Positions 1 to 64,000 of a stretch of DNA of 64,000 nucleotides are shown here, piece by piece. The first letter of the stretch is position 1, and each line of letters begins with the position of its first letter. The notes beneath the pieces are model-generated. The model saw only the letters and a list, made by a program, of their open reading frames with translations, was not told the origin of the DNA and did no database searches. The stretch lies in assembly GCA_023957755.1 (NCBI GenBank), contig JAMLGT010000006.1:1-64000 (forward strand), given 5' to 3'. The position numbers and the translations under genes are program-made. The stretch comes from Chitinophagaceae bacterium. GTDB lineage: Bacteria > Bacteroidota > Bacteroidia > Chitinophagales > Chitinophagaceae.

Positions 1-1530
1 GGAAATTACTGTACCGTCTTCATCTGTGCCGCTACCTGCAAGCGATACGGTATTTGTCGGAAGGGTAATCGTCTGGTCTGCACCGGCATTGGCTGTCGGA
101 GCCTGGTTGGGAGCAGCATTTACGGTTACCTGCATCGTGTCTCTGCCCTTTGCGCCCTTGTTATCTGTTACCTCAAGCTCAAAACGGTAAACCCCTTCTG
201 TAAGACCGAATACATCGGTAACTGCTGATCCGGAATTTACAATATTATAGCCTGATGGGCCTGATATCTTTGTCCACTGATAAGAAATTACTGTACCGTC
301 TTCATCTGTGCCGCTGCCTGCAAGCGATACAGTGTTTGTCGGAAGGGTAATCGTCTGGTCTGCACCGGCATTGGCTGTCGGAGATTTATTTGGAGCAGGA
401 TTTACAGTTATTCTCACAGTATCCAAACCAAAAGCTCCTTCATTATCAGTAACCTTCAGTTGAAACTCATATACCCCCTCTGTTAGTCCGCTAATATTCG
501 TCGAGGCATCATCAGGATTGGTAATGGTAAAAGAGGAAGGACCGGATATTTTTGACCAACGAAAAAAAACCACCGTACCATCATCGTCGGTACCGCTACC
601 GGAAAGTGATACCATATTCGTTGGAAGGGTAATTTCCTGATCTGATCCAGCCATTGCCTTGGGGGGTATGTTCTCCGCAGCATTCACAGTTATTTTCACA
701 CTTGCGGTATCAGAAGCACCGTCATCATCGGTAACCACCAACTCAAAAACATAAGTTCCCTCCACTAATCCATTCACTTCAGTAGTTGCTGCTTCGGCAG
801 TTACAATTGTAAAATTCTCCGGTCCTGATTTCTTTCTCCAGCTATAAGACACTATTGCACCATCTTCATCTGTGCCACTGCCATTCAGTACTACGTTATT
901 AACCGGAAGCTGGATTGTTTTATCTGAACCGGCATTGGCAACAGGTGGCTTATTAATTGCAGGATTTACAATAACCTTTACTGTATCCAATCCTTTAGCA
1001 CCTTTATCGTCAGTTACTTCCAATTCAAATTCATATGCCCCTTCCGTTAGTTCTGACACATCTGTTGAGGCTGAAGCCGGACTTTGGATATTATACCTCG
1101 CAGGCCCACTGATTTTGCTCCATTTGAATCCGACGATTGTACCATCTTCATCAATACCACTTCCCGATAGACTAACTAAATTAAGGGGTAAAGTGATACT
1201 TTGATCCACACCGGCATTTGCTTTGGGCGATATATTCGGAGCGGGGTTCACAGTAACTTGCACGGTATCCAATCCAATAGCGCCTTCATTATCAGTAACC
1301 TTTAATTGAAATTTATAGACTCCCTGACTGAGTCCATTGATATTTGTTGAAGCTGAACCCGGGCTTAAAATATTGAATGAAGAAGGTCCCGCTATCTTTG
1401 TCCAACTGAAGGAGACAATGGTTCCATCCTCGTCTGTTCCACTTCCATCAAGCGTTATTGAGTTATCAGGCAGGGTTAGAGTTTTGTCTGGTCCTGCATT
1501 AGCTCTGGGTGCCTTATTATTATTGCTATT
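1..1530 (-). repeat. Six tandem PKD-type coding repeats (~270-282 bp units)
   Basis: The C-terminal part of the partial esterase-like gene is built from repeats of about 270-282 bp that encode ANAG...GSGTDEDGT...KISGPS...LTEGVY.FEL.VTD modules. The two units closest to the window edge are nearly identical in DNA: positions 2-100 match 284-382 with three mismatches by eye. The older units nearer the N-terminus differ much more. The array probably continues past the window. Confidence 0.85.
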
Positions 1531-2352
1531 TCCCTGCAAATAATTCCTGGCAAACCACTCGTAAATATTTTGGTTAATTCCATCAATATTGAAAATACCC
1601 GGTTGCTTTCCCTGTCCACCATAAAATTCATTCCAGCAGCAATGCCCGCCACCTCCAAAATTTGTCAGAATATAATTACCTGAGCCTGGCTTCCAATAAT
1701 TTGCGGCAACAATTACCTGGCTACCCCCACGTAAATCATTCTTTTGCTCAAATATTACATAACGTTGACCAGCTTTAATTGGGGCTTCATAGTATTTCTG
1801 TATGTAATCAGCCCATGGCCCATCCCCACTATTGTAGCCTGCACTTGGAATCACTCCTTCAACACTTACTACCGCCTTAGGTTCTGTCGGATATTCATGA
1901 GAATAGGATAGTACAGCCCATCCTCCCATGCTAAGGCCGGTAAGATAGACATCTCCAATGCGGTATTTCGACTTAAGATTTTCCAAACGTGTTTTTATTG
2001 AAGCCGAACTGGGCCAGGTGTTTACCGGTTGCAAGCTGACCACTATAAATTTAACTCCAAGGACTTCACCATTCCACCCTTGAGTCACATAAGCACCAGG
2101 ACCATTTGCAATGATCTTATTAGCATCTGTACCTACCTCTCCAATACCCGGAAGGAAAACAATTGTAGGATATTTGTTGCTTGTTTGTTCGTAATCTGCA
2201 GGTAAATTGATATAACAATTCCATCCATCCAGTTGAATTAGTTTCTGTTGCGCAACAGCTGTTGTTACAACAATTAATAAAGTCCAAATTAGTAAATGGA
2301 ACTTTAAAAGAAAACGACTAAAGAATAGCCTTCTTACGTATAGGTTTTTCAT
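1..2352 (-). CDS. Secreted alpha/beta-hydrolase (esterase-like) with PKD-type tandem repeats, 3' end cut by window
   Basis: The reading frame opens at an ATG at 2352 and runs without a stop to the window edge, giving 784 codons, so the C-terminus is missing. The N-terminus has a basic start and a hydrophobic stretch ending in AVAQQ, consistent with a signal peptide. Residues of about 30-270 look like a PHB-depolymerase/esterase-type alpha/beta hydrolase: a strand resembling TIVFLPGIGE, the nucleophile elbow GLSMGG and a late His in GGGGHCCW. From about residue 280 there are six copies of a PKD/K319-like domain of about 90-94 residues. Each opens with an ANAG(x)D(Q/K) motif and contains GSGTDEDGT. 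The larger esterase-type gene at 4040-10393 has a similar layout, so the missing C-terminus may also be a T9SS sorting domain, but that part is not visible. The natural substrate cannot be told from sequence. Confidence 0.85.
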   Translation of the reverse strand, partial: MKNLYVRRLFFSRFLLKFHLLIWTLLIVVTTAVAQQKLIQLDGWNCYINLPADYEQTSNKYPTIVFLPGIGEVGTDANKIIANGPGAYVTQGWNGEVLGVKFIVVSLQPVNTWPSSASIKTRLENLKSKYRIGDVYLTGLSMGGWAVLSYSHEYPTEPKAVVSVEGVIPSAGYNSGDGPWADYIQKYYEAPIKAGQRYVIFEQKNDLRGGSQVIVAANYWKPGSGNYILTNFGGGGHCCWNEFYGGQGKQPGIFNIDGINQNIYEWFARNYLQGNSNNNKAPRANAGPDKTLTLPDNSITLDGSGTDEDGTIVSFSWTKIAGPSSFNILSPGSASTNINGLSQGVYKFQLKVTDNEGAIGLDTVQVTVNPAPNISPKANAGVDQSITLPLNLVSLSGSGIDEDGTIVGFKWSKISGPARYNIQSPASASTDVSELTEGAYEFELEVTDDKGAKGLDTVKVIVNPAINKPPVANAGSDKTIQLPVNNVVLNGSGTDEDGAIVSYSWRKKSGPENFTIVTAEAATTEVNGLVEGTYVFELVVTDDDGASDTASVKITVNAAENIPPKAMAGSDQEITLPTNMVSLSGSGTDDDGTVVFFRWSKISGPSSFTITNPDDASTNISGLTEGVYEFQLKVTDNEGAFGLDTVRITVNPAPNKSPTANAGADQTITLPTNTVSLAGSGTDEDGTVISYQWTKISGPSGYNIVNSGSAVTDVFGLTEGVYRFELEVTDNKGAKGRDTMQVTVNAAPNQAPTANAGADQTITLPTNTVSLAGSGTDEDGTVIS

Positions 2353-2664
2353 ATTGGTATTGGCGAGCTTTAAAGCTGTTTTACTGAAATAAAACCAGTT
2401 TAAGACCTTGATTAGTAAATTCAGTAGTTCAATATATTAACGTATACAAAGGGGATATATTTTGTTAAATTCCCACTAGTTCCAAAGCAAGTAAATTAGG
2501 CTTAAATTGCGGAAAATACTTATCCACAAAGGACTATTCCACCCAAATCCGGAATTCCTATTTACCAGATTGATAATCAAATCACTACTCTCAATATAGA
2601 TGTGATTACTCTTAATGAAAACCCACAAACACCACAAAATGTTTTGTTAAAACAGGAATTCTTA
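2353..2664. other. Intergenic, 312 bp
   Basis: This AT-rich spacer lies between the stop of the acyltransferase gene and the start of the partial esterase gene, both on the minus strand. It should hold the promoter of the esterase gene. I found no clear hairpin terminator, RNA gene or coding frame. A plus-strand open frame that starts in this spacer (2602-2847) runs mostly antisense to the acyltransferase and looks like chance. Confidence 0.5.
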
Positions 2665-3813
2665 TTACATGTTTATGGGCTCACTTTTAATTTCCATCGG
2701 TTTTTTATCCAGAGAAGAAATCTCTTTCTTTTCCTTGGACCAACTCATCTTGTTCTCGTCCAACTTAAAAATCCATTCCATCCCCAGGTGTTTAACCACT
2801 TTATAAAATACAACAGGGAAAAAGAGACCAGCTGCCAATCCGATTAAGAAAAGCACTAACACATTTGACACATTAAACACATTCATAAGAAATATTCTTG
2901 TACCAGATGCAAAAACCACATGGGATACATAAATATATAATGAATAAGAACCCAGTTGACGCAACCATCCCGGTGACTCAAACTTCTGTAACACAAACGA
3001 GAGCGCCAGAGTAAATGAACAACCAATCAAAATAATCACCAATAAAAGTGAGGGCAAATAGTACTCAATGTATCTGTATCCACCCACTTCAGGATGGTGA
3101 TAATTTACATAAAGAAAGGTATATTGTGTTATTAAAAAAGGAACAAATAACAAAAGAAGTAACTTATAAGACTGAAGAAATTTCAGATTCTCTGAGTTTC
3201 TTACAAATCGGGAAATACCATCACCGATTACAATATATATGTAGAATACAAAGATGTCATTTAGAAATCCTAAGTTAACTGCATTTCTGTTTAATAAAGA
3301 AGCACCGTAAAACATCGCAATACCAATTATCACCTGATGCACATACTTTAATTTTACAGTGTATTTTAAAATTACATACAATACACTTACTCCAAATAAG
3401 GCATTCAAATACCAAAATTGGCCTTCCTCTCTGGGATGAATGATTAGTTTAAGGAAATCAATAAGACCTCTATCGCCATTAGTGTATTTTCCAAAAATAA
3501 TTTGAATAGCAATTTGAACACCTCCCCAAACCAGGTATGGGTAAAGGATAGTATAGCCTTTATTCAGGACGTATCGCTTCATACCGCGCTTGGCAAAGCT
3601 TGAAGAAAGAAAAATACCTGATACAATAAAAAACAGCGGCATCCTAAAACTATAAAACATAGTGTTTAGGTGAAATAAAAACATGTAATTACTTGTATCA
3701 AGCCCATCTGTATTTCTAAGGCTGTCAAATACATGACGATAAACTACTAATATTATAGCAATCCCCCTTGCAAAATCAACCCACGATTGTCTTTTAGACT
3801 TTTGTTGTACCAC
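2665..3813 (-). CDS. Acyltransferase family 3 membrane protein
   Basis: This is a 382-residue polytopic membrane protein of the acyltransferase-3 (OafA/WecH/NodX-like) family. These proteins transfer acetyl or other acyl groups to sugars of surface polysaccharides or glycolipids. The family hallmark is at the N-terminus: WVDFARGIAIILVVYRHV, with the conserved Arg/His region in TM1. It is followed by FRMPLFFIVSGIFL in TM2, and about ten hydrophobic segments follow. The C-terminal ~35 residues are charged and probably cytoplasmic. It sits between two secreted esterase-like genes, which could be coincidence or could point to acylation and deacylation of a glycan. The acyl acceptor is unknown. 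Confidence 0.85.
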   Translation of the reverse strand: MVQQKSKRQSWVDFARGIAIILVVYRHVFDSLRNTDGLDTSNYMFLFHLNTMFYSFRMPLFFIVSGIFLSSSFAKRGMKRYVLNKGYTILYPYLVWGGVQIAIQIIFGKYTNGDRGLIDFLKLIIHPREEGQFWYLNALFGVSVLYVILKYTVKLKYVHQVIIGIAMFYGASLLNRNAVNLGFLNDIFVFYIYIVIGDGISRFVRNSENLKFLQSYKLLLLLFVPFLITQYTFLYVNYHHPEVGGYRYIEYYLPSLLLVIILIGCSFTLALSFVLQKFESPGWLRQLGSYSLYIYVSHVVFASGTRIFLMNVFNVSNVLVLFLIGLAAGLFFPVVFYKVVKHLGMEWIFKLDENKMSWSKEKKEISSLDKKPMEIKSEPINM

Positions 3814-3984
3814 CTGCTATAAACTTATTTAATATTATCAATCTAATAATTCACAATTACCCATCATATTGAGGTTAAACTGATACCTCGATTATGGCTT
3901 TAGCAAAAAACTAATTCTTGAAATGCACTACCTAGCAATTGCAAATCCTAAAACGGATCAATGATGGCTCCCATTCATACTAAT

Positions 3985-4027
3985 TATTGTACCCGGGAGG
4001 AATCACAAAAATCTCCCGGGTACAATA
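3985..4027 (-). terminator. Hairpin downstream of the 2117-residue gene
   Basis: A perfect 15-bp inverted repeat (arms 3985-3999 and 4013-4027, core ACCCGGGAG/CTCCCGGGT) with a 13-nt loop lies 12 bp past the stop of the minus-strand gene at 4040. It has no strong U-tract, only AT-rich sequence after it on the minus strand, so it may act as a 3' stabilising stem as much as a terminator. Confidence 0.6.
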
Positions 4028-4039
4028 TTAAGAATACAT

Positions 4040-7000
4040 CTATTGCTTCTTAACAACAATCATTGTTTTCACCTTCCCTTTAGCAGTTAACTTCAAAATA
4101 TAATTGCCGGGGGCAAAACTACTGCTAAATGTCAGTTTCATTAAATTACTTCCCCGAATTCCACTAAATGATTTCCTCAATAATTTTCTGCCGGTTATGT
4201 CGTACATCTCTATCACAGCATCCTTCGCCTCATCAGGCAACTGAATATTCACAAACAAGTCAGAAATTGTCGGATTAGGATATGCTGATAATCCTATCTC
4301 CTTTACCGGTAATGCAGATTCATTATTTCCCGTCATAAGGGCTATTCCTTCAACTCTTCCGCGTTCAGAAGCATTACCACCTCTCAAATTATCTGTAGGG
4401 AAGTAACTATCTGATGGCTTGTCAAAGCTCTCCAGGGTAAATGCACTTACAAATGCTTTAGTAGAACCCAATTCAGGAGTAATACTTAAATATACTTCTC
4501 CATTCGCGTCCGGAGCAACATTATCAAAATAAATAACTTTTGCAGCATTCAAATTAGCATTAATCTTCTTGTGCATACTATTCACAGTAATGATTCCCAC
4601 ATACGGCTCAGCGTTATCATTTATACTGCTCATAACGCCAAGCCTATACCTCTTAGAGTAGTTCAGGTTTGAAAACTTAATTGAGGATACTTGTCCCGAA
4701 CCGCACCACACAGTAGATTCCATCACATTATCAGGCATTACGCCTGGCTTCACACCCACCCAGCCAATACCATTAAAACCCTGAGTAATCTGAAAGTCGT
4801 AACTAGTATTCTGAAAGTTCGTATTAATCAAGTCTGTTACAGTGACACCAGCACCTGAGGTTAGCTCATCCAGATTATTCCATGGAGCGGCCTGATGCAT
4901 ATCACCCCATGCATTCGTATTCATGTTGAATAATACAAGATTCTTAGCCAGGCCAAACCTTACTACATTAGAATATTCACTATAGGTAGTCGGAGAAGTT
5001 TTGTACGCTCTCACCTTGTAATAATAGACTGTTCCAGGAGTTAACGAACTGGTTTTATCTACATACCTCCATGTATTTGCGGTTGAAATAGTTGCAATCT
5101 TTGTAAAACCGGTATTTATTGATTCAGATCTCCACACCTCATATCCAGTTTCAGAATTCGTCCTGTCAGTCCAGGTCAAAAGGATAGAGTCAGTTGACAA
5201 TGTGGGCTGCGCTACCAAATCGCCAGGTGCCAATAGCTGAGTGCCGGTATATTCTTCCAGAACCAGCGCATTAATATAAAACTTGCTCGAGGCAGCATTT
5301 TTATTAATTGTGACTTGAATTACACCCGACGCATTAGGCGTCAATTCATTTAACTGAATTTTTCTTGTAGAATTATAAGATCCGTTGATAGACACAGATT
5401 GTCCTCCTGATGTCAGCATTGCAGAATCCATTGCACCAAGGTTAAGGCTACTGAACAAGGCGATGTTATATTTATTTGAAACATTTAATCCTCCAAATTG
5501 AAGGGTATAACTCCCTGTTCCACTAATATACAAAGCGGATTTCATCACATTATCTGAAAAAACTCCCTGATTACCATCCTCCATTCCCTCCAAAGATCCT
5601 CCATTCAACGAATTATTAAACTTAAATGTAAAGCCAGTATTCACATTCCTGTCATCTAATAAACTTGTAATTGCTGTTGTGTTACTTGCCGGTTTCAGAT
5701 AATTATTCCATGGCCCTGGTTCCGCAGTAGCATTGTCAGGCCCTATATTCACATAAACAGATCTCACTACATTATTAGACACCCCAATCAAAAACGTCCT
5801 TGACGAGGTTCCATTCACCGGATCGGTAACAGTCACCGTAATATCTTTATAAATACCTTCTTCACCATTTTGAGGAGATATCGTCAGTGTCGCTGTTCCA
5901 TTACCAGTATTTTCAAGAGTTACAAACGGCGGTTGATTGCTTACTGAAAAATTCAAATTTTCTCCTTCATCATCTGTAGCAATAAGATTAATCACGTTAC
6001 TTTCGCCAGACTTCAGATAAACGTCGGCGATCTCTCCCAATTCAGGCTCTCTGTTTCCTACTATTGCTGAGGCAATTCCGATCGTATCCGAGTGACCGTA
6101 ATCGTTAAACGCAAATACCTTATAATAATATGTCTTGTTCCCAAGAGTGCTTGAATCTATGAATGAGGTTTCATCAGCGTTATAATCTCCGGAATTCAAA
6201 ATAGTGTATTCACCGGATGGGCTTTCTGATCTAAGAACTCCAAATCCATTTTCATTGTAGGATTTATCGCTCCAATCCAGCTTTACAAACCCATTAGCAA
6301 GCGTCAGCGTGGAAAGGTCGCCTGGCGTTTGTGGAACCGTACCATCGTCATACATCTTCTCTATATACATAGCATTTAAAAATCCAATGGCAGTTCCTTC
6401 AGTTTTGTACATTTTAACCTGTATCTCACCGGACGCATTAGCCAATACACCTTTAAACAACACTGTTTCGCTTGTATTATTATAAAAATCCAGCGACTTC
6501 ACTCTTCCATCTACACTAAAAACAGTAGCCCCGGAATTCACATCTGATGCAGAAAAGAAATCAAGATTATATCTCTTCCCCGCATCCAACCCACTGTAGG
6601 TAAAGTAGATTGTATCAGGAATTCCGGCTGTGCCAAAATAGAAATTATCCCTAATAACCTCATCAGGGAATACCCCTGACTGATTATTTGTTCCACCACC
6701 CGAGGTAGTAGTATTGAAATCAGGAGTAGTAAAATTCAGCGAGATTCCTGTAGTCTCTCCATTATTATCAACCAACGAAGAAGTGTTTTGACCCACAACA
6801 TTATTCCATGGAGTTGAAGGAATTGGAGTAGTACCATTATCCAGAATATTTACATATACCCTTTGGGTGGTTGGCTGTGCATCATTTACCACCAGGGTTA
6901 CCAATGATGAATCATACCCACCTGCTCCGTCCCAAACCATCGCCCAGAAATTGTATGTTCCAGCATCAGAATAGCCCGGGTTGGCAAAAATATAGAATGC

Positions 7001-10000
7001 ATCTGTGATCCTTGACTCAACAAATGAAGGTTGGCCCGTAAGCGTGAACTTCAAATAGGTAAACCGATCTGCATCAAATGCAGTTAACTTTCTGGATAGA
7101 ACCCCTCCTTCATTCACAGTTAATTCAGGTATCCTGCTTAAAGCAGGTGGCCTGTTACTGCTTACATTGATGCTCAATGTTATCGTATCACCGCCCTCGA
7201 AGCCATCCGATACAAATGCCTCAAATGTATAGAGCCCCTGGTTTGCCGGAATCGTAGAGAAAGTCAGGCTACCTTCTCCATTTTCACCTGGTGTAAACGA
7301 CACAAATGAAGGTAATCCGGAAAAGCTAAAGGATAGATTATCCCCATCTGCATCCGTAGCAGTAATTGGCAATACGGTAGTTCCCTGGTAATATACTGAC
7401 ATGGGTCTGATTGGGGTAAGTACAGGAGCTGTGTTCTCCGTCAGAACAGAAGCTTCTTCTGAAAAATCTGAGAATCCACTTACACCAAAGGCTTTTATCT
7501 TATAATATACATTAGTATGCGCAAACAGACCAGAATCAATAATATTTACTAAGCTATCTGTAGTATTAATCTGTTTAAATAGTCTGTAATCATTGTTGAG
7601 CCCGATTGACCTATATATCTCATACCCTGTTTGTGTAGAGCTATCACTCAGTATAATATTTACTGAAGTAGGTGATAATGGTTCGAGGGATAAAATGTGG
7701 GGTATATCTGGCACAGCCGGAGCATCTGGAGTAGTCACACTTACACCTGCCTGATTGAACCCTGATCCGCCATTAGCGTTGATAGCCTGAACCTTGTACT
7801 CATAAGTTGTACCTCCGGCTACTGTAGTATCATAATAAGTAGTAACATTAGCATCAACCGAGGCTACCATTTCAAAATCTGTAGGAGCTACCCTCCTATA
7901 TACTTCAAACCCGGTTTCGTTATTGCTTCCATCCTGCCAGTTAAGTTTCACGCTATCATACCTCAATGCCGTAGCTACCAGATTTGTTGGTTGTCCAGGA
8001 ACTGACCCACCCGGAGTAGCCTGATCCCTGAAATACATATCAGGTATGAGTACCTTGGTAGTGTATCCTGTTTTGTTACGCTTCCAATAGATATTGAGCC
8101 CCTGGCCACCCGCTTGCTGAAAGAAAGTGAACGCTACCTTATGATACCCAACAGGAAAGTTCGCCGAAGTTGCTTTGCTCACGGTAGTCATCGCGTGAGT
8201 ACCATCATTATTAATAAACTTAGTAGCCCCTGGAGAGTACCAATTATCCAGATACATGGCACTTCCGTCATCAGACTCCAAATAGAAGGTATAGGTGGCT
8301 GCCTGAGGAATATATATATACCCTTCCCACACCATACCGAAATTTTCGGTTCGTTGACTAAGTGAAATATCTAACCCAGCATGTACCCCTGAGTCAACGG
8401 GAGTCAATGTGGAGAAATCCGGGAGTGTACTCCAATTTCCCTCATAAACTCTGTAATTCAAGCCATTATTCATTGTGAAAGCTGTTGCCTGATTACTTGG
8501 CGCTGAAACATTATCCACCAAATCCCTCGCTCTTACATAAAAGGAATAATTTACAAACGAATCAAGATCATTCACTAAAAATGTAGTCTTAGTAGTAGAA
8601 TAAGTCTTTACTCCGTTAATATATATATCATAATTCTTTACACCTGACTCATCTGTGGATGGAATCCATTTCAATGTTGCCGTATGCCTGCTTACCTGAG
8701 TCACCTCCAAATTCTGAGGAATAGTAGGAGGCGTTTTATCAGAAGAAGTGATCGCACTCGCCTCATTACTCAGGGGGGCAGCCGCATTATTGTTAATGGC
8801 TCTTACAACATAGAAGTATTTTTCTCCTGGAGTCAGGTTAGAATCTTCAAACTGTAAAACATCCGCCCCCACCTGGCCAATCAATTTGTAATCAGTACCG
8901 GAGCTCTTAGACCGATATATTTCGAACGCCGTTTCGTTATAAAGTGGTGCAGGTTTATCTGCCCAGTTTAATTGAATAGAAGTATTACTTGAAGCAGTAG
9001 CAGTAAGGTCCGTTGCTTTATCCGGCCCATTCGCACCATTCGCATCAATAACTGTAAAAGGAGCAGAAGTAACTGCTGGGCACCCAATTGAAGAGGTAAC
9101 CGTCACTGTATAAGTACCTGGGCCCGCATAATATTTAAAAAGCGTACTAACCTGTGCATTATCACTAACCCTCCTCCAATCAAAAGAAGCATAGTTTTCT
9201 GTTAAAGTAAGCGGAGTTGTAACATCGCCGTTGGGAGTTGGAATAACATTTGAATATCCCTGCTCCACAACAATTTGGGGAGCAGTAGCCTTTGATTTGA
9301 TCTCAACCGGTCTCGGTGACCAATCAGACCAATCTGAAGTGCTTGTCCTCTTAAACCTGCCTCGATAGGTTCCAAATTCAGTAACCACCAAAGAATCCTT
9401 ATCCGCACCAGGAATGGTTACGTTGTCCTTCTGCCATTCATATTGGTAAAATCCCGGCTGGAGTAATAGAGACACATTTATGGTTTCACCAGGGCAGAAT
9501 TCTGTTTTTCCAAACCTGACCAATGGTTGCGCCTTATGGGCCTTATTAAGAAAATCAAAGTAACCGGGTTCTGCCCAAAAATTATTCCAGACATTATGCC
9601 CAAGGGAGGGATAAAAAGATTGTTTGACGTCACCACCATAATAATTGTATGCATTAAGCATCTGATTTATATTGGCCGGTGAGGGTGAATTATCCTGACC
9701 TCCATTTGCTAACCAAACCGGAATGGTAATTGAATGGGGTAGCCAATCCATTATTGTTGTATAATTATAAGCCGCTGAAATTGGAGTGATAGCAGCCCAC
9801 GTTTGAGGGCTATTGTCTATATAACTCCATGAAGCCGATCCCCCAGAAGAAAGACCAGCTATAATTACCCTATCCTCATCAGCCTTAACTTCAGCCTTTA
9901 ACTTACCTACCAGGGCTACCATTTGGGTGATATACCCATGAAACCACCCACTTCCAGTTGCCTGTGGATAGATAATAAACCCATCAAAATCACCTTTATC

Positions 10001-10393
10001 AGCAGCCTGTGCATGAAGCTGAGCTCCCCACAATAATGACTTTTCATTGTTCCATGTAGGCCCCGGTTCTCCTAATCCGTGTAAAAAAATATATACAGGA
10101 TACTTCTTTCCATCATTTACTCCAGGCTGATAGCTCTTGGGAAATTTAAGCCTAAAAGCCATTCCTCTGAAAATATAGGATTTATAACCATAATTATATG
10201 GCTTCCAACTCAACACATTAGCATGGCCCCACTTCTTCACCTTGTCCCAATCTGCACCTGATGGATTGGGTGGGTAGTTGGTGGAAGTATAAATCACATC
10301 AGGATCATTAGGATCCATTTCAGTAGTCTGTGCTGAAACACTGATTGTGCCCGCAAAAAGCAACAGGATAAATACGTAAAAAATCCTTTTCAT
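4040..10393 (-). CDS. Giant secreted esterase-like multidomain protein with T9SS C-terminal sorting domain
   Basis: This 2117-residue protein has a signal peptide (MKRIFYVFILLLFAGTISVSAQ). Approximate layout: alpha/beta hydrolase at 70-290 with the nucleophile elbow GLSSGG near 179 and a His in SLGHNVW; Ig-like region 295-450; FN3 at 460, 555, 797, 895, 1355 and 1728; a PA14 domain at 646-788 (YEGNWSTLPDF, ESDDGSAMYLD); Ig/cadherin-like modules near 988, 1078 and 1448; three copies of an unnamed ~175-residue domain at 1175, 1543 and 1815, each with a PWNN motif; and a type IX secretion sorting domain from about 2031 (AYPNPTISDLFV, YDITGRKLL, ending IVVKKQ). It is predicted to be exported by T9SS and kept at the cell surface or released. 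PA14 and the other beta domains suggest glycan binding, so a carbohydrate-ester or polymer substrate is plausible but unproven. Confidence 0.88.
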   Translation of the reverse strand: MKRIFYVFILLLFAGTISVSAQTTEMDPNDPDVIYTSTNYPPNPSGADWDKVKKWGHANVLSWKPYNYGYKSYIFRGMAFRLKFPKSYQPGVNDGKKYPVYIFLHGLGEPGPTWNNEKSLLWGAQLHAQAADKGDFDGFIIYPQATGSGWFHGYITQMVALVGKLKAEVKADEDRVIIAGLSSGGSASWSYIDNSPQTWAAITPISAAYNYTTIMDWLPHSITIPVWLANGGQDNSPSPANINQMLNAYNYYGGDVKQSFYPSLGHNVWNNFWAEPGYFDFLNKAHKAQPLVRFGKTEFCPGETINVSLLLQPGFYQYEWQKDNVTIPGADKDSLVVTEFGTYRGRFKRTSTSDWSDWSPRPVEIKSKATAPQIVVEQGYSNVIPTPNGDVTTPLTLTENYASFDWRRVSDNAQVSTLFKYYAGPGTYTVTVTSSIGCPAVTSAPFTVIDANGANGPDKATDLTATASSNTSIQLNWADKPAPLYNETAFEIYRSKSSGTDYKLIGQVGADVLQFEDSNLTPGEKYFYVVRAINNNAAAPLSNEASAITSSDKTPPTIPQNLEVTQVSRHTATLKWIPSTDESGVKNYDIYINGVKTYSTTKTTFLVNDLDSFVNYSFYVRARDLVDNVSAPSNQATAFTMNNGLNYRVYEGNWSTLPDFSTLTPVDSGVHAGLDISLSQRTENFGMVWEGYIYIPQAATYTFYLESDDGSAMYLDNWYSPGATKFINNDGTHAMTTVSKATSANFPVGYHKVAFTFFQQAGGQGLNIYWKRNKTGYTTKVLIPDMYFRDQATPGGSVPGQPTNLVATALRYDSVKLNWQDGSNNETGFEVYRRVAPTDFEMVASVDANVTTYYDTTVAGGTTYEYKVQAINANGGSGFNQAGVSVTTPDAPAVPDIPHILSLEPLSPTSVNIILSDSSTQTGYEIYRSIGLNNDYRLFKQINTTDSLVNIIDSGLFAHTNVYYKIKAFGVSGFSDFSEEASVLTENTAPVLTPIRPMSVYYQGTTVLPITATDADGDNLSFSFSGLPSFVSFTPGENGEGSLTFSTIPANQGLYTFEAFVSDGFEGGDTITLSINVSSNRPPALSRIPELTVNEGGVLSRKLTAFDADRFTYLKFTLTGQPSFVESRITDAFYIFANPGYSDAGTYNFWAMVWDGAGGYDSSLVTLVVNDAQPTTQRVYVNILDNGTTPIPSTPWNNVVGQNTSSLVDNNGETTGISLNFTTPDFNTTTSGGGTNNQSGVFPDEVIRDNFYFGTAGIPDTIYFTYSGLDAGKRYNLDFFSASDVNSGATVFSVDGRVKSLDFYNNTSETVLFKGVLANASGEIQVKMYKTEGTAIGFLNAMYIEKMYDDGTVPQTPGDLSTLTLANGFVKLDWSDKSYNENGFGVLRSESPSGEYTILNSGDYNADETSFIDSSTLGNKTYYYKVFAFNDYGHSDTIGIASAIVGNREPELGEIADVYLKSGESNVINLIATDDEGENLNFSVSNQPPFVTLENTGNGTATLTISPQNGEEGIYKDITVTVTDPVNGTSSRTFLIGVSNNVVRSVYVNIGPDNATAEPGPWNNYLKPASNTTAITSLLDDRNVNTGFTFKFNNSLNGGSLEGMEDGNQGVFSDNVMKSALYISGTGSYTLQFGGLNVSNKYNIALFSSLNLGAMDSAMLTSGGQSVSINGSYNSTRKIQLNELTPNASGVIQVTINKNAASSKFYINALVLEEYTGTQLLAPGDLVAQPTLSTDSILLTWTDRTNSETGYEVWRSESINTGFTKIATISTANTWRYVDKTSSLTPGTVYYYKVRAYKTSPTTYSEYSNVVRFGLAKNLVLFNMNTNAWGDMHQAAPWNNLDELTSGAGVTVTDLINTNFQNTSYDFQITQGFNGIGWVGVKPGVMPDNVMESTVWCGSGQVSSIKFSNLNYSKRYRLGVMSSINDNAEPYVGIITVNSMHKKINANLNAAKVIYFDNVAPDANGEVYLSITPELGSTKAFVSAFTLESFDKPSDSYFPTDNLRGGNASERGRVEGIALMTGNNESALPVKEIGLSAYPNPTISDLFVNIQLPDEAKDAVIEMYDITGRKLLRKSFSGIRGSNLMKLTFSSSFAPGNYILKLTAKGKVKTMIVVKKQ

Positions 10394-10814
10394 TTTTTTA
10401 ATCTGTTAATAGTTTAGAGGCTCCGATCGCTCCTTCTTATTCAAGAAGAAACCATGGTAGGAAAATGGAAATCTTACGGAAATTCGAACTAGGAAATTAA
10501 GATAATAATACCAGTTCTACATAGGATAGAAAAGAATTGAAGCAGTAAAAATACTGCTATTAATGAAAATTACAAATTAAGAATCAGCTTTTTTTCAACA
10601 TTATAATAAAAAAATACTAATCCAATCGAGAGCATTTAGTCCTTTTATCTAGCCATTCTTCACCGCCATCATGGCCAATCCTTCTTCCAGGCCACCAGAC
10701 CTTATTATTTAAAGCACAATATTGCAGATGGCCAGGCAGTTTCACCCGCTATTATTCGCTCCTATTGTTCAATTATCAGTTACTTTGCACTCCATAGCAA
10801 AACATATCTCTCAG
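10394..10814. other. Divergent intergenic region with a 7-bp hairpin
   Basis: This spacer of about 420 bp separates the divergent giant esterase-like gene and the GT2 gene and should hold both promoters. A perfect small hairpin, AGCAGTA (10541-10547), AAAA, TACTGCT (10552-10558), is present without a T-tract. No RNA gene or convincing small ORF is visible. Confidence 0.45.
10780..10787 (+). promoter_or_regulatory. Possible -7 box for the GT2 gene
   Basis: TTACTTTG matches the Bacteroidota -7 consensus TAnnTTTG at seven of eight positions. It lies 28 bp upstream of the preferred ATG at 10815. No good -33 element is seen, so this is tentative. If it is used, transcription starts after the upstream in-frame ATG at 10722, which favours the shorter protein. 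Confidence 0.3.
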
Positions 10815-11558
10815 ATGTACCAAGGTAAAAAGGTGATTGTGGTATTGCCGGCTTATAATGCGGCGCTTACCCTTCAAAAAACCATTTCAGAAATCCCGAC
10901 TGACATAGTCGATGATATTGTTTTTGTGGACGACAACAGCACCGACAACTCAGTTGAGGTAGCACAACAGATTGGTATTAAGCACATTATAAAACATAAG
11001 GAAAATAAAGGGTACGGTGGAAACCAAAAGACCTGCTACAACAAGGCCCTGGAATTGGGGGGAGATATCATCATTATGCTCCACCCTGATTATCAGTACA
11101 CCCCTTTATTAATTACAGCTATGACCTCAATAATTGGCAACGATATTTACCCCGTAGTATTTGGAAGCAGAATTTTGGGGAAGGGCGCACTGAAAGGAGG
11201 TATGCCACTCTATAAATACATAGCCAACCGATTACTAACACTGTTCCAAAACATCTGCATGAATCAGAAACTATCTGAATACCATACAGGTTACAGAGCT
11301 TATAGCAGCAGGGTGTTACAATCGATAGATTATAACAGAAACTCCGATGATTTCATATTTGATAATGAAATGGTTGCCCAGATATTTTACAAAGGATTCG
11401 AGATTGCAGAAGTGACCTGCCCAACAAAGTACTTTGATGAGGCTTCATCAATAAATCTTAGGAGAAGTACGATATATGGCATGGGAGTGTTGAAGGTATC
11501 CTTATTATATATGCTTACGAAACTGAAGTTTTTCAAATGGAAAAGATTAACAGCCTGA
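10815..11558 (+). CDS. Family 2 glycosyltransferase (dolichyl-phosphate-mannose-synthase-like)
   Basis: This GT-A fold glycosyltransferase has 247 residues from the ATG at 10815. It opens with VIVVLPAYNAALTL, carries the nucleotide-sugar DDNSTD motif, then a HPDYQYTP segment in place of the usual DxDGQ, and HTGYRAYS in the acceptor region. Enzymes of this type move a sugar onto a polyprenyl-phosphate carrier. There are no C-terminal transmembrane helices. An in-frame ATG at 10722 would add 31 residues with no family similarity, so the shorter start is chosen. The 3' end overlaps the next gene, a GT39/ArnT-like enzyme, by 22 bp. This suggests translational coupling and a shared pathway: this enzyme charges the lipid carrier and its neighbour uses it. 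Confidence 0.82.
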   Translation: MYQGKKVIVVLPAYNAALTLQKTISEIPTDIVDDIVFVDDNSTDNSVEVAQQIGIKHIIKHKENKGYGGNQKTCYNKALELGGDIIIMLHPDYQYTPLLITAMTSIIGNDIYPVVFGSRILGKGALKGGMPLYKYIANRLLTLFQNICMNQKLSEYHTGYRAYSSRVLQSIDYNRNSDDFIFDNEMVAQIFYKGFEIAEVTCPTKYFDEASSINLRRSTIYGMGVLKVSLLYMLTKLKFFKWKRLTA

Positions 11559-13192
11559 AGAATGACCATTCGATTCTATTTATAGTCATCCTTTTTGTCT
11601 CAGGATTGCTTTTCTTTTTTCCCTACCTGGGCAGTGTACATTTGTTCGATTGGGACGAAATCAACTTTGCAGAATCTGCCAGAGAGATGATTGTCACGCA
11701 CGACTATCACCTCGTGCAAATTAATTATGAGCCTTTCTGGGAAAAGCCACCACTATTCTTCTGGCTGCAGGCAGGGGCGATGCACTTATTCGGTATCAAT
11801 GAATTCGCAGCTCGTTTCCCGAATGCGCTTTTTGGAATTATCTCATTACTGACATTTTTTCTGATTGGGAAAAATCATAAATCACCAAGATTTGGTTTTC
11901 TCTGGGCACTGGCATATCTGGGCTCTTTCCTCCCCCATCTTTATTTCAAGTCGGGTATTATAGACCCCGTCTTCAACTATTTCATCTTTATGGGTATCTA
12001 TTTTATGTACAGAGATGTCACTAAAGAACAATGGAAATGGAAATATAGTTTTGTGATTTTGTCAGGGATCTTTATTGGGCTTGCGACGCTTACAAAAGGT
12101 CCGGTAGGACTTCTGGTTTTTCTTCTGGTGTACTTTATTTATTTCTTATTTAAAAAATTCAGTTCTTTTCCTTCCGTTTCCAGGATTTTGATATGGTTGG
12201 CATTTTACATCATTGTTTGCTTGCTCTGGTTTGGAGAGGAGGTTGCTAAAAACGGACTCTGGTTCCTCCAAAGATTTATTACTTATCAAATCGAATTGTT
12301 CCTTGAACCGGTTGCAAGCCATGGGGAACCCTTCTATTATCACTTCGTTGTTGTATTCATTGGATGCTTCCCTATCTCCATCATCGGATTACCTATACTT
12401 TTTGGAAGGATTAAAGGTGTGAAAAAGGAATTTCCCTTATTAATGAAAATATTATTCTGGACAATCATGATATTGTTCAGCCTTACCACCACTAAAATAG
12501 TTCACTACTCTTCATTAACCTACATGCCATTAGCATTTATGGCAGCCTTCTACCTTGATGAATTAATTCAGAATAAGGAAAAAATAAATACCGCAGTACT
12601 ATACGGAGTAATCCTAATGGGACTCATATTTTCCTCCCTTCTTGCCGCCCTACCCTATCTTGCTAATCACCCGGAAATTATCGAACCATATTTAAGCGAT
12701 GAATATGCAAAAGCCAACCTTAACATTAAAGTAGAATGGCAGGGATGGGAAAGCCTTACGGGAATTTTTTATTTTCTGCTTATAATATTATCGGCATTCT
12801 TTTTTGCAAAGAAATCAAATTGGAAAGCTATAACTACCTTGTTTTATTCCACAGCACTTTGCCTGTTTATCTATCTGATTACTGTAGTGCCAAAAATTGA
12901 GCAATACTCGCAGGGGCCAGCTATCAGGTTCTACCAAAGCCTTGCTGGGAAGGATGTGTACATGTGGCCTGTCGGGTTCAAAAGCTATGCACAGTATTTT
13001 TATGGACAGAAACCCCCTGAACCAAAATACGGTAAAAACCAACTGGAATACCTACTAAGAGGCAAAATTGACCGCCCAGCCTATTTTGTGGTGAAAATAA
13101 ACAACAAGGAATTTACCGATCAGTGTAATGACTGTACACTCATAAAACAGGAAGGAGGTTTTCTGTTTTATGAAAGAAAACCTCCGGAATAA
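11537..13192 (+). CDS. ArnT/PMT-like membrane glycosyltransferase (GT39/GT83 type)
   Basis: This 551-residue polytopic membrane protein has about 10-12 hydrophobic segments. The first periplasmic loop carries the signature FDWDEINFAESAREMI, whose acidic residues form the catalytic site in ArnT and protein O-mannosyltransferases. FWEKPPLFFW and ARFPNALFG follow, as is usual. The C-terminal ~90 residues look soluble and periplasmic. Such enzymes transfer a sugar from undecaprenyl phosphate to lipid A or to proteins. It starts inside the preceding GT2 gene (22-bp overlap), so the two are probably one operon. The acceptor is unknown: lipid A modification and protein O-glycosylation, which is common in Bacteroidota, are both possible. 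Confidence 0.85.
   Translation: MEKINSLKNDHSILFIVILFVSGLLFFFPYLGSVHLFDWDEINFAESAREMIVTHDYHLVQINYEPFWEKPPLFFWLQAGAMHLFGINEFAARFPNALFGIISLLTFFLIGKNHKSPRFGFLWALAYLGSFLPHLYFKSGIIDPVFNYFIFMGIYFMYRDVTKEQWKWKYSFVILSGIFIGLATLTKGPVGLLVFLLVYFIYFLFKKFSSFPSVSRILIWLAFYIIVCLLWFGEEVAKNGLWFLQRFITYQIELFLEPVASHGEPFYYHFVVVFIGCFPISIIGLPILFGRIKGVKKEFPLLMKILFWTIMILFSLTTTKIVHYSSLTYMPLAFMAAFYLDELIQNKEKINTAVLYGVILMGLIFSSLLAALPYLANHPEIIEPYLSDEYAKANLNIKVEWQGWESLTGIFYFLLIILSAFFFAKKSNWKAITTLFYSTALCLFIYLITVVPKIEQYSQGPAIRFYQSLAGKDVYMWPVGFKSYAQYFYGQKPPEPKYGKNQLEYLLRGKIDRPAYFVVKINNKEFTDQCNDCTLIKQEGGFLFYERKPPE
13154..13185. terminator. Hairpin inside the last codons of the GT39-type gene
   Basis: A perfect 11-bp stem, GGAGGTTTTCT (13154-13164) and AGAAAACCTCC (13175-13185), with a 10-nt loop is followed on the plus strand by GGAATAATTTT. 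The stem ends just before the stop codon, so the terminator is partly coding. It could also serve the convergent sucC gene on the other strand. Confidence 0.6.
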
Positions 13193-13216
13193 TTTTAGAA
13201 CCGGTTGTTCCAATTA

Positions 13217-14428
13217 TTAAGCAACTGCCTTATTCACAAGTTCGGCAGCTTCACTTAGTAAAATAGCTGACTCCACTTTAAGTCCACTTTCGTCAATTAA
13301 TTTTTTGGCCACTTCAGCATTAGTACCCTGAAGCCTTACAATGATGGGTATATCAATATTCCCAATACTCTTATAAGCATCAATTACTCCCTGGGCTACC
13401 CTGTCGCAGCGTACGATACCTCCAAAAATATTTATAAGTATGGCCTTTACTTTAGGGTCTTTCATGATAATCCGAAATCCGGCCTCTACGGTCTCTGCAT
13501 TCGCAGTACCTCCTACATCCAGGAAGTTGGCAGGATCTCCTCCGCTCAACTTAATCATATCCATAGTAGCCATGGCGAGTCCGGCACCATTTACCATACA
13601 ACCTACGTTTCCGTCCAACTTTACAAAATTCAGATTGTAATTCCCAGCTTCCACCTCTGTTGGATCTTCTTCAGAAAGATCTCTCATAGCCAGAATCTCC
13701 GGATGACGAATAAGTGCATTGTCGTCAATATTCATCTTGCAATCTACGGCTATAATCTTATCATCACTGGTCTTAAACATTGGGTTTATCTCCAGCATGC
13801 TGCAATCAAGTTCCACAAACGCTTTATACAGATTGGTTACAAACTTGACACAGTTCTTGAATGCTGTTCCCTTCAACTCTAAATTAAAAGCAATCTTGCG
13901 GGCCTGAAATGCTTCGAGCCCACCACCTGGATGTACCCACTCCTTAAAAATCTTTTCGGGTGTATTATGCGCAACATCTTCGATATTCATCCCACCTTCG
14001 GTGCTATACATAATCACATTCTGCCCTTTGGAACGATCGACCAGAATTGAAAGGTAAAATTCTTTCACCGGTTCCGGGCCATCGTAATAGACATCCTGTG
14101 CCACGAAAACTTTATTTACCACTTTACCCAAAGGGCCCGTTTGAACCGTAACTAAAGTACCACCCAAAATTGCCTGAGCAATTCTCTTAACATCCTCTGC
14201 GTTCTTTGCCACAGCCACTCCTCTCTGGTCAGTTCCCTTAATAGTTCCTTTACCACGACCACCTGCATGAATCTGGGCTTTTATCACAGCGAACTTGCTT
14301 CCATATTCTGCATTTACAAATCTATAAGCCTCCTCGGCCTCAGTTACTGTACTGCATGCTATACCGTTTTGAACCGGCACGTTATACTTTTTAAGCAATT
14401 CCTTTGCCTGATATTCATGTAAATTCAT
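13217..14428 (-). CDS. sucC: Succinyl-CoA ligase (ADP-forming) subunit beta
   Basis: This 403-residue ATP-grasp subunit belongs to the TCA-cycle enzyme that makes ATP or GTP from succinyl-CoA. The sequence opens with the canonical MNLHEYQAKELLKKY and has the ATP-grasp strand KAQIHAGGRGKGTIKG. The C-terminal CoA-ligase half contains FLDVGGTANAE and INIFGGIVRCDRVAQG. Length is normal for the family (about 390-405). The alpha subunit gene sucD is not next to it in this window, so in this organism the two subunits appear to be encoded apart. It is transcribed towards the GT39-type gene and divergently from the lipoprotein gene at 14518. Confidence 0.97.
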   Translation of the reverse strand: MNLHEYQAKELLKKYNVPVQNGIACSTVTEAEEAYRFVNAEYGSKFAVIKAQIHAGGRGKGTIKGTDQRGVAVAKNAEDVKRIAQAILGGTLVTVQTGPLGKVVNKVFVAQDVYYDGPEPVKEFYLSILVDRSKGQNVIMYSTEGGMNIEDVAHNTPEKIFKEWVHPGGGLEAFQARKIAFNLELKGTAFKNCVKFVTNLYKAFVELDCSMLEINPMFKTSDDKIIAVDCKMNIDDNALIRHPEILAMRDLSEEDPTEVEAGNYNLNFVKLDGNVGCMVNGAGLAMATMDMIKLSGGDPANFLDVGGTANAETVEAGFRIIMKDPKVKAILINIFGGIVRCDRVAQGVIDAYKSIGNIDIPIIVRLQGTNAEVAKKLIDESGLKVESAILLSEAAELVNKAVA

Positions 14429-14517
14429 AAGTAAATAAGTTTTGGCGAAGGTAAATGCTAATCGCCGATTTGAAAAATGACATTATCAACGATTTTGTAT
14501 ATTTCCAATTTCAAATT

Positions 14518-15330
14518 ATGATGATGCGCCTTGCGGGTTTACTTTCATTTTCAATATTCCTACTTGGTTTGGGTGCCTGTAACACCCCCAGACTTATCTT
14601 TAGCAAACAGCAAACAAGCCCAATCCGGGGAGATGAATTTTACAAAAGTGTTCTGGGAAAATCAAGAGAAGATAGAGAAGTAGCAGCCCAAAATGCAATC
14701 CTTACAGGCAATATTCCCGCCTCCTTAAAAAGATTTACTCCTATCAGGATTGACACAATCATAGATGGCAGGAAGTACAAAATCAAATTGTTTGTGTTAC
14801 CCGACTACCTCTCAATCGGGAACAATTGGAATTTTGCCCGGATTCCCCTCACACCAAAAACAGCACAAAAAATAGCAGACTCCCTGCATTGTTTTCTGCC
14901 CACGAAAACTATTGTCGACTATATCTATCAGCATGCAAAGGTGAAATTAGAACCGGTACCCATGTATGCATTCCGTGATAGTTCGGTTACAATGTACCAA
15001 CATCATCTGATCATTGAAGGCCAGCGAAGATTAAGAAAAGGACTTATCGCCGGAATAAAAAAGGACGTAGTAATTACTTCCAGACTGGAATCGTTACCTG
15101 CCAAAGTAGCCATCTACGGCTGGCACAAGCCTGACGGCATACCCATACAACCCCTATTTACCGGACATATTTGGTGGTATGTGGATTACAGCCACGGTAT
15201 CCGATTAATATATGAATTCATCAGGGTAAATGGGAAACTCCTTCATTATACTGAAATGCTTAAGGACAAGGAGTTGAGAAAATTGATTTCTGACGAAAAC
15301 GAAATTCACTTTTTCAAATATCCATACTAG
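14518..15330 (+). CDS. Conserved lipoprotein of unknown function
   Basis: The start is placed at 14518, where MMMRLAGLLSF begins a lipoprotein signal peptide with lipobox LGAC; an upstream in-frame start at 14455 would bury it. The mature protein of about 250 residues has no domain I recognise. It contains conserved-looking Trp/Tyr/His segments (NNWNFARIPLT, YGWHKPDG, GHIWWYVDYSHGIRL) that resemble an enzyme or glycan-binding core, perhaps a secreted hydrolase-like fold. It lies between the divergent sucC gene and the aldolase gene on the same strand, which has its own promoter-like sequence. Confidence 0.7.
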   Translation: MMMRLAGLLSFSIFLLGLGACNTPRLIFSKQQTSPIRGDEFYKSVLGKSREDREVAAQNAILTGNIPASLKRFTPIRIDTIIDGRKYKIKLFVLPDYLSIGNNWNFARIPLTPKTAQKIADSLHCFLPTKTIVDYIYQHAKVKLEPVPMYAFRDSSVTMYQHHLIIEGQRRLRKGLIAGIKKDVVITSRLESLPAKVAIYGWHKPDGIPIQPLFTGHIWWYVDYSHGIRLIYEFIRVNGKLLHYTEMLKDKELRKLISDENEIHFFKYPY

Positions 15331-15360
15331 TCCCTCTTTACTGAAATGGGAAAATTCATG

Positions 15361-15368
15361 TAGGTTTG
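15361..15368 (+). promoter_or_regulatory. -7 box (TAGGTTTG) for the aldolase gene
   Basis: TAGGTTTG is an exact match to the Bacteroidota -7 consensus TAnnTTTG, about 30 bp upstream of the aldolase ATG. A CTTTA sequence about 20 bp upstream could be a weak -33 element. The expected transcript would start near 15372 and may cover aldolase, accD and smpB. Confidence 0.5.
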
Positions 15369-15397
15369 CAAATACAAAACTTTAAAAAACATAATTC

Positions 15398-16453
15398 ATG
15401 TCAATAAAAAAGATTGAAGAAATTCTGGGAGACAAAGCGGAGTCATTACTAAATCACAAATGCAAAGTTGATAAATCTTTGCTCACACTACCGTCGCCAG
15501 ATTATCTGGATACAATATTTGCACAAACTGACCGTAACAATCGTGTTTTAGGAAATATGCACCGCCTCTATAATCACGGAAGGCTTGCAGGCACAGGATA
15601 TTGCAGCATATTTCCTGTAGATCAGGGAATCGAGCACAGCGCAGGCGCTTCATTTGCACCTAACCCAATTTATTTCGATCCTGAAAATATCGTAAAATTA
15701 GCCATTGAATCAGGCTGCAATGGAGTGGCTTCCACTTTTGGGGTATTAGGAAGTCTGGCAAGAAAATATGCTCACAAGATTCCTTTTATCGTTAAGCTTA
15801 ACCACAACGAACTGCTCACCTATCCGAACAAATACGATCAGGTAATGTTTGGCAAAGTGAAAACAGCATACGAAATGGGAGCAGCAGGTGTAGGAGCAAC
15901 CATCTACTGGGGAAGCCATGAGAGCAACAGACAACTACAGGAAGTTGCGGAAGCTTTTGCAGAAGCACATGAGTTGGGAATGATAACTATTTTGTGGTGC
16001 TATCTGAGAAATAATGAATTTAAGAAAGACGGCGTAGATTATCATACCAGTGCTGATCTCACCGGGCAGGCGAACCATCTTGGAGTTACACTGGAAGCTG
16101 ATATCATCAAACAGAAACTACCAACTAACAACGGTGGTTACACTGCGATAAAATTCGGACAGACTTCACCAAAAGTTTATACAGACCTTTCCAGCGATCA
16201 TCCCATCGACCTCTGTCGTTACCAGGTACTATGCACTTATAGTGGAAAAATTGGTTTAATCAACTCCGGTGGCGCCAGTAAAGGTTCTAAAGATTTGGCA
16301 GAAGCTATTGAAACGGCAATTATTAACAAGAGAGCAGGTGGCACTGGCCTTATTATGGGTAGAAAAGCATTCCAAAGGCCTTTCAAAGAAGGTGTGGAGT
16401 TGCTTCAGGCCACTCAGGATGTATATTTGGATAAATCCATCACTATTGCCTAA
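15398..16453 (+). CDS. fbaB: Class I fructose-bisphosphate aldolase (DhnA/FbaB type)
   Basis: This 351-residue glycolytic and gluconeogenic aldolase cleaves fructose-1,6-bisphosphate through a Schiff-base lysine. It resembles the DhnA-family class I enzymes rather than the zinc class II enzymes. [15 protein letters not shown] near residue 75 is the typical phosphate and substrate loop. VAIDFG-like strands, [10 protein letters not shown] and [13 protein letters not shown] in the C-terminal half form the barrel phosphate site. Length fits the ~350-residue bacterial branch. The gene leads a same-strand run with accD (41 bp gap to the chosen accD start) and smpB. Confidence 0.93.
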
Positions 16454-16494
16454 ATTTGGCTTTAGCAGATACTTACCAGCACCAAATATTCTAT

Positions 16495-17403
16495 ATGAAA
16501 CAGGACGAAGACTTCGACCATAGCCTGACAGGAGAAACGACCAATGATGCCGAAAAGAGGAGTTGGTTCAGACGCATGACCAAAAATATTACCACCTCTA
16601 CAAAGGATAAGAAAGAAACTCCCGATGGCCTTTGGACGAAATGTCCCCAGTGCAAATACACCTGCACTATTATCGAATTAGAAGAAAGCCTTTTCGTATG
16701 TCCGAAATGTGGATACCATCACAGGATCGGAAGCAAGGAATATTTTGAGATCCTCTTTGATAAAGATTCGTACAAGGAACTTTTTGCCAATATACTTTCC
16801 AAAGACTTTTTGGGATTCGTGGACTTAAAGCCTTATTCCAAAAGACTGGAAGAGGCCTATACCAAAACTCAGATTCACGACTCCATCACTGTCGCGCACG
16901 GTAAGGTATCCGGAAAAGACCTTGTGATTGCCTGCATGGATTTTGATTTTATCGGTGGCAGCCTCGGCAGTGTGATGGGAGAAAAGATTGTGCGAGGGGC
17001 CGACTACTGTCTCGAACACCGCATTCCATTCATGATAATCAACAAGAGCGGAGGCGCCCGCATGATGGAAAGTGCGTTCTCTCTGATGCAACTTGCCAAG
17101 ACATCAGGCAGGCTGGTACATCTGTCAGAGGCAAAAATTCCCTATTTCTCCCTGTGCACAGACCCGACCTTTGGAGGCACTACAGCTTCCTTCGCAATGC
17201 TCGGCGACATTATTATGGCAGAACCGGGTGCCCTAATCGGATTTGCAGGTCCGAGAGTAATTAAAGAAACAATCAAGAAGGATTTGCCACCGGGATTCCA
17301 GCGTAGCGAATTTCTCCTGGAACATGGATTCCTGGATTTTATTGTATCAAGAAAAGAACTAAAGGAAAAGCTTACCCAGCTTCTCACATTGTTCGGATAT
17401 TGA
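16495..17403 (+). CDS. accD: Acetyl-CoA carboxylase carboxyltransferase subunit beta
   Basis: This is the beta subunit of the carboxyltransferase that makes malonyl-CoA for fatty acid synthesis. An N-terminal zinc ribbon (CPQC...CPKC, about residues 50-75 of the chosen product) precedes the crotonase-like domain, with NKSGGARMMES and PTFGGTTASFAMLGD, and GFAGPRVIKET near the end. The start is taken at the ATG at 16495 (302 residues). A TTG at 16456 would add 13 residues of no family similarity right after the aldolase stop. accA is not in the window. Confidence 0.95.
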   Translation: MKQDEDFDHSLTGETTNDAEKRSWFRRMTKNITTSTKDKKETPDGLWTKCPQCKYTCTIIELEESLFVCPKCGYHHRIGSKEYFEILFDKDSYKELFANILSKDFLGFVDLKPYSKRLEEAYTKTQIHDSITVAHGKVSGKDLVIACMDFDFIGGSLGSVMGEKIVRGADYCLEHRIPFMIINKSGGARMMESAFSLMQLAKTSGRLVHLSEAKIPYFSLCTDPTFGGTTASFAMLGDIIMAEPGALIGFAGPRVIKETIKKDLPPGFQRSEFLLEHGFLDFIVSRKELKEKLTQLLTLFGY

Positions 17404-17416
17404 CCCCACCACACTG

Positions 17417-17854
17417 ATGGATATCAGCAACCGTAAAGCGCACTTTGAATACAGCATTATCCAAAAATATACTGCGGGGATTGTGTTGACCGGTACCGAA
17501 ATAAAGTCTGTCCGCCTGGGAAAAGCATCCTTCAACGATAGCTACTGTCTATTCTTTAAAGGTGAACTCATACTGCGAAACCTTCATATTGCAGAATATG
17601 GATTTGGCGGAGTATATAACCACGAACCCACAAGGGAACGCAAGCTGCTTCTCCGCAAGGCAGAGCTAAGGAAACTTGAATCTAAGATAAAAGAAAAGGG
17701 ATATACCATCGTTCCTCTAAAACTATTCTTAAGCGAGAAGGGGCTGGCCAAGGTCGAAATAGGATTAGGAAAAGGTAAGAAAACTTTTGACAAGCGGGAA
17801 ACTATCAAGTCCAGAGAATCAGAACGGGAAATAAGAAGAAAATTTGGTGTATAA
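17417..17854 (+). CDS. smpB: SsrA-binding protein SmpB
   Basis: This 145-residue tmRNA-binding protein rescues stalled ribosomes by trans-translation. It shows the canonical opening NRKAHFEYSI, the KYTAGIVLTGTEIKSVR strand, then HEPTRERKLLLRKAEL and the basic C-terminal tail KKTFDKRETIKSRESER that enters the mRNA channel. It begins 13 bp after the accD stop, so the two are likely cotranscribed. The convergent FAH-family gene ends 18 bp downstream. Confidence 0.97.
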   Translation: MDISNRKAHFEYSIIQKYTAGIVLTGTEIKSVRLGKASFNDSYCLFFKGELILRNLHIAEYGFGGVYNHEPTRERKLLLRKAELRKLESKIKEKGYTIVPLKLFLSEKGLAKVEIGLGKGKKTFDKRETIKSRESEREIRRKFGV

Positions 17855-17872
17855 CCAGGAAACCCTTCCACA

Positions 17873-18484
17873 CTACTTTATTTCTACTTCCAGCACTTTT
17901 TGGTTTTCTAAAAAGCCTTCCAGCTTATCTCCTACTACACACTCACCCACACCGGCAGGGGTACCCGTAAAAATAAAATCTCCAATATTTAAGGAAAAAT
18001 AATTCGACAAATGAGAAACGATTTCATCAACCTGAAATATCATATCGCCAACGGTAGCGCGCTGTACTATTTCTCCATTCTTTTTAAGAAAGAAACTTAA
18101 TTTCTTAATATCCTCTCCATTCTTAATGTCGGTGAGATTCCCTATTACCGCAGAATTATCAAACGCTTTTGCCCTTTCCCAGGGTAGCCCTTTCTCTTTC
18201 AGTTGGCTCTGGATATCTCTGGCTGTAAAATCAATGCCGATAGAGTAGGCATTATAATAATTAGATGCATGCTTTGGTTGTATGTACTTGCCATTCTTAC
18301 TGATTCGAATTACAAATTCACACTCATAGTGCAGCTCATTTGTGAACTCGGGATAATAAAAAGGACTATGTGCCTGAAGCAATGCACTTTTCGGTTTCAT
18401 GAAAACAACGGGTTCTTCAGGAACCTCATTACCCAACTCTTTTGCGTGATCTACGTAATTTCTTCCAATGCAAAATATCTTCAT
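17873..18484 (-). CDS. Fumarylacetoacetate hydrolase family protein
   Basis: This 203-residue FAH-fold protein has the opening FCIGRNYVDHAKEL and the metal-binding ECE pair (HYECEFVI). It also has DFTARDIQ and the C-terminal glycine-rich strand FTGTPAGVGE. Members act as acylpyruvases, oxaloacetate decarboxylases or hydratases in aromatic catabolism. Short stand-alone proteins like this are often FAHD1-like acylpyruvase or oxaloacetate decarboxylase, but the exact substrate cannot be assigned. It is the last gene of a minus-strand run with pth, a DUF1835-type gene and parE. Confidence 0.88.
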   Translation of the reverse strand: MKIFCIGRNYVDHAKELGNEVPEEPVVFMKPKSALLQAHSPFYYPEFTNELHYECEFVIRISKNGKYIQPKHASNYYNAYSIGIDFTARDIQSQLKEKGLPWERAKAFDNSAVIGNLTDIKNGEDIKKLSFFLKKNGEIVQRATVGDMIFQVDEIVSHLSNYFSLNIGDFIFTGTPAGVGECVVGDKLEGFLENQKVLEVEIK

Positions 18485-18557
18485 ACTTAAGCAGATTAAA
18501 TTCGGCTTCTCAAGGGACGATGCGAAAATATAAAAAAGGTTTTGAATTCAGGAAGGT

Positions 18558-19133
18558 TCATTTTATATCTTTATTATTCGATAGATTCATAGCCCTATCG
18601 ATACCCAAAACTGCCCAATTGCCAATTATATCTATACTTTCCCTGATCTTACCCTTAATTACCGGCAGTTCTTCCGCCGTCCAGGTACTCAGCACAAAAG
18701 AGACCTGAGCCCCCCTCGAAAAATCATGACCAATTCCGAACCTCAGGCGCGGATACTTTTCAGTGCCCAAAACAGCGGTAATATCTTTCAACCCATTATG
18801 GCCCCCATCACTTCCTTTCCCGCGGAGTCTGACCTTTTCTACCGGCAGGGCCAGATCGTCGACTATCACCAGCATATTTTCCAGAGGCACCTTTTCCTTA
18901 TCCAACCAATACTTTACAGCTCTGCCACTCAGATTCATAAACGTTGTGGGCTTAATACATACAAATTTTCGGCCTTTCCAGCTTACCTCTGCCCTGAAAG
19001 CCAGCCTCTCCACCGAAAACACCCCTCCATTGGCAGCCACAAAAGCATCTACGACATCAAATCCGATATTATGCCGGGTATGGTTATACTCAATACCCGG
19101 ATTACCAAGTCCGACAATCAGAAACTTGCTCAT
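18558..19133 (-). CDS. pth: Peptidyl-tRNA hydrolase
   Basis: This 191-residue enzyme releases peptides from prematurely dropped peptidyl-tRNA. The canonical features are GLGNPGIEYNHTRHNIGF (catalytic His and Asn), KPTTFMNLSGRAV, VIVDDLALP and RGKGSDGGHNGLKDI. Its start overlaps the stop of the upstream DUF1835-type gene by 4 bp, indicating translational coupling. The C-terminus is slightly extended past the core. Confidence 0.97.
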   Translation of the reverse strand: MSKFLIVGLGNPGIEYNHTRHNIGFDVVDAFVAANGGVFSVERLAFRAEVSWKGRKFVCIKPTTFMNLSGRAVKYWLDKEKVPLENMLVIVDDLALPVEKVRLRGKGSDGGHNGLKDITAVLGTEKYPRLRFGIGHDFSRGAQVSFVLSTWTAEELPVIKGKIRESIDIIGNWAVLGIDRAMNLSNNKDIK

Positions 19134-19933
19134 GACGCCTCGGGGTTTTGATTTTGCTGAATCTTTTTCACTTCAAAATTTTCCTGTGCAGGCCAGTCGC
19201 CTTTTGCCTCAATCTGCCCGGAGTTTATCAATTCTCTCAAACGCCAGATTGCAAACTGAGTATTCAGATGATACTTTTGTTTTCCTCTGACAGAAGCTAT
19301 CAACCTGGATGCCTTTTGAAACTCATTCTGCAATGCACCTAATATCTCTTTGTCAAAAAAATGCTCCTCTTTCGATAGTAATTTTTTCGCTCCATCCAAT
19401 ACACGTAATGGCATATTCTCCTGTGTCAGTTTTTTCCATTCATCAGGGTCAGTTTCAAAGAGGGATAAAGATATCTCATTTGAAAGCCTTTTAGCCTTCA
19501 CAAACTCTTTCGCAGGTATTTCATTCAGGTACGATGGATAAAAGATTAAACCCTTATCATTGATAAAGGGTAAATTGTTTAGCCATATTGCTGCAAGCCT
19601 ACCCTTAAAATCTTCCAGATTACTAACGAGGTAATAATAGCCTGATACGTCTCTGCTATTTGGGGCAACCCAGATCAACCCCTGTTCTTCCGGATGTTCT
19701 TTAAGGGTTTCCTTTATCTCGTCAAGATACCTGCCAACTCCTGAAATTTCTTTTTCTGAAACTTTCGAAAGCCAGTTATTCCGGCCTCCCATACCGCCCT
19801 CTTCTGCATCCTCTATCAAGGGCCCTATTGACCAATCTTCATTTACCACCACAATCCGGGATCGCATTGACTCATCCACATCAAAACTTGCTGCCAATGA
19901 TCTGCTATCCGCTTCATCAAATACTATATGCAT
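19130..19933 (-). CDS. DUF1835/DUF3658-type protein
   Basis: This 267-residue cytosolic protein has the features I associate with DUF1835 (N-terminus, HIVFDEADSRSLAAS and VVVNEDWSIGPL) joined to a DUF3658-like C-terminal helical part (FAIWRLRELINSGQIEAKGD). The function of these families is unknown. It sits 25 bp downstream of parE and overlaps pth by 4 bp, so it is part of a parE-DUF1835-pth-FAH transcription unit. That context gives no clear function beyond housekeeping expression. Confidence 0.8.
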   Translation of the reverse strand: MHIVFDEADSRSLAASFDVDESMRSRIVVVNEDWSIGPLIEDAEEGGMGGRNNWLSKVSEKEISGVGRYLDEIKETLKEHPEEQGLIWVAPNSRDVSGYYYLVSNLEDFKGRLAAIWLNNLPFINDKGLIFYPSYLNEIPAKEFVKAKRLSNEISLSLFETDPDEWKKLTQENMPLRVLDGAKKLLSKEEHFFDKEILGALQNEFQKASRLIASVRGKQKYHLNTQFAIWRLRELINSGQIEAKGDWPAQENFEVKKIQQNQNPEAS

Positions 19934-19958
19934 GATTATCTTGTCTTTTTAGATTCTT

Positions 19959-21863
19959 CTATTCTTCCTCAACCAGGTCCATTTCTACCCTTAGATTTTC
20001 AATAATAAATTCCTGACGTTGCGGTGTATTTTTTCCCATATAATACTCCAGCATCTGTTGAATATGCATTTCTGGCAGAAGGATTACGGGCTGAATTCTC
20101 ATATCTTCTCCAATAAATTTTCCAAACTCTTCGGGCGAAATCTCTCCCAGCCCCTTAAATCTGGTTATTTCAGGCTTACCACCCAATTTTTCAATTGCTT
20201 TCCTCTTCTCCTCCTCGTCATAACAATAAATTGTCTCCTGAATTCCTTTACCCTTTCCCGGCATGGTCCTGACCCTGAATAGAGGAGTCTCCAGGATGAA
20301 TAAATGTCCATTCTTCACAAGGTCCGGGAAAAACTGAAGGAAGAAAGTCATCAGCAATAACCGTATATGCATACCATCTACATCAGCATCTGTGGCTATT
20401 ACAATCTTATTGTATCTCAAATCATCATATCCTCCTTCAATATTCAGCGCATGCTGAAGCAAATTGAATTCTTCATTTTCATACACAATTTTTTTAGTCA
20501 GCCCAAAACAATTCAGAGGTTTACCTCTGAGACTGAACACTGCCTGAGTCTCCACATTTCTGCTCTTGGTGATGCTTCCACTCGCGCTATCTCCCTCTGT
20601 AATAAATAGTGTGGACTCCAGCCTCTTTTCGTTTTCTTCATCCTTATTCTTGCCCTCAGAAATCTCATTGAAATGGTATCGGCAATCGCGCAATTTCTTA
20701 TTATGCAGATTAGCTTTTTTAGCCCTTTCGTTTGCCAGTTTTTTTATACCTGCAAGGTCTTTTCTCTCCCGCTCACTCTGCTCTATACGCTTCTTGAGCG
20801 CATCTGCAGTCTCCGGATTCTTATGCAGATAATTATTAAGTTCTTTCCCAAGAAAATCGGATATAAAGGTCTTTACTGCCGGCCCTTTCTCATACATTAG
20901 TGTACTCCCCAGCTTAGTCTTTGTCTGGCTTTCAAAAACCGGTTCCTGCACACGAAGGCTGATTGCTGCACAAATGCTGCCCCTTATGTCTGCATAGTCA
21001 TAATCCTTCTTATAGAAGTCACGAATTGTCTTTACAAATCCTTCCCTGAACCCTGACAAATGCGTACCTCCCTGAGTAGTAAACTGTCCGTTTACAAAAC
21101 TGTAATACTCCTCTCCATACTGGTCGTTATGAGTAATGGCTACTTCAATATCCTCACCTTTCAGATGTATAATTGGGTAACGCAGTTCGTCTTGATTTGT
21201 TTTTCTTTCAAGCAAATCAAGAAGCCCATTTTTGCTCACGAATCTTTTTCCATTAAAGTGGATAACGAACCCGGCATTCAGGTAGCAATAATTCAAAAAC
21301 TGATTTTCAAGAAACTCATTCAGAAACCGATAATTCCTGAAAATTTTCTCATCCGGAGTGAAGATTATTTCCGTTCCATTTAACTCAGTTGTCTTTTGTT
21401 CTTTCGGATTATTAAACAATACCCCTCGCTCGAACTCAGCGACTTTACCCTTTCCATCTCTGAAAGAACTCACTTTAAAATACTGGCTTAGCGCATTCAC
21501 GGCTTTAGTTCCCACACCATTCAGTCCTACACTCTTCTGGAACGCTTTACTATCATACTTTGCACCGGTATTGATCTTGCTCACCACATCGACCACCTTA
21601 CCCAGCGGAATCCCTCTTCCAAAATCTCTGACAGTGACCACCTTATTTTCTATAGTAATATTAATCTGCCGGCCAAACCCCATTGTATGCTCATCTATTG
21701 CATTATCGATAACTTCTTTCAGAAGTACGTAAATGCCGTCATCAGGGCTACTGCCGTCTCCTAATTTTCCAATGTACATTCCGGGGCGAAGCCTTATATG
21801 CTCTTTCCAGTCAAGGCTCTTAATGGAGTCCTCATTATAATCAAACAAATCCTTATCTGCCAT
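19959..21863 (-). CDS. parE: DNA topoisomerase IV subunit B (type IIA ATPase subunit)
   Basis: This 634-residue GHKL ATPase and Toprim subunit decatenates chromosomes with ParC. It shows [26 protein letters not shown] (Mg-ATP Asn/Glu), DFGRGIPLG and [14 protein letters not shown]. The Toprim motifs are [10 protein letters not shown] and [10 protein letters not shown]. The C-terminal [13 protein letters not shown] lies before the end. Its length and the lack of the large GyrB insert favour ParE over GyrB. parC is not within the window. It heads the minus-strand run ending at the FAH-family gene. Confidence 0.93.
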
Positions 21864-21998
21864 TCAAACTTTAATTTTGTCGCAAAAGAAAGAAATTTAA
21901 ACCAAATTACTGAAGCATACCATTCACACGGTTTTGTATAATACGGATTGCTGCTTCACTCCAATAATAAGCATAACTTCTGATAAAAAAAGTAAAAA

Positions 21999-22787
21999 AT
22001 GAATCTTGACCTGAAAGGAAAAACTGCTATCGTTTGTGGAAGCACACAAGGATTGGGATTTGAAAGCGCCAGAGAAATTGCAGCATTGGGAGCCAATGTG
22101 ATCCTTTTCTCACGCAACGAGGAAAAACTAAAGACCGCCCTGACCCGCCTGGATACTTCTAAAGGGCAAAAGCACAGCTATCTGATCGCTGACTTCAATT
22201 ATCCTGAACAGGTAAAAGAGGCTATTGAAGCCTTCCTTCAGAAAGGAACTTCCGTTCAGATTCTTGTGAATAATTCCGGCGGCCCGAAAGGCGGCCCCCT
22301 TCTGGAAGCCACAGAAAGCGAGTTTATTGAAGCGATCCAACGCCATCTTCTTTGCAGTCATATCCTGGTAAAATCACTCATCCCATCCATGAAAGCTTCA
22401 GGTTTTGGAAGAATCATCAATATAATCTCTACCTCAGTGAAGCAGCCCATTGCAGGTCTCGGTGTTTCTAATACCACAAGAGGGGCTATGGCCAGTTGGT
22501 CAAAGACGCTGGCCACAGAGGTGGGCCCATTTGGAATTACGGTAAATAATGTACTGCCCGGCTATACACGAACCGCGAGATACGATCAACTTATGCATGC
22601 GTCTTCACTGAAAACAGGCAAGCCGGTTGAAGAACTTGAAAAAGCTATGATAGAAAGTATCCCACTCAGACGGGTGGGCGACGCGGCTGACTTCGGTGCA
22701 GTGGTGGCTTTTCTTTGTAGTCCATCTGCAGGATACATTTCCGGTACCAATATTCCGGTAGATGGTGGAAGACTTTTGTGCTTGTAG
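21999..22787 (+). CDS. Atypical short-chain dehydrogenase/reductase
   Basis: This 262-residue Rossmann-fold SDR has the cofactor loop CGSTQGLGFESA, NNSGGPKGG where NNAG is usual, and IINIISTSV holding the catalytic Ser. The usual YxxxK is replaced: the aligned stretch reads SNTTR, so the Tyr becomes Ser and the Lys becomes Arg. PGYTRT and the C-terminal YISGTNIPVDGG are normal. Such YxxxK-less SDRs form a known-looking subfamily often annotated as 3-oxoacyl-ACP reductase, but a standard SDR mechanism is doubtful. The 3' end overlaps the long open frame of the next gene, though the likely start of that gene is 65 bp further on. Confidence 0.88.
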   Translation: MNLDLKGKTAIVCGSTQGLGFESAREIAALGANVILFSRNEEKLKTALTRLDTSKGQKHSYLIADFNYPEQVKEAIEAFLQKGTSVQILVNNSGGPKGGPLLEATESEFIEAIQRHLLCSHILVKSLIPSMKASGFGRIINIISTSVKQPIAGLGVSNTTRGAMASWSKTLATEVGPFGITVNNVLPGYTRTARYDQLMHASSLKTGKPVEELEKAMIESIPLRRVGDAADFGAVVAFLCSPSAGYISGTNIPVDGGRLLCL

Positions 22788-22852
22788 AAACTCTGCAAAA
22801 GCATCTATCTTTTCCATTCCGGAAAAGAATCAATAATGATTATCTTTCTGGC

Positions 22853-24121
22853 ATGAAATATTTATTCTCACTGCTCTTTTCAATCTTAACAAGCAGCGCA
22901 ATTGCACAAACAGACTCTTTTTATCTGTTGAAACCCACAAGAGTATTTGATGGGGAAAGGCTTCACGACAACTGGGTAGTGCTTGTAAGAGGTAATAAGA
23001 TAATAGAGGCAGGTACAATGACATTTAAACTGCCCTCTAACACCCGGATAATAGAACTGAAGGGAGCAACCCTGCTCCCCGGATTAATCGAAGGCCATTC
23101 ACATCTATACCTGCACCCATACAACGAAACCTCATGGAACGACCAGGTATTGAAAGAAAGCCGTGCAGAAAGAACAGCGAGAGCGGTGAAACATGCAGAG
23201 GCCACTCTGATGGCAGGCTTTACGACCATCCGCGAACTGGGAACAGAGGGCGCAGCTTATGACGATGCAGGCCTGAAGATAGCAATAGAAAAAGGAGTTA
23301 TCTCCGGCCCAAGAATGATCGTAGCCACTAAAGCGATAGTAGCCAAAGGTTCTTATGGTGTAAAATCGGACAATCCTGATGTAGAATTTCCAAAAGGAGC
23401 TGCAGAAGTAGCAAACCGTGAAGAAATGGAAAGAGAAGTCAGAAGCCAAATTTCGAAAGGAGCTGAAGTGATTAAAATTTATGCGGATTATCGATGGAAC
23501 CTCCAGGGAGAGGCTGCACCGACATTCTCAGCAGATGAATTGGCAGCTGCTGTAGCGATTGCTGAAAGTGGTGGCCGGTATGTGGCCGTACATAGTGCCA
23601 CTGCAGAAGGAATGCTCAGATCGATTAAGGCTGGCGTGCATACTATCGAACACGGAGACTTAGGCACAGAAGAAATCTTTAAAGCCATGAAAGAAAATAA
23701 CATTGCCTACTGCCCTACTCTCGCCGCCTCGGATGCGATAGCTCAATATAATGGATGGAAAAAGGGAACAGAACCCGAACCCCAGCGTATCCTGAACAAG
23801 AGAAAATCTTTTTCGGCTGCACTTCGGTCAGGCGTAACTATCCTAATGGGAGGGGATGTAGGAGTATTCCCTCATGGCGATAATGCAAGAGAAATGGAAA
23901 TGATGGTAGATTATGGGATGCCCCCGATCGATGTCCTTAAATCTGCCACCTCGGTAAACGCGGATGTTTTTGGATGGGGTGACCGTATAGGGAGGATCAG
24001 AAAAGGGTTGCTCGCTGATTTAATCGTAGTCAGGGGCGATCCATCTGCCAATATTCATGATATCAGAAAAACAATCCTCATAATGAAAGACGGCACATTT
24101 TATATGGAACCTAAAAGATAA
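22853..24121 (+). CDS. Secreted amidohydrolase (imidazolonepropionase/prolidase-like)
   Basis: This 422-residue metal-dependent hydrolase starts at the ATG at 22853, which gives a clean signal peptide (MKYLFSLLFS...SAIAQ). A longer in-frame start at 22778 is not supported. The amidohydrolase barrel shows LLPGLIEGHSHLYLHP (the HxH metal pair), EVIKIYADYRW (possible carboxylated Lys), AVHSATAEG, TIEHGDLG and GGDVGVFPHGDN (Asp ligand). A composite beta domain closes at the C-terminus with RKGLLADLIVVRGDP. Relatives include Xaa-Pro dipeptidases and imidazolonepropionase-like enzymes. It probably acts in the periplasm on a peptide or amide, with the substrate unassigned. Confidence 0.88.
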   Translation: MKYLFSLLFSILTSSAIAQTDSFYLLKPTRVFDGERLHDNWVVLVRGNKIIEAGTMTFKLPSNTRIIELKGATLLPGLIEGHSHLYLHPYNETSWNDQVLKESRAERTARAVKHAEATLMAGFTTIRELGTEGAAYDDAGLKIAIEKGVISGPRMIVATKAIVAKGSYGVKSDNPDVEFPKGAAEVANREEMEREVRSQISKGAEVIKIYADYRWNLQGEAAPTFSADELAAAVAIAESGGRYVAVHSATAEGMLRSIKAGVHTIEHGDLGTEEIFKAMKENNIAYCPTLAASDAIAQYNGWKKGTEPEPQRILNKRKSFSAALRSGVTILMGGDVGVFPHGDNAREMEMMVDYGMPPIDVLKSATSVNADVFGWGDRIGRIRKGLLADLIVVRGDPSANIHDIRKTILIMKDGTFYMEPKR

Positions 24122-24159
24122 CCACAAGACCGCCTTTTCGTACCCAAATAATAAGATGG

Positions 24160-24167
24160 TATATTTG
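24160..24167 (+). promoter_or_regulatory. -7 box (TATATTTG) for ychF
   Basis: TATATTTG matches TAnnTTTG exactly, with a weak TTTCG about 19 bp upstream in the -33 position. It lies 40 bp before the ychF start, giving a leader of roughly 35 nt. Confidence 0.5.
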
Positions 24168-24207
24168 CACACTTTTTAAAGAAGCAAACACTTAAAACCA
24201 TCTTGCC

Positions 24208-25308
24208 ATGTCGTTGAAAGCCGGAATCGTAGGATTGCCGAATGTAGGAAAATCAACCTTATTTAATGCAGTAAGTAATAGTGCAAAAGCCCAGGCGAGT
24301 AATTACAGATTCTGTACTATCGAACCTAACGTAGGGCTGGTGAATGTGCCGGATCCCAGACTAAATAAACTGGCCGAACTGGTGAAACCTGAGAGAATTG
24401 TCCCCACCCAAATTGAAATAGTAGATATCGCAGGGCTTGTGAGAGGCGCAAGCAAGGGAGAAGGATTAGGAAATAAATTCCTTGCAAACATCCGTGAAGT
24501 AGATGCCATCATTCAGGTAATCAGATGCTTCGAAGATGAAAACATTCTACGTGATGAAGGCCCTATCGATCCGATATCCGATAAAGAAATTATAGAAACA
24601 GAGCTACAACTCAAAGACCTGGAGAGCATCGAAAAGAAAGTATCCAAAATGGAAAAGATGGTGAAATCCGGAGATGCAAAGCTTAAAGCCGAATACGATT
24701 TACTTATAAAAGCGAAAGAGCACCTGAGCGAAGGCAAAAACCTGAACCAGCTAGACTTGAACAAGGAGGAGAAGGAATTGCTCGACTCAAACTTTTTGCT
24801 CACAGGAAAACCAGTGTTGTACGTAGCCAATGTGGATGAAAAGTCAATGCATACAGGCAATGCCTTTTCGCAAAGACTTGCCGAAGCCGCTAAAAAAGAA
24901 GGCGCCGAGATGATTGTAATGTCGAATAACATCGAAGCACAAATTGCAGAATTCGAAGACCCCGAAGAAAAGCAAATGTTTATGGATGAATACAATATGA
25001 AAGAACCGGCTCTCGATCGTCTCATTCATTCCACATACAACTTATTAAATCTATCTACCTACTTTACTGCAGGAGTACAGGAAGTACGTGCCTGGACTAT
25101 TCACAAAGGCTGGAAGGCACCTCAGGCAGCCGGCGTAATCCACTCTGACTTCGAAAAAGGATTCATAAAAGCCGAAGTAATCAGCTATGACGATTTCATT
25201 CATTTCGGTTCAGAAGCTGCTTGCCGCGAAAACGGAAAACTTCGGATTGAAGGCAAGGAGTATATCGTCAAAGACGGAGATGTAATGCACTTCAGATTTA
25301 ATGTATAA
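24208..25308 (+). CDS. ychF: Redox-regulated ATPase YchF (OLA1 family)
   Basis: This 366-residue Obg-related P-loop protein prefers ATP over GTP and binds ribosomes. The G1 motif is GLPNVGKST, switch II is [20 protein letters not shown], and the NxxE-type G4 variant appears in [12 protein letters not shown] coiled-coil insertion sits at about 125-200, and a C-terminal TGS domain includes [14 protein letters not shown] and ends [10 protein letters not shown]. Length is typical. The stop overlaps the end of the convergent DUF937-type gene by 11 bp. Confidence 0.97.
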
Positions 25309-26008
25309 GAAAAGGTAAACCTGACACGACTCCGGTAGTAGAACTGCATCCCTTGCTGAAGTAAATCAGGAGCGCAAGTCCTAACAACACAAGGATTATC
25401 GGCAAAATCCATCCTTTATTTTTGGGTTGCGCCACATTGGACTCTACATAATCTTTAATATGCTTCTCGTCTATCTGATCGGTTGACAACCCAACAAGTG
25501 CACCCACTTTTTCAATCCCTGCGGGCAAGCCGGCCTTCACGCTGTCTTTTAGCCCGTTCACAAACCTGCCAAGGTCTTCCGCAGAATGTCCTTTACTCTT
25601 CACCATTTCTCCAAGTTTCCTCATTAACATCGGCAAAGAAAGCGTAAACAACGGACCGCCAGACTCATTCTTTATACCTGCGTACCGCGCGACGGCATGC
25701 GATACCGCAGTAGCATGCGTCCCTAAATATTCTGCCACCAGGGCATTGCCTGCTCCTTCATCATGCAATTTCCCCAGGTCAGGTTTAGGCGGAAAATAAT
25801 CAGTCGCGTTGGTTGCCGAATTATAAAGTGCAGCAACCGCCTCTTTTCCTGTATTTGCTTTCTGGATTATAGCGCCTACACTTAGTGGTATTACGGCTTC
25901 CATTGCACGATTAACAGCTGCTGCTTCTTCATTCAGCGAAAGCGCCATATTGTTTACAAATTCAGGGCTAAAGAACGATTTAGCCTCTGATAAAAAATCA
26001 TTTTCCAT
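25298..26008 (-). CDS. DUF937-type protein with C-terminal membrane anchor
   Basis: This 236-residue protein has a DUF937-like N-terminal domain (AAAVNRAMEAVIPLSVGAII) and an Ala/Gly-rich middle. A single C-terminal transmembrane helix, near residues 205-222 (WILPIILVLLGLALLIYF), leaves a short Cys- and Ser-containing tail. The family function is unknown. In other Bacteroidota, members are often longer and carry an OmpA domain after the helix; here the protein stops about 14 residues after it. The last 11 bp overlap the ychF coding sequence on the opposite strand. Confidence 0.8.
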   Translation of the reverse strand: MENDFLSEAKSFFSPEFVNNMALSLNEEAAAVNRAMEAVIPLSVGAIIQKANTGKEAVAALYNSATNATDYFPPKPDLGKLHDEGAGNALVAEYLGTHATAVSHAVARYAGIKNESGGPLFTLSLPMLMRKLGEMVKSKGHSAEDLGRFVNGLKDSVKAGLPAGIEKVGALVGLSTDQIDEKHIKDYVESNVAQPKNKGWILPIILVLLGLALLIYFSKGCSSTTGVVSGLPFLIH

Positions 26009-26123
26009 AAATAAATACTTTAGTTTTTGAAAATTCGAAACTTGCCTGAAACATGCCAGTTCTCATACGCAAACACTTACAGCAAACCTGATGCCTAACT
26101 GAAAAACAATTTCGTATATCCCT

Positions 26124-26160
26124 AAAAAAACAACCTCACCCGATTGCAGGTGAGGCTGTT
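26124..26160 (-). terminator. Intrinsic terminator after the fasciclin lipoprotein gene
   Basis: On the minus strand a stem AACAGCCTCACC / GGTGAGGTTGTT (one mismatch) with a short loop is followed directly by a run of T residues. It lies 24 bp past the stop of the fasciclin gene and ends the TonB-receptor/fasciclin transcription unit. Confidence 0.85.
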
Positions 26161-26183
26161 ATGAAAACATTGAAATCCCCGAT

Positions 26184-27413
26184 CTATTGAGGAAGCAGAA
26201 TCTTGTCTATAACATAATACACACCATTCACACAATTCTTATCCCAACTTGTGGCATTCGCTGCAGGCCCTGAAAAAGGTGTTCCCCCGGGAGGGAAGGT
26301 CCCCAGCCCTGTAAAGGTAATTGCTGACACCATCCCCGAATTGTAAGTGGTTGTCACTTTCACACCAGGATGTTCCGGCACGGAGCCATTTACAAGTGTC
26401 TGATAGAAGGAAGGAGTGGTAGCAAAATTATTGCTGAATATACGCTGCATAGGTTGGTAGCCTGTAGCCTCGGACGCAAGGAAGTGATACGCCAGAATGC
26501 CTTTCACTGTGGCAGGAGAAGCCAGCGTACTAAATCCCGGAATCTTAAACACATCCGGATTGGCAGCCAGAGATGACGCATACGCATCAGCCTGAGTAGG
26601 AGTCAATCCAAGACCGATATAATATCCATAAGCCAATCCATAAATCAATTCCTGGAAGGCGGCATTGTTAGGAACAAGCACCGTCATATTCATCACTGCG
26701 TAACCCATTAAATAGTTCAGACTTGCAGTTCCTGAAGCGCCTGCATCAGCATATTCAATTGCATTCTTAAAATAAAGAAGGTCAGGATTTGAGTAAATTT
26801 CATCACTCAAAAGTTTGGAGGGAGGAGCTACCACGGCAGCCATTTTATGAATAGTGCCATTAGTGTACTTCTCGTCAGCTGACTTCACCGGAATATTATT
26901 CACCCAGAAACCATTTGACAATTTGCTTGGAAAAATACTCATCTGTAATGGAACCGGAGTACCCGGCAGTGTTCCTATATTCAGAGAGGTCGGGAATTGG
27001 GTATTAGGAAATGTCCCAAACTCGCCAGATAAATGTTGCTGGCCGGGAAGCAATGAATACTGCACCATTCCAATAACAGATGCCAGAGGCATGGCATTAA
27101 TTACAGCAGCAGAGGGAATCCCTGAAGCCTGAAAGCCTGCATTATCCGGAACAAATGCTGTAAAGGTATTCGACTTGTCTTTCAACTTATCCAAAAGCCC
27201 CGGCACTCTCTTCACAGCTGCCAGATAAATGCTATAATTAGCGTCGGACTCAATCTTGGAACCTATACTTTGTGAGGCTTCGGGATTTAATACCGGCGGA
27301 TTTATTGGCTCTGCATCCGGAAGCGCCTTGTTACAGGAGCTAAATACTCCTGCCAACGCAATTGCTGCTACAGCAACAATCTTCAATCGTAAACTAATTT
27401 TATTGTTCTTCAT
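26184..27413 (-). CDS. Fasciclin (FAS1) domain lipoprotein
   Basis: This 409-residue lipoprotein has lipobox-containing signal sequence AGVFSSCNK. It has two FAS1-like modules: residues of about 45-210 (YSIYLAAVKRVPGLLDKL, TAFVPDNAGFQASG, SVIGMVQYSLLPG, GTIHKMAAVVAPP) and about 215-405 (MTVLVPNNAAFQ, GILAYHFLASEA, GVYYVIDKILLPQ). FAS1 domains mediate adhesion or ligand binding. It begins 32 bp after the TonB-dependent receptor gene and shares its terminator, so it probably works at the outer membrane with that receptor. That partnership is inferred from gene order only. Confidence 0.9.
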   Translation of the reverse strand: MKNNKISLRLKIVAVAAIALAGVFSSCNKALPDAEPINPPVLNPEASQSIGSKIESDANYSIYLAAVKRVPGLLDKLKDKSNTFTAFVPDNAGFQASGIPSAAVINAMPLASVIGMVQYSLLPGQQHLSGEFGTFPNTQFPTSLNIGTLPGTPVPLQMSIFPSKLSNGFWVNNIPVKSADEKYTNGTIHKMAAVVAPPSKLLSDEIYSNPDLLYFKNAIEYADAGASGTASLNYLMGYAVMNMTVLVPNNAAFQELIYGLAYGYYIGLGLTPTQADAYASSLAANPDVFKIPGFSTLASPATVKGILAYHFLASEATGYQPMQRIFSNNFATTPSFYQTLVNGSVPEHPGVKVTTTYNSGMVSAITFTGLGTFPPGGTPFSGPAANATSWDKNCVNGVYYVIDKILLPQ

Positions 27414-27445
27414 ATTATCTATTTAAAATTTGAACAAGCTGTTTC

Positions 27446-30211
27446 TTAAAAAATATTATATCCCACGCCCACATAATACAAACCTCCAATGGTTGCATTA
27501 CCAAAACCATTTCTATAATACTGATTCAGGATATTAGTCCCACCCAGTTTTACCATCACCTTCTCCTTAGGGAATTTGTAATTCACCTGAGCATCCAATG
27601 TATGGAATGCAGGAACTATTCCGGATGCAAAATCACCCTGATAAATTACCTCATCCTGCCACTTATAGTTAATCGTGAAACCATAACGATTCTGATGGCC
27701 AAATCCTGTATTTGCCAGTGATACTCCTGCTCTGTATTTTGGCGCATTAAAGGCTGCAATAAATCCGGCAGGAACATTATCCAAATGATCGGATGAACCC
27801 TGAACTTCAAGAGTGAAATTCTTTGGGAACATATAGGTAGCACTTAAGCCAAATCCATACGTAGTAACATCATTCGCCACATTCTGAGGAACTGAATACA
27901 CGGTAACTAATGCAGGATTATTCAGGTTGGCCCTAACGGTGGCCGGATTTGAAAATACGGATGCATTATTATTTACTGACTGCGCTACCAGAGTTCTGGT
28001 GATGAAATCTTTATAAATTCCATAATAGCCGTATAAGTCTATCAACAACTTCTTATCGGCTACCAGTCCTTTGTACCCCAATTCAAACGAATTCACGGTC
28101 TCGGCCTTAAACTTCTGCAAGTTTTTAATAGTCGGGTTACCAGCAAACATATTGTCATCTATACCATACACAGGATTTGTATTAAAGTGGTAGTAGTTTC
28201 TGAAAGCCTGCACACCACCTATCAGTGCAGTACCACCACCTACTCTCAGGTTAATCCATTGCTGTTGCGTGCTTCCAAATCTGTAGGCTTGCTGGTAGGA
28301 CATCCTTATGTTGTTATCCTCCGCCACTTTAATCACAAAAGAAACCCTCGGAGTAAAGCGTCCGTCAAAATTGTCATTCTTATCATACCTGGCACTTGCG
28401 ATAATACTAAAACGTTCATTTGCAAATTTCTTTGTAGCCTGAATATAAGCGCCATATTCGTTAATAGGAATTTTGCCGGTAGAGTCTGCAAACAAAGTCC
28501 CTTCCGAATTCAGCACATACCTCTTATAATTCGCACCTACCAGAATATCAGCAAATGAACCTGTGATATCGGACAGGTTGTACTGTCCTTCCAAATTGTA
28601 TAAATCAGTCTTATCCACAAACAATCCTCCGCCCTGTGAAATTGGCACGCTTCTCACATTATCAAACAGCGTCTTAAATTCAGGGGATCCTGCGTCAGGG
28701 CGACCAATGTCCGCGACAGCGCGCGCACTGTTATGGGCTGCAATATCTGTTTGCCCACCAATCTTGGCATTGAGGAAAGCCATTGCATAAGTATAGTACC
28801 AGCCACCGGTTCCGCCACTCGGCTTCCAGGCTTCATTCAAAAGTCTGGTAGTAACGGTAGCATTGTATGATTCGCCTGCATTTTCCTGAGTAGTCCATGC
28901 TCTGAGGAACCAGTTCTTATTTACGAGTTCAGCCTTATACTGAGCTATCTTCAGGTTTAGCAAAGAATATCTGTCACTACCTGTATATACCGTGTTTCCG
29001 GTTCCAAAGTACCCTGCCACATTCAGTGTAGTCTGATTCGTTACTTTATAACTTATTTGTCCGCTAAACTTAAGGTTCATAGTATTCGGATCCAGGATAT
29101 CCTTTTCCAGATAACCGGTCCTGGATACGGGAATCGAAGCTGGCATTGCATTGATATAGGGGGCATAAAATGGAGCCGCCGCTGCAAGTGGTTTCAACAC
29201 ATTTGACATAATATCCGCAGTGGTTTCATCCCCATACACATTCACCCCATCATAGTTAGGATCTGTCTCACGGGTTCCGGCTTTGATTGCACCGGTAGTT
29301 CCGGTACGGTTATAGTTGCGATAATCATCAGCTACCCAGTCCTTCGCCTGAATCAGCTGGCCATTCAGCTTAAACGCAAACTTATCACTTACTTTCTTAG
29401 CCCATCTGAATGTCCAGTCGTAATAGGGTGAAGTCTTTCTGCTATGGTTATCAATATTCATGATTCCCTGTTTGATATCAAACGAAAATCCCTGATACTT
29501 AAATGGATCTTTACTGTTAATAATCAATGCCCCGTTCATACCACCAGGCCCATAAAGTGCTGATGAAGCTCCAGGCAACAATTCCACGCTCTCTACATCG
29601 AGTTGTGTAATACCTATCACACTACCAACAGAGAAGTTAAGACCTGGCGCCTGGTTATCCATACCATCCACAATTTGGTTCAGCCTCAGGTTACCACTTC
29701 CGTTAAATCCACGTGTACTTGGTGAAGCAAACGTAAGCGATGCATTCACCATATCCACCCCTTTCAGATTCCTGACCATGTCATAATATGAAACAGCAGT
29801 GGCATTTGTAATATCCTTTGCACTGATCCGTTCGATGGTTACGGGTGATTCCAATATTTTTGAAGGTGTACGTGTAGCAGATACTACTATTTCCTGACCT
29901 AGGGTAGCCGTTTGAAGTAACTGCACCATTACAAAGTCTGACGCACTATTTACTACCACCTGCCGGCCTTCAAAACCAACTGAAGTCACCATAAGGGTCA
30001 TTGGAAAAGCACCCTTTACTGAAAGGGAGAATTCTCCATTTTCATCGGTAAACGTTCCCTCTCCGGTGCCACTCACCGTAACTGAAACAGCCGGTACCGG
30101 CAATCCGGTAGCCGAATTATTAACCTTTCCTTTGATTACCTGCTGAGAAAATGCAGGCATAACAAACAATACTGCCATAAGCAGGAATGTTAGTTTCAAT
30201 AATCTTCTCAT
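27446..30211 (-). CDS. TonB-dependent outer-membrane receptor
   Basis: This 921-residue outer-membrane receptor takes up a ligand with energy from TonB. After a signal peptide ending AFSQQ there is a carboxypeptidase-like regulatory domain at about 24-105 (VPAVSVTVSGTGEGTFTDENG). A plug domain at about 115-235 follows (SKILESPVTIERIS, LNQIVDGMDNQAPG, VELLPGASSALYGPGGMNG). The remainder is a beta-barrel ending in the aromatic GVGYNIF. No SusD-like lipoprotein follows; the next gene encodes a FAS1 lipoprotein. The ligand is unknown: the lack of SusD argues somewhat against glycan uptake and leaves metal chelates, peptides or other cofactors. Confidence 0.93.
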   Translation of the reverse strand: MRRLLKLTFLLMAVLFVMPAFSQQVIKGKVNNSATGLPVPAVSVTVSGTGEGTFTDENGEFSLSVKGAFPMTLMVTSVGFEGRQVVVNSASDFVMVQLLQTATLGQEIVVSATRTPSKILESPVTIERISAKDITNATAVSYYDMVRNLKGVDMVNASLTFASPSTRGFNGSGNLRLNQIVDGMDNQAPGLNFSVGSVIGITQLDVESVELLPGASSALYGPGGMNGALIINSKDPFKYQGFSFDIKQGIMNIDNHSRKTSPYYDWTFRWAKKVSDKFAFKLNGQLIQAKDWVADDYRNYNRTGTTGAIKAGTRETDPNYDGVNVYGDETTADIMSNVLKPLAAAAPFYAPYINAMPASIPVSRTGYLEKDILDPNTMNLKFSGQISYKVTNQTTLNVAGYFGTGNTVYTGSDRYSLLNLKIAQYKAELVNKNWFLRAWTTQENAGESYNATVTTRLLNEAWKPSGGTGGWYYTYAMAFLNAKIGGQTDIAAHNSARAVADIGRPDAGSPEFKTLFDNVRSVPISQGGGLFVDKTDLYNLEGQYNLSDITGSFADILVGANYKRYVLNSEGTLFADSTGKIPINEYGAYIQATKKFANERFSIIASARYDKNDNFDGRFTPRVSFVIKVAEDNNIRMSYQQAYRFGSTQQQWINLRVGGGTALIGGVQAFRNYYHFNTNPVYGIDDNMFAGNPTIKNLQKFKAETVNSFELGYKGLVADKKLLIDLYGYYGIYKDFITRTLVAQSVNNNASVFSNPATVRANLNNPALVTVYSVPQNVANDVTTYGFGLSATYMFPKNFTLEVQGSSDHLDNVPAGFIAAFNAPKYRAGVSLANTGFGHQNRYGFTINYKWQDEVIYQGDFASGIVPAFHTLDAQVNYKFPKEKVMVKLGGTNILNQYYRNGFGNATIGGLYYVGVGYNIF

Positions 30212-30366
30212 AGACTGTTATTTATTTAAATTATAAGCAATTTAGGATTGTTATCGGGCTTTAAAAAATATTTCGATATAAATTTCCATACGCCCTGAAA
30301 TATCGAAAGAGGAAAATACAGGCAGGCATCATAAATATTTTGCACTTTTGCGATTCAAATCTTTCT

Positions 30367-31296
30367 ATGAATCAATTTCACTTTGACGGACAGACTTCCT
30401 TCTATAAAGGAAAAGTCAGGGACGTTTATACCATACAGGACGAGTATCTCGTAATGATTACCAGCAACAGGATTTCTGCATTTGATGTGGTATTGCCCAA
30501 ACCCATTCCATACAAGGGCCAGGTGCTGAACCGCATTGCCGCCTTTATGCTCCGGCTCACCGAAGATATTTGTCCTAACTGGTTGATGGATACTCCTGCA
30601 TCCCATGTTTCCATAGGAAAGCGCTGCACTCCATTCAAGGTAGAGATGGTGGTAAGAGGTAATCTGGTGGGTCATGCATGGCGCACCTATCACAGTGGTA
30701 AAAGAGAACTCTGTGGTGTGGCACTGCCGGACGGCATGAAAGAAAATGATTATTTCCCTAAGCCCATCATCACTCCCAGTACCAAAGCTTCCGAAGGACA
30801 TGACGAGGATATCAGCCGGGAAGAAATTATTGCACGTGGTATAGTTTCCGAAACAGATTACAAACAACTGGAGTCTTATGCGCTTGCGCTGTTTCAAAAA
30901 GGGAAGGAATATGCGCTCACCAGAGGGTTAATACTTGCAGATACCAAATATGAATTTGGCAAGTCAGGAGATCACATCTACATTATTGATGAGGTGCATA
31001 CTCCTGACAGTTCCAGATATTTCTACGCAGATCACTTTGAGGAAAATCTTGCCAAAGGTGCACACCAGAAACAACTGAGTAAGGAATTTGTAAGAGAGTG
31101 GCTGGTATCTAACAACTTTATGGGCAAAGAGGGACAATCAGTTCCTGAAATGACCGACGAATGGGTGGATACCATCAAGAATAGATATATCGAATTATAC
31201 GAAAAATTACTAGGTTCACCCTTTACTCCTGAAACACTCACAGATACTGAGGTCAAAGCCAGAATAGATAAGAGTCTTAAAAATATTATCGGATAA
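30367..31296 (+). CDS. purC: Phosphoribosylaminoimidazole-succinocarboxamide synthase
   Basis: This enzyme (309 residues from the ATG at 30367) joins CAIR and aspartate in purine synthesis. Key segments are YKGKVRDVY, ITSNRISAFDVVLPKPIPYKGQ, VEMVVRGNLVGHAWRTY, ILADTKYEFG and IIDEVHTPDSSRYF. The longer frame that begins with TTG at 30340 lacks similarity and overlaps likely promoter sequence, so the ATG is preferred. A bidirectional terminator separates it from the convergent cytochrome gene. Confidence 0.97.
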   Translation: MNQFHFDGQTSFYKGKVRDVYTIQDEYLVMITSNRISAFDVVLPKPIPYKGQVLNRIAAFMLRLTEDICPNWLMDTPASHVSIGKRCTPFKVEMVVRGNLVGHAWRTYHSGKRELCGVALPDGMKENDYFPKPIITPSTKASEGHDEDISREEIIARGIVSETDYKQLESYALALFQKGKEYALTRGLILADTKYEFGKSGDHIYIIDEVHTPDSSRYFYADHFEENLAKGAHQKQLSKEFVREWLVSNNFMGKEGQSVPEMTDEWVDTIKNRYIELYEKLLGSPFTPETLTDTEVKARIDKSLKNIIG

Positions 31297-31312
31297 TGTC
31301 AATCCAAAACAA

Positions 31313-31349
31313 AAAAGCGGAAATACTTTTAAAAAGCACTTCCGCTTTT
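31313..31349. terminator. Bidirectional terminator between purC and the cytochrome gene
   Basis: Perfect 10-bp arms AAAAGCGGAA (31313-31322) and TTCCGCTTTT (31340-31349) enclose a 17-nt loop. The A-rich and T-rich ends give a U-tract on both strands, fitting the convergent genes on either side. Confidence 0.85.
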
Positions 31350-31366
31350 GTATATCACCCGTAAAA

Positions 31367-31816
31367 TTAATGCTCTCGTGCCGGAGGAATATTTACCGGA
31401 TGTGCATCACCTTTATGACAGGTGTAGCATGTTACATATTTCAGCATATACTGCACTGAAGAAGTATCTGCGGCTGCAGATGTACCATGCCCCATTTCCT
31501 CTTCAATCTCAGAGAAATGATTTTTATTGATATCAATCGACATCAGCATCATCTTGCGCGCAATTAATTTTTCCGGTTTTGCATCACTCGAAAAATCCGT
31601 TCTTTTAGTTGCCTCATCGCGCACATGACAGAAACTACATCTTACTCCTAATGAAGCTGTAAAATGCTGCATCACGCTATCCAACCCATCTTTAGTAATA
31701 TCCTGAGGCAGAATGTGAAGATTTTTAAATCTCGGCTGATTGGCAGAGGTAAAAGCCTGTAGCCCGAATATAGAGACTACAAGTACAAGCACGGTTAAAA
31801 AACTTTTATTCATCAT
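31367..31816 (-). CDS. Periplasmic diheme c-type cytochrome
   Basis: This 149-residue exported protein has a signal peptide (MMNKSFLTVLVLVVSIFGLQAFTSA) and two CxxCH heme-attachment motifs, CSFCH near residue 59 and CYTCH near residue 133. The spacing and surrounding sequence (LHILPQDITKDGLDSVMQHFTASLGVRC, KYVTCYTCHKGDAHP) resemble the short relatives of the photosynthetic reaction-centre cytochrome c subunit found in many non-phototrophic Bacteroidota. A role in periplasmic electron transfer is likely. Partners are not encoded nearby. Confidence 0.88.
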   Translation of the reverse strand: MMNKSFLTVLVLVVSIFGLQAFTSANQPRFKNLHILPQDITKDGLDSVMQHFTASLGVRCSFCHVRDEATKRTDFSSDAKPEKLIARKMMLMSIDINKNHFSEIEEEMGHGTSAAADTSSVQYMLKYVTCYTCHKGDAHPVNIPPAREH

Positions 31817-32117
31817 TTCAAATTATTTGAGCGAATTTATTAAATAAATATTTCGGAAAAGATAAATTTATGGCCAGCGGCCCGGCTTCCAATATCCGTA
31901 AATGCATTCATTGGCTCTGAGAGTCCAAAAAATCTTGAACAAAAAAATTAAAGAAGAAGATACAGGAACTCAAAAAGCAGAAGCCACTTTGGCTAAACTA
32001 TATGGTAGAATTAACTTTTTCAACTCAGTGTGAATAACTAAATTCGACAAAGTAAAATCGAGAAGATATTTTCAATCCATCAAAACCCTTTTAAACTACT
32101 CTTAAAACTAACCTGTA
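31817..32117. other. Intergenic, 301 bp
   Basis: This AT-rich spacer separates the divergent cytochrome and phoH genes and should hold both promoters. A 32-codon open frame from a TTG near 31935 ends at a TGA near 32033. It has no start signal or recognisable similarity and I do not call it. No RNA gene or strong hairpin is seen. Confidence 0.4.
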
Positions 32118-33101
32118 TTGACTGACGTTATCATTAATCTGGAGACCATCAACCCAATTGATTTCTTTGGAGTAAACAACAGCAAGCTCGACATTCTTAA
32201 GAAAAAATTCCCCCGACTGAAAATTCTCAGCAGGGGTACACAGCTAAAACTCAGTGGTACTCCTGAGCAAATTGCGGCTGCGAAAGAAAAAATCAGGCTA
32301 GCTGTACAATACCTTGAACGAAACGGCCACATGAGCGACAATTACATGGAACAAATACTGGGTGGGGATGACGAAACAGTTATCGACCACTTTATGGATC
32401 GCAACCCTAACGAAGTGCTGGTATTTGGACCTAACGGAAAAACAGTCAGAGCCCGTACTCCCAACCAGAAGAAAATGGTTCAGGCGTTGGACGGAAACGA
32501 TATCGTATTTGCCATCGGCCCGGCTGGGACAGGTAAAACATACACAGCGGTAGCACTCGCCGTGAGAGCATTAAAGAACAAACAGGTAAAGAAGATAATC
32601 CTCACCCGTCCGGCAGTGGAGGCAGGCGAAAGCCTTGGGTTCCTGCCCGGCGACCTGAAGGAAAAGATAGATCCTTACCTGCGTCCGCTATATGATGCGC
32701 TTGACGATATGATTCCGGCAGACAAACTGGGATACTATATGACCACGCGCACTATAGAAATAGCTCCATTGGCCTACATGCGCGGCAGAACGCTGGATAA
32801 TGCCTTTATCATTCTGGATGAGGCTCAAAACGCCACCGATCTGCAACTGAAAATGTTCCTGACCAGAATCGGAGCTAATGCCAAGGCAATTATTACAGGC
32901 GACGTATCCCAGATAGACCTGCCTCCAAAAGTGAGAAGCGGCCTCGAAAAATCCGTAAGAATCCTGAGGCACATCGATGGCATCGGACATATAGAACTGG
33001 ATGAAGAAGATGTGGTAAGGCACAAACTGGTGAAACAAATCATCAAAGCCTACGAAAAAGAAGCGGCTCACGAGAAAGAAAGGCATCATCCTGAAAAGTA
33101 A
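32118..33101 (+). CDS. PhoH-family ATPase (PhoH-like)
   Basis: This 327-residue P-loop protein has an N-terminal KH-like/PhoH-associated region (IINLETINPIDFFGVNNSKL, FPRLKILSRGTQLKLSG). The ATPase domain carries Walker A GPAGTGKT and Walker B FIILDEAQN, and also RTLDNAF and TGDVSQIDLP. The family is linked to RNA metabolism and phosphate stress, with no settled function. The start appears to be the TTG at 32118: the conserved N-terminus begins there and no ATG precedes it in frame. The C-terminus is charged. Confidence 0.92.
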   Translation: MTDVIINLETINPIDFFGVNNSKLDILKKKFPRLKILSRGTQLKLSGTPEQIAAAKEKIRLAVQYLERNGHMSDNYMEQILGGDDETVIDHFMDRNPNEVLVFGPNGKTVRARTPNQKKMVQALDGNDIVFAIGPAGTGKTYTAVALAVRALKNKQVKKIILTRPAVEAGESLGFLPGDLKEKIDPYLRPLYDALDDMIPADKLGYYMTTRTIEIAPLAYMRGRTLDNAFIILDEAQNATDLQLKMFLTRIGANAKAIITGDVSQIDLPPKVRSGLEKSVRILRHIDGIGHIELDEEDVVRHKLVKQIIKAYEKEAAHEKERHHPEK

Positions 33102-33245
33102 GCTTATCCGCCCTGCACCAGGTGCCGGAACCTGAAGCACATCTATCTTGCCGACAAGCATTTGGATGATTGGATATATTTTATGCTTATTCTCCAATAC
33201 CAAAAGAAATTAAAAACTACTTTTGTCCTCCAAAACATATTAAAA

Positions 33246-33875
33246 ATGAAGAAGCTTCTGATTTTTGCTCCTGCACTTTTATTTATCCTTGGCGCCTGTA
33301 ACTCTCTCCAATCAGGCAAAAGCCCAAGTGAGGTATTGGCTGCTTTCTTTGATGCTATTTCTCAAAAAAACATTCCTGAAGCTAAGAAACTGGTGACTCA
33401 GGATAGCGAAGGAATGATCAGTATGATGGAACTCAGTCTGCGTGGACTGGATACACCTGATAGCAGCATGGACCAATTTAACAAAGACAAAATCAAAATT
33501 GGCGATACCAGGATTGATGGTGACAATGCTACCGTATCGGTTACTGAGAAAGCATCCGGTGAAGCCATCAACTTTTATCTCAAAAAAGAATCAGGCCAGT
33601 GGAAAGTAGCCTTTGACATGGCTACACTTCTGAAAATGGCAAAGGATAAGATGGGAGAGAAAGGAGTGATACCTGACTCCACTGCTACCAAAGCTTTGCA
33701 GGAAGGAATCGACAAACTCGGTGGTTCGATGGACTCTCTCAATGAGATGATGAAGAATATAGATCCCAAGAAAATCGATCAAGCCGCAAAATTACTGGAC
33801 AGCATTTCTAAAAACATTCCTGCAGATAAGATGAAGGAGGTACAAGATGCAATAAAGAAAATGCAGCAACAATAA
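33246..33875 (+). CDS. DUF4878-type lipoprotein
   Basis: This 209-residue lipoprotein starts at the ATG at 33246; the longer frame from 33162 has no signal sequence. Lipobox is LGAC. The mature N-terminus SPSEVLAAFFDAISQKNIPEAKKLVTQ and the later ATVSVTEKASGEAINFYLKKESGQWKV are typical of the DUF4878/NTF2-like lipoprotein group. The C-terminal ~75 residues form a predicted helical, Asp/Lys/Met-rich extension. Function is unknown. A second, shorter relative follows 13 bp downstream. Confidence 0.78.
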   Translation: MKKLLIFAPALLFILGACNSLQSGKSPSEVLAAFFDAISQKNIPEAKKLVTQDSEGMISMMELSLRGLDTPDSSMDQFNKDKIKIGDTRIDGDNATVSVTEKASGEAINFYLKKESGQWKVAFDMATLLKMAKDKMGEKGVIPDSTATKALQEGIDKLGGSMDSLNEMMKNIDPKKIDQAAKLLDSISKNIPADKMKEVQDAIKKMQQQ

Positions 33876-33888
33876 ATGACAGGAAAAA

Positions 33889-34290
33889 ATGAAAAAGTTT
33901 TTAATAATTATAACCGGTATAATTTTTCTCACATCATGCAAGGATGAAAATATTGATAGAAGTGACCCACTATCCAGCGGACGGGGATTCATAGAGGCTT
34001 CTCTGAAAGGTGACTATGTAAAAGCCGAAAAATTCATACTGGAAGACAGCACCAACAATCAATACCTCGACAGGTATAAAGAATTTACAGCCGGATTGTC
34101 TCCCTCAGAGCGTGAAAATTATCGCGACGCAGATATCATCATTGACAGTACAAAAACTCTCAATGACTCCACTGAGCTCATATACTATAAGAATACTTAT
34201 AAGAAGGAACCCACCAAACTCAAACTGACTAAACACGGAGAGGAGTGGCTGGTCGACTTCAAGTACACTTTCATTGACGACTCCGAATAA
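33889..34290 (+). CDS. Small DUF4878-like lipoprotein
   Basis: This 133-residue lipoprotein has lipobox LTSC. Its core resembles that of the previous gene: SSGRGFIEASLKGDYVKAEKFIL, then ELIYYKNTYKKEPTKLKLTKHGEEWLVDFKYTF. It starts 13 bp after its neighbour, so the pair is likely an operon born by tandem duplication followed by loss of the C-terminal extension. The function is unknown. fluC follows 26 bp later. Confidence 0.75.
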   Translation: MKKFLIIITGIIFLTSCKDENIDRSDPLSSGRGFIEASLKGDYVKAEKFILEDSTNNQYLDRYKEFTAGLSPSERENYRDADIIIDSTKTLNDSTELIYYKNTYKKEPTKLKLTKHGEEWLVDFKYTFIDDSE

Positions 34291-34316
34291 TATGTATTAA
34301 TGCATAATCACGTTTA

Positions 34317-34688
34317 ATGTTTAAACTGATTTTACTTGCAGGAGCAGGAAGTTTTTTAGGAGGTGCTACACGCTTTGCAATCGGTATCCCTTTTCAAAAT
34401 AAATCACTGTTTTATTTCCCACATGGCACATTGATCGTAAACCTGCTTGGATGTTTCCTGATTGGCGTGCTTTACACTTTTGCTGAAAAAGGGAGCATCA
34501 ATACTGAATGGAGGACATTTTTCATAGCAGGAGTGCTGGGCGGATTTACTACCTTCTCTGCATTTAGTGCAGAAACCATTGAATTGTTCAGAAACGGATT
34601 GGCACTTCGCAGTTTACTCTATGCAGGCATCAGTGTGTTCGGTGGACTTGCAGCTACAGCACTGGGGATTTATCTATTTGGCAGGTAA
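34317..34688 (+). CDS. fluC: Fluoride ion channel FluC (CrcB)
   Basis: This 123-residue membrane protein with four helices exports fluoride as a dual-topology dimer. Conserved elements are GSFLGGATRFAIG, the pore Asn in VNLLGCFLIG, FFIAGVLGGFTTFSAFSAE (the TTFS phenylalanine track and Na site) and a final small-residue helix. I see no fluoride riboswitch upstream; the gene follows the lipoprotein pair closely. Confidence 0.93.
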   Translation: MFKLILLAGAGSFLGGATRFAIGIPFQNKSLFYFPHGTLIVNLLGCFLIGVLYTFAEKGSINTEWRTFFIAGVLGGFTTFSAFSAETIELFRNGLALRSLLYAGISVFGGLAATALGIYLFGR

Positions 34689-34694
34689 GCAATT

Positions 34695-35693
34695 TCACAT
34701 CGTACCAATACGATGTTTACGATCGCGCACTATATTATCCACTGTCCACACAATCTTTTTCTCCATTGGGTGTTTGCGCACGTGACAATTCACCTTACTG
34801 CAAATTCTACAACTGTAATCCATACACGGATCAGTATGGACAAACATTTCAACAGAAGTCCCAAATTCTTCTTCAATTACATTTCTCAGTCTGGTCATCT
34901 CTTCATGGGCTTCCCTCACATTCAGGTACCAGGGAACTGTCAGGTGGCAGTCGCAGTGTAATGTGCTGCCATACCGAATCACCCTCATATTGTGCAAATC
35001 AATCCAGTTTTCATTTCTTTTCTCGTTCAACAGTGCCACCATTCGTGCAAGCAATTTCTCATCAGCCTCGTCCATCATACCTCCAATGCTCACTCGCATC
35101 ATCCGAATCCCTGTGATAACGATAAACAAGGCAGCAAGGATTGCCACCACACCGTCCAGATGCTTTATTCCGGTCACCTTAATCAGGATCAGTCCCAGAA
35201 TGATTGCCAGGGTGGAGTAAGTATCAGTCTTTAGGTGCTTTCCGGCAGCCACCAATTGCAGGGATTGGTTTTTTTTGCCTTTCAACTCACAATAATATCC
35301 TACTGCAAAGTTCACTACGGCAGTAGCCGCCATCAGGAAAATTCCAATGGTTAATTCACCAAGAGATTCCGGATAAAAGAAACTTTTGATGGCATGGTAG
35401 ATAATATATAACCCGGCCAGGAGAATAAAAAAAGACTCAAAGGCAGCAGAAAGAAACTCTGCTTTGCCATGTCCATAAGGATGGTCATAGTCCCTTGGCT
35501 TTGACGCCAGTGACAAGCTATACAACCCAATAGCGCCCGCCAGCACATTTACAATGCTTTCCAGCGCATCTGAAAGAATCGCCAGAGAATTGGTATAAAA
35601 CCACGCGATAATCTTCACACTGAATAGCACCACGGCAAGCAAGAGCACTAAACGCTGAATGCTGATATTTTCTTTATGAGGTTCCAGTGCCAT
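34695..35693 (-). CDS. Cation diffusion facilitator family transporter
   Basis: This 332-residue CDF protein exports divalent metals (Zn, Co, Mn or Fe) against protons. There are six helices with the site residues SDALESIVN (TM2) and HLDGVVAILA (TM5), DHPYGHGKAEFLS in the loop, and a cytoplasmic C-terminal metal-binding domain (HNMRVIRYGSTLHCDCHLTVPW). The C-terminus is extended by a Cys-rich tail (MDYSCRICSKVNCHVRKHP) that could be an extra metal-sensing or zinc-binding site. It converges on fluC with a 6-bp gap. Confidence 0.92.
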   Translation of the reverse strand: MALEPHKENISIQRLVLLLAVVLFSVKIIAWFYTNSLAILSDALESIVNVLAGAIGLYSLSLASKPRDYDHPYGHGKAEFLSAAFESFFILLAGLYIIYHAIKSFFYPESLGELTIGIFLMAATAVVNFAVGYYCELKGKKNQSLQLVAAGKHLKTDTYSTLAIILGLILIKVTGIKHLDGVVAILAALFIVITGIRMMRVSIGGMMDEADEKLLARMVALLNEKRNENWIDLHNMRVIRYGSTLHCDCHLTVPWYLNVREAHEEMTRLRNVIEEEFGTSVEMFVHTDPCMDYSCRICSKVNCHVRKHPMEKKIVWTVDNIVRDRKHRIGTM

Positions 35694-35772
35694 TAAGACG
35701 GGCGTTTAAAATATAATTCCACACTTCACAAACCTTTCACCAAATTTTTCATAACAAATATAGGCTATGGAA

Positions 35773-35780
35773 TATATTTG
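35773..35780 (+). promoter_or_regulatory. -7 box (TATATTTG) directly before a GTG start
   Basis: TATATTTG is an exact TAnnTTTG match and ends only 5 bp before the GTG start of the permease gene. If used in the normal way, transcription would begin within a few bases of the start codon and give a leaderless or near-leaderless mRNA. Confidence 0.45.
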
Positions 35781-35785
35781 CTTTA

Positions 35786-37030
35786 GTGTACAAATCTCTT
35801 ACCATATTATGGAATTCACTGAGACTTACATTTCAGGAATTGAAAGTAAATAAGCTCAGAACATTCCTTTCCCTCATTGGAATTTCCTTTGGCATCTTTT
35901 GTATCATAGGGGTGCTGGCAACTGTCAACAGCCTTAAACTCAATATACAGAAAGAACTCAGCAGCCTTGGAAGTAACTCCATTCACATCGATAAATGGGA
36001 TTATAAGGGAGGCCCTGATTATCCCTGGTGGAAATACGAAAAAAGGCCTTCGCCGAAATACAGAGAAGCACTGGCTATAAAAGAAAGAAGTCACCTGGCC
36101 TCCGATGTGGCTTTTCAGGTAGAATCTAACCAGACAGTTAGTTTTGGGGATATTGCATTAACCTCCGCAGGAATCACGGGCATTACACCCGAAACACAGA
36201 ATATAAATCCTGTAGAAATACAGTTTGGACGATATTTTTCAGCAAATGAATTTTCCTATGGCAGTCCTGTCGCCGTGATTGGATACACCAATGCAGAAGA
36301 CCTGTTTGGTAATCCGGCCCGCGCAACCGGAAAGATTGTACGACTGAAAAATACTCAGGTGACTATAATCGGTGTAGTAAAGAAAACAGGAACCAGCATC
36401 ACCGGATTCAATAGCGACCAGGCTGTATTTATACCTTATCAGTTTGCAAAAAAAATCTTCGGCGATGAGAATTCCTCACCAAAGATTATTGTGAAAGGTA
36501 AGGACAATATTTCCTCAGCAGCACTTGCAAATGAGTTGGAAGGGATCATGCGATCTATTCGCATGCTGGGCCCTCGCGAAGAAGATAATTTTACACTAAA
36601 TCAGATTAGCGTGCTTGCCGATCAGGTTTCATCTATATTCGACTCAATCAATCTGGGAGGATGGGCCATTGGGATTCTTAGTCTGATAGTAGGAGCCTTC
36701 GGAATCTCGAATATTATGTTTGTGACCGTAAAAGAAAGAACCTCAATTATAGGCCTTAAGAAAGCAATAGGAGCCAAGCGAAGAAGTATCCTTTCGGAAT
36801 TTTTGCTGGAAGCAGCCATCATTTCTATTCTGGGCGGTCTTATAGGATTACTCTTGGTGTATCTCCTTACCCTCATTCTTTCAAGCCTGATAGGGTTTCC
36901 AGTATTTATTTCTGCGTCTATCCTGCTTTTGGCAATCACAATCTGTGTGGTTATAGGTGTAGCTTCAGGAATCATACCTGCATATTCGGCAGCAAAGCTT
37001 GATCCAGTAGTTGCAATCCGATCCAAGTAA
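35786..37030 (+). CDS. ABC transporter permease, MacB/FtsX type
   Basis: This 414-residue permease has one N-terminal transmembrane helix (LRTFLSLIGISFGIFCIIGVLATV), a large periplasmic MacB-PCD-like domain (about 45-255), and three C-terminal helices of the FtsX fold with GAFGISNIMFVTVKERTSIIGLKKAIGAKRRSI, the usual coupling region. The start is GTG at 35786, since no in-frame ATG fits before the first helix. Partners of MacB-type systems, an ATPase and a membrane-fusion protein, are not adjacent, so this is an orphan permease in this window. Confidence 0.9.
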   Translation: MYKSLTILWNSLRLTFQELKVNKLRTFLSLIGISFGIFCIIGVLATVNSLKLNIQKELSSLGSNSIHIDKWDYKGGPDYPWWKYEKRPSPKYREALAIKERSHLASDVAFQVESNQTVSFGDIALTSAGITGITPETQNINPVEIQFGRYFSANEFSYGSPVAVIGYTNAEDLFGNPARATGKIVRLKNTQVTIIGVVKKTGTSITGFNSDQAVFIPYQFAKKIFGDENSSPKIIVKGKDNISSAALANELEGIMRSIRMLGPREEDNFTLNQISVLADQVSSIFDSINLGGWAIGILSLIVGAFGISNIMFVTVKERTSIIGLKKAIGAKRRSILSEFLLEAAIISILGGLIGLLLVYLLTLILSSLIGFPVFISASILLLAITICVVIGVASGIIPAYSAAKLDPVVAIRSK

Positions 37031-37076
37031 ATAAGCACTTACCTTCGCACACTGAAACACTTAAAAATACTTTGAG

Positions 37077-38084
37077 ATGGCAACGATTTTGGCCATTGAA
37101 TCTTCATGCGACGAAACTGCAGCAGCTATTTGCAGAGATGAGGTGATGCTGAGCAATACGGTTTTCAGCCAACTTATACATAAGAAATATGGCGGAGTGG
37201 TACCTGAACTCGCATCACGCGCACATCTGGAGGCCATCGTGCCGGTAGTGGCACAGGCGATGGAAGAGGCTGGATGCAGTATGGCAGATATTGATGCGTT
37301 TGCCTTCACCCAATCACCGGGATTGATTGGGTCGCTACTGGTAGGCGCTGGTTTTGCAAAGTCTCTGGCATTGGCTATGGATAAGCCCCTGATTGCTGTG
37401 CAGCACATGGAAGCACATGTTTTAGCTAACCTGATCAGAAAGAAAGACGCAAGCAATAAAGTGCCTGAATTTCCATTTCTCTGTCTCACAGTAAGTGGCG
37501 GACACACTCAGATTGTAATCTGCCACTCACCTCTACGACTCGAAGTCATCGGCCAAACACTCGACGACGCTGCCGGAGAAGCTTTTGACAAGGCAGCTAA
37601 GATGCTGGGCCTTCCCTATCCCGGCGGGCCCCTGATAGATAAGTACGCTGCGGAAGGCACACCCGTATTCTCATTTCCAGAGCCAAAGATTCCCGAACTG
37701 AATTTCAGTTTTAGTGGCCTGAAGACTGCCATACTTTACTTCATCAGGGATCATCAAAAATCTAATCCGGACTTCATCAGGGAGAATATGAATGATATCT
37801 GTGCATCTATACAGCATCGTATCATCTCTATCCTGCTGGATAAACTTCAATCAGCTTCTGCACAAACGGGAATACATGAAATATGTATTGCCGGTGGCGT
37901 CAGTGCCAATAAAGGACTACGTAGGGATTTCCTGGCTTTAGGCCAAAAGCTTGGATGGCACACCTACATCCCCCCTTTCGAATACTGTACTGACAATGCA
38001 GGAATGATTGCAATCGCGGGTTATTATAAATTCCTGCACCATATTTTCTCACCACTCGACACAGTCCCCTCAGCAAGAGTGTAA
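37077..38084 (+). CDS. tsaD: tRNA N6-adenosine threonylcarbamoyltransferase
   Basis: This 335-residue ASKHA-fold enzyme makes the t6A modification at position 37 of ANN-decoding tRNAs. It shows ESSCDETAAAIC, the metal-binding HMEAHVLA motif, LTVSGGHTQIV, LDDAAGEAFDKAAKMLGL and CIAGGVSANKGLR, all diagnostic. Length is normal. The next gene, also a tRNA-modification enzyme, starts 2 bp after the stop. Confidence 0.97.
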   Translation: MATILAIESSCDETAAAICRDEVMLSNTVFSQLIHKKYGGVVPELASRAHLEAIVPVVAQAMEEAGCSMADIDAFAFTQSPGLIGSLLVGAGFAKSLALAMDKPLIAVQHMEAHVLANLIRKKDASNKVPEFPFLCLTVSGGHTQIVICHSPLRLEVIGQTLDDAAGEAFDKAAKMLGLPYPGGPLIDKYAAEGTPVFSFPEPKIPELNFSFSGLKTAILYFIRDHQKSNPDFIRENMNDICASIQHRIISILLDKLQSASAQTGIHEICIAGGVSANKGLRRDFLALGQKLGWHTYIPPFEYCTDNAGMIAIAGYYKFLHHIFSPLDTVPSARV

Positions 38085-38086
38085 GC

Positions 38087-38812
38087 ATGGCAAATGACTA
38101 TTTTCAATTCAAGCAATTCCTTGTAACACAGGCCCGGTGCGCAATGAAGGTTTGCACAGACTCCTGTCTGTTTGGTGCATGGGTAGCAAACGACCTCGTT
38201 TTACAGCAATCCAATCCTGAGTATTCTTTGGATATAGGAGGAGGTACAGGGTTGCTAAGCCTGATGTTGGCGCAGAAAATATCCGGTAAGATTCACAGTG
38301 TAGAATCTGACTCAGATGCTTTCACACAAATGAAGCAAAACTTCAATGAGTCCGAATGGGCAGGAAGGTTAGTCGCATTCCATTCAGACATAAAAGAATT
38401 TAAGGCTCCGGCAGCATACGATCTCATCATATCTAACCCACCATTTTACGAAAACAGCCTCAAAGGATTCCACAAAGGGAGAACAGCAGCCATGCATGAT
38501 TCAGGGTTGCGCCTGGAAGAACTGATAAAAGAAATAAAACATCACATAAGGGCCGATGGATACTTCTACGTGCTGATTGCCTCGTCCAGGGAGAAAGACT
38601 TTGAAGATTTGTTACAGGCTTATCAGGCAAGGGTCTCAAAGAAATTGATGATAAAAAACTCAGCAGAAAAACCGCCTTTCAGAATTGCCTACAGAGGCAC
38701 TTTTGCAAGTGACATTCACCCCACCGAAACAAGTGAAATTTGTATATATCAACAACAGCAATACACCCCTGCATTTAAGGAGTTGCTGAGAGACTATTAC
38801 CTGCACTTATAA
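38087..38812 (+). CDS. trmN6: tRNA1(Val) (adenine(37)-N6)-methyltransferase-like protein
   Basis: This 241-residue class I SAM-dependent methyltransferase has the opening FQFKQFLVTQARCAMKVCTDSCLFGAW, SAM motif I in LDIGGGTGLLSLMLAQ and the N6-adenine signature ISNPPFYENSLKG. Its relatives (YfiC/TrmN6) methylate A37 of tRNA1Val. The 2-bp spacing to tsaD, which also modifies position 37 of tRNAs, suggests one transcription unit. Convergent with the next gene (12-bp gap). Confidence 0.88.
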   Translation: MANDYFQFKQFLVTQARCAMKVCTDSCLFGAWVANDLVLQQSNPEYSLDIGGGTGLLSLMLAQKISGKIHSVESDSDAFTQMKQNFNESEWAGRLVAFHSDIKEFKAPAAYDLIISNPPFYENSLKGFHKGRTAAMHDSGLRLEELIKEIKHHIRADGYFYVLIASSREKDFEDLLQAYQARVSKKLMIKNSAEKPPFRIAYRGTFASDIHPTETSEICIYQQQQYTPAFKELLRDYYLHL

Positions 38813-38824
38813 CTTTAATAAAAG

Positions 38825-40015
38825 CTAAAGCCCCGCATATTCCTTTAGATACGAAAACCTTTCAGTAAGTGCTCCTCCTCTCGTAATCGTTGCATTATGA
38901 ATAAGCGAAGAATCTGTTCCCAGGTTATCTACCACGTATTTAATCAACTGCTCTCCAAAATACCGGGAGGCATCCTTAGGCAACTCATTCGGAAGATTAC
39001 CGACTGCTACAATATCCACTGAGCTATTAAGGTAGGGAGCCGTCCTGGCGCCTGTCAACCTGTCAACTCCGTATATGGGAGACTGGATGGTACCATCTCC
39101 TAAATTACATGGCACAGAACCGTGATAATCGTCTGTAATATCAGAAATTGTTTTTATTCTAAAGTCATCCCGCTTCATATCTTCCAACTCAAAAAGCCGT
39201 GGTACCCCTTCATCCCAATACACACCATTAAGTAATATATCTGTAGCTGAAAGATAATCGCGAAACAGACAGTCGTATTCTTCAGGATGTTCATGAAATT
39301 TTTCTCTATCATACTTTTCTCCTGATTTATGGCGATAAAGCTCCGCTCCTTTCAGATTCACGTACACAGGATAAGAAAACTCTTCAGACAAAAACTCGTC
39401 AGGCTCTACCTGGTGCATCCCCATCAAAGTCATAACTTCCAGGATGCCATGAGCCACCCTGCCACTTCCGGTTACCACTACTTTGACATTCGGTAATTTG
39501 AGCCCGAAGTAGGAGCCTGTCAGCGATTCGAAATCATATCTTTCATAAATCCGTTCTAAACGATAGTCCCCGGTTCTGTTTCCATAAGCCCACATTCCAT
39601 TATGCGCGCCAACCACTCCTGCAAAAAAGCCAAATCCAAGCACACGCGCACCATCTGCATGTTCCAGGCACTCATAATCAACCAGCGTAATTTTCTTGCT
39701 GACGATATCACGCATCATCTTCTGGTTGTAAGGCTGCATTTTCCTGGTATGTGAAAAGAAAAAGTAAGTTTTCTCCGGAATTAACATGTCCACAGGAATT
39801 TCCTTAATACCGAACAAAACATCACAGGAAGATACGTCTGCCACCACCTGAATCCCTTCCTGATGGTATTCTTCATCAGTAAAGCACCTGTGAGCCGAAG
39901 ACTCTACCAATACAGTGATTCCTTTATTCTGCTGCAACCATTTGCATTGTTTGGGAGTGAAAGCCACCCGATTGTCCTGAGGAACTTTTCCTTCCTTAAT
40001 AATACCAAACTTCAA
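38825..40015 (-). CDS. Saccharopine/alanine-dehydrogenase-like NAD(P)-dependent oxidoreductase
   Basis: This 396-residue protein joins an AlaDH/PNT N-terminal domain (FGIIKEGKVPQDNRVAFTP, FFFSHTRKMQPYNQKMM) to a Rossmann domain with VVVTGSGRVAHG. It resembles LYS1-type saccharopine dehydrogenase (L-lysine-forming), but the bacterial homologues are poorly characterised, so lysine metabolism is a guess. The start follows the consensus MKFGIIKEGKxPxDxR. It ends convergent to trmN6 and lies upstream of and divergent to the tRNA-Leu gene. Confidence 0.82.
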   Translation of the reverse strand: MKFGIIKEGKVPQDNRVAFTPKQCKWLQQNKGITVLVESSAHRCFTDEEYHQEGIQVVADVSSCDVLFGIKEIPVDMLIPEKTYFFFSHTRKMQPYNQKMMRDIVSKKITLVDYECLEHADGARVLGFGFFAGVVGAHNGMWAYGNRTGDYRLERIYERYDFESLTGSYFGLKLPNVKVVVTGSGRVAHGILEVMTLMGMHQVEPDEFLSEEFSYPVYVNLKGAELYRHKSGEKYDREKFHEHPEEYDCLFRDYLSATDILLNGVYWDEGVPRLFELEDMKRDDFRIKTISDITDDYHGSVPCNLGDGTIQSPIYGVDRLTGARTAPYLNSSVDIVAVGNLPNELPKDASRYFGEQLIKYVVDNLGTDSSLIHNATITRGGALTERFSYLKEYAGL

Positions 40016-40173
40016 TTTATAATGTATTTAAAAGAGGGCGCAATTTAGTGCTAATTCATCTTATTTGAAAAGCAGCAAGCACAGGCAGCTCTGTTTACAC
40101 AATTATGATCCCTTAGATGGCATTGATTCATAATAGCAGCCCAATCCTGAATAGCCGAAAATGTTTACAAAAT

Positions 40174-40205
40174 TTTGGTAGTACTGCATGGAAAATGTAA
40201 TATTG
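40174..40205 (+). promoter_or_regulatory. Promoter of tRNA-Leu
   Basis: TTTG (40174-40177) and TAATATTG (40198-40205, seven of eight to TAnnTTTG) are separated by 20 bp, the spacing of the Bacteroidota -33/-7 promoter. The tRNA begins 18 bp downstream. Confidence 0.6.
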
Positions 40206-40223
40206 CACCCCATTTCCATTAAC

Positions 40224-40307
40224 GCCCGGGTGGCGGAATTGGTAGACGCAGCAGACTCAAAATCTGCCGTTCGCAAGGACGTGCTGGTTCGATTCCAGTC
40301 CCGGGCA
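40224..40307 (+). tRNA. tRNA-Leu (anticodon CAA)
   Basis: This is an 84-nt class II tRNA. The acceptor stem GCCCGGG (40224-40230) pairs with CCCGGGC (40300-40306), with discriminator A at 40307. The anticodon stem GCAGA/TCTGC encloses CTCAAAA, giving anticodon CAA for UUG codons. A long variable arm follows and the T-loop reads GGTTCGATTCC. CCA is not encoded. Its 3' end is the attachment site of the mobile element, and the gene remains intact after integration. Confidence 0.97.
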
Positions 40308-40308
40308 C
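40295..40308 (+). repeat. attL: 14-bp direct repeat copy in tRNA-Leu
   Basis: CCAGTCCCGGGCAC lies at the T-arm/acceptor end of tRNA-Leu and recurs exactly at 48560-48573. It is the left crossover core of the integrated element. Confidence 0.9.
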
Positions 40309-40311
40309 TTT

Positions 40312-40335
40312 AGCAGCTTAACGGCTGCTTTTTTT
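40312..40335 (+). terminator. Element-borne intrinsic terminator after tRNA-Leu
   Basis: A 6-bp stem AGCAGC (40312-40317) / GCTGCT (40324-40329) is followed by a T-run. It sits just inside the element and ends the tRNA transcript in place of the native terminator displaced to 48577. Confidence 0.85.
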
Positions 40336-40415
40336 ATGCGCTGAAACCTTTACCAGTACTGCATTTCAGGCGTTTTTGTTTCTTTTGATATTCCTTTATT
40401 GTTCTTTTGTTTCAT

Positions 40416-40449
40416 GTTACTTCTGTTACTCTTTTGTTACCCGAGTAAC
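40416..40449. repeat. Clustered GTTAC repeats near the left end (possible integrase arm sites)
   Basis: GTTAC occurs three times (40416, 40425 and 40436), followed by an inverted GTAAC at 40445; GTTAC-CCGA-GTAAC forms a small palindrome. The 16-mer GTTACTCTTTTGTTAC at 40425-40440 is repeated exactly at the right end (48483-48498). These may be arm-type integrase sites. Confidence 0.5.
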
Positions 40450-40502
40450 AAACAATATCCTTTTTTCATACCTTTGGTAAAGAAAAAGTAAAACAAAAGA
40501 AA

Positions 40503-41576
40503 ATGAGTGTAAAAATTAGACAACGAAAAAACAAGAATGGCAGTACTTCTTTAGTACTGGATATTTACCACAATGGCCAAAGAAAGTTTGAGTTTCTTAA
40601 AGAATTGACCTTGCAGAAAGGCACAAGCCCGGCCATAAAGCAGCGCAACAAAGAAAACCTTGCTTTGGCTGAAAGGATAGCCACAAAGAAAGCCCATGAA
40701 CTGGCAGCCGGTGATTTTGATATTGTTACTGATACCGGCAAAAAAACCGAAGTAACAAAATGGATGCAGGCCTATGTTGATAAATATGATAAAGGCGACA
40801 AACGAAATATGCAAGGAGCCTTAAACCATTTCAAAACTTTTTTGGTTGAAAATAAATTGACTGGTTTAACCTTTGGCCGGATCAGCGAACTGGTAGTTTC
40901 TGACTTTCAAGACTACCTTATCAGCTTTTCAAAAGGCGAAGGCGCAAGCAGCTACTTTGCCCGATTTAAAAAGATGATGAAGCGAGCATACAAAGAAAAT
41001 ATGATGATTAAGAATGTGGCCGCCGATGTGCCGACCATTGTAGGCAAAGCACGAAAAAAAGACACACTAACCCCGGATGAAATTAAACTTCTTTGGAACA
41101 CTCCAACAGAAAGCGATCAGGTTAAAAAGGCTTTTCTGTTTTGCTGCATGACTGGCTTAAGATGGTGCGATGTATCTATGCTGAAATGGCACAATATTCA
41201 AAAAGAAAGCATTGTGATTTCTCAATCAAAGACCGACGAAGATGTTACTATCAATATGAATGGTACAGCCCTTCAGTTAATTGGTAAACGTGGAAAGCCG
41301 GATCAGCTTGTATTTGAGCTACCCACTGCCAACGGAGCTAATAAAACCGTAAAAGCATGGGTAAGACGTGCGGGAATACAAAAAGAAATTACATGGCATA
41401 ATGCCCGGCATTCAGCCGGAACCAACTTAGCCTTCAATGGTGAAAACCTTTTGACAATAGCAGCCATTTTAGGACATACCAGCACAAAACATACCCAACG
41501 TTATGTAAAGGCTGCACAAGCCCTGAAACAGCGTGCTACGGATGGATTAAGCGTTGATCTAAACCCTGAAAATTAA
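40503..41576 (+). CDS. int: Tyrosine site-specific integrase
   Basis: This 357-residue phage-type integrase would catalyse integration and excision at the tRNA-Leu site. An N-terminal arm-binding domain (SVKIRQRKNKNGSTSLVLDIYHNGQRKFE region, residues 1-85) precedes a SAM-like core-binding domain (about 95-185). The catalytic domain has TGLRWCDV (first Arg), HNARHSAGTNLA (HxxR) and ILGHTSTKHTQRY (His and the Tyr nucleophile). It is the first gene of the element, next to attL, and is followed 5 bp later by a gene of unknown function. It resembles integrases of Bacteroidota conjugative and phage-like islands. Confidence 0.95.
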   Translation: MSVKIRQRKNKNGSTSLVLDIYHNGQRKFEFLKELTLQKGTSPAIKQRNKENLALAERIATKKAHELAAGDFDIVTDTGKKTEVTKWMQAYVDKYDKGDKRNMQGALNHFKTFLVENKLTGLTFGRISELVVSDFQDYLISFSKGEGASSYFARFKKMMKRAYKENMMIKNVAADVPTIVGKARKKDTLTPDEIKLLWNTPTESDQVKKAFLFCCMTGLRWCDVSMLKWHNIQKESIVISQSKTDEDVTINMNGTALQLIGKRGKPDQLVFELPTANGANKTVKAWVRRAGIQKEITWHNARHSAGTNLAFNGENLLTIAAILGHTSTKHTQRYVKAAQALKQRATDGLSVDLNPEN

Positions 41577-41581
41577 TAGCC

Positions 41582-42562
41582 ATGAATTACAAGCAAGTTA
41601 TTATTGATGCCCTATTTGATGCCAATGTAAAGCCATTTTTTGCACAGCACATTTTCAGAAAAATGCAGGAGGCGAAAAAGGTAAATTATGACACACTTGA
41701 ATTTTTTACCGGATGTACAAAAGCTATTGAAGCACTGGAAGGGGAGTTTATCGGCCAGTTAAACGATGTTCTGGTACGGATGGAAGATCAATTAGAGATA
41801 TGCAGGAAAAAGGGAAGTGAGAAAGCAGCAAAACGCATTCAGGAGCAGCGCGACTTCATAACGGAAGATAACTTTCAGATGCAGATCACCGGCTATGGCA
41901 GGTTATTAAAATATGATATTGATCTGGCCAGGCGCGGCGTGGCTGATGCCATAGAATTAACAAAGGGAGATATTGGCGGCCTTGCGGAAAAGGTAGGAAG
42001 GAAAAAGTTTGATGCAGCTTTTCAACAGGTTAGGGCTTTAATAGACCAAGAAAAGACAACTGGCATAGAACGAAGCGAGGCAGTAGCCCGGGAGCTGGAA
42101 GCATGGGCAAAAAAACAGGGATGGCCAGCACCGGACGGCAAAGCACTATCAGAGTTTTTTATATGGCAATTTTACACCGCTGAAACGGAAGAAGATGTTA
42201 CCATTTACAGCGATCCGCATTTACTTTATAAAGCATACAAAGAACATACTGAAAATAAGTTGTTAGATATAACCGCGGAATTTGCACCGGCAAACCCGGT
42301 TAAAAGCGAATTACAACCACTTGTAGATAACTTGATAGATAAAATAAAAAGTAGGTTATCTGCTAAAATTTGGCGTGCAGCATTTGCGGAGTTTCTGTAT
42401 AATGAAAATTACTTTAAAAAAAGAAAATACCGGATAAAAACGTGCAACGAATTTTGCCTTTTAACGTGGAAAGAGGATGTAACAATTCAGCTTGAAGGAG
42501 GGAAGAAAAAAGAACGCGAAAACCATATTGAGTATCTTAAAAAACTATTTCGAAAGATATAG
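41582..42562 (+). CDS. Unknown helical protein next to integrase
   Basis: I do not recognise this 326-residue protein. It is highly charged and mostly helical, with no signal peptide or membrane segment. The middle is Lys/Glu/Arg-rich (EICRKKGSEKAAKRIQEQRDFI) and the C-terminus is basic (NYFKKRKYRIKTC, GGKKKERENHIEYLKKLF), compatible with nucleic-acid or protein binding. It starts 5 bp after the integrase gene and ends at a strong terminator, so the two form one unit. A role in recombination control, regulation or superinfection immunity is possible, but nothing in the sequence decides this. Confidence 0.7.
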   Translation: MNYKQVIIDALFDANVKPFFAQHIFRKMQEAKKVNYDTLEFFTGCTKAIEALEGEFIGQLNDVLVRMEDQLEICRKKGSEKAAKRIQEQRDFITEDNFQMQITGYGRLLKYDIDLARRGVADAIELTKGDIGGLAEKVGRKKFDAAFQQVRALIDQEKTTGIERSEAVARELEAWAKKQGWPAPDGKALSEFFIWQFYTAETEEDVTIYSDPHLLYKAYKEHTENKLLDITAEFAPANPVKSELQPLVDNLIDKIKSRLSAKIWRAAFAEFLYNENYFKKRKYRIKTCNEFCLLTWKEDVTIQLEGGKKKERENHIEYLKKLFRKI

Positions 42563-42612
42563 GTGTACGGTACAGTACCCCAAATTTTATAGCAGCCAAA
42601 AGCCTTTACCAG

Positions 42613-42633
42613 CCCGCATTTGCGGGTTTTTTT
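42613..42633 (+). terminator. Intrinsic terminator after the int unit
   Basis: CCCGCA (42613-42618) and TGCGGG (42621-42626), followed by seven T residues. It separates the int/326-residue unit from the replication and capsid genes. Confidence 0.85.
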
Positions 42634-42703
42634 GTTTGGTGTACCCCTCAAAATAGTGCTTCTTTCTTTTGTTTTCAAAGTGCAGGTTTGTGAAAAAAAG
42701 CAC

Positions 42704-43009
42704 ATGGAAACTTTACAAAAAATTCATGAAGACCTTGAAATAATCAAGGCGATGCAATTTCTCAATAAGAGAGCCTTAACGCTTGATGAACTGGTACAAT
42801 ATACCGGCCTTGCAAAAAGCTATCTGTATAAAAAAACCATGCTGAATGAAATACCGGGAGCCAGCCGGCCAATGGGTAAGAAACTTTTTTTTGACCGTGA
42901 AAAAATAGATCAATGGCTTTTAGGGAGCCATTCGGATATAGAGCCGCCAATGAGTGATGAAGAAATTGAAAGCCGGGCAGCCAATTATATCACAACTGGT
43001 AAAATTTAA
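42704..43009 (+). CDS. Helix-turn-helix (excisionase-like) DNA-binding protein
   Basis: This protein is 101 residues from the ATG at 42704; an earlier in-frame start at 42620 has no family support. The HTH reads ALTLDELVQYTGLAKSYLYKKT, followed by the wing-like SRPMGKKLFFDREKIDQWLL, the pattern of helix_turn_helix_17/excisionase-type proteins common in Bacteroidota mobile elements. It probably acts as excisionase or as the regulator of the replication genes. The next gene follows with a 3-bp gap. Confidence 0.8.
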   Translation: METLQKIHEDLEIIKAMQFLNKRALTLDELVQYTGLAKSYLYKKTMLNEIPGASRPMGKKLFFDREKIDQWLLGSHSDIEPPMSDEEIESRAANYITTGKI

Positions 43010-43012
43010 GCC

Positions 43013-43297
43013 ATGACACCAAAAAAATTTAACAAGCTCCAAAAGGAAGTGCGCCTGGCATTCATTTATGCAACGATAGGCGATGCAAAGCTTCAAATCG
43101 CGAATGATCTTTTTGTGGACGGCATACAGATCTTTTTTCAGGCGAAGCACGGAGTTATAAGTGATGCGGTGGCATATCCATTACCAGCCGAAATGATAGC
43201 CTTGTTTCAAGGCGTTGGCAAGATGAGGTACATGCTTTTTGTACACGATGACGAAGACACAAAAAACAAAATTGTCTTTCGGGATCGGCACAATTAA
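43013..43297 (+). CDS. Small protein of unknown function
   Basis: This 94-residue protein has no family I recognise. The first part is basic and helical (KKFNKLQKEVRLAF); the rest is mixed alpha/beta. It starts 3 bp after the HTH gene and is probably cotranscribed with it and with the RepA-like gene 80 bp downstream, placing it in the replication/control module. Confidence 0.6.
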   Translation: MTPKKFNKLQKEVRLAFIYATIGDAKLQIANDLFVDGIQIFFQAKHGVISDAVAYPLPAEMIALFQGVGKMRYMLFVHDDEDTKNKIVFRDRHN

Positions 43298-43301
43298 AAA
43301 A

Positions 43302-43324
43302 GGCCGGGAGAACTAAACCCGGCC
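43302..43324. other. GC-rich hairpin upstream of the RepA-like gene
   Basis: A perfect 7-bp all-GC stem, GGCCGGG (43302-43308) / CCCGGCC (43318-43324), has a 9-nt loop. It has an A-run on each side, so it would work as a terminator only on the minus strand. On the plus strand it may be an attenuator or structured element 53 bp before the RepA-like start. Confidence 0.5.
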
Positions 43325-43377
43325 GAAAAAGAACTTGAAAAACGAGTTAAAAACTTTTAACGCTAAACGTTTAAACA

Positions 43378-44481
43378 ATGAGTACGAAGATACGGCAAAC
43401 GGACGAAATAAAGGCTGAATTTGAGCAAAGTTTTAGCAGCGATCTAAACGAATTTATACAAACCGAGGGCGGCGATGTTGTTGCGCCGAAAACCCTTTTA
43501 GAGAGGTACGAATATTTAAGAATTACCGATCAAACAGATGTACCCGATCCCGTTTCCGTTGTTACTATTGCCGGGCAAGTGATGTGTACTGGCGGCAACC
43601 TAACTACGATCAGCGGCGCAAGCAAGAGCGGCAAGAGTGCATTAACCGGCGTTACTATTGCCGGAGCCATTGCGCCCGGCGACTATGATGGGTTTCCAGA
43701 CCTTTATATCCAGCCTAACAGCGAAGGGAAGGCCATAATACATATTGATACCGAGCAAGCGCGAAGCAAGCACAAACGGAATTTATGCAGGATACTTGAC
43801 CGTGCAGGCGTGCGGGCGTGCCCGGACTATTTGCTATCGTATAACATTCGGCAATTGAGCTTAGACGAATATAAGGCCGTAACTGATGGCATTGTACAGG
43901 CAGCATCATTGCGTTATGGCGGCATTCATCTGATGGTAATTGATGGCATTGCCGACTATATCCGTGATGTGAACGATCCCGAGGACAGCAACGACATTGT
44001 AAACTATTTCGAGCGAATAGCCGTAACGTATGAGTGCCCGGTTATCGTTGTGGTACATACGAACCCTGGCAGCGACAAACAGCGCGGACATCTGGGCTCC
44101 CAGCTGCAACGGAAGAGCGAGAGTGTGCTTAATATCACCACAGAGGCCGATATAAGTACCATACAGCCGCAATTTTTGCGCAATGCAGGCAGTGGGCAGA
44201 TACCGTTAATTCAGTACCGTTATGATCCGTTGAAACACTATCACGTTTATTGCGGTATTAAGAGCGATACCCAGGCCGCCAAAGATGAACAACGGCTTTC
44301 CTTTATCCGTGATGTGGCAAGCAAGGTTTTTGGCGCGCAAAAGGCATACAGCTACAAAGAAGCAATTGAGGCAATAATGAGAGAGAGCAAAAAAGGGGAA
44401 ACAAATTCTAAAGGGTTTTTCAAAGAAATGCGAGCACATAAGATGATAACACAGGGAGACGATGATCTATGGAGAATGTAA
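43378..44481 (+). CDS. RepA-like RecA-fold ATPase (replicative helicase type)
   Basis: This 367-residue P-loop protein has Walker A ISGASKSGKSALT near residues 80-92 and Walker B LMVIDGIADYI near 190, followed by CPVIVVVHTNPGSDKQRGHLGSQL. This matches the RepA/RecA-like hexameric helicase family of plasmids and Bacteroidota islands. The C-terminus may hold a helical winged domain. With the primase-like protein and the repeat cluster that separates the two genes, it suggests the excised element can replicate itself. By eye this gene looks more GC-rich than most of the element, which may mark a separate origin. Confidence 0.85.
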   Translation: MSTKIRQTDEIKAEFEQSFSSDLNEFIQTEGGDVVAPKTLLERYEYLRITDQTDVPDPVSVVTIAGQVMCTGGNLTTISGASKSGKSALTGVTIAGAIAPGDYDGFPDLYIQPNSEGKAIIHIDTEQARSKHKRNLCRILDRAGVRACPDYLLSYNIRQLSLDEYKAVTDGIVQAASLRYGGIHLMVIDGIADYIRDVNDPEDSNDIVNYFERIAVTYECPVIVVVHTNPGSDKQRGHLGSQLQRKSESVLNITTEADISTIQPQFLRNAGSGQIPLIQYRYDPLKHYHVYCGIKSDTQAAKDEQRLSFIRDVASKVFGAQKAYSYKEAIEAIMRESKKGETNSKGFFKEMRAHKMITQGDDDLWRM

Positions 44482-44497
44482 TAATTATATGCCTATT

Positions 44498-44589
44498 GGT
44501 TTAGCGGTATAGTCGGTTTAATGGTTATACCCATTAAACCATTAAACCGGTTTACCCAAAAAACTATACCGGTTTAAACCCATTAAACC
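44498..44589. repeat. Iteron-like cluster, candidate replication origin
   Basis: The 10-mer CCATTAAACC occurs at 44531-44540, 44539-44548 and 44580-44589, and inverted (GGTTTAATGG) at 44515-44524. Further GGTTTA/TAAACC copies and an inverted GGTATAG/CTATACC pair (44506-44512 and 44564-44570) lie within the same 92 bp. The cluster sits between the RepA-like and primase-like genes, where an origin would be expected. Confidence 0.6.
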
Positions 44590-44604
44590 TAACAGTATTA
44601 ACAC

Positions 44605-45762
44605 ATGAGTATTTTAAACATATCAGTTTCAGGCTTCGCTAATTATCACACCACAGAGCCGAAGGATGTAAACCTTTTGGCGTGGCTTCGCTCCGAAAAG
44701 TATAGAGATCAGGTTATGGCGATACGAAAAAATGCGGATAAAGTTGAACGCGACAGACTTAAGGCAGTGTTACCGGCCATCACTCCCGGCGGCACATTCT
44801 CCGAAAGGAAGGCAACCGCCCTTATCACTCATTCAGGCTTTTTGCAATTCGATATTGACGGAGTGCGGGATATTACAGCAGCGAAACAGAAAGTGTGCTC
44901 CCTTCAAAACGTGGCCTATTGCGGCCTATCAGTTTCAGGCCGTGGCCTTTGGGGTTTAATACCGATAGCTGAACCGGCGCACCACAAACAATATTTTGAG
45001 TTTATCCAAAAGGCATTTGCAAGCATGGGCATTATCCTTGATCCGGCCTGCAAAGATGTGGCACGGTTGCGTGGATATTCTTATGATCCGGATGCCTATT
45101 TTAACCACAATGCAAAGCCATTAAACAGGTTTTATTCACGGCCTAAACCAGTTCCGCGTAAAACGCACTTTAAGGCCATTACAGGCAACTATGAAACTAA
45201 ACGAATAGAATATTGCCTAAGCGAATTAAATGCCCGGAAAATTGATCTAACACACCATTATAGCAACTGGTTTGCCTTAGGTTGTTCATTTTCATCTTTA
45301 GGCGAGGGAGGCAGGCAATATTTTCATATAGCTTCACAGAATTATCCCGGATACGATCCGCATGAAACCGATGAACAATTTACCAAATGCCTTAAAACCA
45401 GTTCAACAAAAAACCTGGCTACATTCTTTGCCATGTGTAGGGATGCAGGAGTGCATTTTAAAGATGCTGCACCAATAGTTGAACCTGCACCCGCGAAGCC
45501 GAAGCCATTGCTAAGCATATCCACGGATGATATTTGCCACATCCAATGGATCAACCAAACCGGAAAAAAATTTGATAACCTGCAAATAGTTTGGCTGAAA
45601 ACAGCCACAGAAAATTTTGAAGTACTTTATAACGAGCAAGGTTATCCGGTAACTGAATATTCAAAAACTATTGCACAGGTAGAAACTGAATTTAAAAAGA
45701 AATTCACACCCGGCCTCTTAGATGGAGAGGCTTGTTTTTTAATGAAAATTGATAAGCCATGA
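44605..45762 (+). CDS. Primase-like protein (VirE-N/BT4734-like plus PriCT-like)
   Basis: This 385-residue protein is an archaeo-eukaryotic-primase-like enzyme of mobile elements. The N-terminal VirE-N/BT4734-type domain shows FLQFDIDGVRDITAAK (acidic catalytic pair) and VSVSGRGLWGLIPI. A PriCT-2-like part follows (HHYSNWFALGCSFSSLGEGGRQYFHIAS, YDPHETDEQF). It lies just after the repeat cluster and would prime replication of the excised element together with the RepA-like ATPase. The C-terminus is a separate ~80-residue region of unclear role. It overlaps the next small gene by 4 bp. Confidence 0.85.
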   Translation: MSILNISVSGFANYHTTEPKDVNLLAWLRSEKYRDQVMAIRKNADKVERDRLKAVLPAITPGGTFSERKATALITHSGFLQFDIDGVRDITAAKQKVCSLQNVAYCGLSVSGRGLWGLIPIAEPAHHKQYFEFIQKAFASMGIILDPACKDVARLRGYSYDPDAYFNHNAKPLNRFYSRPKPVPRKTHFKAITGNYETKRIEYCLSELNARKIDLTHHYSNWFALGCSFSSLGEGGRQYFHIASQNYPGYDPHETDEQFTKCLKTSSTKNLATFFAMCRDAGVHFKDAAPIVEPAPAKPKPLLSISTDDICHIQWINQTGKKFDNLQIVWLKTATENFEVLYNEQGYPVTEYSKTIAQVETEFKKKFTPGLLDGEACFLMKIDKP

Positions 45763-45947
45763 ATGATAAAAAAGTAATTGCAGAATTAAGAAGGAGCTAC
45801 AATAAACTGGAAAGGCAATATATCAGTTTGAGAAAAGAAAATGATCTGCTTTTTGAGCGATTGAAAGCAAAGAAAGTGAGAGAGAAAGAAGCAAAAAGCA
45901 CGGCCAAAAAAACCGGTATTGTGCCTGTTACCAGCACATTATATTGA
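45759..45947 (+). CDS. 62-residue coiled-coil protein
   Basis: This is a small, highly charged protein with a predicted coiled coil (LRRSYNKLERQYISLRKENDLLFERL) and a basic tail. Its start overlaps the primase-like gene by 4 bp, which supports real translation. Function is unknown; it could be a replication accessory or a scaffold-like peptide. Confidence 0.6.
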   Translation: MNDKKVIAELRRSYNKLERQYISLRKENDLLFERLKAKKVREKEAKSTAKKTGIVPVTSTLY

Positions 45948-46051
45948 CCTGTAACCCTTTGTAGTATGGGTATCTATAAAATGAAGTATCAAAGAAGTAA
46001 CAGAAACAGTAAAAAGTTTGTATTTTTACACTGGATCAAAGGCATAAAATT

Positions 46052-46357
46052 ATGGCAAACCCACTATGGAAAGTAGGCATGAAGTCAGCAAACCCGGCAG
46101 GTCGGCCAAGGGATAGCGTTCGCACTCCTAAAGGTATGTTAGAAAGGTTTTTAATGAAAGCCCTAAAGCCTTCGGAGCTAAAGAATCTTTACGAACGTTT
46201 GCCCGATAAGGAAAAGGCATCATTCATCGTTCAAACGTTGCCCTATATTATGCCACGGCAAAGCAGTGTTGACGGCATGAGTGCCCAAGATGTGGATAAG
46301 ATATATTCTGAAATTATGGCAACCTTAAACAACCACGGCAATGCAAAAACCGGATAA
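46052..46357 (+). CDS. DUF5681-like protein, possible terminase-small-subunit analogue
   Basis: This 101-residue basic protein begins with a GMKSANPAGRPRDS segment, the NPxGRP motif of DUF5681-type proteins that often lie directly before terminase genes in Bacteroidota phages. The rest (LKNLYERLPDKEKASFIVQTLPYIMPRQ) is helical and fits the same group. In phage satellites a private small terminase directs packaging of the element DNA by the helper's large subunit; that role is inferred here. The 3' end overlaps the next gene by 17 bp. Confidence 0.6.
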   Translation: MANPLWKVGMKSANPAGRPRDSVRTPKGMLERFLMKALKPSELKNLYERLPDKEKASFIVQTLPYIMPRQSSVDGMSAQDVDKIYSEIMATLNNHGNAKTG

Positions 46358-46862
46358 ACAAGGCAAACTTTCACTGATAAGGCAACTGCTATCTGGCAAC
46401 ATTGATCTGGAAGCATTAAAGCCACCTCAAACCTTTCTCATTGATATTACCGAAGATGGCCTATATCATTTGAACAATGGAAGGAGCCGTGCAAAGTGTG
46501 CCATGAATAGAGATCAGTACGAAGCATGGAAGGCCGCCAATGTTCGGGATCAGGATTTGTTACTGGAAGTGGAATTGTCAGCGTATGATCCGAACGAGCC
46601 GGAACCATTCCCGGAACCATTAACGGAACCGATCAAACCAAAAGAACCAAAGAAGCCTTTTAAAGCCATTAGGGAGCTATTTAAAGGCACTTCTAAGAAG
46701 ATGGAAGTAAAGCCACAGCAAAAGCAGATAACGGAGCTACAACAGCCTAAGAGAGCCGGGAAGCTATCAGAGTACGGCCTTTCATGGAGTTGTGATCCTA
46801 TGAATATCGAAAGAGAATTATATCGCGAGCCGATGGGTTACCAAAGGAGCGTTATAGTATAA
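46341..46862 (+). CDS. Unknown protein with proline-rich linker, upstream of capsid gene
   Basis: I do not recognise this 173-residue protein. Residues 1-85 look folded (LLSGNIDLEALKPP, CAMNRDQYEAW); a Pro/Glu/Lys-rich segment follows (about 90-120) and a basic C-terminus. It overlaps the DUF5681-like gene by 17 bp and precedes the capsid gene by about 120 bp, so it belongs to the capsid module. A scaffold, decoration or packaging accessory role is possible. Confidence 0.6.
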   Translation: MQKPDKQGKLSLIRQLLSGNIDLEALKPPQTFLIDITEDGLYHLNNGRSRAKCAMNRDQYEAWKAANVRDQDLLLEVELSAYDPNEPEPFPEPLTEPIKPKEPKKPFKAIRELFKGTSKKMEVKPQQKQITELQQPKRAGKLSEYGLSWSCDPMNIERELYREPMGYQRSVIV

Positions 46863-46871
46863 AAGGATAGC

Positions 46872-46927
46872 AAGCCGGAACCAACCAACCACTTGCAACG
46901 CAGAAAGCCGGAATTAACCAACCACTT
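46872..46927. repeat. Two 23-bp direct repeats before the capsid gene
   Basis: AAGCCGGAAnnAACCAACCACTT occurs at 46872-46894 and 46905-46927 with only the two n positions differing (CC versus TT), 33 bp apart. They lie in the leader of the capsid gene and could be binding sites for a regulator or packaging protein. Confidence 0.6.
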
Positions 46928-46980
46928 CACAGCGTTTCCACAGCAAACATTTATTATTCAAAATTTTAAATTCATTTACG

Positions 46981-48129
46981 ATGAATACAGAAACAGAATT
47001 GCGTGAAGCGTTGGATAATTTAAAGAACCAACTGGACGCAAAATTAGACAGCAAGGTTGCTAAAGAAACGGAGCCTTTGCGCAAAGATTTAGATGCAACT
47101 ATCAAAGCATTTGATACATTGCAGGTGCGTATTAAAAATGCACCTACACCAATACAGGCGAAGGAGCAATCTTTTGATGGCCAATTAAGGGAGGAGATTT
47201 TCAACAACACTGACAATTTCAGGAAGCTACAAGGCAGGGAAATTAAGTCTTTCAAATTTGATTTAAAGGCCGTTGGTGATATGTCATTAAGTAATGTTAC
47301 CGGCGGCAGCCGTGCCATTAGTCCGGGATTGGTTGTTGTGCCTTCGGATAGGCGTGCGCGTTATGTTCGCGACTTCCTACGGATTGGATCAATGGAAGGA
47401 TCATATCTGCCAATTTTGCAAGACAATGGAGGCGAAGGCGCACCGGCTCCCACAGCAGAGAAAGCATTAAAGCCGCAACTGGATTATGAATTGAAAGAAG
47501 CAAGCGCGAAAGCCGAAGTTATAGCCGGGTGGGTACGCTTCTCAGAGCAGTTCCTGGACGACGTACCTAATGCTCAAAACTGGTTAGTTCAGAAGCTAAC
47601 AGAGAGTTACATGCAGGCCGAAGATGCGCAGTTGCTTACTGGCAATGGCACAAGCCCGAATTTATCAGGATTGAACACGAGCGGCAATTTCACCACTGCC
47701 ACACCAACAGCGATAACAGACAGCCCTATTTCAAAACTGATACAGGGTATTCTACAACTTCGCACATTGGGCAAAAATCCAACAGGAGTTATCATTAACC
47801 CGGCGGACTATGCAGGTTTGTTGCTTAATGCGTCGAGTGGCTCAGGAGTGTTTGACCTGCCATCTTACGTGAGTGTTTCACCGTTTGGGCAGATTTCAAT
47901 TTTGGGAGTACCGGTATTAGACACACCGGCGCAAACAGCGGAGGTTTACACGATCATTGACAATGCAGGTAGCCTTTTAGCAGTTCGGCAAAATGTAACG
48001 GTAGAATTCTTTGAGCAGGACACTGACAACGTTCAAAAGAATATGATTACCGCCCGCGTGGAAAGCAGAATAACACTTGCGATTTATGGCGCAGCGTTCA
48101 ACGTGAAAGGATCATTTGCTACTACATAG
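46981..48129 (+). CDS. Phage major capsid protein (HK97 fold)
   Basis: This 382-residue protein matches HK97-type major capsid proteins. The N-terminal ~45 residues form a coiled-coil delta-domain-like scaffold (REALDNLKNQLDAKLDSKV). The core then shows LPILQDNGGEGAPAP, the diagnostic strand KAEVIAGWVRFSEQFLDD, an A-domain helix ending AQLLTGNGTSPNLSGL, and the terminal region VFDLPSYVSVSP and ARVESRITLAIYGAAFNV. No capsid protease, portal, terminase large subunit or tail gene accompanies it. The delta-like domain argues against an encapsulin. The shell may be built by the element itself or used to redirect a helper phage's assembly. Confidence 0.92.
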   Translation: MNTETELREALDNLKNQLDAKLDSKVAKETEPLRKDLDATIKAFDTLQVRIKNAPTPIQAKEQSFDGQLREEIFNNTDNFRKLQGREIKSFKFDLKAVGDMSLSNVTGGSRAISPGLVVVPSDRRARYVRDFLRIGSMEGSYLPILQDNGGEGAPAPTAEKALKPQLDYELKEASAKAEVIAGWVRFSEQFLDDVPNAQNWLVQKLTESYMQAEDAQLLTGNGTSPNLSGLNTSGNFTTATPTAITDSPISKLIQGILQLRTLGKNPTGVIINPADYAGLLLNASSGSGVFDLPSYVSVSPFGQISILGVPVLDTPAQTAEVYTIIDNAGSLLAVRQNVTVEFFEQDTDNVQKNMITARVESRITLAIYGAAFNVKGSFATT

Positions 48130-48159
48130 TTTTTTCTCATAGTTGGTTTTCGGAGTTCT

Positions 48160-48192
48160 AAACCCTGGCTTTTATGTTGGCCGGGGTTTTTT
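48160..48192 (+). terminator. Intrinsic terminator after the capsid gene
   Basis: AAACCCTGGC (48160-48169) pairs with GCCGGGGTTT (48180-48189) with one G-T wobble, then a T-run. The ATG of the downstream remnant (48174) lies in its loop. Confidence 0.85.
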
Positions 48193-48458
48193 GTTTGAGC
48201 AACCTTACTGATGGATGGAAGTTTGAGCTGGCGCAAGTGAAAAGGGAGTTGTTGCAGGAAATAGGAAGGGAGAGAAAGGTGGAAGCGGCATTAGTCAGAG
48301 AGGCAAAGAAGCGAGGAGAAGAACCAGAGTTGTCAATAGTTGACAACTCTGGTACAGAGCAAATCCACAGCACCCGCGACACCATTGCCAAAGACTTAGG
48401 CTGGAGCACCGGCAAAACTGCTATGGCGGAGGTAGTTTTTTTTGTTATGCAGCGTTAA
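48174..48458 (+). pseudogene. Remnant of a ParB-like HTH protein
   Basis: This 94-residue open frame resembles the central HTH part of ParB-like proteins of Bacteroidota mobile elements (DGWKFELAQVKRELLQEIGRE, then STRDTIAKDLGWSTGKTAMAEVVF). It lacks the N-terminal ParB fold and the C-terminal part. Its only ATG lies in the loop of the capsid-gene terminator, so efficient expression is unlikely. It probably marks a larger gene lost by recombination near the right end of the element. It could instead be a short functional protein. Confidence 0.5.
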
Positions 48459-48482
48459 CTTCTTTTCAATTATTCAATTTTC

Positions 48483-48498
48483 GTTACTCTTTTGTTAC
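48483..48498 (+). repeat. Right-end copy of the 16-bp GTTAC repeat
   Basis: GTTACTCTTTTGTTAC is an exact copy of 40425-40440, in the same orientation, 62 bp before attR. Its presence near both ends fits integrase arm sites. Confidence 0.5.
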
Positions 48499-48559
48499 TT
48501 GTAATTCTTGAAACGGCTGAAACTATTACCAATATTGACTTATATCAAAATAGTAAATG

Positions 48560-48573
48560 CCAGTCCCGGGCAC
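48560..48573 (+). repeat. attR: 14-bp direct repeat of the tRNA-Leu 3' end
   Basis: CCAGTCCCGGGCAC repeats 40295-40308 exactly. It is the right crossover core and is followed within 4 bp by a hairpin that fits the original tRNA terminator. Confidence 0.9.
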
Positions 48574-48576
48574 CAG

Positions 48577-48604
48577 AAGCCTTCCACTCAAACGGAAGGC
48601 TTTT
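48577..48604 (+). terminator. Displaced native tRNA-Leu terminator
   Basis: AAGCCTTCC (48577-48585) and GGAAGGCTT (48594-48602) form a 9-bp stem with an 8-nt loop and T-rich tail. It directly follows attR, where the tRNA-Leu terminator would sit before integration. It may also terminate the convergent GH18 gene. Confidence 0.8.
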
Positions 48605-48634
48605 ATATTTAGAAAATATTTTAAAGAAAGACGC

Positions 48635-49765
48635 TTAGTATCCGAACTCCTTTACCAGTGTATTAAGGAGATACAACTTAGGATCGCTGAAATATTCCCA
48701 AAACATAGCACCTCCCAACTTATGCTTCTTTATATAATCGCATTTCAGCCTGACTGACTCTTCATCATCATAAAACAGTACAGTCTTTCTCTCCTTATTA
48801 AACAGATAAGGCATTTCAGATTCCTTGTCCCAATACCTGACAAAACCTTTCCTATTCACCAGGCTGTCTTTCATATAGCTATAACCCCCACCATAAGCCG
48901 GACGTACCGGTATCTGATACAATCCATTATTCTCAACACTCTTTACTACCCGACCCTTTCCATAAAAAGGAAGTCCTACCACTATCTTCTCAGGCTTCAC
49001 TCCCACCAGCATCATATTCTTTACACACACATCCACCGAATAGATATAAGGCATATTTGAAGGAGTGTACAGATTAGAATGATGAGCTGCCATATTATCA
49101 TAAGTGCCATCAAAATCATAACTCATCAGATTGATATAGTCCAGATAATTCTGGGCAATCTCTAATTGAGTATGTTGCAGAAATTCCCGGGAACCGCCAA
49201 TGGCAGTAGTCACTAAATATTTTTTCCCGGTGCGCTTACCCAATACATCCAGTCTTTCTCTTAACTCTTTGAACATATTGGTATAGCCGGTTCTGTCTTC
49301 AGGCCTGAACTTGTTGTTATCACCCTTCATTCCCGGATACTCCCAGTCAATATCAACTCCGTCCAGATTATGAGCTGCAACGATATCTACCGCACTTTGT
49401 GCGAATGCAGCAGTAGAAGTATCTGAAAGCATTGCATCAGAAAAGTTCTTGCTCCATGTCCATCCTCCAATCGAGATCAGAATCTTCAAATCAGGATTTA
49501 TCTTCTTAAGTTCATTAAGCTTTCTGAAGTTGAGGGTATCCGTCTTTTCATTGTGCAGCCATGCTCTGTTATCTTTTATATCCACAAAAGCATAATTGAT
49601 ATGTGACAACTTTTTCGCTGCTATGGCCTCAGTCTTTACAATATTGCCATCATAGCCACCCACATAACCGATAATAACCGGTTTTTTGCCCTTCTGAGCA
49701 GAAACTGCACCAGTAACAATTACTAATAAAAACAGGCCTGTAAGGCGTCCGAACATTCTTTTCAT
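48635..49765 (-). CDS. Glycoside hydrolase family 18 (chitinase-like)
   Basis: This secreted 376-residue GH18 enzyme starts at the ATG at 49765, where MKRMFGRLTGLFLLVIVTGAVSAQ begins a signal peptide; the longer frame from 49813 does not. It shows the catalytic motif DGVDIDWEYP (DxxDxDxE), LKILISIGGWTWS, LMSYDFDGTYD, KIVVGLPFYGKG and GGAMFWEY, so the active site is intact. The substrate is probably chitin or a related beta-1,4-GlcNAc glycan. It has no carbohydrate-binding module. It lies just outside the right end of the mobile element and is divergent to a GH9 gene. Confidence 0.93.
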   Translation of the reverse strand: MKRMFGRLTGLFLLVIVTGAVSAQKGKKPVIIGYVGGYDGNIVKTEAIAAKKLSHINYAFVDIKDNRAWLHNEKTDTLNFRKLNELKKINPDLKILISIGGWTWSKNFSDAMLSDTSTAAFAQSAVDIVAAHNLDGVDIDWEYPGMKGDNNKFRPEDRTGYTNMFKELRERLDVLGKRTGKKYLVTTAIGGSREFLQHTQLEIAQNYLDYINLMSYDFDGTYDNMAAHHSNLYTPSNMPYIYSVDVCVKNMMLVGVKPEKIVVGLPFYGKGRVVKSVENNGLYQIPVRPAYGGGYSYMKDSLVNRKGFVRYWDKESEMPYLFNKERKTVLFYDDEESVRLKCDYIKKHKLGGAMFWEYFSDPKLYLLNTLVKEFGY

Positions 49766-50032
49766 AGATAATTTTTTAATAAAATAAAACAAATAATTAG
49801 CTTCAAGATTCACCCCTCAAATTTCACTTAAGCTACCGGCTTGCTAAGTTACCTCTAAAACCCCCAGACAAGGGATACCGCTCAAGTAAGCTATATGCCA
49901 CTCAAACCGATATTTTCAGGAATCATTGAAAAAGCCACCTCCCACCCCCAGGCAGGACACCACGATATCAGCTCTTCAGTTAACTTTACGTACAACCATA
50001 ATCATTAAAATCTAAATCATCAGGCTGCCATT

Positions 50033-52480
50033 ATGAAAAAAAATATTGTGCTGATTGTAATTATTTTCTGTGCATCTCAAACACTTCACGCGCAACCGGA
50101 CATGCAACTAAGAGAAGACATTCGTAATACCGGATTTGTACACCGCCCATTACCACTGGATTACAGCAAGTCTTTAGAGTCACAAGGACTCACCAAGAAG
50201 GTAATTACCTCCGATCTTCTTTGCGATATGGAATCTGCCAAAGGATGGACACACAAGGGAATAGGAGGAATATACTTTTCTTCTGACAGAAGCATGGATG
50301 GAAAAAAGAGCCTTAAACTCACGTCCCCAACCACCTATCCTCAATTCCTGAATTGGGGTATTGGCTTTGGTACGTCTATGGCAACCTACGACGTGGGCGG
50401 AAAGAACTGGGAGAAATATAATCGTATCAGGGTATTCATCTATCCCGACTGCGAAGGTGCCCGAAGCATTTATCTTAATCTCATCATCGAGAACGACGGC
50501 AAAGAGAAGGTTCCGGATAAATACGAAAGAGAAGGTATTCATGAAATCAACCTGATAAACGGACAGTGGAATGAGTGTTATCTTGAATTTCCTGAACTGG
50601 CACGCGACAAGGTCACCAAACTATCCTTTGCGATTGAGGTATTTGGCAAAGAACGCACTATGGGCGATTCGCTCAAATTTGATATAGATGCCATAACGCT
50701 TGAAACAGTGGATCAGCCGGAAGTAGCACTGGGATGGAAGCCCGGTATCAACCGTATCATATACTCAACGAGTGGATACAGGCCTGCGAGTGTCAAATCT
50801 GCCATCGTAAACGTACCGGGAAACAACGGCAGGTTTCAACTGATTGACCACGTCACCAACGGCATAGTATATGAAGGGAAAATCAAACCTTCGATAACCA
50901 GGATCGGCAGTTTTGAAACTCTGGACTTTTCGGACTTTACCAAAAAGGGCCAATACAAGATACGTGTGGGCAATGTCGTTACACAACCATTTTATATTGA
51001 CAATAATGTGTGGGACAATTCTGCCTGGCGTATGCTAAACTTTATCTTTTGCGAAAGATGCGGTTATCCTATCCCGGGTGTGCACGGCGTTTGTCATACA
51101 GACTTGAACGGCACATTCAAAGGTCAGACATTCGTTATGAATGGAGGATGGCACGATGCAGCTGATATGTCACAACAATTCCTTCAGTCAGGAGAGATTG
51201 TGTATGGCCTTCTCGAGGTGGCCAACCGAGCAAAAGAAAAAGGAGAGAATGATTTATACCTGAGAACCATAGAGGAGGCCGAGTGGGGAATAGACCTACT
51301 GCTAAAGAGTCGCTTCACAGAGGGGTATCGGGCTCAAACGTGGGGAACAAATCTCTGGACGGACGGGTTCATCGGGACAAAAGATGACACTATGCGCTAT
51401 AGAAAAATAAGAGTACATAACAGAGCATTTGAAAACTTTGTATTCTCTGGTATTGAGGCATTCGCAGCTCTGAGCATCCAAAAGGACAAGATGCTTAAAG
51501 AAAAACTGGCAAAAACTGCTATTGAAGATTTTGCTTTCGCAAAAAAACGATTTGACAGTCTTGGATTCAGAGACATCAGCAGTATAGGAGGAGGCGGAGA
51601 CCACGCCGCTATGGCTTCAAACAGTCAGTACATGGCCAATATCTCCTTTGCTGCTACCATGCTTTACAAGATGACCGGTAACAAATACTATGCTGACGAA
51701 GCCGCCAACGCAATCAGATATACCCTGGAGTGTCAACGTACGGAACCACTAAATGATAAGAACAAAACCAGAGGATTCTTTTACCGGGATCTGGACAAAA
51801 AATCAATTGTACACTTCACACACCAATCGCGAGACCAGTACTACATGATGGCACTGACTGCATTGTGCGAGACCCAGCCACAACACGCTGATTATCCCAA
51901 ATGGGCTTCTGCCATTAGATTGTATGGCGACTATCTGAAGTCTATTATGCAATATGTGAATCCTTATGGAATGGTACCAAGCGGTGTGTATCATATCGAC
52001 GAGGTGAAGGACTCTGTCAACTTCTATAAAGTACAGGTGGGCGTTTTCTCAGGTGCTGAAAAAGATTATAAAGAGCAACTCAGGAATGGGGTGCAACTGG
52101 ATGGCGAACACTATTTGAGAGTATTTCCCGTATGGTTCTCGTTTAAAGGAAATGCAGCAGTGCATCTCTCTACCGGCAAGAACGCTGCTCTTTGTGGCAA
52201 GTTTCTGAACGACCCCGAACTAATTGATATTGCCGAACAACAACTATTCTGGATTGTAGGGAAGAATCCCTTCGGGCAATCGCTCATCTGGGGAGAAGGA
52301 AGTAACTACCCTCAACTATATGTAGCACTGCCGGGCGAAACAGTAGGCGCTATCCCCGTAGGGATGCAATCTAAATTTAACGGCGACGAGCCTTACTGGC
52401 CTCAGACTAACACGGCTACATATAAGGAAGTGTGGGGCGCACCTGCCGCCAGATGGATGTCATTGATTGCCGAATTCTAG
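50033..52480 (+). CDS. Glycoside hydrolase family 9 with N-terminal binding and CelD-N Ig-like domains
   Basis: This secreted 815-residue protein has a signal peptide ending LHAQ. Approximate layout: a beta-sandwich binding-like domain at 50-235 (LLCDMESAKGWTHK, SMDGKKSLKLTSP), a CelD-N Ig-like domain at 240-325 (IIYSTSGYRPASVK, LDFSDFTKKGQYKI), and a GH9 (alpha/alpha)6 barrel at 325-815. The GH9 active-site segment reads NGGWHDAADMSQQ, so both Asp of the usual DAGD motif are kept. WIVGKNPFGQSLIWGEG and the C-terminal NTATYKEVWGAP (candidate acid Glu) are in the expected places. GH9 enzymes cleave beta-1,4-glucans and related glycans. With the adjacent GH18 gene it suggests a role in attacking chitin-, cellulose- or glucosamine-containing polymers. 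Confidence 0.9.
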   Translation: MKKNIVLIVIIFCASQTLHAQPDMQLREDIRNTGFVHRPLPLDYSKSLESQGLTKKVITSDLLCDMESAKGWTHKGIGGIYFSSDRSMDGKKSLKLTSPTTYPQFLNWGIGFGTSMATYDVGGKNWEKYNRIRVFIYPDCEGARSIYLNLIIENDGKEKVPDKYEREGIHEINLINGQWNECYLEFPELARDKVTKLSFAIEVFGKERTMGDSLKFDIDAITLETVDQPEVALGWKPGINRIIYSTSGYRPASVKSAIVNVPGNNGRFQLIDHVTNGIVYEGKIKPSITRIGSFETLDFSDFTKKGQYKIRVGNVVTQPFYIDNNVWDNSAWRMLNFIFCERCGYPIPGVHGVCHTDLNGTFKGQTFVMNGGWHDAADMSQQFLQSGEIVYGLLEVANRAKEKGENDLYLRTIEEAEWGIDLLLKSRFTEGYRAQTWGTNLWTDGFIGTKDDTMRYRKIRVHNRAFENFVFSGIEAFAALSIQKDKMLKEKLAKTAIEDFAFAKKRFDSLGFRDISSIGGGGDHAAMASNSQYMANISFAATMLYKMTGNKYYADEAANAIRYTLECQRTEPLNDKNKTRGFFYRDLDKKSIVHFTHQSRDQYYMMALTALCETQPQHADYPKWASAIRLYGDYLKSIMQYVNPYGMVPSGVYHIDEVKDSVNFYKVQVGVFSGAEKDYKEQLRNGVQLDGEHYLRVFPVWFSFKGNAAVHLSTGKNAALCGKFLNDPELIDIAEQQLFWIVGKNPFGQSLIWGEGSNYPQLYVALPGETVGAIPVGMQSKFNGDEPYWPQTNTATYKEVWGAPAARWMSLIAEF

Positions 52481-52496
52481 TTGACCGTATCAAAAA

Positions 52497-52523
52497 GGCA
52501 AAGTGTAAATAGCACACTTTGCC
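52497..52523. terminator. Terminator downstream of the GH9 gene
   Basis: GGCAAAGTGT (52497-52506) and ACACTTTGCC (52514-52523) form a perfect 10-bp stem with a 7-nt loop, followed by CTTCTCTTT. It lies 17 bp after the GH9 stop and between convergent genes. Confidence 0.8.
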
Positions 52524-52541
52524 CTTCTCTTTAAGGGCTGA

Positions 52542-53333
52542 TTACTTCAGCCTTTCATAAAACTCAACACTATATGATCCATCTGAGTTTTTAATTGTTT
52601 GTGTGAAGTGATCTTTGTCAGGCATATCCAGGTCTATAGTGAAAGTATTACCAGCAATAATTGCGTAAGATGAATTGAGGTCTGTCTCTTTGAACTGCTT
52701 GTCATTAACCATTTCAAAATTACCGAAACCCATACCTGTAGTTACCTTGCCGGAGTCACTTCGGTTTGTATGCCCAAACATGAAATACCCATTCCAGAAG
52801 GCCTTATATTGCGTTCTGTTATATACTGTCGTATCATTAGTAGCCGATACTCCAAAACCTTTCACTTCCTTCCACACTCCGTCCAACGGGCTTTCAGGCT
52901 TCGGGGACGACCGGTCATAGTTTTCAGTCAGGACGGAGGACACACCATTAATCTGAATTCCATTGATAATCTGGCTATAACCGTCTCCGGTAATCTTAAT
53001 AAATAAACTATGATCCACAGGCTGGTCCGCAAAACCACTTCCCCTCGAACTGTATAATACATGCTCTACCAGCGTATCCCCTTCGGTAGAGTATCCACCC
53101 ACCCCAAAGGACGAGGTAGAATCCGCAGGATTGATCTGCGCATACATAAACTGCTTATCGGTATATATTTTCAGTTGCTTCAAATCTTTGTAAGTCGCCT
53201 TCCGTCCGTCCTCCTGTTCCACCGTTTGAAGTGTTAGAAAGTAAGTACCGGGTATTTGCTCAGAGAGATCCAACTTGTGGGCACAACCGTAAACCAACAT
53301 CATGATCACGGCTGCAGAGAGTACCTGTTTCAT
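52542..53333 (-). CDS. Lipoprotein of unknown function
   Basis: This 263-residue lipoprotein has signal peptide MKQVLSAAVIMMLVYGC with Cys at the cleavage site. The remainder has beta-rich repeats with two similar halves (GTYFLTLQTVEQEDGRK, KQFMYAQINPADS, GGYSTEGDTLVEHV versus GVWKEVKGFGVSATND, GYFMFGHTNRSDSG, GFGNFEMVNDKQFKE). That internal likeness suggests a duplicated lipocalin-like domain. No assigned function. It converges on the GH9 gene. Confidence 0.75.
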   Translation of the reverse strand: MKQVLSAAVIMMLVYGCAHKLDLSEQIPGTYFLTLQTVEQEDGRKATYKDLKQLKIYTDKQFMYAQINPADSTSSFGVGGYSTEGDTLVEHVLYSSRGSGFADQPVDHSLFIKITGDGYSQIINGIQINGVSSVLTENYDRSSPKPESPLDGVWKEVKGFGVSATNDTTVYNRTQYKAFWNGYFMFGHTNRSDSGKVTTGMGFGNFEMVNDKQFKETDLNSSYAIIAGNTFTIDLDMPDKDHFTQTIKNSDGSYSVEFYERLK

Positions 53334-53445
53334 GATTCCTAGTTTTAATGTGATTGTAATTTAACACTTTTTTTAGATAATTGCAGAAAGATTCCTGAAT
53401 AGCCTCCTACTTTCGGGAAGTGCATGAAATATTAAACATCTCACA

Positions 53446-53583
53446 ATGAACAGATTCTGGAAAACAATTCTGGCTTACCTTGCCGCCCGGCGATATGGCA
53501 GCAGGGTATTAGGCGGTGGCTGCCTCGGCAGCATAGTCGTATTTTTCCTGGTGTACTGGCTCCTGGGCAATGTCCATTGCTAG
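53446..53583 (+). CDS. 45-residue single-pass membrane protein
   Basis: A short ORF from ATG 53446 to TAG 53583 encodes a basic N-terminus (MNRFWKTILAYLAARRYG) and one hydrophobic helix (CLGSIVVFFLVYWLLG) preceded by a GGG/Cys turn. The amphipathic plus helix design and the conserved-looking GGGC segment resemble small membrane proteins I have seen in Chitinophagaceae-type genomes. Function is unknown. It stands alone in a 389-bp gap. Confidence 0.6.
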   Translation: MNRFWKTILAYLAARRYGSRVLGGGCLGSIVVFFLVYWLLGNVHC

Positions 53584-53722
53584 TCCATAAACCTCCGGCT
53601 CCCTCATTTCTACACAGGTTTCGGCCAGCATGGTCTGTGCCTCTTCTCCGACAGTCTGCAGGGTTTGTCTATTTATCAGAAAAATTATCTTTCTTTAAGA
53701 GCTGAAATAAAATAAGACTGTT

Positions 53723-55369
53723 ATGAGTACTGCTCAGAAAGAAAGAAAACATCCCCGCGCACTTCCATTCCTCTTCTTCTCCGAAATGTGGGAACGATTT
53801 GGATATTATCTGATGATTGGCATCTTCACCCTCTACCTTAAGGACGTAAAGCAGGGATTTTCAATGACTGAGGCTGAAGCGTCGGACCTGTATGGAACTT
53901 TTATCGCTTTGGTATTTCTGACTCCATTCCTGGGCGGACTTATAGCTGACAGGTACTTTGGCTACCGGAAGTCTATCATTATTGGCGGCATCATGATGGG
54001 AATAGGGTATTGCCTGATGGCAATCCATAATTTGACATTTCTTTACCTCTCCATGTTTCTGGTAATCATTGGCAATGGATTCTTCAAACCAAATATTTCC
54101 ACTCTTCTGGGCAATGTGTATTCCACCCCGCAATATGCTGACCGAAAAGATGAGGGATACAACATATTCTATATGGGTATCAACATCGGCGCCTTCGTGT
54201 GTAACTTCTTCGGTGCTATTCTTTATAATATGCTTGGATGGGGTTATGCATTTATAGCTGCGGGTATCGGTATGTTTATCGGCGTGATCATTTTCATTGC
54301 AGGCACAAAACATTATAAGGCAGCCGACGTAAAGAAAGGAGTGAAGGAGGGGGATATGTCTTTCACCAAAATTGTCATGTTAATTCTGGTACCATCAGTG
54401 GTGGCGGGTATTATAGGATGGTACATCCCCGGATCTATTTTTGGATCAGACAGTACTGATGCATTCATTTTTGCATGTATTCCTGTTATTTACTTTTACG
54501 TATCAATCTACCTGAAAGCATCATCAGAAGAAAAACGGCCTATTGCTGCGTTGTTGGCAATTTTTGCCGTAGTGATATTATTCTGGGCCGTATTCAAGCA
54601 GAACGGTTCCGCACTCAATACGTGGGCCGACCGATATACCGATCGTGAAGTAAGCGGCACAATGGGTAATGTATTTAATACCCTCAAATTTTCACAAACT
54701 GTCGACTATACAAAGGACTCTGTAGCCAAATACGATCATGCCTTCCGTCTGCAGAAAGAGAACGGAGTCGTGCTTAAAGAATATGCATTTCCTCCTTACT
54801 TTAAAAATGTGGCCCCTGAAAAATTACCGCAGGAAGGAGCATCAATTGAATTATGGGCAACCAACCTAAGTCAGTCTATCAATCCCTTCTGGGTAATTGT
54901 GCTCACCCCACTGATACTTGCACTCTTCTCCTATCTGAAACGCAAGAACGCAGAACCTACTACGGCTACCAAAATAGCTTACGGGTTATTTATCTCGGGC
55001 CTGTCAGTACTCTTTATGATCGCTGCTGTATATGTAGGCAAGAACGGGGTAGAGAAGTCAAGTGTATGGTGGTTGATTCTGAGTTATGGCGTCATTACCA
55101 TAGGAGAATTGTTTCTTAGTCCGATGGGATTATCTATGGTTTCCAAATTAAGCCCGGTCCGCATTACTTCACTCATGATGGGAGGCTGGTTTCTTGCTAC
55201 ATCTATCGGTAATAAACTTTCAGGAGTACTGGCAACTACATGGGATTCCTATGAAAATAAAGCCAACTATTTCTGGGTCAACTTTATACTTTTGATGGCA
55301 GCCACAGCTATTCTGGTATCCATGCTGAAATGGCTCAATAAGATTATGAAAGAAAAAGGAGTGCACTAA
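53723..55369 (+). CDS. Peptide MFS transporter (POT/PTR family)
   Basis: This 548-residue proton-coupled oligopeptide transporter has the POT signature FFSEMWERFGYYLMIG in TM1 with the ExxERFxYY proton/peptide motif. ADRYFGYRKSI follows, then GNGFFKPNISTLLG. A long loop insertion (about 300-380) between the middle helices is typical of Bacteroidota members. It probably takes up di- and tripeptides. The serine hydrolase gene follows after 35 bp, and uptake of peptide fragments could be linked to it. Confidence 0.95.
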   Translation: MSTAQKERKHPRALPFLFFSEMWERFGYYLMIGIFTLYLKDVKQGFSMTEAEASDLYGTFIALVFLTPFLGGLIADRYFGYRKSIIIGGIMMGIGYCLMAIHNLTFLYLSMFLVIIGNGFFKPNISTLLGNVYSTPQYADRKDEGYNIFYMGINIGAFVCNFFGAILYNMLGWGYAFIAAGIGMFIGVIIFIAGTKHYKAADVKKGVKEGDMSFTKIVMLILVPSVVAGIIGWYIPGSIFGSDSTDAFIFACIPVIYFYVSIYLKASSEEKRPIAALLAIFAVVILFWAVFKQNGSALNTWADRYTDREVSGTMGNVFNTLKFSQTVDYTKDSVAKYDHAFRLQKENGVVLKEYAFPPYFKNVAPEKLPQEGASIELWATNLSQSINPFWVIVLTPLILALFSYLKRKNAEPTTATKIAYGLFISGLSVLFMIAAVYVGKNGVEKSSVWWLILSYGVITIGELFLSPMGLSMVSKLSPVRITSLMMGGWFLATSIGNKLSGVLATTWDSYENKANYFWVNFILLMAATAILVSMLKWLNKIMKEKGVH

Positions 55370-55404
55370 CAAAGCATAAACTCCTACTACAAAACCAAAC
55401 ACGC

Positions 55405-56571
55405 ATGCACACAATCAGCCACCTATTTAGAAAGGCTCACTACAGCCCAATACTGCTTGCCATAATTTTTTTCCTGGTGCAGACAGTCGGATATGCGCAA
55501 CATCAGTCTCTGGAAGACAGCATCTACCAGATCATGCACCTAAGACCCACTGTTGGCCTCTCGGTAGCGGTGGTAAAGGATGGGAAAATAATTTACAATA
55601 AGTCGTTCGGATATAAAAACCTGGAAGAGAAGACCCCACTTGAAAACAGTGACATATTCAGAATTGCATCCATTTCCAAATCATTTACAGTAACCTCACT
55701 CCTTCAACAAGTCGAGAAAAGACGACTTTCACTAGACGATGATGTAAGTGATCTCATAGGCTTCACAATAAGAAACCCAAAATTCCCTGATAAAAAAATT
55801 ACACTCAGGATGCTTCTCTCTCATACTTCCAGCCTCAGTGATGCCAACGGTTACTTCACTCTGGATGTCATCAACCCTGCCAAAAATAATAACACCGCGA
55901 AATGCTATAACGACTATGCACCCGGAACAGACTATCAATACTGTAATCTGAATCTGAACATTGCAGGTACTATTCTCGAACGGGTATCAGGGGAAAGGTT
56001 TGACCACTACGTAGTGAACCACGTCCTGACCCCACTGGGTATTTATGGAGGGTATAATAATGATGAACTTGATTCAAACCGCTTTGCCAGAATCTATGAA
56101 TACAACTGGGATTCTTCCAGGTTCTACATTTCTACCGGCGCGTATGCCAGCCGTAAAAAAGAAATAGAACAATATGTGATGGGGTACAGTACTCCAATAT
56201 TTTCACCCACCGGAGGAATGAAAATTTCATCTACAGGACTGGCCACTTATATGATGATGCACATGAACGGAGGCAAACTCCACGGTGTACGAATCATAAA
56301 GAAGAAACATGAAATGGAAATGCGCAAACCCCTTTCGCAGAAGGAGCTTTACGGAATGGGATTGCACACTACTACAAATCTCATTGATGGCGAAACGCTG
56401 ATAGGGCATACGGGTGTGGCTTACGGGCTTTATAGCTCTATGTTCTTCGAGCCAAAGAAAAAATTTGGTATTGTAGTGATCAGCAATGGCTGCGACCAGC
56501 GGTATGAGCACAGTTTCAATGCGGTGATCAGAGAAGTGACTAATGTACTTTACAAAGAGCTGATACAATAA
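55405..56571 (+). CDS. Secreted class C beta-lactamase-like serine hydrolase
   Basis: This exported 388-residue protein has a signal peptide (LLAIIFFLVQTVGYAQ). It has the penicillin-binding fold motifs SISKSF (SxxK nucleophile), YQYCNLN (YxN) and GHTG in place of KTG, plus MLLSHTSSLSD. Such proteins include D-Ala-D-Ala carboxypeptidases, esterases and D-aminopeptidases rather than true beta-lactamases. The position after a peptide transporter suggests a peptide or D-amino-acid substrate, without proof. Confidence 0.9.
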   Translation: MHTISHLFRKAHYSPILLAIIFFLVQTVGYAQHQSLEDSIYQIMHLRPTVGLSVAVVKDGKIIYNKSFGYKNLEEKTPLENSDIFRIASISKSFTVTSLLQQVEKRRLSLDDDVSDLIGFTIRNPKFPDKKITLRMLLSHTSSLSDANGYFTLDVINPAKNNNTAKCYNDYAPGTDYQYCNLNLNIAGTILERVSGERFDHYVVNHVLTPLGIYGGYNNDELDSNRFARIYEYNWDSSRFYISTGAYASRKKEIEQYVMGYSTPIFSPTGGMKISSTGLATYMMMHMNGGKLHGVRIIKKKHEMEMRKPLSQKELYGMGLHTTTNLIDGETLIGHTGVAYGLYSSMFFEPKKKFGIVVISNGCDQRYEHSFNAVIREVTNVLYKELIQ

Positions 56572-56602
56572 AAAGAGAACCCGCTATTGCTGCAGGTTCT
56601 CC
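56570..56602 (-). terminator. Terminator for the minus-strand propeller lipoprotein gene
   Basis: On the minus strand GGAGAACCTGC pairs with GCGGGTTCTC (one mismatch), followed by TTTTTATT. It overlaps the stop codon of the convergent serine hydrolase gene and lies about 115 bp downstream of the minus-strand stop at 56718. Confidence 0.7.
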
Positions 56603-56717
56603 ACCCATTAATGATTTACTTGTATTACTGAAAATACCAGGCGTGATAAGATCACTCATCAATGGTCGTAGCCGGAAATTGTATCGGCAAACTCCGTCAT
56701 AGCCATCTTACTCTTCT

Positions 56718-57671
56718 CTAAAATGAGGTGGGCTTCAGAAGTGGCACCTCCTGAATAGCATAACTATCCTGGCTCTCCCCAGCCAGCATCTTATCCAGGT
56801 GGGAATACACCACAAATACACGCTTGCCATCACTCGTCAGAGAAGATGCAAATACATCACTACCCGTCACATAATTCGTACTGGGTGCTCCGGTATTCCA
56901 TTGATCAGTAGAAGTAAAGGAAAGTACCCTGTCGTAACTCACTACTACCAGTTGCTTTCCATCTTTACTTAGGAGCAACCCATCAGGAAGTACAATCTCA
57001 CTTCCCAGCTTTACCACTGAAAACTTCTCCGGGGAGTGCACAGGAATCTTAATAATCTGATTGAGTGCAGTATGAGTTACCAATAAGAATCCATGCGAAT
57101 CGTACTGAATGCCATTAAATCCAAAGTCCATCGGCCCCACCGCAAAATCAGGATTACTAAAAAACACAGATGCCTTTCCATTCTTATCCACTTTGTAGAT
57201 TACCGGCGAGGCACTATTGGTTACATACGCATTCCCATCCGGATCAATTACCTCATCATTGAGAAAAACAGGTTCTCCGGGAAGCAGCCCGGACACATCC
57301 GAAAAAAAGATGGGAGCTCCATTATTCAGATCATACACCCCCACTCCGTTTCCGATATTGCAAACCCAAAGCCTGCGCCTGGACTTGTCAACTTTCAATC
57401 CGGTAGAGCCGTTTAATCCTCCATCAGAAGTTACCGCCTGATACACTCCCGCAAAAGAAACCGAGCCTACCTGCCCCATTGAGGCGGAGCTCACCAGAAA
57501 GGAGTTATGGATTGGGTCAAATGCAAGCCCTTCGGGAAACAGATCAGGCGACACAAAGTCTATATGGCTTGGCGCTTTGTGTGGATTACCATCTCCCCAT
57601 GGGCCGTCCTTACTACATCCCATTATGATGCCCGCAATAGAAAGCATCAAATAAAACAGATTCTTTTTCAT
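56718..57671 (-). CDS. Six-bladed beta-propeller lipoprotein (SMP-30/gluconolactonase-like)
   Basis: This 317-residue protein starts at the ATG at 57671, where MKKNLFYLMLSIAGIIMGC forms a lipoprotein signal; the frame from 57722 is too long. The propeller shows repeats such as FPEGLAFDPIHNSFLVSSASMGQ, STGLKVDKSRRRLWVCNIGNG, VFLNDEVIDPDGNAYVTNSASPVIYKVD and LPDGLLLSKDGKQLVVV, as in SMP-30/gluconolactonase-type proteins. It may bind or hydrolyse a lactone or sugar, but the metal ligands cannot be confirmed by eye. Confidence 0.82.
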   Translation of the reverse strand: MKKNLFYLMLSIAGIIMGCSKDGPWGDGNPHKAPSHIDFVSPDLFPEGLAFDPIHNSFLVSSASMGQVGSVSFAGVYQAVTSDGGLNGSTGLKVDKSRRRLWVCNIGNGVGVYDLNNGAPIFFSDVSGLLPGEPVFLNDEVIDPDGNAYVTNSASPVIYKVDKNGKASVFFSNPDFAVGPMDFGFNGIQYDSHGFLLVTHTALNQIIKIPVHSPEKFSVVKLGSEIVLPDGLLLSKDGKQLVVVSYDRVLSFTSTDQWNTGAPSTNYVTGSDVFASSLTSDGKRVFVVYSHLDKMLAGESQDSYAIQEVPLLKPTSF

Positions 57672-57820
57672 ATACTTATAATTAAAAGGTGAACAATCAA
57701 AATTTAAAATTGAACACCTCAAAAGTCAATCAGAATCAATAGGAAGACAATACACTTTTTAGCGTATTTTGGAGGTACCCTTTTTGGTGTACTCCTTAAT
57801 AATTACCAGTACGAGTCGGG

Positions 57821-58474
57821 TTATAACAATTTATGATCCACTGCATACTTTACGAGTGAAGCAGTGTTCTTCAGATGCAGTTTGGCAAGGATATTTTTTC
57901 TATGAGTATCCACAGTAACGGTGCTCAGAAAAAGGCGGCCGGCGATTTCTTTATTCGTGAGCCCTTCTGCTATCAACTTTACAATTTCTACCTCTCTGGG
58001 GCTTAATGGCCGCTCTACTTCCCGTGATTGAATACCAGGATCTGAGAGATGGGTAAGGAGGTTGTTGGAAATTGCTGTGCTGACATATTTTTCTCCTCCA
58101 CTTACCCTTTCCAGTGCTTTCAACAATTCTTCTTTGCCTGTGTCTTTGTTCAGGAATCCATCTGCTCCGGCTTTCAGCATCTTGCTCACAATAGAAGCAT
58201 CACTAAGCATACTGACCACAATCACTTTCACTGAAGGCTTTCCCTTCTTGATAATCCTGGTGGCTTCAAGGCCATTCAACACCGGCATATTAATATCCAT
58301 TATCACACAATCAATGTCGCTCTCCAGGACTATATCCACCGCCTCTTTCCCATTCTGTGCAGTAATCACACTGCCGATCATCGCTTCGCCTTCAATCAGC
58401 TTAGAGATGCCATCAGTAATTAACCGATGATCATCAGCTACTAATATATTCAATGGTAACAGCGGAGATTTCAT
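57821..58474 (-). CDS. LuxR/NarL-type response regulator
   Basis: This 217-residue response regulator has a receiver domain with acidic pocket VADDHR and phosphoacceptor Asp60 in VIMDINMPVLNG. VIVVSML and the Lys in FLNKDTG complete the switch. The C-terminal NarL/FixJ HTH reads PLSPREVEIVKLIAEGLTNKEIAGRLFLSTVTVDTHRKNILAKL. It starts 4 bp inside the end of the sensor kinase gene, so the two form a coupled pair. Confidence 0.95.
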   Translation of the reverse strand: MKSPLLPLNILVADDHRLITDGISKLIEGEAMIGSVITAQNGKEAVDIVLESDIDCVIMDINMPVLNGLEATRIIKKGKPSVKVIVVSMLSDASIVSKMLKAGADGFLNKDTGKEELLKALERVSGGEKYVSTAISNNLLTHLSDPGIQSREVERPLSPREVEIVKLIAEGLTNKEIAGRLFLSTVTVDTHRKNILAKLHLKNTASLVKYAVDHKLL

Positions 58475-61400
58475 TTTCTTTTTTGATTGTATGGTATTTC
58501 TATGGAAATGCTGGTTCCTTTTCCCGGATGAGAGTCGATCGTAATAGTCCCTTTCATTAATTGGGTTCTTACTTTTAAGTTTTGCAGCCCATGCCCTTCA
58601 GCTTTTTTACTTGCGTCAAACCCATTGCCATCGTCTTCAATCATCAGGACAATTTTTTCATCACGCATCCCCAGCAGAAGTGATACCTCTTTAGCGTCGG
58701 CGTGTTTTATCACATTATTAATCAGTTCCTGAACCATTCTGTACAGGGATAATTCAAAGTCATGGTTCATCCGTCCCACAGTGCCAAAAGTCGAGAAATG
58801 AATTTGAATGGGTGATGTCTCATTAATCCTGGTAACAATTGCTTCGACAGCAGGGATCAGGCCAAACTCTTCTAATATTTTTGGGCTCAGGTTGACCAAT
58901 AGCCTGCGCACATCCTGCATTGCTTCCCCAACAAGACTGTCAGACTGCCGGGCAATGGCCTCTGCCTGATCTTTCTCTTCTGACTTCAACTTCTCAGACA
59001 GGGAAGATAAAGACAATCGTAATGCTGAAAGCTTCACCCCGACTTCATCATGCAAATCTCTGGCAATTCGCCTTCTTTCCTCTTCCTGAGTGGATACCAT
59101 CAGGTTGATTCGCCTCTCCTGTCTGCGCTCAAGAGCCCGAATATGATTTCGATAAAAGAAAAAGAAAATCGCACCTAAAAATAAACCACACAATAAATAA
59201 GCCCACCATGTAAGCCACCAGGGGGCCTTAATTGTAAATGCATAAGACGCCCGGCTCCACACACCTGAAGGGCTTAACGCTTTCAGCTTAAATAAATAAT
59301 TTCCAGGGGGAATATTGCCTAATACTGCAACCGTATTATTGCTCAACGGGCTCCAGTCATTACTGTATCCCTCCAACAGGTATTGATACTTCATCTGCTG
59401 AGCGGCTGCCGGATCTACTGCCGCAAAACTAATAGTAACCGTATTCTCATTATAGGGGAGTACAAGATTATGCGGTACGGGATAAAACCGTCCAATACTG
59501 TCAAACCGAATCGCCCTATGTTCATCTCTCATAGAGTCCAATACACTCTCTTCGAGCACCTCACCAAATACAGAAACCATCTCATTTACCCTCGCCAGGC
59601 TATCATCACTATTTCCACGTACATTCATTACTGACAGATTATGCCAGCACATATTCTTCTCATTCACTTTTATAGACTTTATAACAAGTTCAGGTGGGTT
59701 GCCGGGCAATTTATCTACAAGGTTGTAATCAAACCTGATAAGGCCATGATCTCTGCTTCCAATCCATAGTACTCCCAGCGAATCAACAAAAAGCGCCCCG
59801 GTATTCACCTCTCTTACCGGATATCCGTTACCCTCGTTGAAGTTCTCAAAGGATACCTCAACGCCCTTGCCATCAGCAGATTTATGCCTCAGTAGTGAAA
59901 TACCATTATTGGTGCCCACCCAAATTCTGTCGGTGGACTTATCCTCTGCCAGCGCCCACACATAGTTATCAGGAAGCCCCTGTGAAGTAGTATAATTTTT
60001 AAATTTCCTGCCATCAAAAAAGCTGAGTCCCCGACTGGTGCCAAACCACACCCCTCCATTCTTATCGCGGATAGCTGCGTAAACAGTATTGCTCCCCAGC
60101 CCCTGTACTACACTGTAATTATGAAATAAAGTGCCATCAAATTTACTCACCCCATTGTCATGTGTTGCGATCCAGATATCTCCATTGACACTTTCCAGAA
60201 GGCTGAGCACATTGTTACCGGCCAATCCCTGATCACTTGTATAACTTGTAAACCCGACTCCATCAAACATACTTACTCCTTCAAAAGTCCCAACCCAGAT
60301 TCTCCCTTTCGAATCTTCCATTAAAGCACTTACCGTATTACCGGCCAGGCCCTGTGCAACCGTGTAATTGGTAAACTTTGTGCCATCATACTTCACAAGG
60401 CCGGCCTTATCAGCGCCAATCCACAGATTGCCTTTCCGGTCGGGTATGACCGTCCAGATGGCATCGTCAGGCAATCCCTGACGGGATGTAAAACTGCGAA
60501 ACAATTTTCCATCGTATTCAATTAACCCATGTTCTTTTAGCCCAAGCCATAAGTTACCGGTTAAGTCCCGGTTGATGCCAAATACATCGTCTGCTGACAG
60601 CCCCTCGGGCAGATGCACGGCTGAGAGACCGTTTGCCTTATACCTGAATACCCCGTTTCCCCAGGTGGTAAACCACAGATTACCTTTTCTGTCATTCCTG
60701 ATGCTGGTAACATTTCCTTCCTGGCCTCCCTGAATAACCGTGTAACTTACCACCTCACGCCCATTAAACTTCAGAACACCTTTATTAGAAGTTCCTATCC
60801 AGATGTTCCCTTCATCATCTTCTTCAGCGCAGTTAATCTTATTTTCTGAAAATTTCTGCCCCAGTGAATACCCAGAGAAATTCTTCCCATCCCACCTGGT
60901 AATTCCGGACGGCGAGCTAATCCAAATAATTCCATTATGCCCCTGCATCATATTAGTGACAGCGTTATCAGCAAGCCCATCCTTTACAGAATAGTTCTTA
61001 AACCGATGGCCATCGTAGTTACTTAATCCGCCTGTGGCCGTACCAATCCATAAGGTGCCATCCTGTGCCATCAAAAGACAACGGATATAATTATCCGGTA
61101 ATCCCTGTGAAGTAGTATAATTTGTAAACGACCTTCCGTCGTATCTGGCCAGCCCACCCTCACTGGTTCCCACCCAAAGATTGCCCCTGGCATCCTCAGC
61201 AAGTGAAGAAATAAAATTGCCGGGCAAGCCGTCCTTAGCAGTAAAGGTTACAAAGCGGTAGCCATCGTATTTAGAGAGTCCCCCGCTTGTAGCAAACCAA
61301 ATACCTCCGTCAGATGACTCTAAAATGGAAAAGACCACATTACTGGCCAGTCCCTGCGCAATGGTATAATTTGCACATGTATTTCCATCATACCTACATA

Positions 61401-61785
61401 CACCATCTCCGGCCGTACCCAACCACAGATTCCCCATCTCGTCAAAGGCGCTGCAGAGAATTGAATTTACAGGAAGCCCTTGCGAAATTCCATAGTTAAT
61501 GAAAAAAGGGGACTCTTCTCCTTCCGCGCTTCTGACCTCCGGATTGTCCACATTTGTGACCCGGGGAGGCGGCTTTGTATTCAGCAGAACTTTCTTTAGC
61601 CCGTCAGGGATTTTAATAACTACGCCTTTTCCCGAAGATTTTTCTACTTTCTCTATTCCATTTTCAGAATGTACTGCCGAATCCCTGCATGACACGAATC
61701 CGGAGAGATAAAGCACTGTCAGCCACACTACCAAAGGGATGGCCCCATTGAAAAAACTTGCTTTGACATGGCCCGATTTTTTCAA
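58471..61785 (-). CDS. Two-component sensor kinase with 14 propeller (Reg_prop) repeats and HisKA_3
   Basis: This 1104-residue sensor has an N-terminal hydrophobic segment ending in Cys (LSGFVSC), a candidate lipobox or signal anchor. I count 14 Reg_prop repeats (residues of about 90-700, each with QGLP.N and GNLWVGT.xGL..YDG), enough for two seven-bladed propellers. A Y_Y_Y-like domain (about 800-860) and a transmembrane helix near 861-882 (YLLCGLFLGAIFFFFY) follow. The HisKA_3 domain has the phospho-His in RIARDLHDEVG near 908, and the HATPase domain ends with IEDDGNGF near 1050. Family members sense glycans or peptidoglycan fragments in Bacteroidota, but the signal is unknown here. It is the upstream partner of the LuxR-type regulator. 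Confidence 0.93.
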   Translation of the reverse strand: MKKSGHVKASFFNGAIPLVVWLTVLYLSGFVSCRDSAVHSENGIEKVEKSSGKGVVIKIPDGLKKVLLNTKPPPRVTNVDNPEVRSAEGEESPFFINYGISQGLPVNSILCSAFDEMGNLWLGTAGDGVCRYDGNTCANYTIAQGLASNVVFSILESSDGGIWFATSGGLSKYDGYRFVTFTAKDGLPGNFISSLAEDARGNLWVGTSEGGLARYDGRSFTNYTTSQGLPDNYIRCLLMAQDGTLWIGTATGGLSNYDGHRFKNYSVKDGLADNAVTNMMQGHNGIIWISSPSGITRWDGKNFSGYSLGQKFSENKINCAEEDDEGNIWIGTSNKGVLKFNGREVVSYTVIQGGQEGNVTSIRNDRKGNLWFTTWGNGVFRYKANGLSAVHLPEGLSADDVFGINRDLTGNLWLGLKEHGLIEYDGKLFRSFTSRQGLPDDAIWTVIPDRKGNLWIGADKAGLVKYDGTKFTNYTVAQGLAGNTVSALMEDSKGRIWVGTFEGVSMFDGVGFTSYTSDQGLAGNNVLSLLESVNGDIWIATHDNGVSKFDGTLFHNYSVVQGLGSNTVYAAIRDKNGGVWFGTSRGLSFFDGRKFKNYTTSQGLPDNYVWALAEDKSTDRIWVGTNNGISLLRHKSADGKGVEVSFENFNEGNGYPVREVNTGALFVDSLGVLWIGSRDHGLIRFDYNLVDKLPGNPPELVIKSIKVNEKNMCWHNLSVMNVRGNSDDSLARVNEMVSVFGEVLEESVLDSMRDEHRAIRFDSIGRFYPVPHNLVLPYNENTVTISFAAVDPAAAQQMKYQYLLEGYSNDWSPLSNNTVAVLGNIPPGNYLFKLKALSPSGVWSRASYAFTIKAPWWLTWWAYLLCGLFLGAIFFFFYRNHIRALERRQERRINLMVSTQEEERRRIARDLHDEVGVKLSALRLSLSSLSEKLKSEEKDQAEAIARQSDSLVGEAMQDVRRLLVNLSPKILEEFGLIPAVEAIVTRINETSPIQIHFSTFGTVGRMNHDFELSLYRMVQELINNVIKHADAKEVSLLLGMRDEKIVLMIEDDGNGFDASKKAEGHGLQNLKVRTQLMKGTITIDSHPGKGTSISIEIPYNQKRK

Positions 61786-61936
61786 TGATTTGTATTTTTC
61801 GTATCCCTAAATTTAGGACTTGTCGGCAATACAAAATTTTTTAATTTGAAAAGGGGTTGTGCTAATTCTACTCAAACCTATCGCCCATGCTTAAAGTGGA
61901 TAGTTAGCTATTACTACAAGGGAGCGCCAGCCAATA

Positions 61937-62269
61937 CTAAAGTTCAAAAATCCTATCCATGAGCACCCATTTCTGGCCCACTTCTGCAAAAGGCAGCCTT
62001 TGTTGAAAATTGTCCATCAGTGCTTCCCATTCCTGCACTTTTTCATTAGTCTTATCCAAATTTTGTTTGTTCTCAAACGAAAAATCCTCTCTTGCTTCAA
62101 TGACCATACAAAGTCTGTTTCCAGCCCTGAAAATCTCCATCTTTTCAATACCTGAATCTCTGATTGAGTTAATAACTTCCGGCCAGACATTGCTATGCCA
62201 TTCTTCATACTTTGCTATGAGGCGGGGATCATCTTTAAGATCAAGGACAAGACAGTATTTCTTACTCAT
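61937..62269 (-). CDS. rhaM: L-rhamnose mutarotase-like protein
   Basis: This 110-residue ferredoxin-like-fold protein resembles L-rhamnose mutarotase. It has CLVLDLKDDPRLIAKYEEWHSNVWPEV, GIEKMEIFRAGNRLCMVIEA and the ending VLMDRIFEL; the His and paired Trp residues in the first helix are as in RhaM. It interconverts sugar anomers. It lies 33 bp downstream of a fused nucleotidyltransferase/GHMP-kinase-like gene, so the pair may serve a sugar-nucleotide pathway rather than rhamnose catabolism. Confidence 0.85.
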   Translation of the reverse strand: MSKKYCLVLDLKDDPRLIAKYEEWHSNVWPEVINSIRDSGIEKMEIFRAGNRLCMVIEAREDFSFENKQNLDKTNEKVQEWEALMDNFQQRLPFAEVGQKWVLMDRIFEL

Positions 62270-62302
62270 GAATAATAATTATTAATCCGGGGAAACCAGT
62301 GT

Positions 62303-63451
62303 TTAATAATCGCGCCTCCTAATCTTTATCCTCAGCGTGTTTGGAATATCTTGTTCGCTTATAAGAATAAGATACCCCCCTCCACCCGAACCAGAGAGCT
62401 TATATCCAGCGCACTGGTTTTTATATTGGTCAATTAGCGCGATAATTTCATTATCTACCATCTTTGGAAACATTTTTACCTGCGCATTAAAGGAGTCTGT
62501 GAAATATTTTCCAAAAGCCTTGAGGTCTTTACTTCTGATGGCCTCCCAACAATTGTCAGCAGCATCAGCAAGTGCTCTGGCGTTTTCTTCATTAATATCC
62601 GTATCTGCAAGTACGTTATAGTTGCCTACCCTCGGCCCCAGCGTTAGGAGGTAAATCTTATCCTCCAGCCACTGCAATACATCTTCATCCAATATGCTAT
62701 CTATTGATGCGGGCCAATAATCACCGCTTTTAAAATTGAGCTTGTTAAGCCCTGGAAAAATGATCCCGATTGAATCCTGGGAGCCGGACACCACCTCTGT
62801 ACCAGGTGGATTTTCATAACTGAACAGCACTTTGGCCAATTGCTCCGGATTTCCTCCCGGAATGGCGGTTTTCCAAAGCTCTATTGCCCTGTTGCGCGAA
62901 CTGCTTGCCATGCCACTCCGATTATTAAACTCCACGGTGGGTTCAATTGAAATGGTAAGTACAGGCCCCGGATAGTATTTGGACACATAAGGCTGATCCA
63001 GCCATCCACCGGCAATATCAATCCGAAAAGGGATGATACTGTTAGTCCGAAGTTGAGTTGTGGACCTCACAGGTAAATTCTCATGTGGCACTCTTCGCAG
63101 AACAATATACTCAATCCCTTTGCTCCTGCATAAATTCTCTTTGGCAAGCGTATGTCCATCCTCATTTACCACAAAGATTTCAGGTCGGATTTCTTCTAAT
63201 TCAGCCACAAAATCCAGCAATCCGCTCCCTCTGCTTATCCTGCATTCATGCACACACTTCAGTGCATCAATCATGTACTTTCTTTCCTGCTGATTAGTGA
63301 CGGGATACCTGCCTTTCAGATCACCCACCGTTTTGTCGGATCCTATACAAACATACAGGTCGCCATAAGAAGCTGCTTCAGTAAGAAAGGCAATATGGCC
63401 ACTGTGCAAAAGATCAAAACAACCGCTTACAAAAACTTTTTTTGCTGACAT
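62303..63451 (-). CDS. Nucleotidyltransferase fused to a GHMP-kinase-like domain
   Basis: This 382-residue protein begins with MSAKKVFVSGCFDLLHSGHIAFL, the HxGH cytidylyltransferase core (about 1-140). The frame from 63463 adds GTG-initiated residues and is not preferred. The rest (about 145-382) resembles a GHMP kinase: IPFRIDIAGGWLDQPYVSKYYPG, a SSS-containing ATP loop (GMASSSRNRAIELW), EVVSGSQDSIGI and the C-terminal YKLSGSGGGGYLILI. The order nucleotidyltransferase-GHMP differs from HldE (PfkB kinase first). It could make an activated heptose or other sugar, but the substrate is unassigned and the kinase ATP loop is divergent. Confidence 0.72.
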   Translation of the reverse strand: MSAKKVFVSGCFDLLHSGHIAFLTEAASYGDLYVCIGSDKTVGDLKGRYPVTNQQERKYMIDALKCVHECRISRGSGLLDFVAELEEIRPEIFVVNEDGHTLAKENLCRSKGIEYIVLRRVPHENLPVRSTTQLRTNSIIPFRIDIAGGWLDQPYVSKYYPGPVLTISIEPTVEFNNRSGMASSSRNRAIELWKTAIPGGNPEQLAKVLFSYENPPGTEVVSGSQDSIGIIFPGLNKLNFKSGDYWPASIDSILDEDVLQWLEDKIYLLTLGPRVGNYNVLADTDINEENARALADAADNCWEAIRSKDLKAFGKYFTDSFNAQVKMFPKMVDNEIIALIDQYKNQCAGYKLSGSGGGGYLILISEQDIPNTLRIKIRRRDY

Positions 63452-63561
63452 AAGTGAATGCACAAAATACGAACGAAAAGGGAAATATAGAATACCGTCC
63501 CGATAGCGTTCCTTCCTGTTGAGGTAAATATTACAAATGAAAAGAGAGGGAAACTACGACT

Positions 63562-63591
63562 ATAAAAAAGCCGGAACTCTCACTCCGGCTA
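63562..63591 (-). terminator. Intrinsic terminator after threonine dehydratase
   Basis: On the minus strand AGCCGGA (63590-63584) pairs with TCCGGCT (63575-63569), then a T-run. It lies 26 bp past the stop of the threonine dehydratase gene. Confidence 0.85.
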
Positions 63592-63616
63592 CACACATTA
63601 ACCTTTAATCTCTACA

Positions 63617-64000
63617 CTAAACAAGAAACTTAAACTCCTTCTCTATACCATTCAACTCTTTGAAGTCCACTTTGTAGGTTTTCATCCGCTCTAACAGTGG
63701 TCCATAATCGGAGTTTTGCTTCAATTCTATCCCCACCAGTGCCGGGCCGGATTCGCGGTTTATCTTCTTTACATATTCAAACAGCGTGATATCATCATCT
63801 TCTGAGAGTACATTATTCACAAACTCCCTTAATGCTCCGGACCGCTGAGCAAAATTGATCAGGAAATAATGCTTCAGACCCTCATATACCAAAGCCCGTT
63901 CCTGCATCTCCGCAGTACGGCTGATATCATTATTACCGCCACTCACAATGCACACCACATTCTTACCTCTGATTTCCGTGGCGCAATCGTCGAGGGCAGC
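63617..64000 (-). CDS. ilvA: Threonine dehydratase, C-terminal part, 5' end cut by window
   Basis: The frame runs from the window edge to a stop at 63617-63619, about 127 codons, and continues beyond the window. It shows the catalytic-domain end GKNVVCIVSGGNNDISR, then the ACT-like regulatory region ALVYEGLKHYFLINFAQRSGALREFV and DDITLFEYVKKINRESGPALVGIEL, as in the IlvA threonine ammonia-lyase of Bacteroidota. The enzyme deaminates threonine to 2-oxobutanoate for isoleucine synthesis. Confidence 0.92.
   Translation of the reverse strand, partial: AALDDCATEIRGKNVVCIVSGGNNDISRTAEMQERALVYEGLKHYFLINFAQRSGALREFVNNVLSEDDDITLFEYVKKINRESGPALVGIELKQNSDYGPLLERMKTYKVDFKELNGIEKEFKFLV

Follow-up and report, generated by a model that had tools for sequence, protein, structure and literature searches.

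The window, a 64,000-nt stretch of contig JAMLGT010000006.1 from a Chitinophagaceae bacterium, carries an 8,265-bp element at a tRNA-Leu(CAA) gene. Our analysis suggests that this element is a member of a seemingly undescribed phage satellite family of Bacteroidota, which spreads via hijacked phage particles. Judging from sequence comparisons, we lean towards the view that it redirects packaging through a small terminase (TerS)-like protein and resizes the heads of a helper phage through a capsid protein that acts like Ccm of the staphylococcal islands.

The element and its insertion site

In the window sequence, the element is bounded by perfect 14-bp att repeats. The left copy (attL, 40295..40308, + strand) is a direct repeat, CCAGTCCCGGGCAC, that forms the 3′ end of the tRNA-Leu(caa) gene detected by ARAGORN at 40224..40308 (+), and this integration target remains intact at the left end. 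The right copy (attR) lies at 48560..48573 (+). Two copies of CCAGTCCCGGGCAC were obtained in 0 shuffles in a shuffle test. With flanking att repeats and an integrase of its own, the element has the features of site-specific integration that are expected of a phage satellite. In a genome of the same genus, G004, the tRNA-Leu gene carries the att sequence with no element behind it. On the left, this empty site and the window have ORFs of 335 and 241 aa in common, and on the right a chitinase-like ORF (identified by eye). The two differ in that the window has a further 396-aa ORF on its left side and G004 has ∼700 bases of different DNA on its right side.

All the genes of the element are on the + strand. 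A tyrosine integrase of 357 aa (40503..41576; PF00589 at 1.8e-21, PF13102, PF17293 and phrog_1) is followed by ORF326 (41582..42562), which matches no family and whose place after the integrase is taken by a 236–267-aa ORF in L028, L044 and L045. Next comes a 101-aa AlpA/excisionase-like HTH protein (42704..43009), recognized by phrog_25262 (5.7e-14), with the HTH_17 and AlpA models scoring under their cut-offs. The replication genes encode a RepA-like AAA_25 ATPase of 367 aa (43378..44481; PF13481, 2.7e-9) and a primase-like protein of 385 aa with BT4734-N and PriCT_2 domains (44605..45762; PF08800 and PF08707). Between them we observed a putative origin (44515..44589, no strand assigned) with four CCATTAAACC repeats, one of them inverted (4 matches versus 0.10 expected), and a DNA fold z of −5.25. 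Nine-mers occurring at least three times were present between repA and the primase gene of the window, as well as in parts of L045, L046 and L015; at the equivalent position in L044 and C19 the same test was negative, and shorter repeats there could be seen only by eye.

The remaining part starts with ORF62 (62 aa; 45759..45947), which is kept in the C19 element of G004 with 65% amino acid identity and a dN/dS of 0.24. It is followed by GRP101, a DUF5681-like small protein of 101 aa (46052..46357) that is a TerS-like candidate from the phage neighbourhood of its relatives, by ORF173 (46341..46862), a protein without assigned function that overlaps the end of GRP101, and by a 382-aa homologue of HK97-type major capsid proteins (46981..48129; PF05065 at 8.1e-24, phrog_10 at 1.2e-31 and TIGR01554). 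The DNA of ORF94R (48174..48458) is kept beside the capsid gene in three elements; C38 has a frameshift close to the end of this ORF. A palindrome with perfect 14-bp arms (48323..48353, no strand assigned) lies between the capsid gene and attR.

The repeat and family searches confirmed the att repeat, integrase, RepA-like ATPase, primase-like protein and capsid at a tRNA gene described by the first-pass annotation. No terminase, portal, protease, tail or relaxase gene was found in the ten element ORFs compared with PHROGs and Pfam, a scan that covered neither the 62-aa ORF at 45759–45947 nor smaller frames; the other elements likewise gave no TerL (large terminase), portal or protease match, and this lack of a full virion gene set is as expected of a phage satellite. 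The annotation had stated that a TerL and a portal gene among the ORFs would speak against a satellite, and the scanned ORFs held neither. Its description of a capsid with no other packaging genes stands for TerL, portal, protease, tail and relaxase, but is perhaps too strong as a whole because the 101-aa ORF at 46052–46357 may be a packaging gene.

Related elements and the search for lone capsids

A search for the same gene order in other genomes, proposed at first pass, revealed one gene plan in six att-bounded elements from five genomes, all of them lying at tRNA or tmRNA genes and about 8.2–9.2 kb in size. These genomes appear to belong to one family, Chitinophagaceae. The conservation of the plan supports the initial reading of a reduced, capsid-encoding, tRNA-integrated satellite-like element. 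In G004, two left halves can be matched to two right ends by private att repeats, C2 with C26 (tRNA-Lys, 23 bp) and C19 with C38 (tmRNA, 17 bp), and cross pairs of its left halves and right ends gave no att repeat.

The late-module DNA of the window and C2 is 92–95% identical, whereas their replication genes differ in family (DUF3987 and a CHC2 primase in C2 versus AAA_25 and BT4734 in the window). Judged by sequence, the late module (GRP101, ORF173 and capsid) recurs among the relatives, and the integrase and replication modules are exchanged. GRP101 is conserved in 6 element rows, and homologues of ORF173 were found in L015, L044 and L045, and by eye on the opposite strand in L046; ORF173 had no significant match in phage records and no relative in the IMG/VR scan. 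The dN/dS values were 0.22 for the primase, 0.40 for ORF173 and 0.85 for GRP101 (window–C2), dS of RepA being saturated. For the C-terminal part of the capsid, we obtained 0.08 (window–C38) and 0.17 (window–C26), and the C38–C26 capsid comparison gave 0.83 over 41 codons.

A profile of the satellite capsids was also scanned against IMG/VR, from which the best 80 loci among the matches listed were taken, and 87 loci were classified together with an additional set. Twelve of the 87 had no portal, protease, TerL or minor-head match among the matches listed. In 11 of these, the capsid gene lies within ∼450 bases of the contig start. The twelfth, L128, is a circular contig of 6,111 bp with a lone capsid gene and a weakly matching GRP protein, and it alone among the 12 has a GRP match among the matches listed. 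No portal, protease or TerL match was found in L128, which departs from the plan in having GRP after the capsid gene and no ORF173 match. In our class sample, PF05065 was found in 16 of 395 genomes, at 17 places. Besides that of the window, 14 of the 16 places have a protease, portal or TerL match nearby (six of them protease only); of the remaining two, L238 lies at a contig edge and L252 is a match under the cut-off. Neither GRP nor ORF173 was found near any of these 16 places.

The capsid protein and GRP101

TIGR01554 matched the capsid protein with 60.3 bits (cut-off 27.5). The protein is 29.6% identical to HK97 gp5 in an alignment over 96%, and a profile built from it and 18 relatives matches 3qpr, an HK97 chain including the scaffold domain. 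Its nearest relatives are phage capsids, most of them adjoining proteases. The element capsids are 36–52% identical to the nearest phage capsids found, which are not known helpers, as compared with the 24% identity of Ccm to the capsid protein of its helper given in PMC8569155; all capsid matches in phage records and plasmids were below 60% identity. We then placed the satellite capsids in a tree from which near-duplicates (>85% identity) had been removed, reducing 93 rows to 51. They occupied at least four places among the phage capsids and formed a single group in 0% of 200 bootstrap trees, so that the single origin that had been expected beforehand is unsupported by the tree. Because the capsid genes sit in at least four separate places, repeated capsid capture is suggested.

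The N-terminal delta region of the window capsid is at most 94 aa long before an LKxVGxMT-like motif. Delta regions of the satellite capsids were at most 94, 87, 92, 74 and 53 aa, compared with a median of 103 aa in 86 phage capsids. This set left out the edge-truncated phage capsids L069 and L116, together with one of the 87 whose delta length could not be used, and retained L124, in which the ORF begins 35 bases after the start of the contig. Compared with the five nearest phages for each satellite capsid, themselves not known helpers, the satellite delta region was the shorter in 24 of 25 cases; 10 of the 86 phage capsids also have a delta region of ≤94 aa. The corresponding p of 0.0007 is only nominal because related phages do not provide independent delta lengths.

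DUF5681 matched four of the six GRP rows (best 5.1e-6; window copy 0.12). Using the GRP of a capsid-less element (L176) as the IMG/VR query, with shared sequence that is mainly N-terminal, we observed relatives 5′ of TerL in 18 of 22 phage loci, belonging to 8 TerL clusters, at 274–317 bases (13 loci) or 503–759 bases (5 loci) from the TerL start. From this small-terminase-like position of its relatives, GRP101 may be a TerS-like packaging protein. The window copy itself had no significant match in phage records, its PHROG matches were weak, and a sequence comparison of GRP with the PDB gave nothing significant. The one DUF5681 protein matched in a named phage is annotated close to regulators and an integrase, and the 8-kb stretch concerned has no gene named as a terminase; GRP was found in 0 of the 31 TerL-bearing loci of capsid phages. 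In the class sample, of which 20 of 27 non-window GRP places were examined, GRP genes were also present in stretches that gave no integrase match.

Mode of spread and place among known satellites

We propose that a helper phage whose head is of the HK97 type, with a protease, a delta-domain capsid protein, a portal and a large terminase, would infect or be induced, upon which the element would excise and replicate. GRP101, as a small-terminase-like factor, would steer the helper large terminase to element DNA. The short-delta capsid protein would join helper procapsid assembly, like Ccm, giving a smaller head for ∼8–9 kb or a short concatemer, and would therefore interfere with the helper too. 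The helper would provide the protease, portal, large terminase and tails. Over time, the capsid gene would be replaced by captures from different phages, which probably keeps the element compatible with changing helpers.

The model for this proposal is Ccm of SaPIbov5, a capsid homologue encoded alone, whose delta domain is shortened and which reduces the size of helper heads; as far as the accounts in PMC8569155 and PMC5052747 go, no protease has been identified in SaPIbov5. Likened through published descriptions, the element and the cos-type SaPIs share an integrated satellite state, a single HK97-fold capsid homologue and, for the element as judged against its nearest phages, a short delta region. 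Unlike SaPIbov5, the element resides in a different phylum, has a TerS-like gene and belongs to a family with at least four capsid lineages. We do not class it as a SaPI, and the likeness to Ccm would be one of plan.

A wider form of the proposal is possible, and we hold it more tentatively. A class-wide Bacteroidota backbone of integrase, HTH, replication genes, the GRP TerS-like protein and an ORF173-like protein may repeatedly capture just the major capsid gene of the exploited phage and shorten its scaffold domain, thereby re-inventing the Ccm strategy several times; in some lineages, the captured protein may build a complete small shell.

That the element is a minimal capsid-forming satellite, whose capsid protein alone builds a small shell (e.g. 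T=3 or T=4) with protease, portal, large terminase and tails borrowed, appears unlikely to us, although the delta region, the gp5 alignment and the 3qpr match of this HK97-type protein and the clustering of element sizes are in line with it. The cf-PICIs, which do form capsids, carry a head module of their own that comprises several genes for capsid and packaging functions, whereas the element has a capsid gene and a TerS-like candidate only. They share phage-derived capsid genes with the element family, theirs forming three clades in the phage capsid tree of PMC11389934, but make capsids of their own and have a mean size of 14 kb (PMC10803314). The first-pass suggestion that the element supplies its own shell protein was judged less likely than Ccm-like co-assembly with the helper capsid that changes head size, because Ccm, the characterized lone-capsid protein closest by plan, is described as unable to build shells alone (PMC8569155).

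Less probable still is a role in anti-phage interference only, in which the capsid homologue would be a dominant-negative poison of head assembly and the element an unpackaged defence island. In its favour, expression of Ccm cuts helper titre 1000- to 10000-fold (PMC5052747), and four of the five genomes have no resident helper by the TerL profile. This profile (seven rows) found no match in G000, G004, G219 and G323. Matches were confined to G254, on L215, a 3.4-kb contig that carries portal and TerL, and, more weakly, on a second contig (L216, 20,000 of 29,907 bases), neither of which matched the satellite capsid profile. With PF05065, the satellite copy was the sole match in each of G000, G219, G254 and G323; G004, whose capsid gene is fragmented, gave none. 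Against interference as the sole role stand the retained integrase, replication genes and TerS-like neighbour, the several integration sites and the circular L128; moreover, PADLOC assigned no family among 10 unassigned proteins, and interference and mobilization can coexist.

An eroded prophage in which a capsid gene was left by chance would account for the single recognized structural gene, but we reject it as very improbable because the plan is conserved in relatives: six elements share it at different att sites with differing capsid lineages, dN/dS is low, and L128 is a complete circle with a lone capsid. An encapsulin or other cellular compartment protein, which like an isolated relic had been foreseen as a challenge to the satellite reading, is rejected as scarcely credible, since the family-3 model scored a weak 25.2 bits against a cut-off of 180, whereas HK97 capsid models exceed theirs and the closest proteins are those of phages.

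Among other satellites, the pac-type SaPIs and PICIs carry int, an AlpA-like regulator and replication genes, like the element. They combine a small terminase working with the helper TerL and capsid-size redirection, as proposed here, but the latter relies on CpmA/CpmB, described as unrelated to the capsid protein (PMC5052747). In the survey PMC10803314, PICIs are reported from Firmicutes and Gammaproteobacteria, and the named satellite families are assigned to groups other than Bacteroidota. The PICMIs treated there are, like the element, small satellites with excision and replication genes (PICMI115, ∼6.1 kb) but are described as lacking a gene for capsid remodelling, and terS was not found in them. 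Satellites have also been proposed in soil bacteria (mentioned in PMC11389934), and Streptomyces satellites with encapsidation genes are reported in PMC10690885; the Charybdis elements, as presented in PMC12324425, are a different kind of element. Our literature searches found no described satellites of Chitinophagaceae, or of this kind in Bacteroidota.

Ccm of the staphylococcal islands is the sole satellite-encoded lone capsid homologue that we found described (PMC8569155 and PMC5052747, as far as these accounts extend). A family in a second phylum whose capsids represent four or more lineages and share, in parallel, a short scaffold region would turn this single oddity into a general evolutionary route. 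The family also offers natural replicates on the suggested correlation between delta-domain length and head size, as cited in PMC5052747.

The element and its integration site

The element lies at a tRNA-Leu(caa) gene (40224–40308), the final 14 bases of which are repeated at 48560–48573; no shuffle of the window produced two copies of this att repeat. Between the repeats, which delimit 8,265 bp, all the genes are on the + strand in the order integrase, ORF326, AlpA-like HTH protein, a 94-aa ORF, AAA_25 RepA-like ATPase, BT4734-N/PriCT_2 primase, ORF62, GRP101 (a DUF5681-like protein, 46052–46357), ORF173, HK97-type capsid protein and ORF94R. The att repeat, tRNA site, integrase, RepA-like ATPase, primase, capsid and single orientation described in the first-pass annotation were all recovered, and its claim that large terminase, portal, protease, tail and relaxase are absent was upheld in the ten element ORFs scanned. 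In the host genome (G000), the element capsid is the single PF05065 match, and the TerL profile had no match. A genome of the same genus, G004, has the tRNA-Leu without the element, flanked by the common 335- and 241-aa ORFs and a chitinase-like ORF, with small flank differences from the window on both sides.

The repA–primase gap contains four copies of CCATTAAACC (44515–44589; 0.10 expected) and folds better than 200/200 shuffles; this repeat stretch is a likely origin. Short repeats seen by eye at the same gap in elements L044 (6262–6378) and L028 (1865–2005) differ from those of the window, as expected of element-specific origins, and the 9-mer repeat test was negative in both these gaps. 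A palindrome is present between capsid and attR in the window (48323–48353), L005 (about 533–566) and L003 (about 326–355). By eye, its core, TTGTCAA-3 nt-TTGACAA, is conserved in the three elements, and the outer arms vary in sequence and retain complementarity, as if changes on one side had been compensated on the other in what may be a terminator, a packaging site or a regulatory site.

Recurrence of the elements and origin of their capsids

Capsid matches were present in 11 of the 294 family genomes sampled. Gene maps revealed satellite-type elements in five of them (G000, G004, G219, G254 and G323), so the same gene order recurs in relatives, as the first-pass annotation had proposed to check. 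Five others have phage-type loci (G110, G169, G211, G227 (twice) and G297), and G198 has a short capsid fragment without neighbours of either type. By their att repeats, elements L044, L045 and L046 measure 9,201, 8,824 and 8,478 bp and reside at tRNA-Ser (25-bp repeat), tRNA-Lys (48-bp repeat) and tRNA-Thr (49-bp repeat), respectively. In L046, an ORF173-like gene (2227–2880; homology by eye) is on the strand opposite to GRP and capsid.

Four contig ends of G004 fall within such elements. As each left end shares an att repeat with one right end only (23 bp for C2 and the tRNA-Lys end on C26; 17 bp for C19 and the tmRNA end on C38), these are two elements split in assembly, of about 8.4 kb (C2/C26) and 8.2 kb (C19/C38) by addition. 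The C2 replication genes belong to families other than the window's (DUF3987, CHC2-zinc primase), and its GRP101 and ORF173 proteins are 89 and 94% identical, and a short capsid stretch 94% identical, to those of the window. In C19, the GRP is 40% and the ORF173 start 86% identical; judged from these alignments, the exchange point falls later in C19 than in C2. For the capsid, dN/dS was 0.08 for window–C38 (C-terminal part, 119 codons), 0.17 for window–C26 (41 codons) and 0.83 for C38–C26 (41 codons, few changes). ORF173 gave 0.40, the primase 0.22, RepA 0.10 (with saturated dS) and GRP101, the first residues of which look exchanged, 0.85 (101 codons).

A capsid tree of 51 protein rows, rooted only at the midpoint, included five full-length satellite capsids (window, L044, L045, L046 and the circular contig L128). 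These require four label changes, and the starred branches force four. None of the 200 bootstrap trees united them, and 69/500 label shuffles needed as few changes as observed; therefore, the satellite capsids are hardly more clustered than chance. The window and L044 capsids pair, beside phages L006, L054 and L055, while L045 groups with L049 and L109, L046 with L141 and L053, and L128 with L112. Among the matches listed, nearest-phage identities of the five were 37.5, 36.9, 52.5, 35.8 and 49.3%. The simplest reading of these sequences is that capsid genes were captured repeatedly from phages. Phage L103, with a capsid close to that of L045, has a protein like the L045 replication protein (276.6 bits), and L111, with a capsid among the closest to L045's, has one like that of L046 (334.9 bits), pointing to phage–satellite gene exchange.

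L128 (IMGVR_UViG_3300030412_000590, IMG/VR) is 6,111 bp long and, given its 77-base terminal repeat, would be a complete circle. L128 encodes an 865-aa protein (weak ResIII match), an HTH protein, the capsid, then a GRP-like protein (weak profile match, 18.5 bits) and a 73-aa ORF; its non-overlapping ORF set contained no further ORF of at least 55 aa and no integrase. It may be an episomal counterpart of the integrated elements. At the sequence level, the anatomy and recurrence of the elements, their several capsid lineages and mostly low dN/dS are established.

Capsid delta region and comparison with known satellites

We defined the delta region as the residues before the LKxVGxMT-like motif, satellite lengths being upper bounds: at most 94 (window), 87 (L044), 92 (L045), 74 (L046) and 53 aa (L128). 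Phage capsids had a median of 103 aa (n = 86, among the matches listed), with 10/86 at ≤94 (Mann–Whitney p 0.0007, nominal because the phages are related). Compared with the five nearest phages among the matches listed, the delta region was shorter in 5/5 cases for the window, L044, L046 and L128 and in 4/5 for L045, where the exception, L124, is a phage capsid starting at a contig edge.

PICMI identity was rejected because the element has a capsid gene. cf-PICIs carry a fuller head module, which the element lacks, and this identity was also rejected. The elements are not classed here as SaPIs, which they resemble in capsid features. The likeness is to SaPIbov5 and its capsid homologue Ccm in the two features tested: the capsid homologue stands alone, and its delta region is short relative to the nearest phage capsids. 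The open-access literature yielded no such satellite family, weak evidence of absence as subscription papers and bioRxiv lie mostly outside this coverage. A protease and 407–409-aa capsid pair occurs in six genomes of genus f66/g263 (L240, L241, L243, L244, L245 and the 4.6-kb contig L246), and portal and terminase profiles had no match in these fetched stretches; the pair may be a further case of a head module that has been reduced or domesticated.

The proposal of a reduced capsid-encoding satellite-like element is retained, and a self-built shell is considered less likely. As the elements match the Ccm plan in these two features, we prefer, by analogy, that the element capsid protein would co-assemble with the helper capsid protein and resize the helper head, with GRP101 as a putative TerS-like factor; the helper, packaging, head size and TerS role are what we infer. 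Four of the five host genomes have no TerL-profile match, and therefore the helpers may be phages from outside.

GRP101 and capsid-less relatives

The pac SaPIs have TerS, according to PMC5052747, and we liken the elements' own candidate, GRP101, to it. DUF5681 was matched in 4/6 element GRP rows (best 5.1e-6; window copy 0.12). An IMG/VR scan with the GRP of the capsid-less element L176 (GRP profile match 2.9e-9) gave 22 loci, 18 of them with a TerL-profile match downstream, representing 8 TerL clusters at 80% identity. The distance from GRP start to TerL start is 274–317 bases in 13 loci and 503–759 in five, some of the latter with another ORF in between; of the remaining four loci, two are truncated by the end of the contig, and in two the ORF that follows is unlabelled. 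A profile from element GRPs alone matched the phage ORF in 14/22 loci, the common sequence being mostly N-terminal. Indirectly, GRP relatives thus appear to hold a small-terminase-like position, making GRP101 a TerS-like candidate. Against such a role, GRP was absent from 31/31 capsid-phage loci with TerL (among the matches listed), and the DUF5681 protein of Bacteroides phage BF1-TP2 (E 0.05) has an integrase and regulators as annotated neighbours, with no terminase named in the surrounding stretch.

GRP was found in 10/288 family genomes, five of these being capsid bearers, and in 24/395 genomes of the class sample, where the capsid profile matched 0/20 GRP places fetched and integrase matched in five. 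Because GRP is more widespread than the capsid, it seems that a wider backbone can take on a capsid gene as an optional extra; GRP proteins also extend beyond satellites. By eye, the ORF173 homologues have an N-terminal motif in common; outside these elements, they were found only as short proteins in relatives that lack the capsid. In the other five GRP-positive family genomes, stretches L263, L264 and L265 have integrase, RepA (weak in two) and GRP matches without a capsid match; L267 shows integrase plus GRP, and the ORF caller did not recover the GRP of L266. Integrase and GRP, with ORF173-like small proteins in some and no capsid match, were observed in L176, L181, L184, L263–L265 and L267. 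Such integrase–GRP stretches without capsid may belong to a large satellite backbone of Bacteroidota that has so far gone unrecognised.
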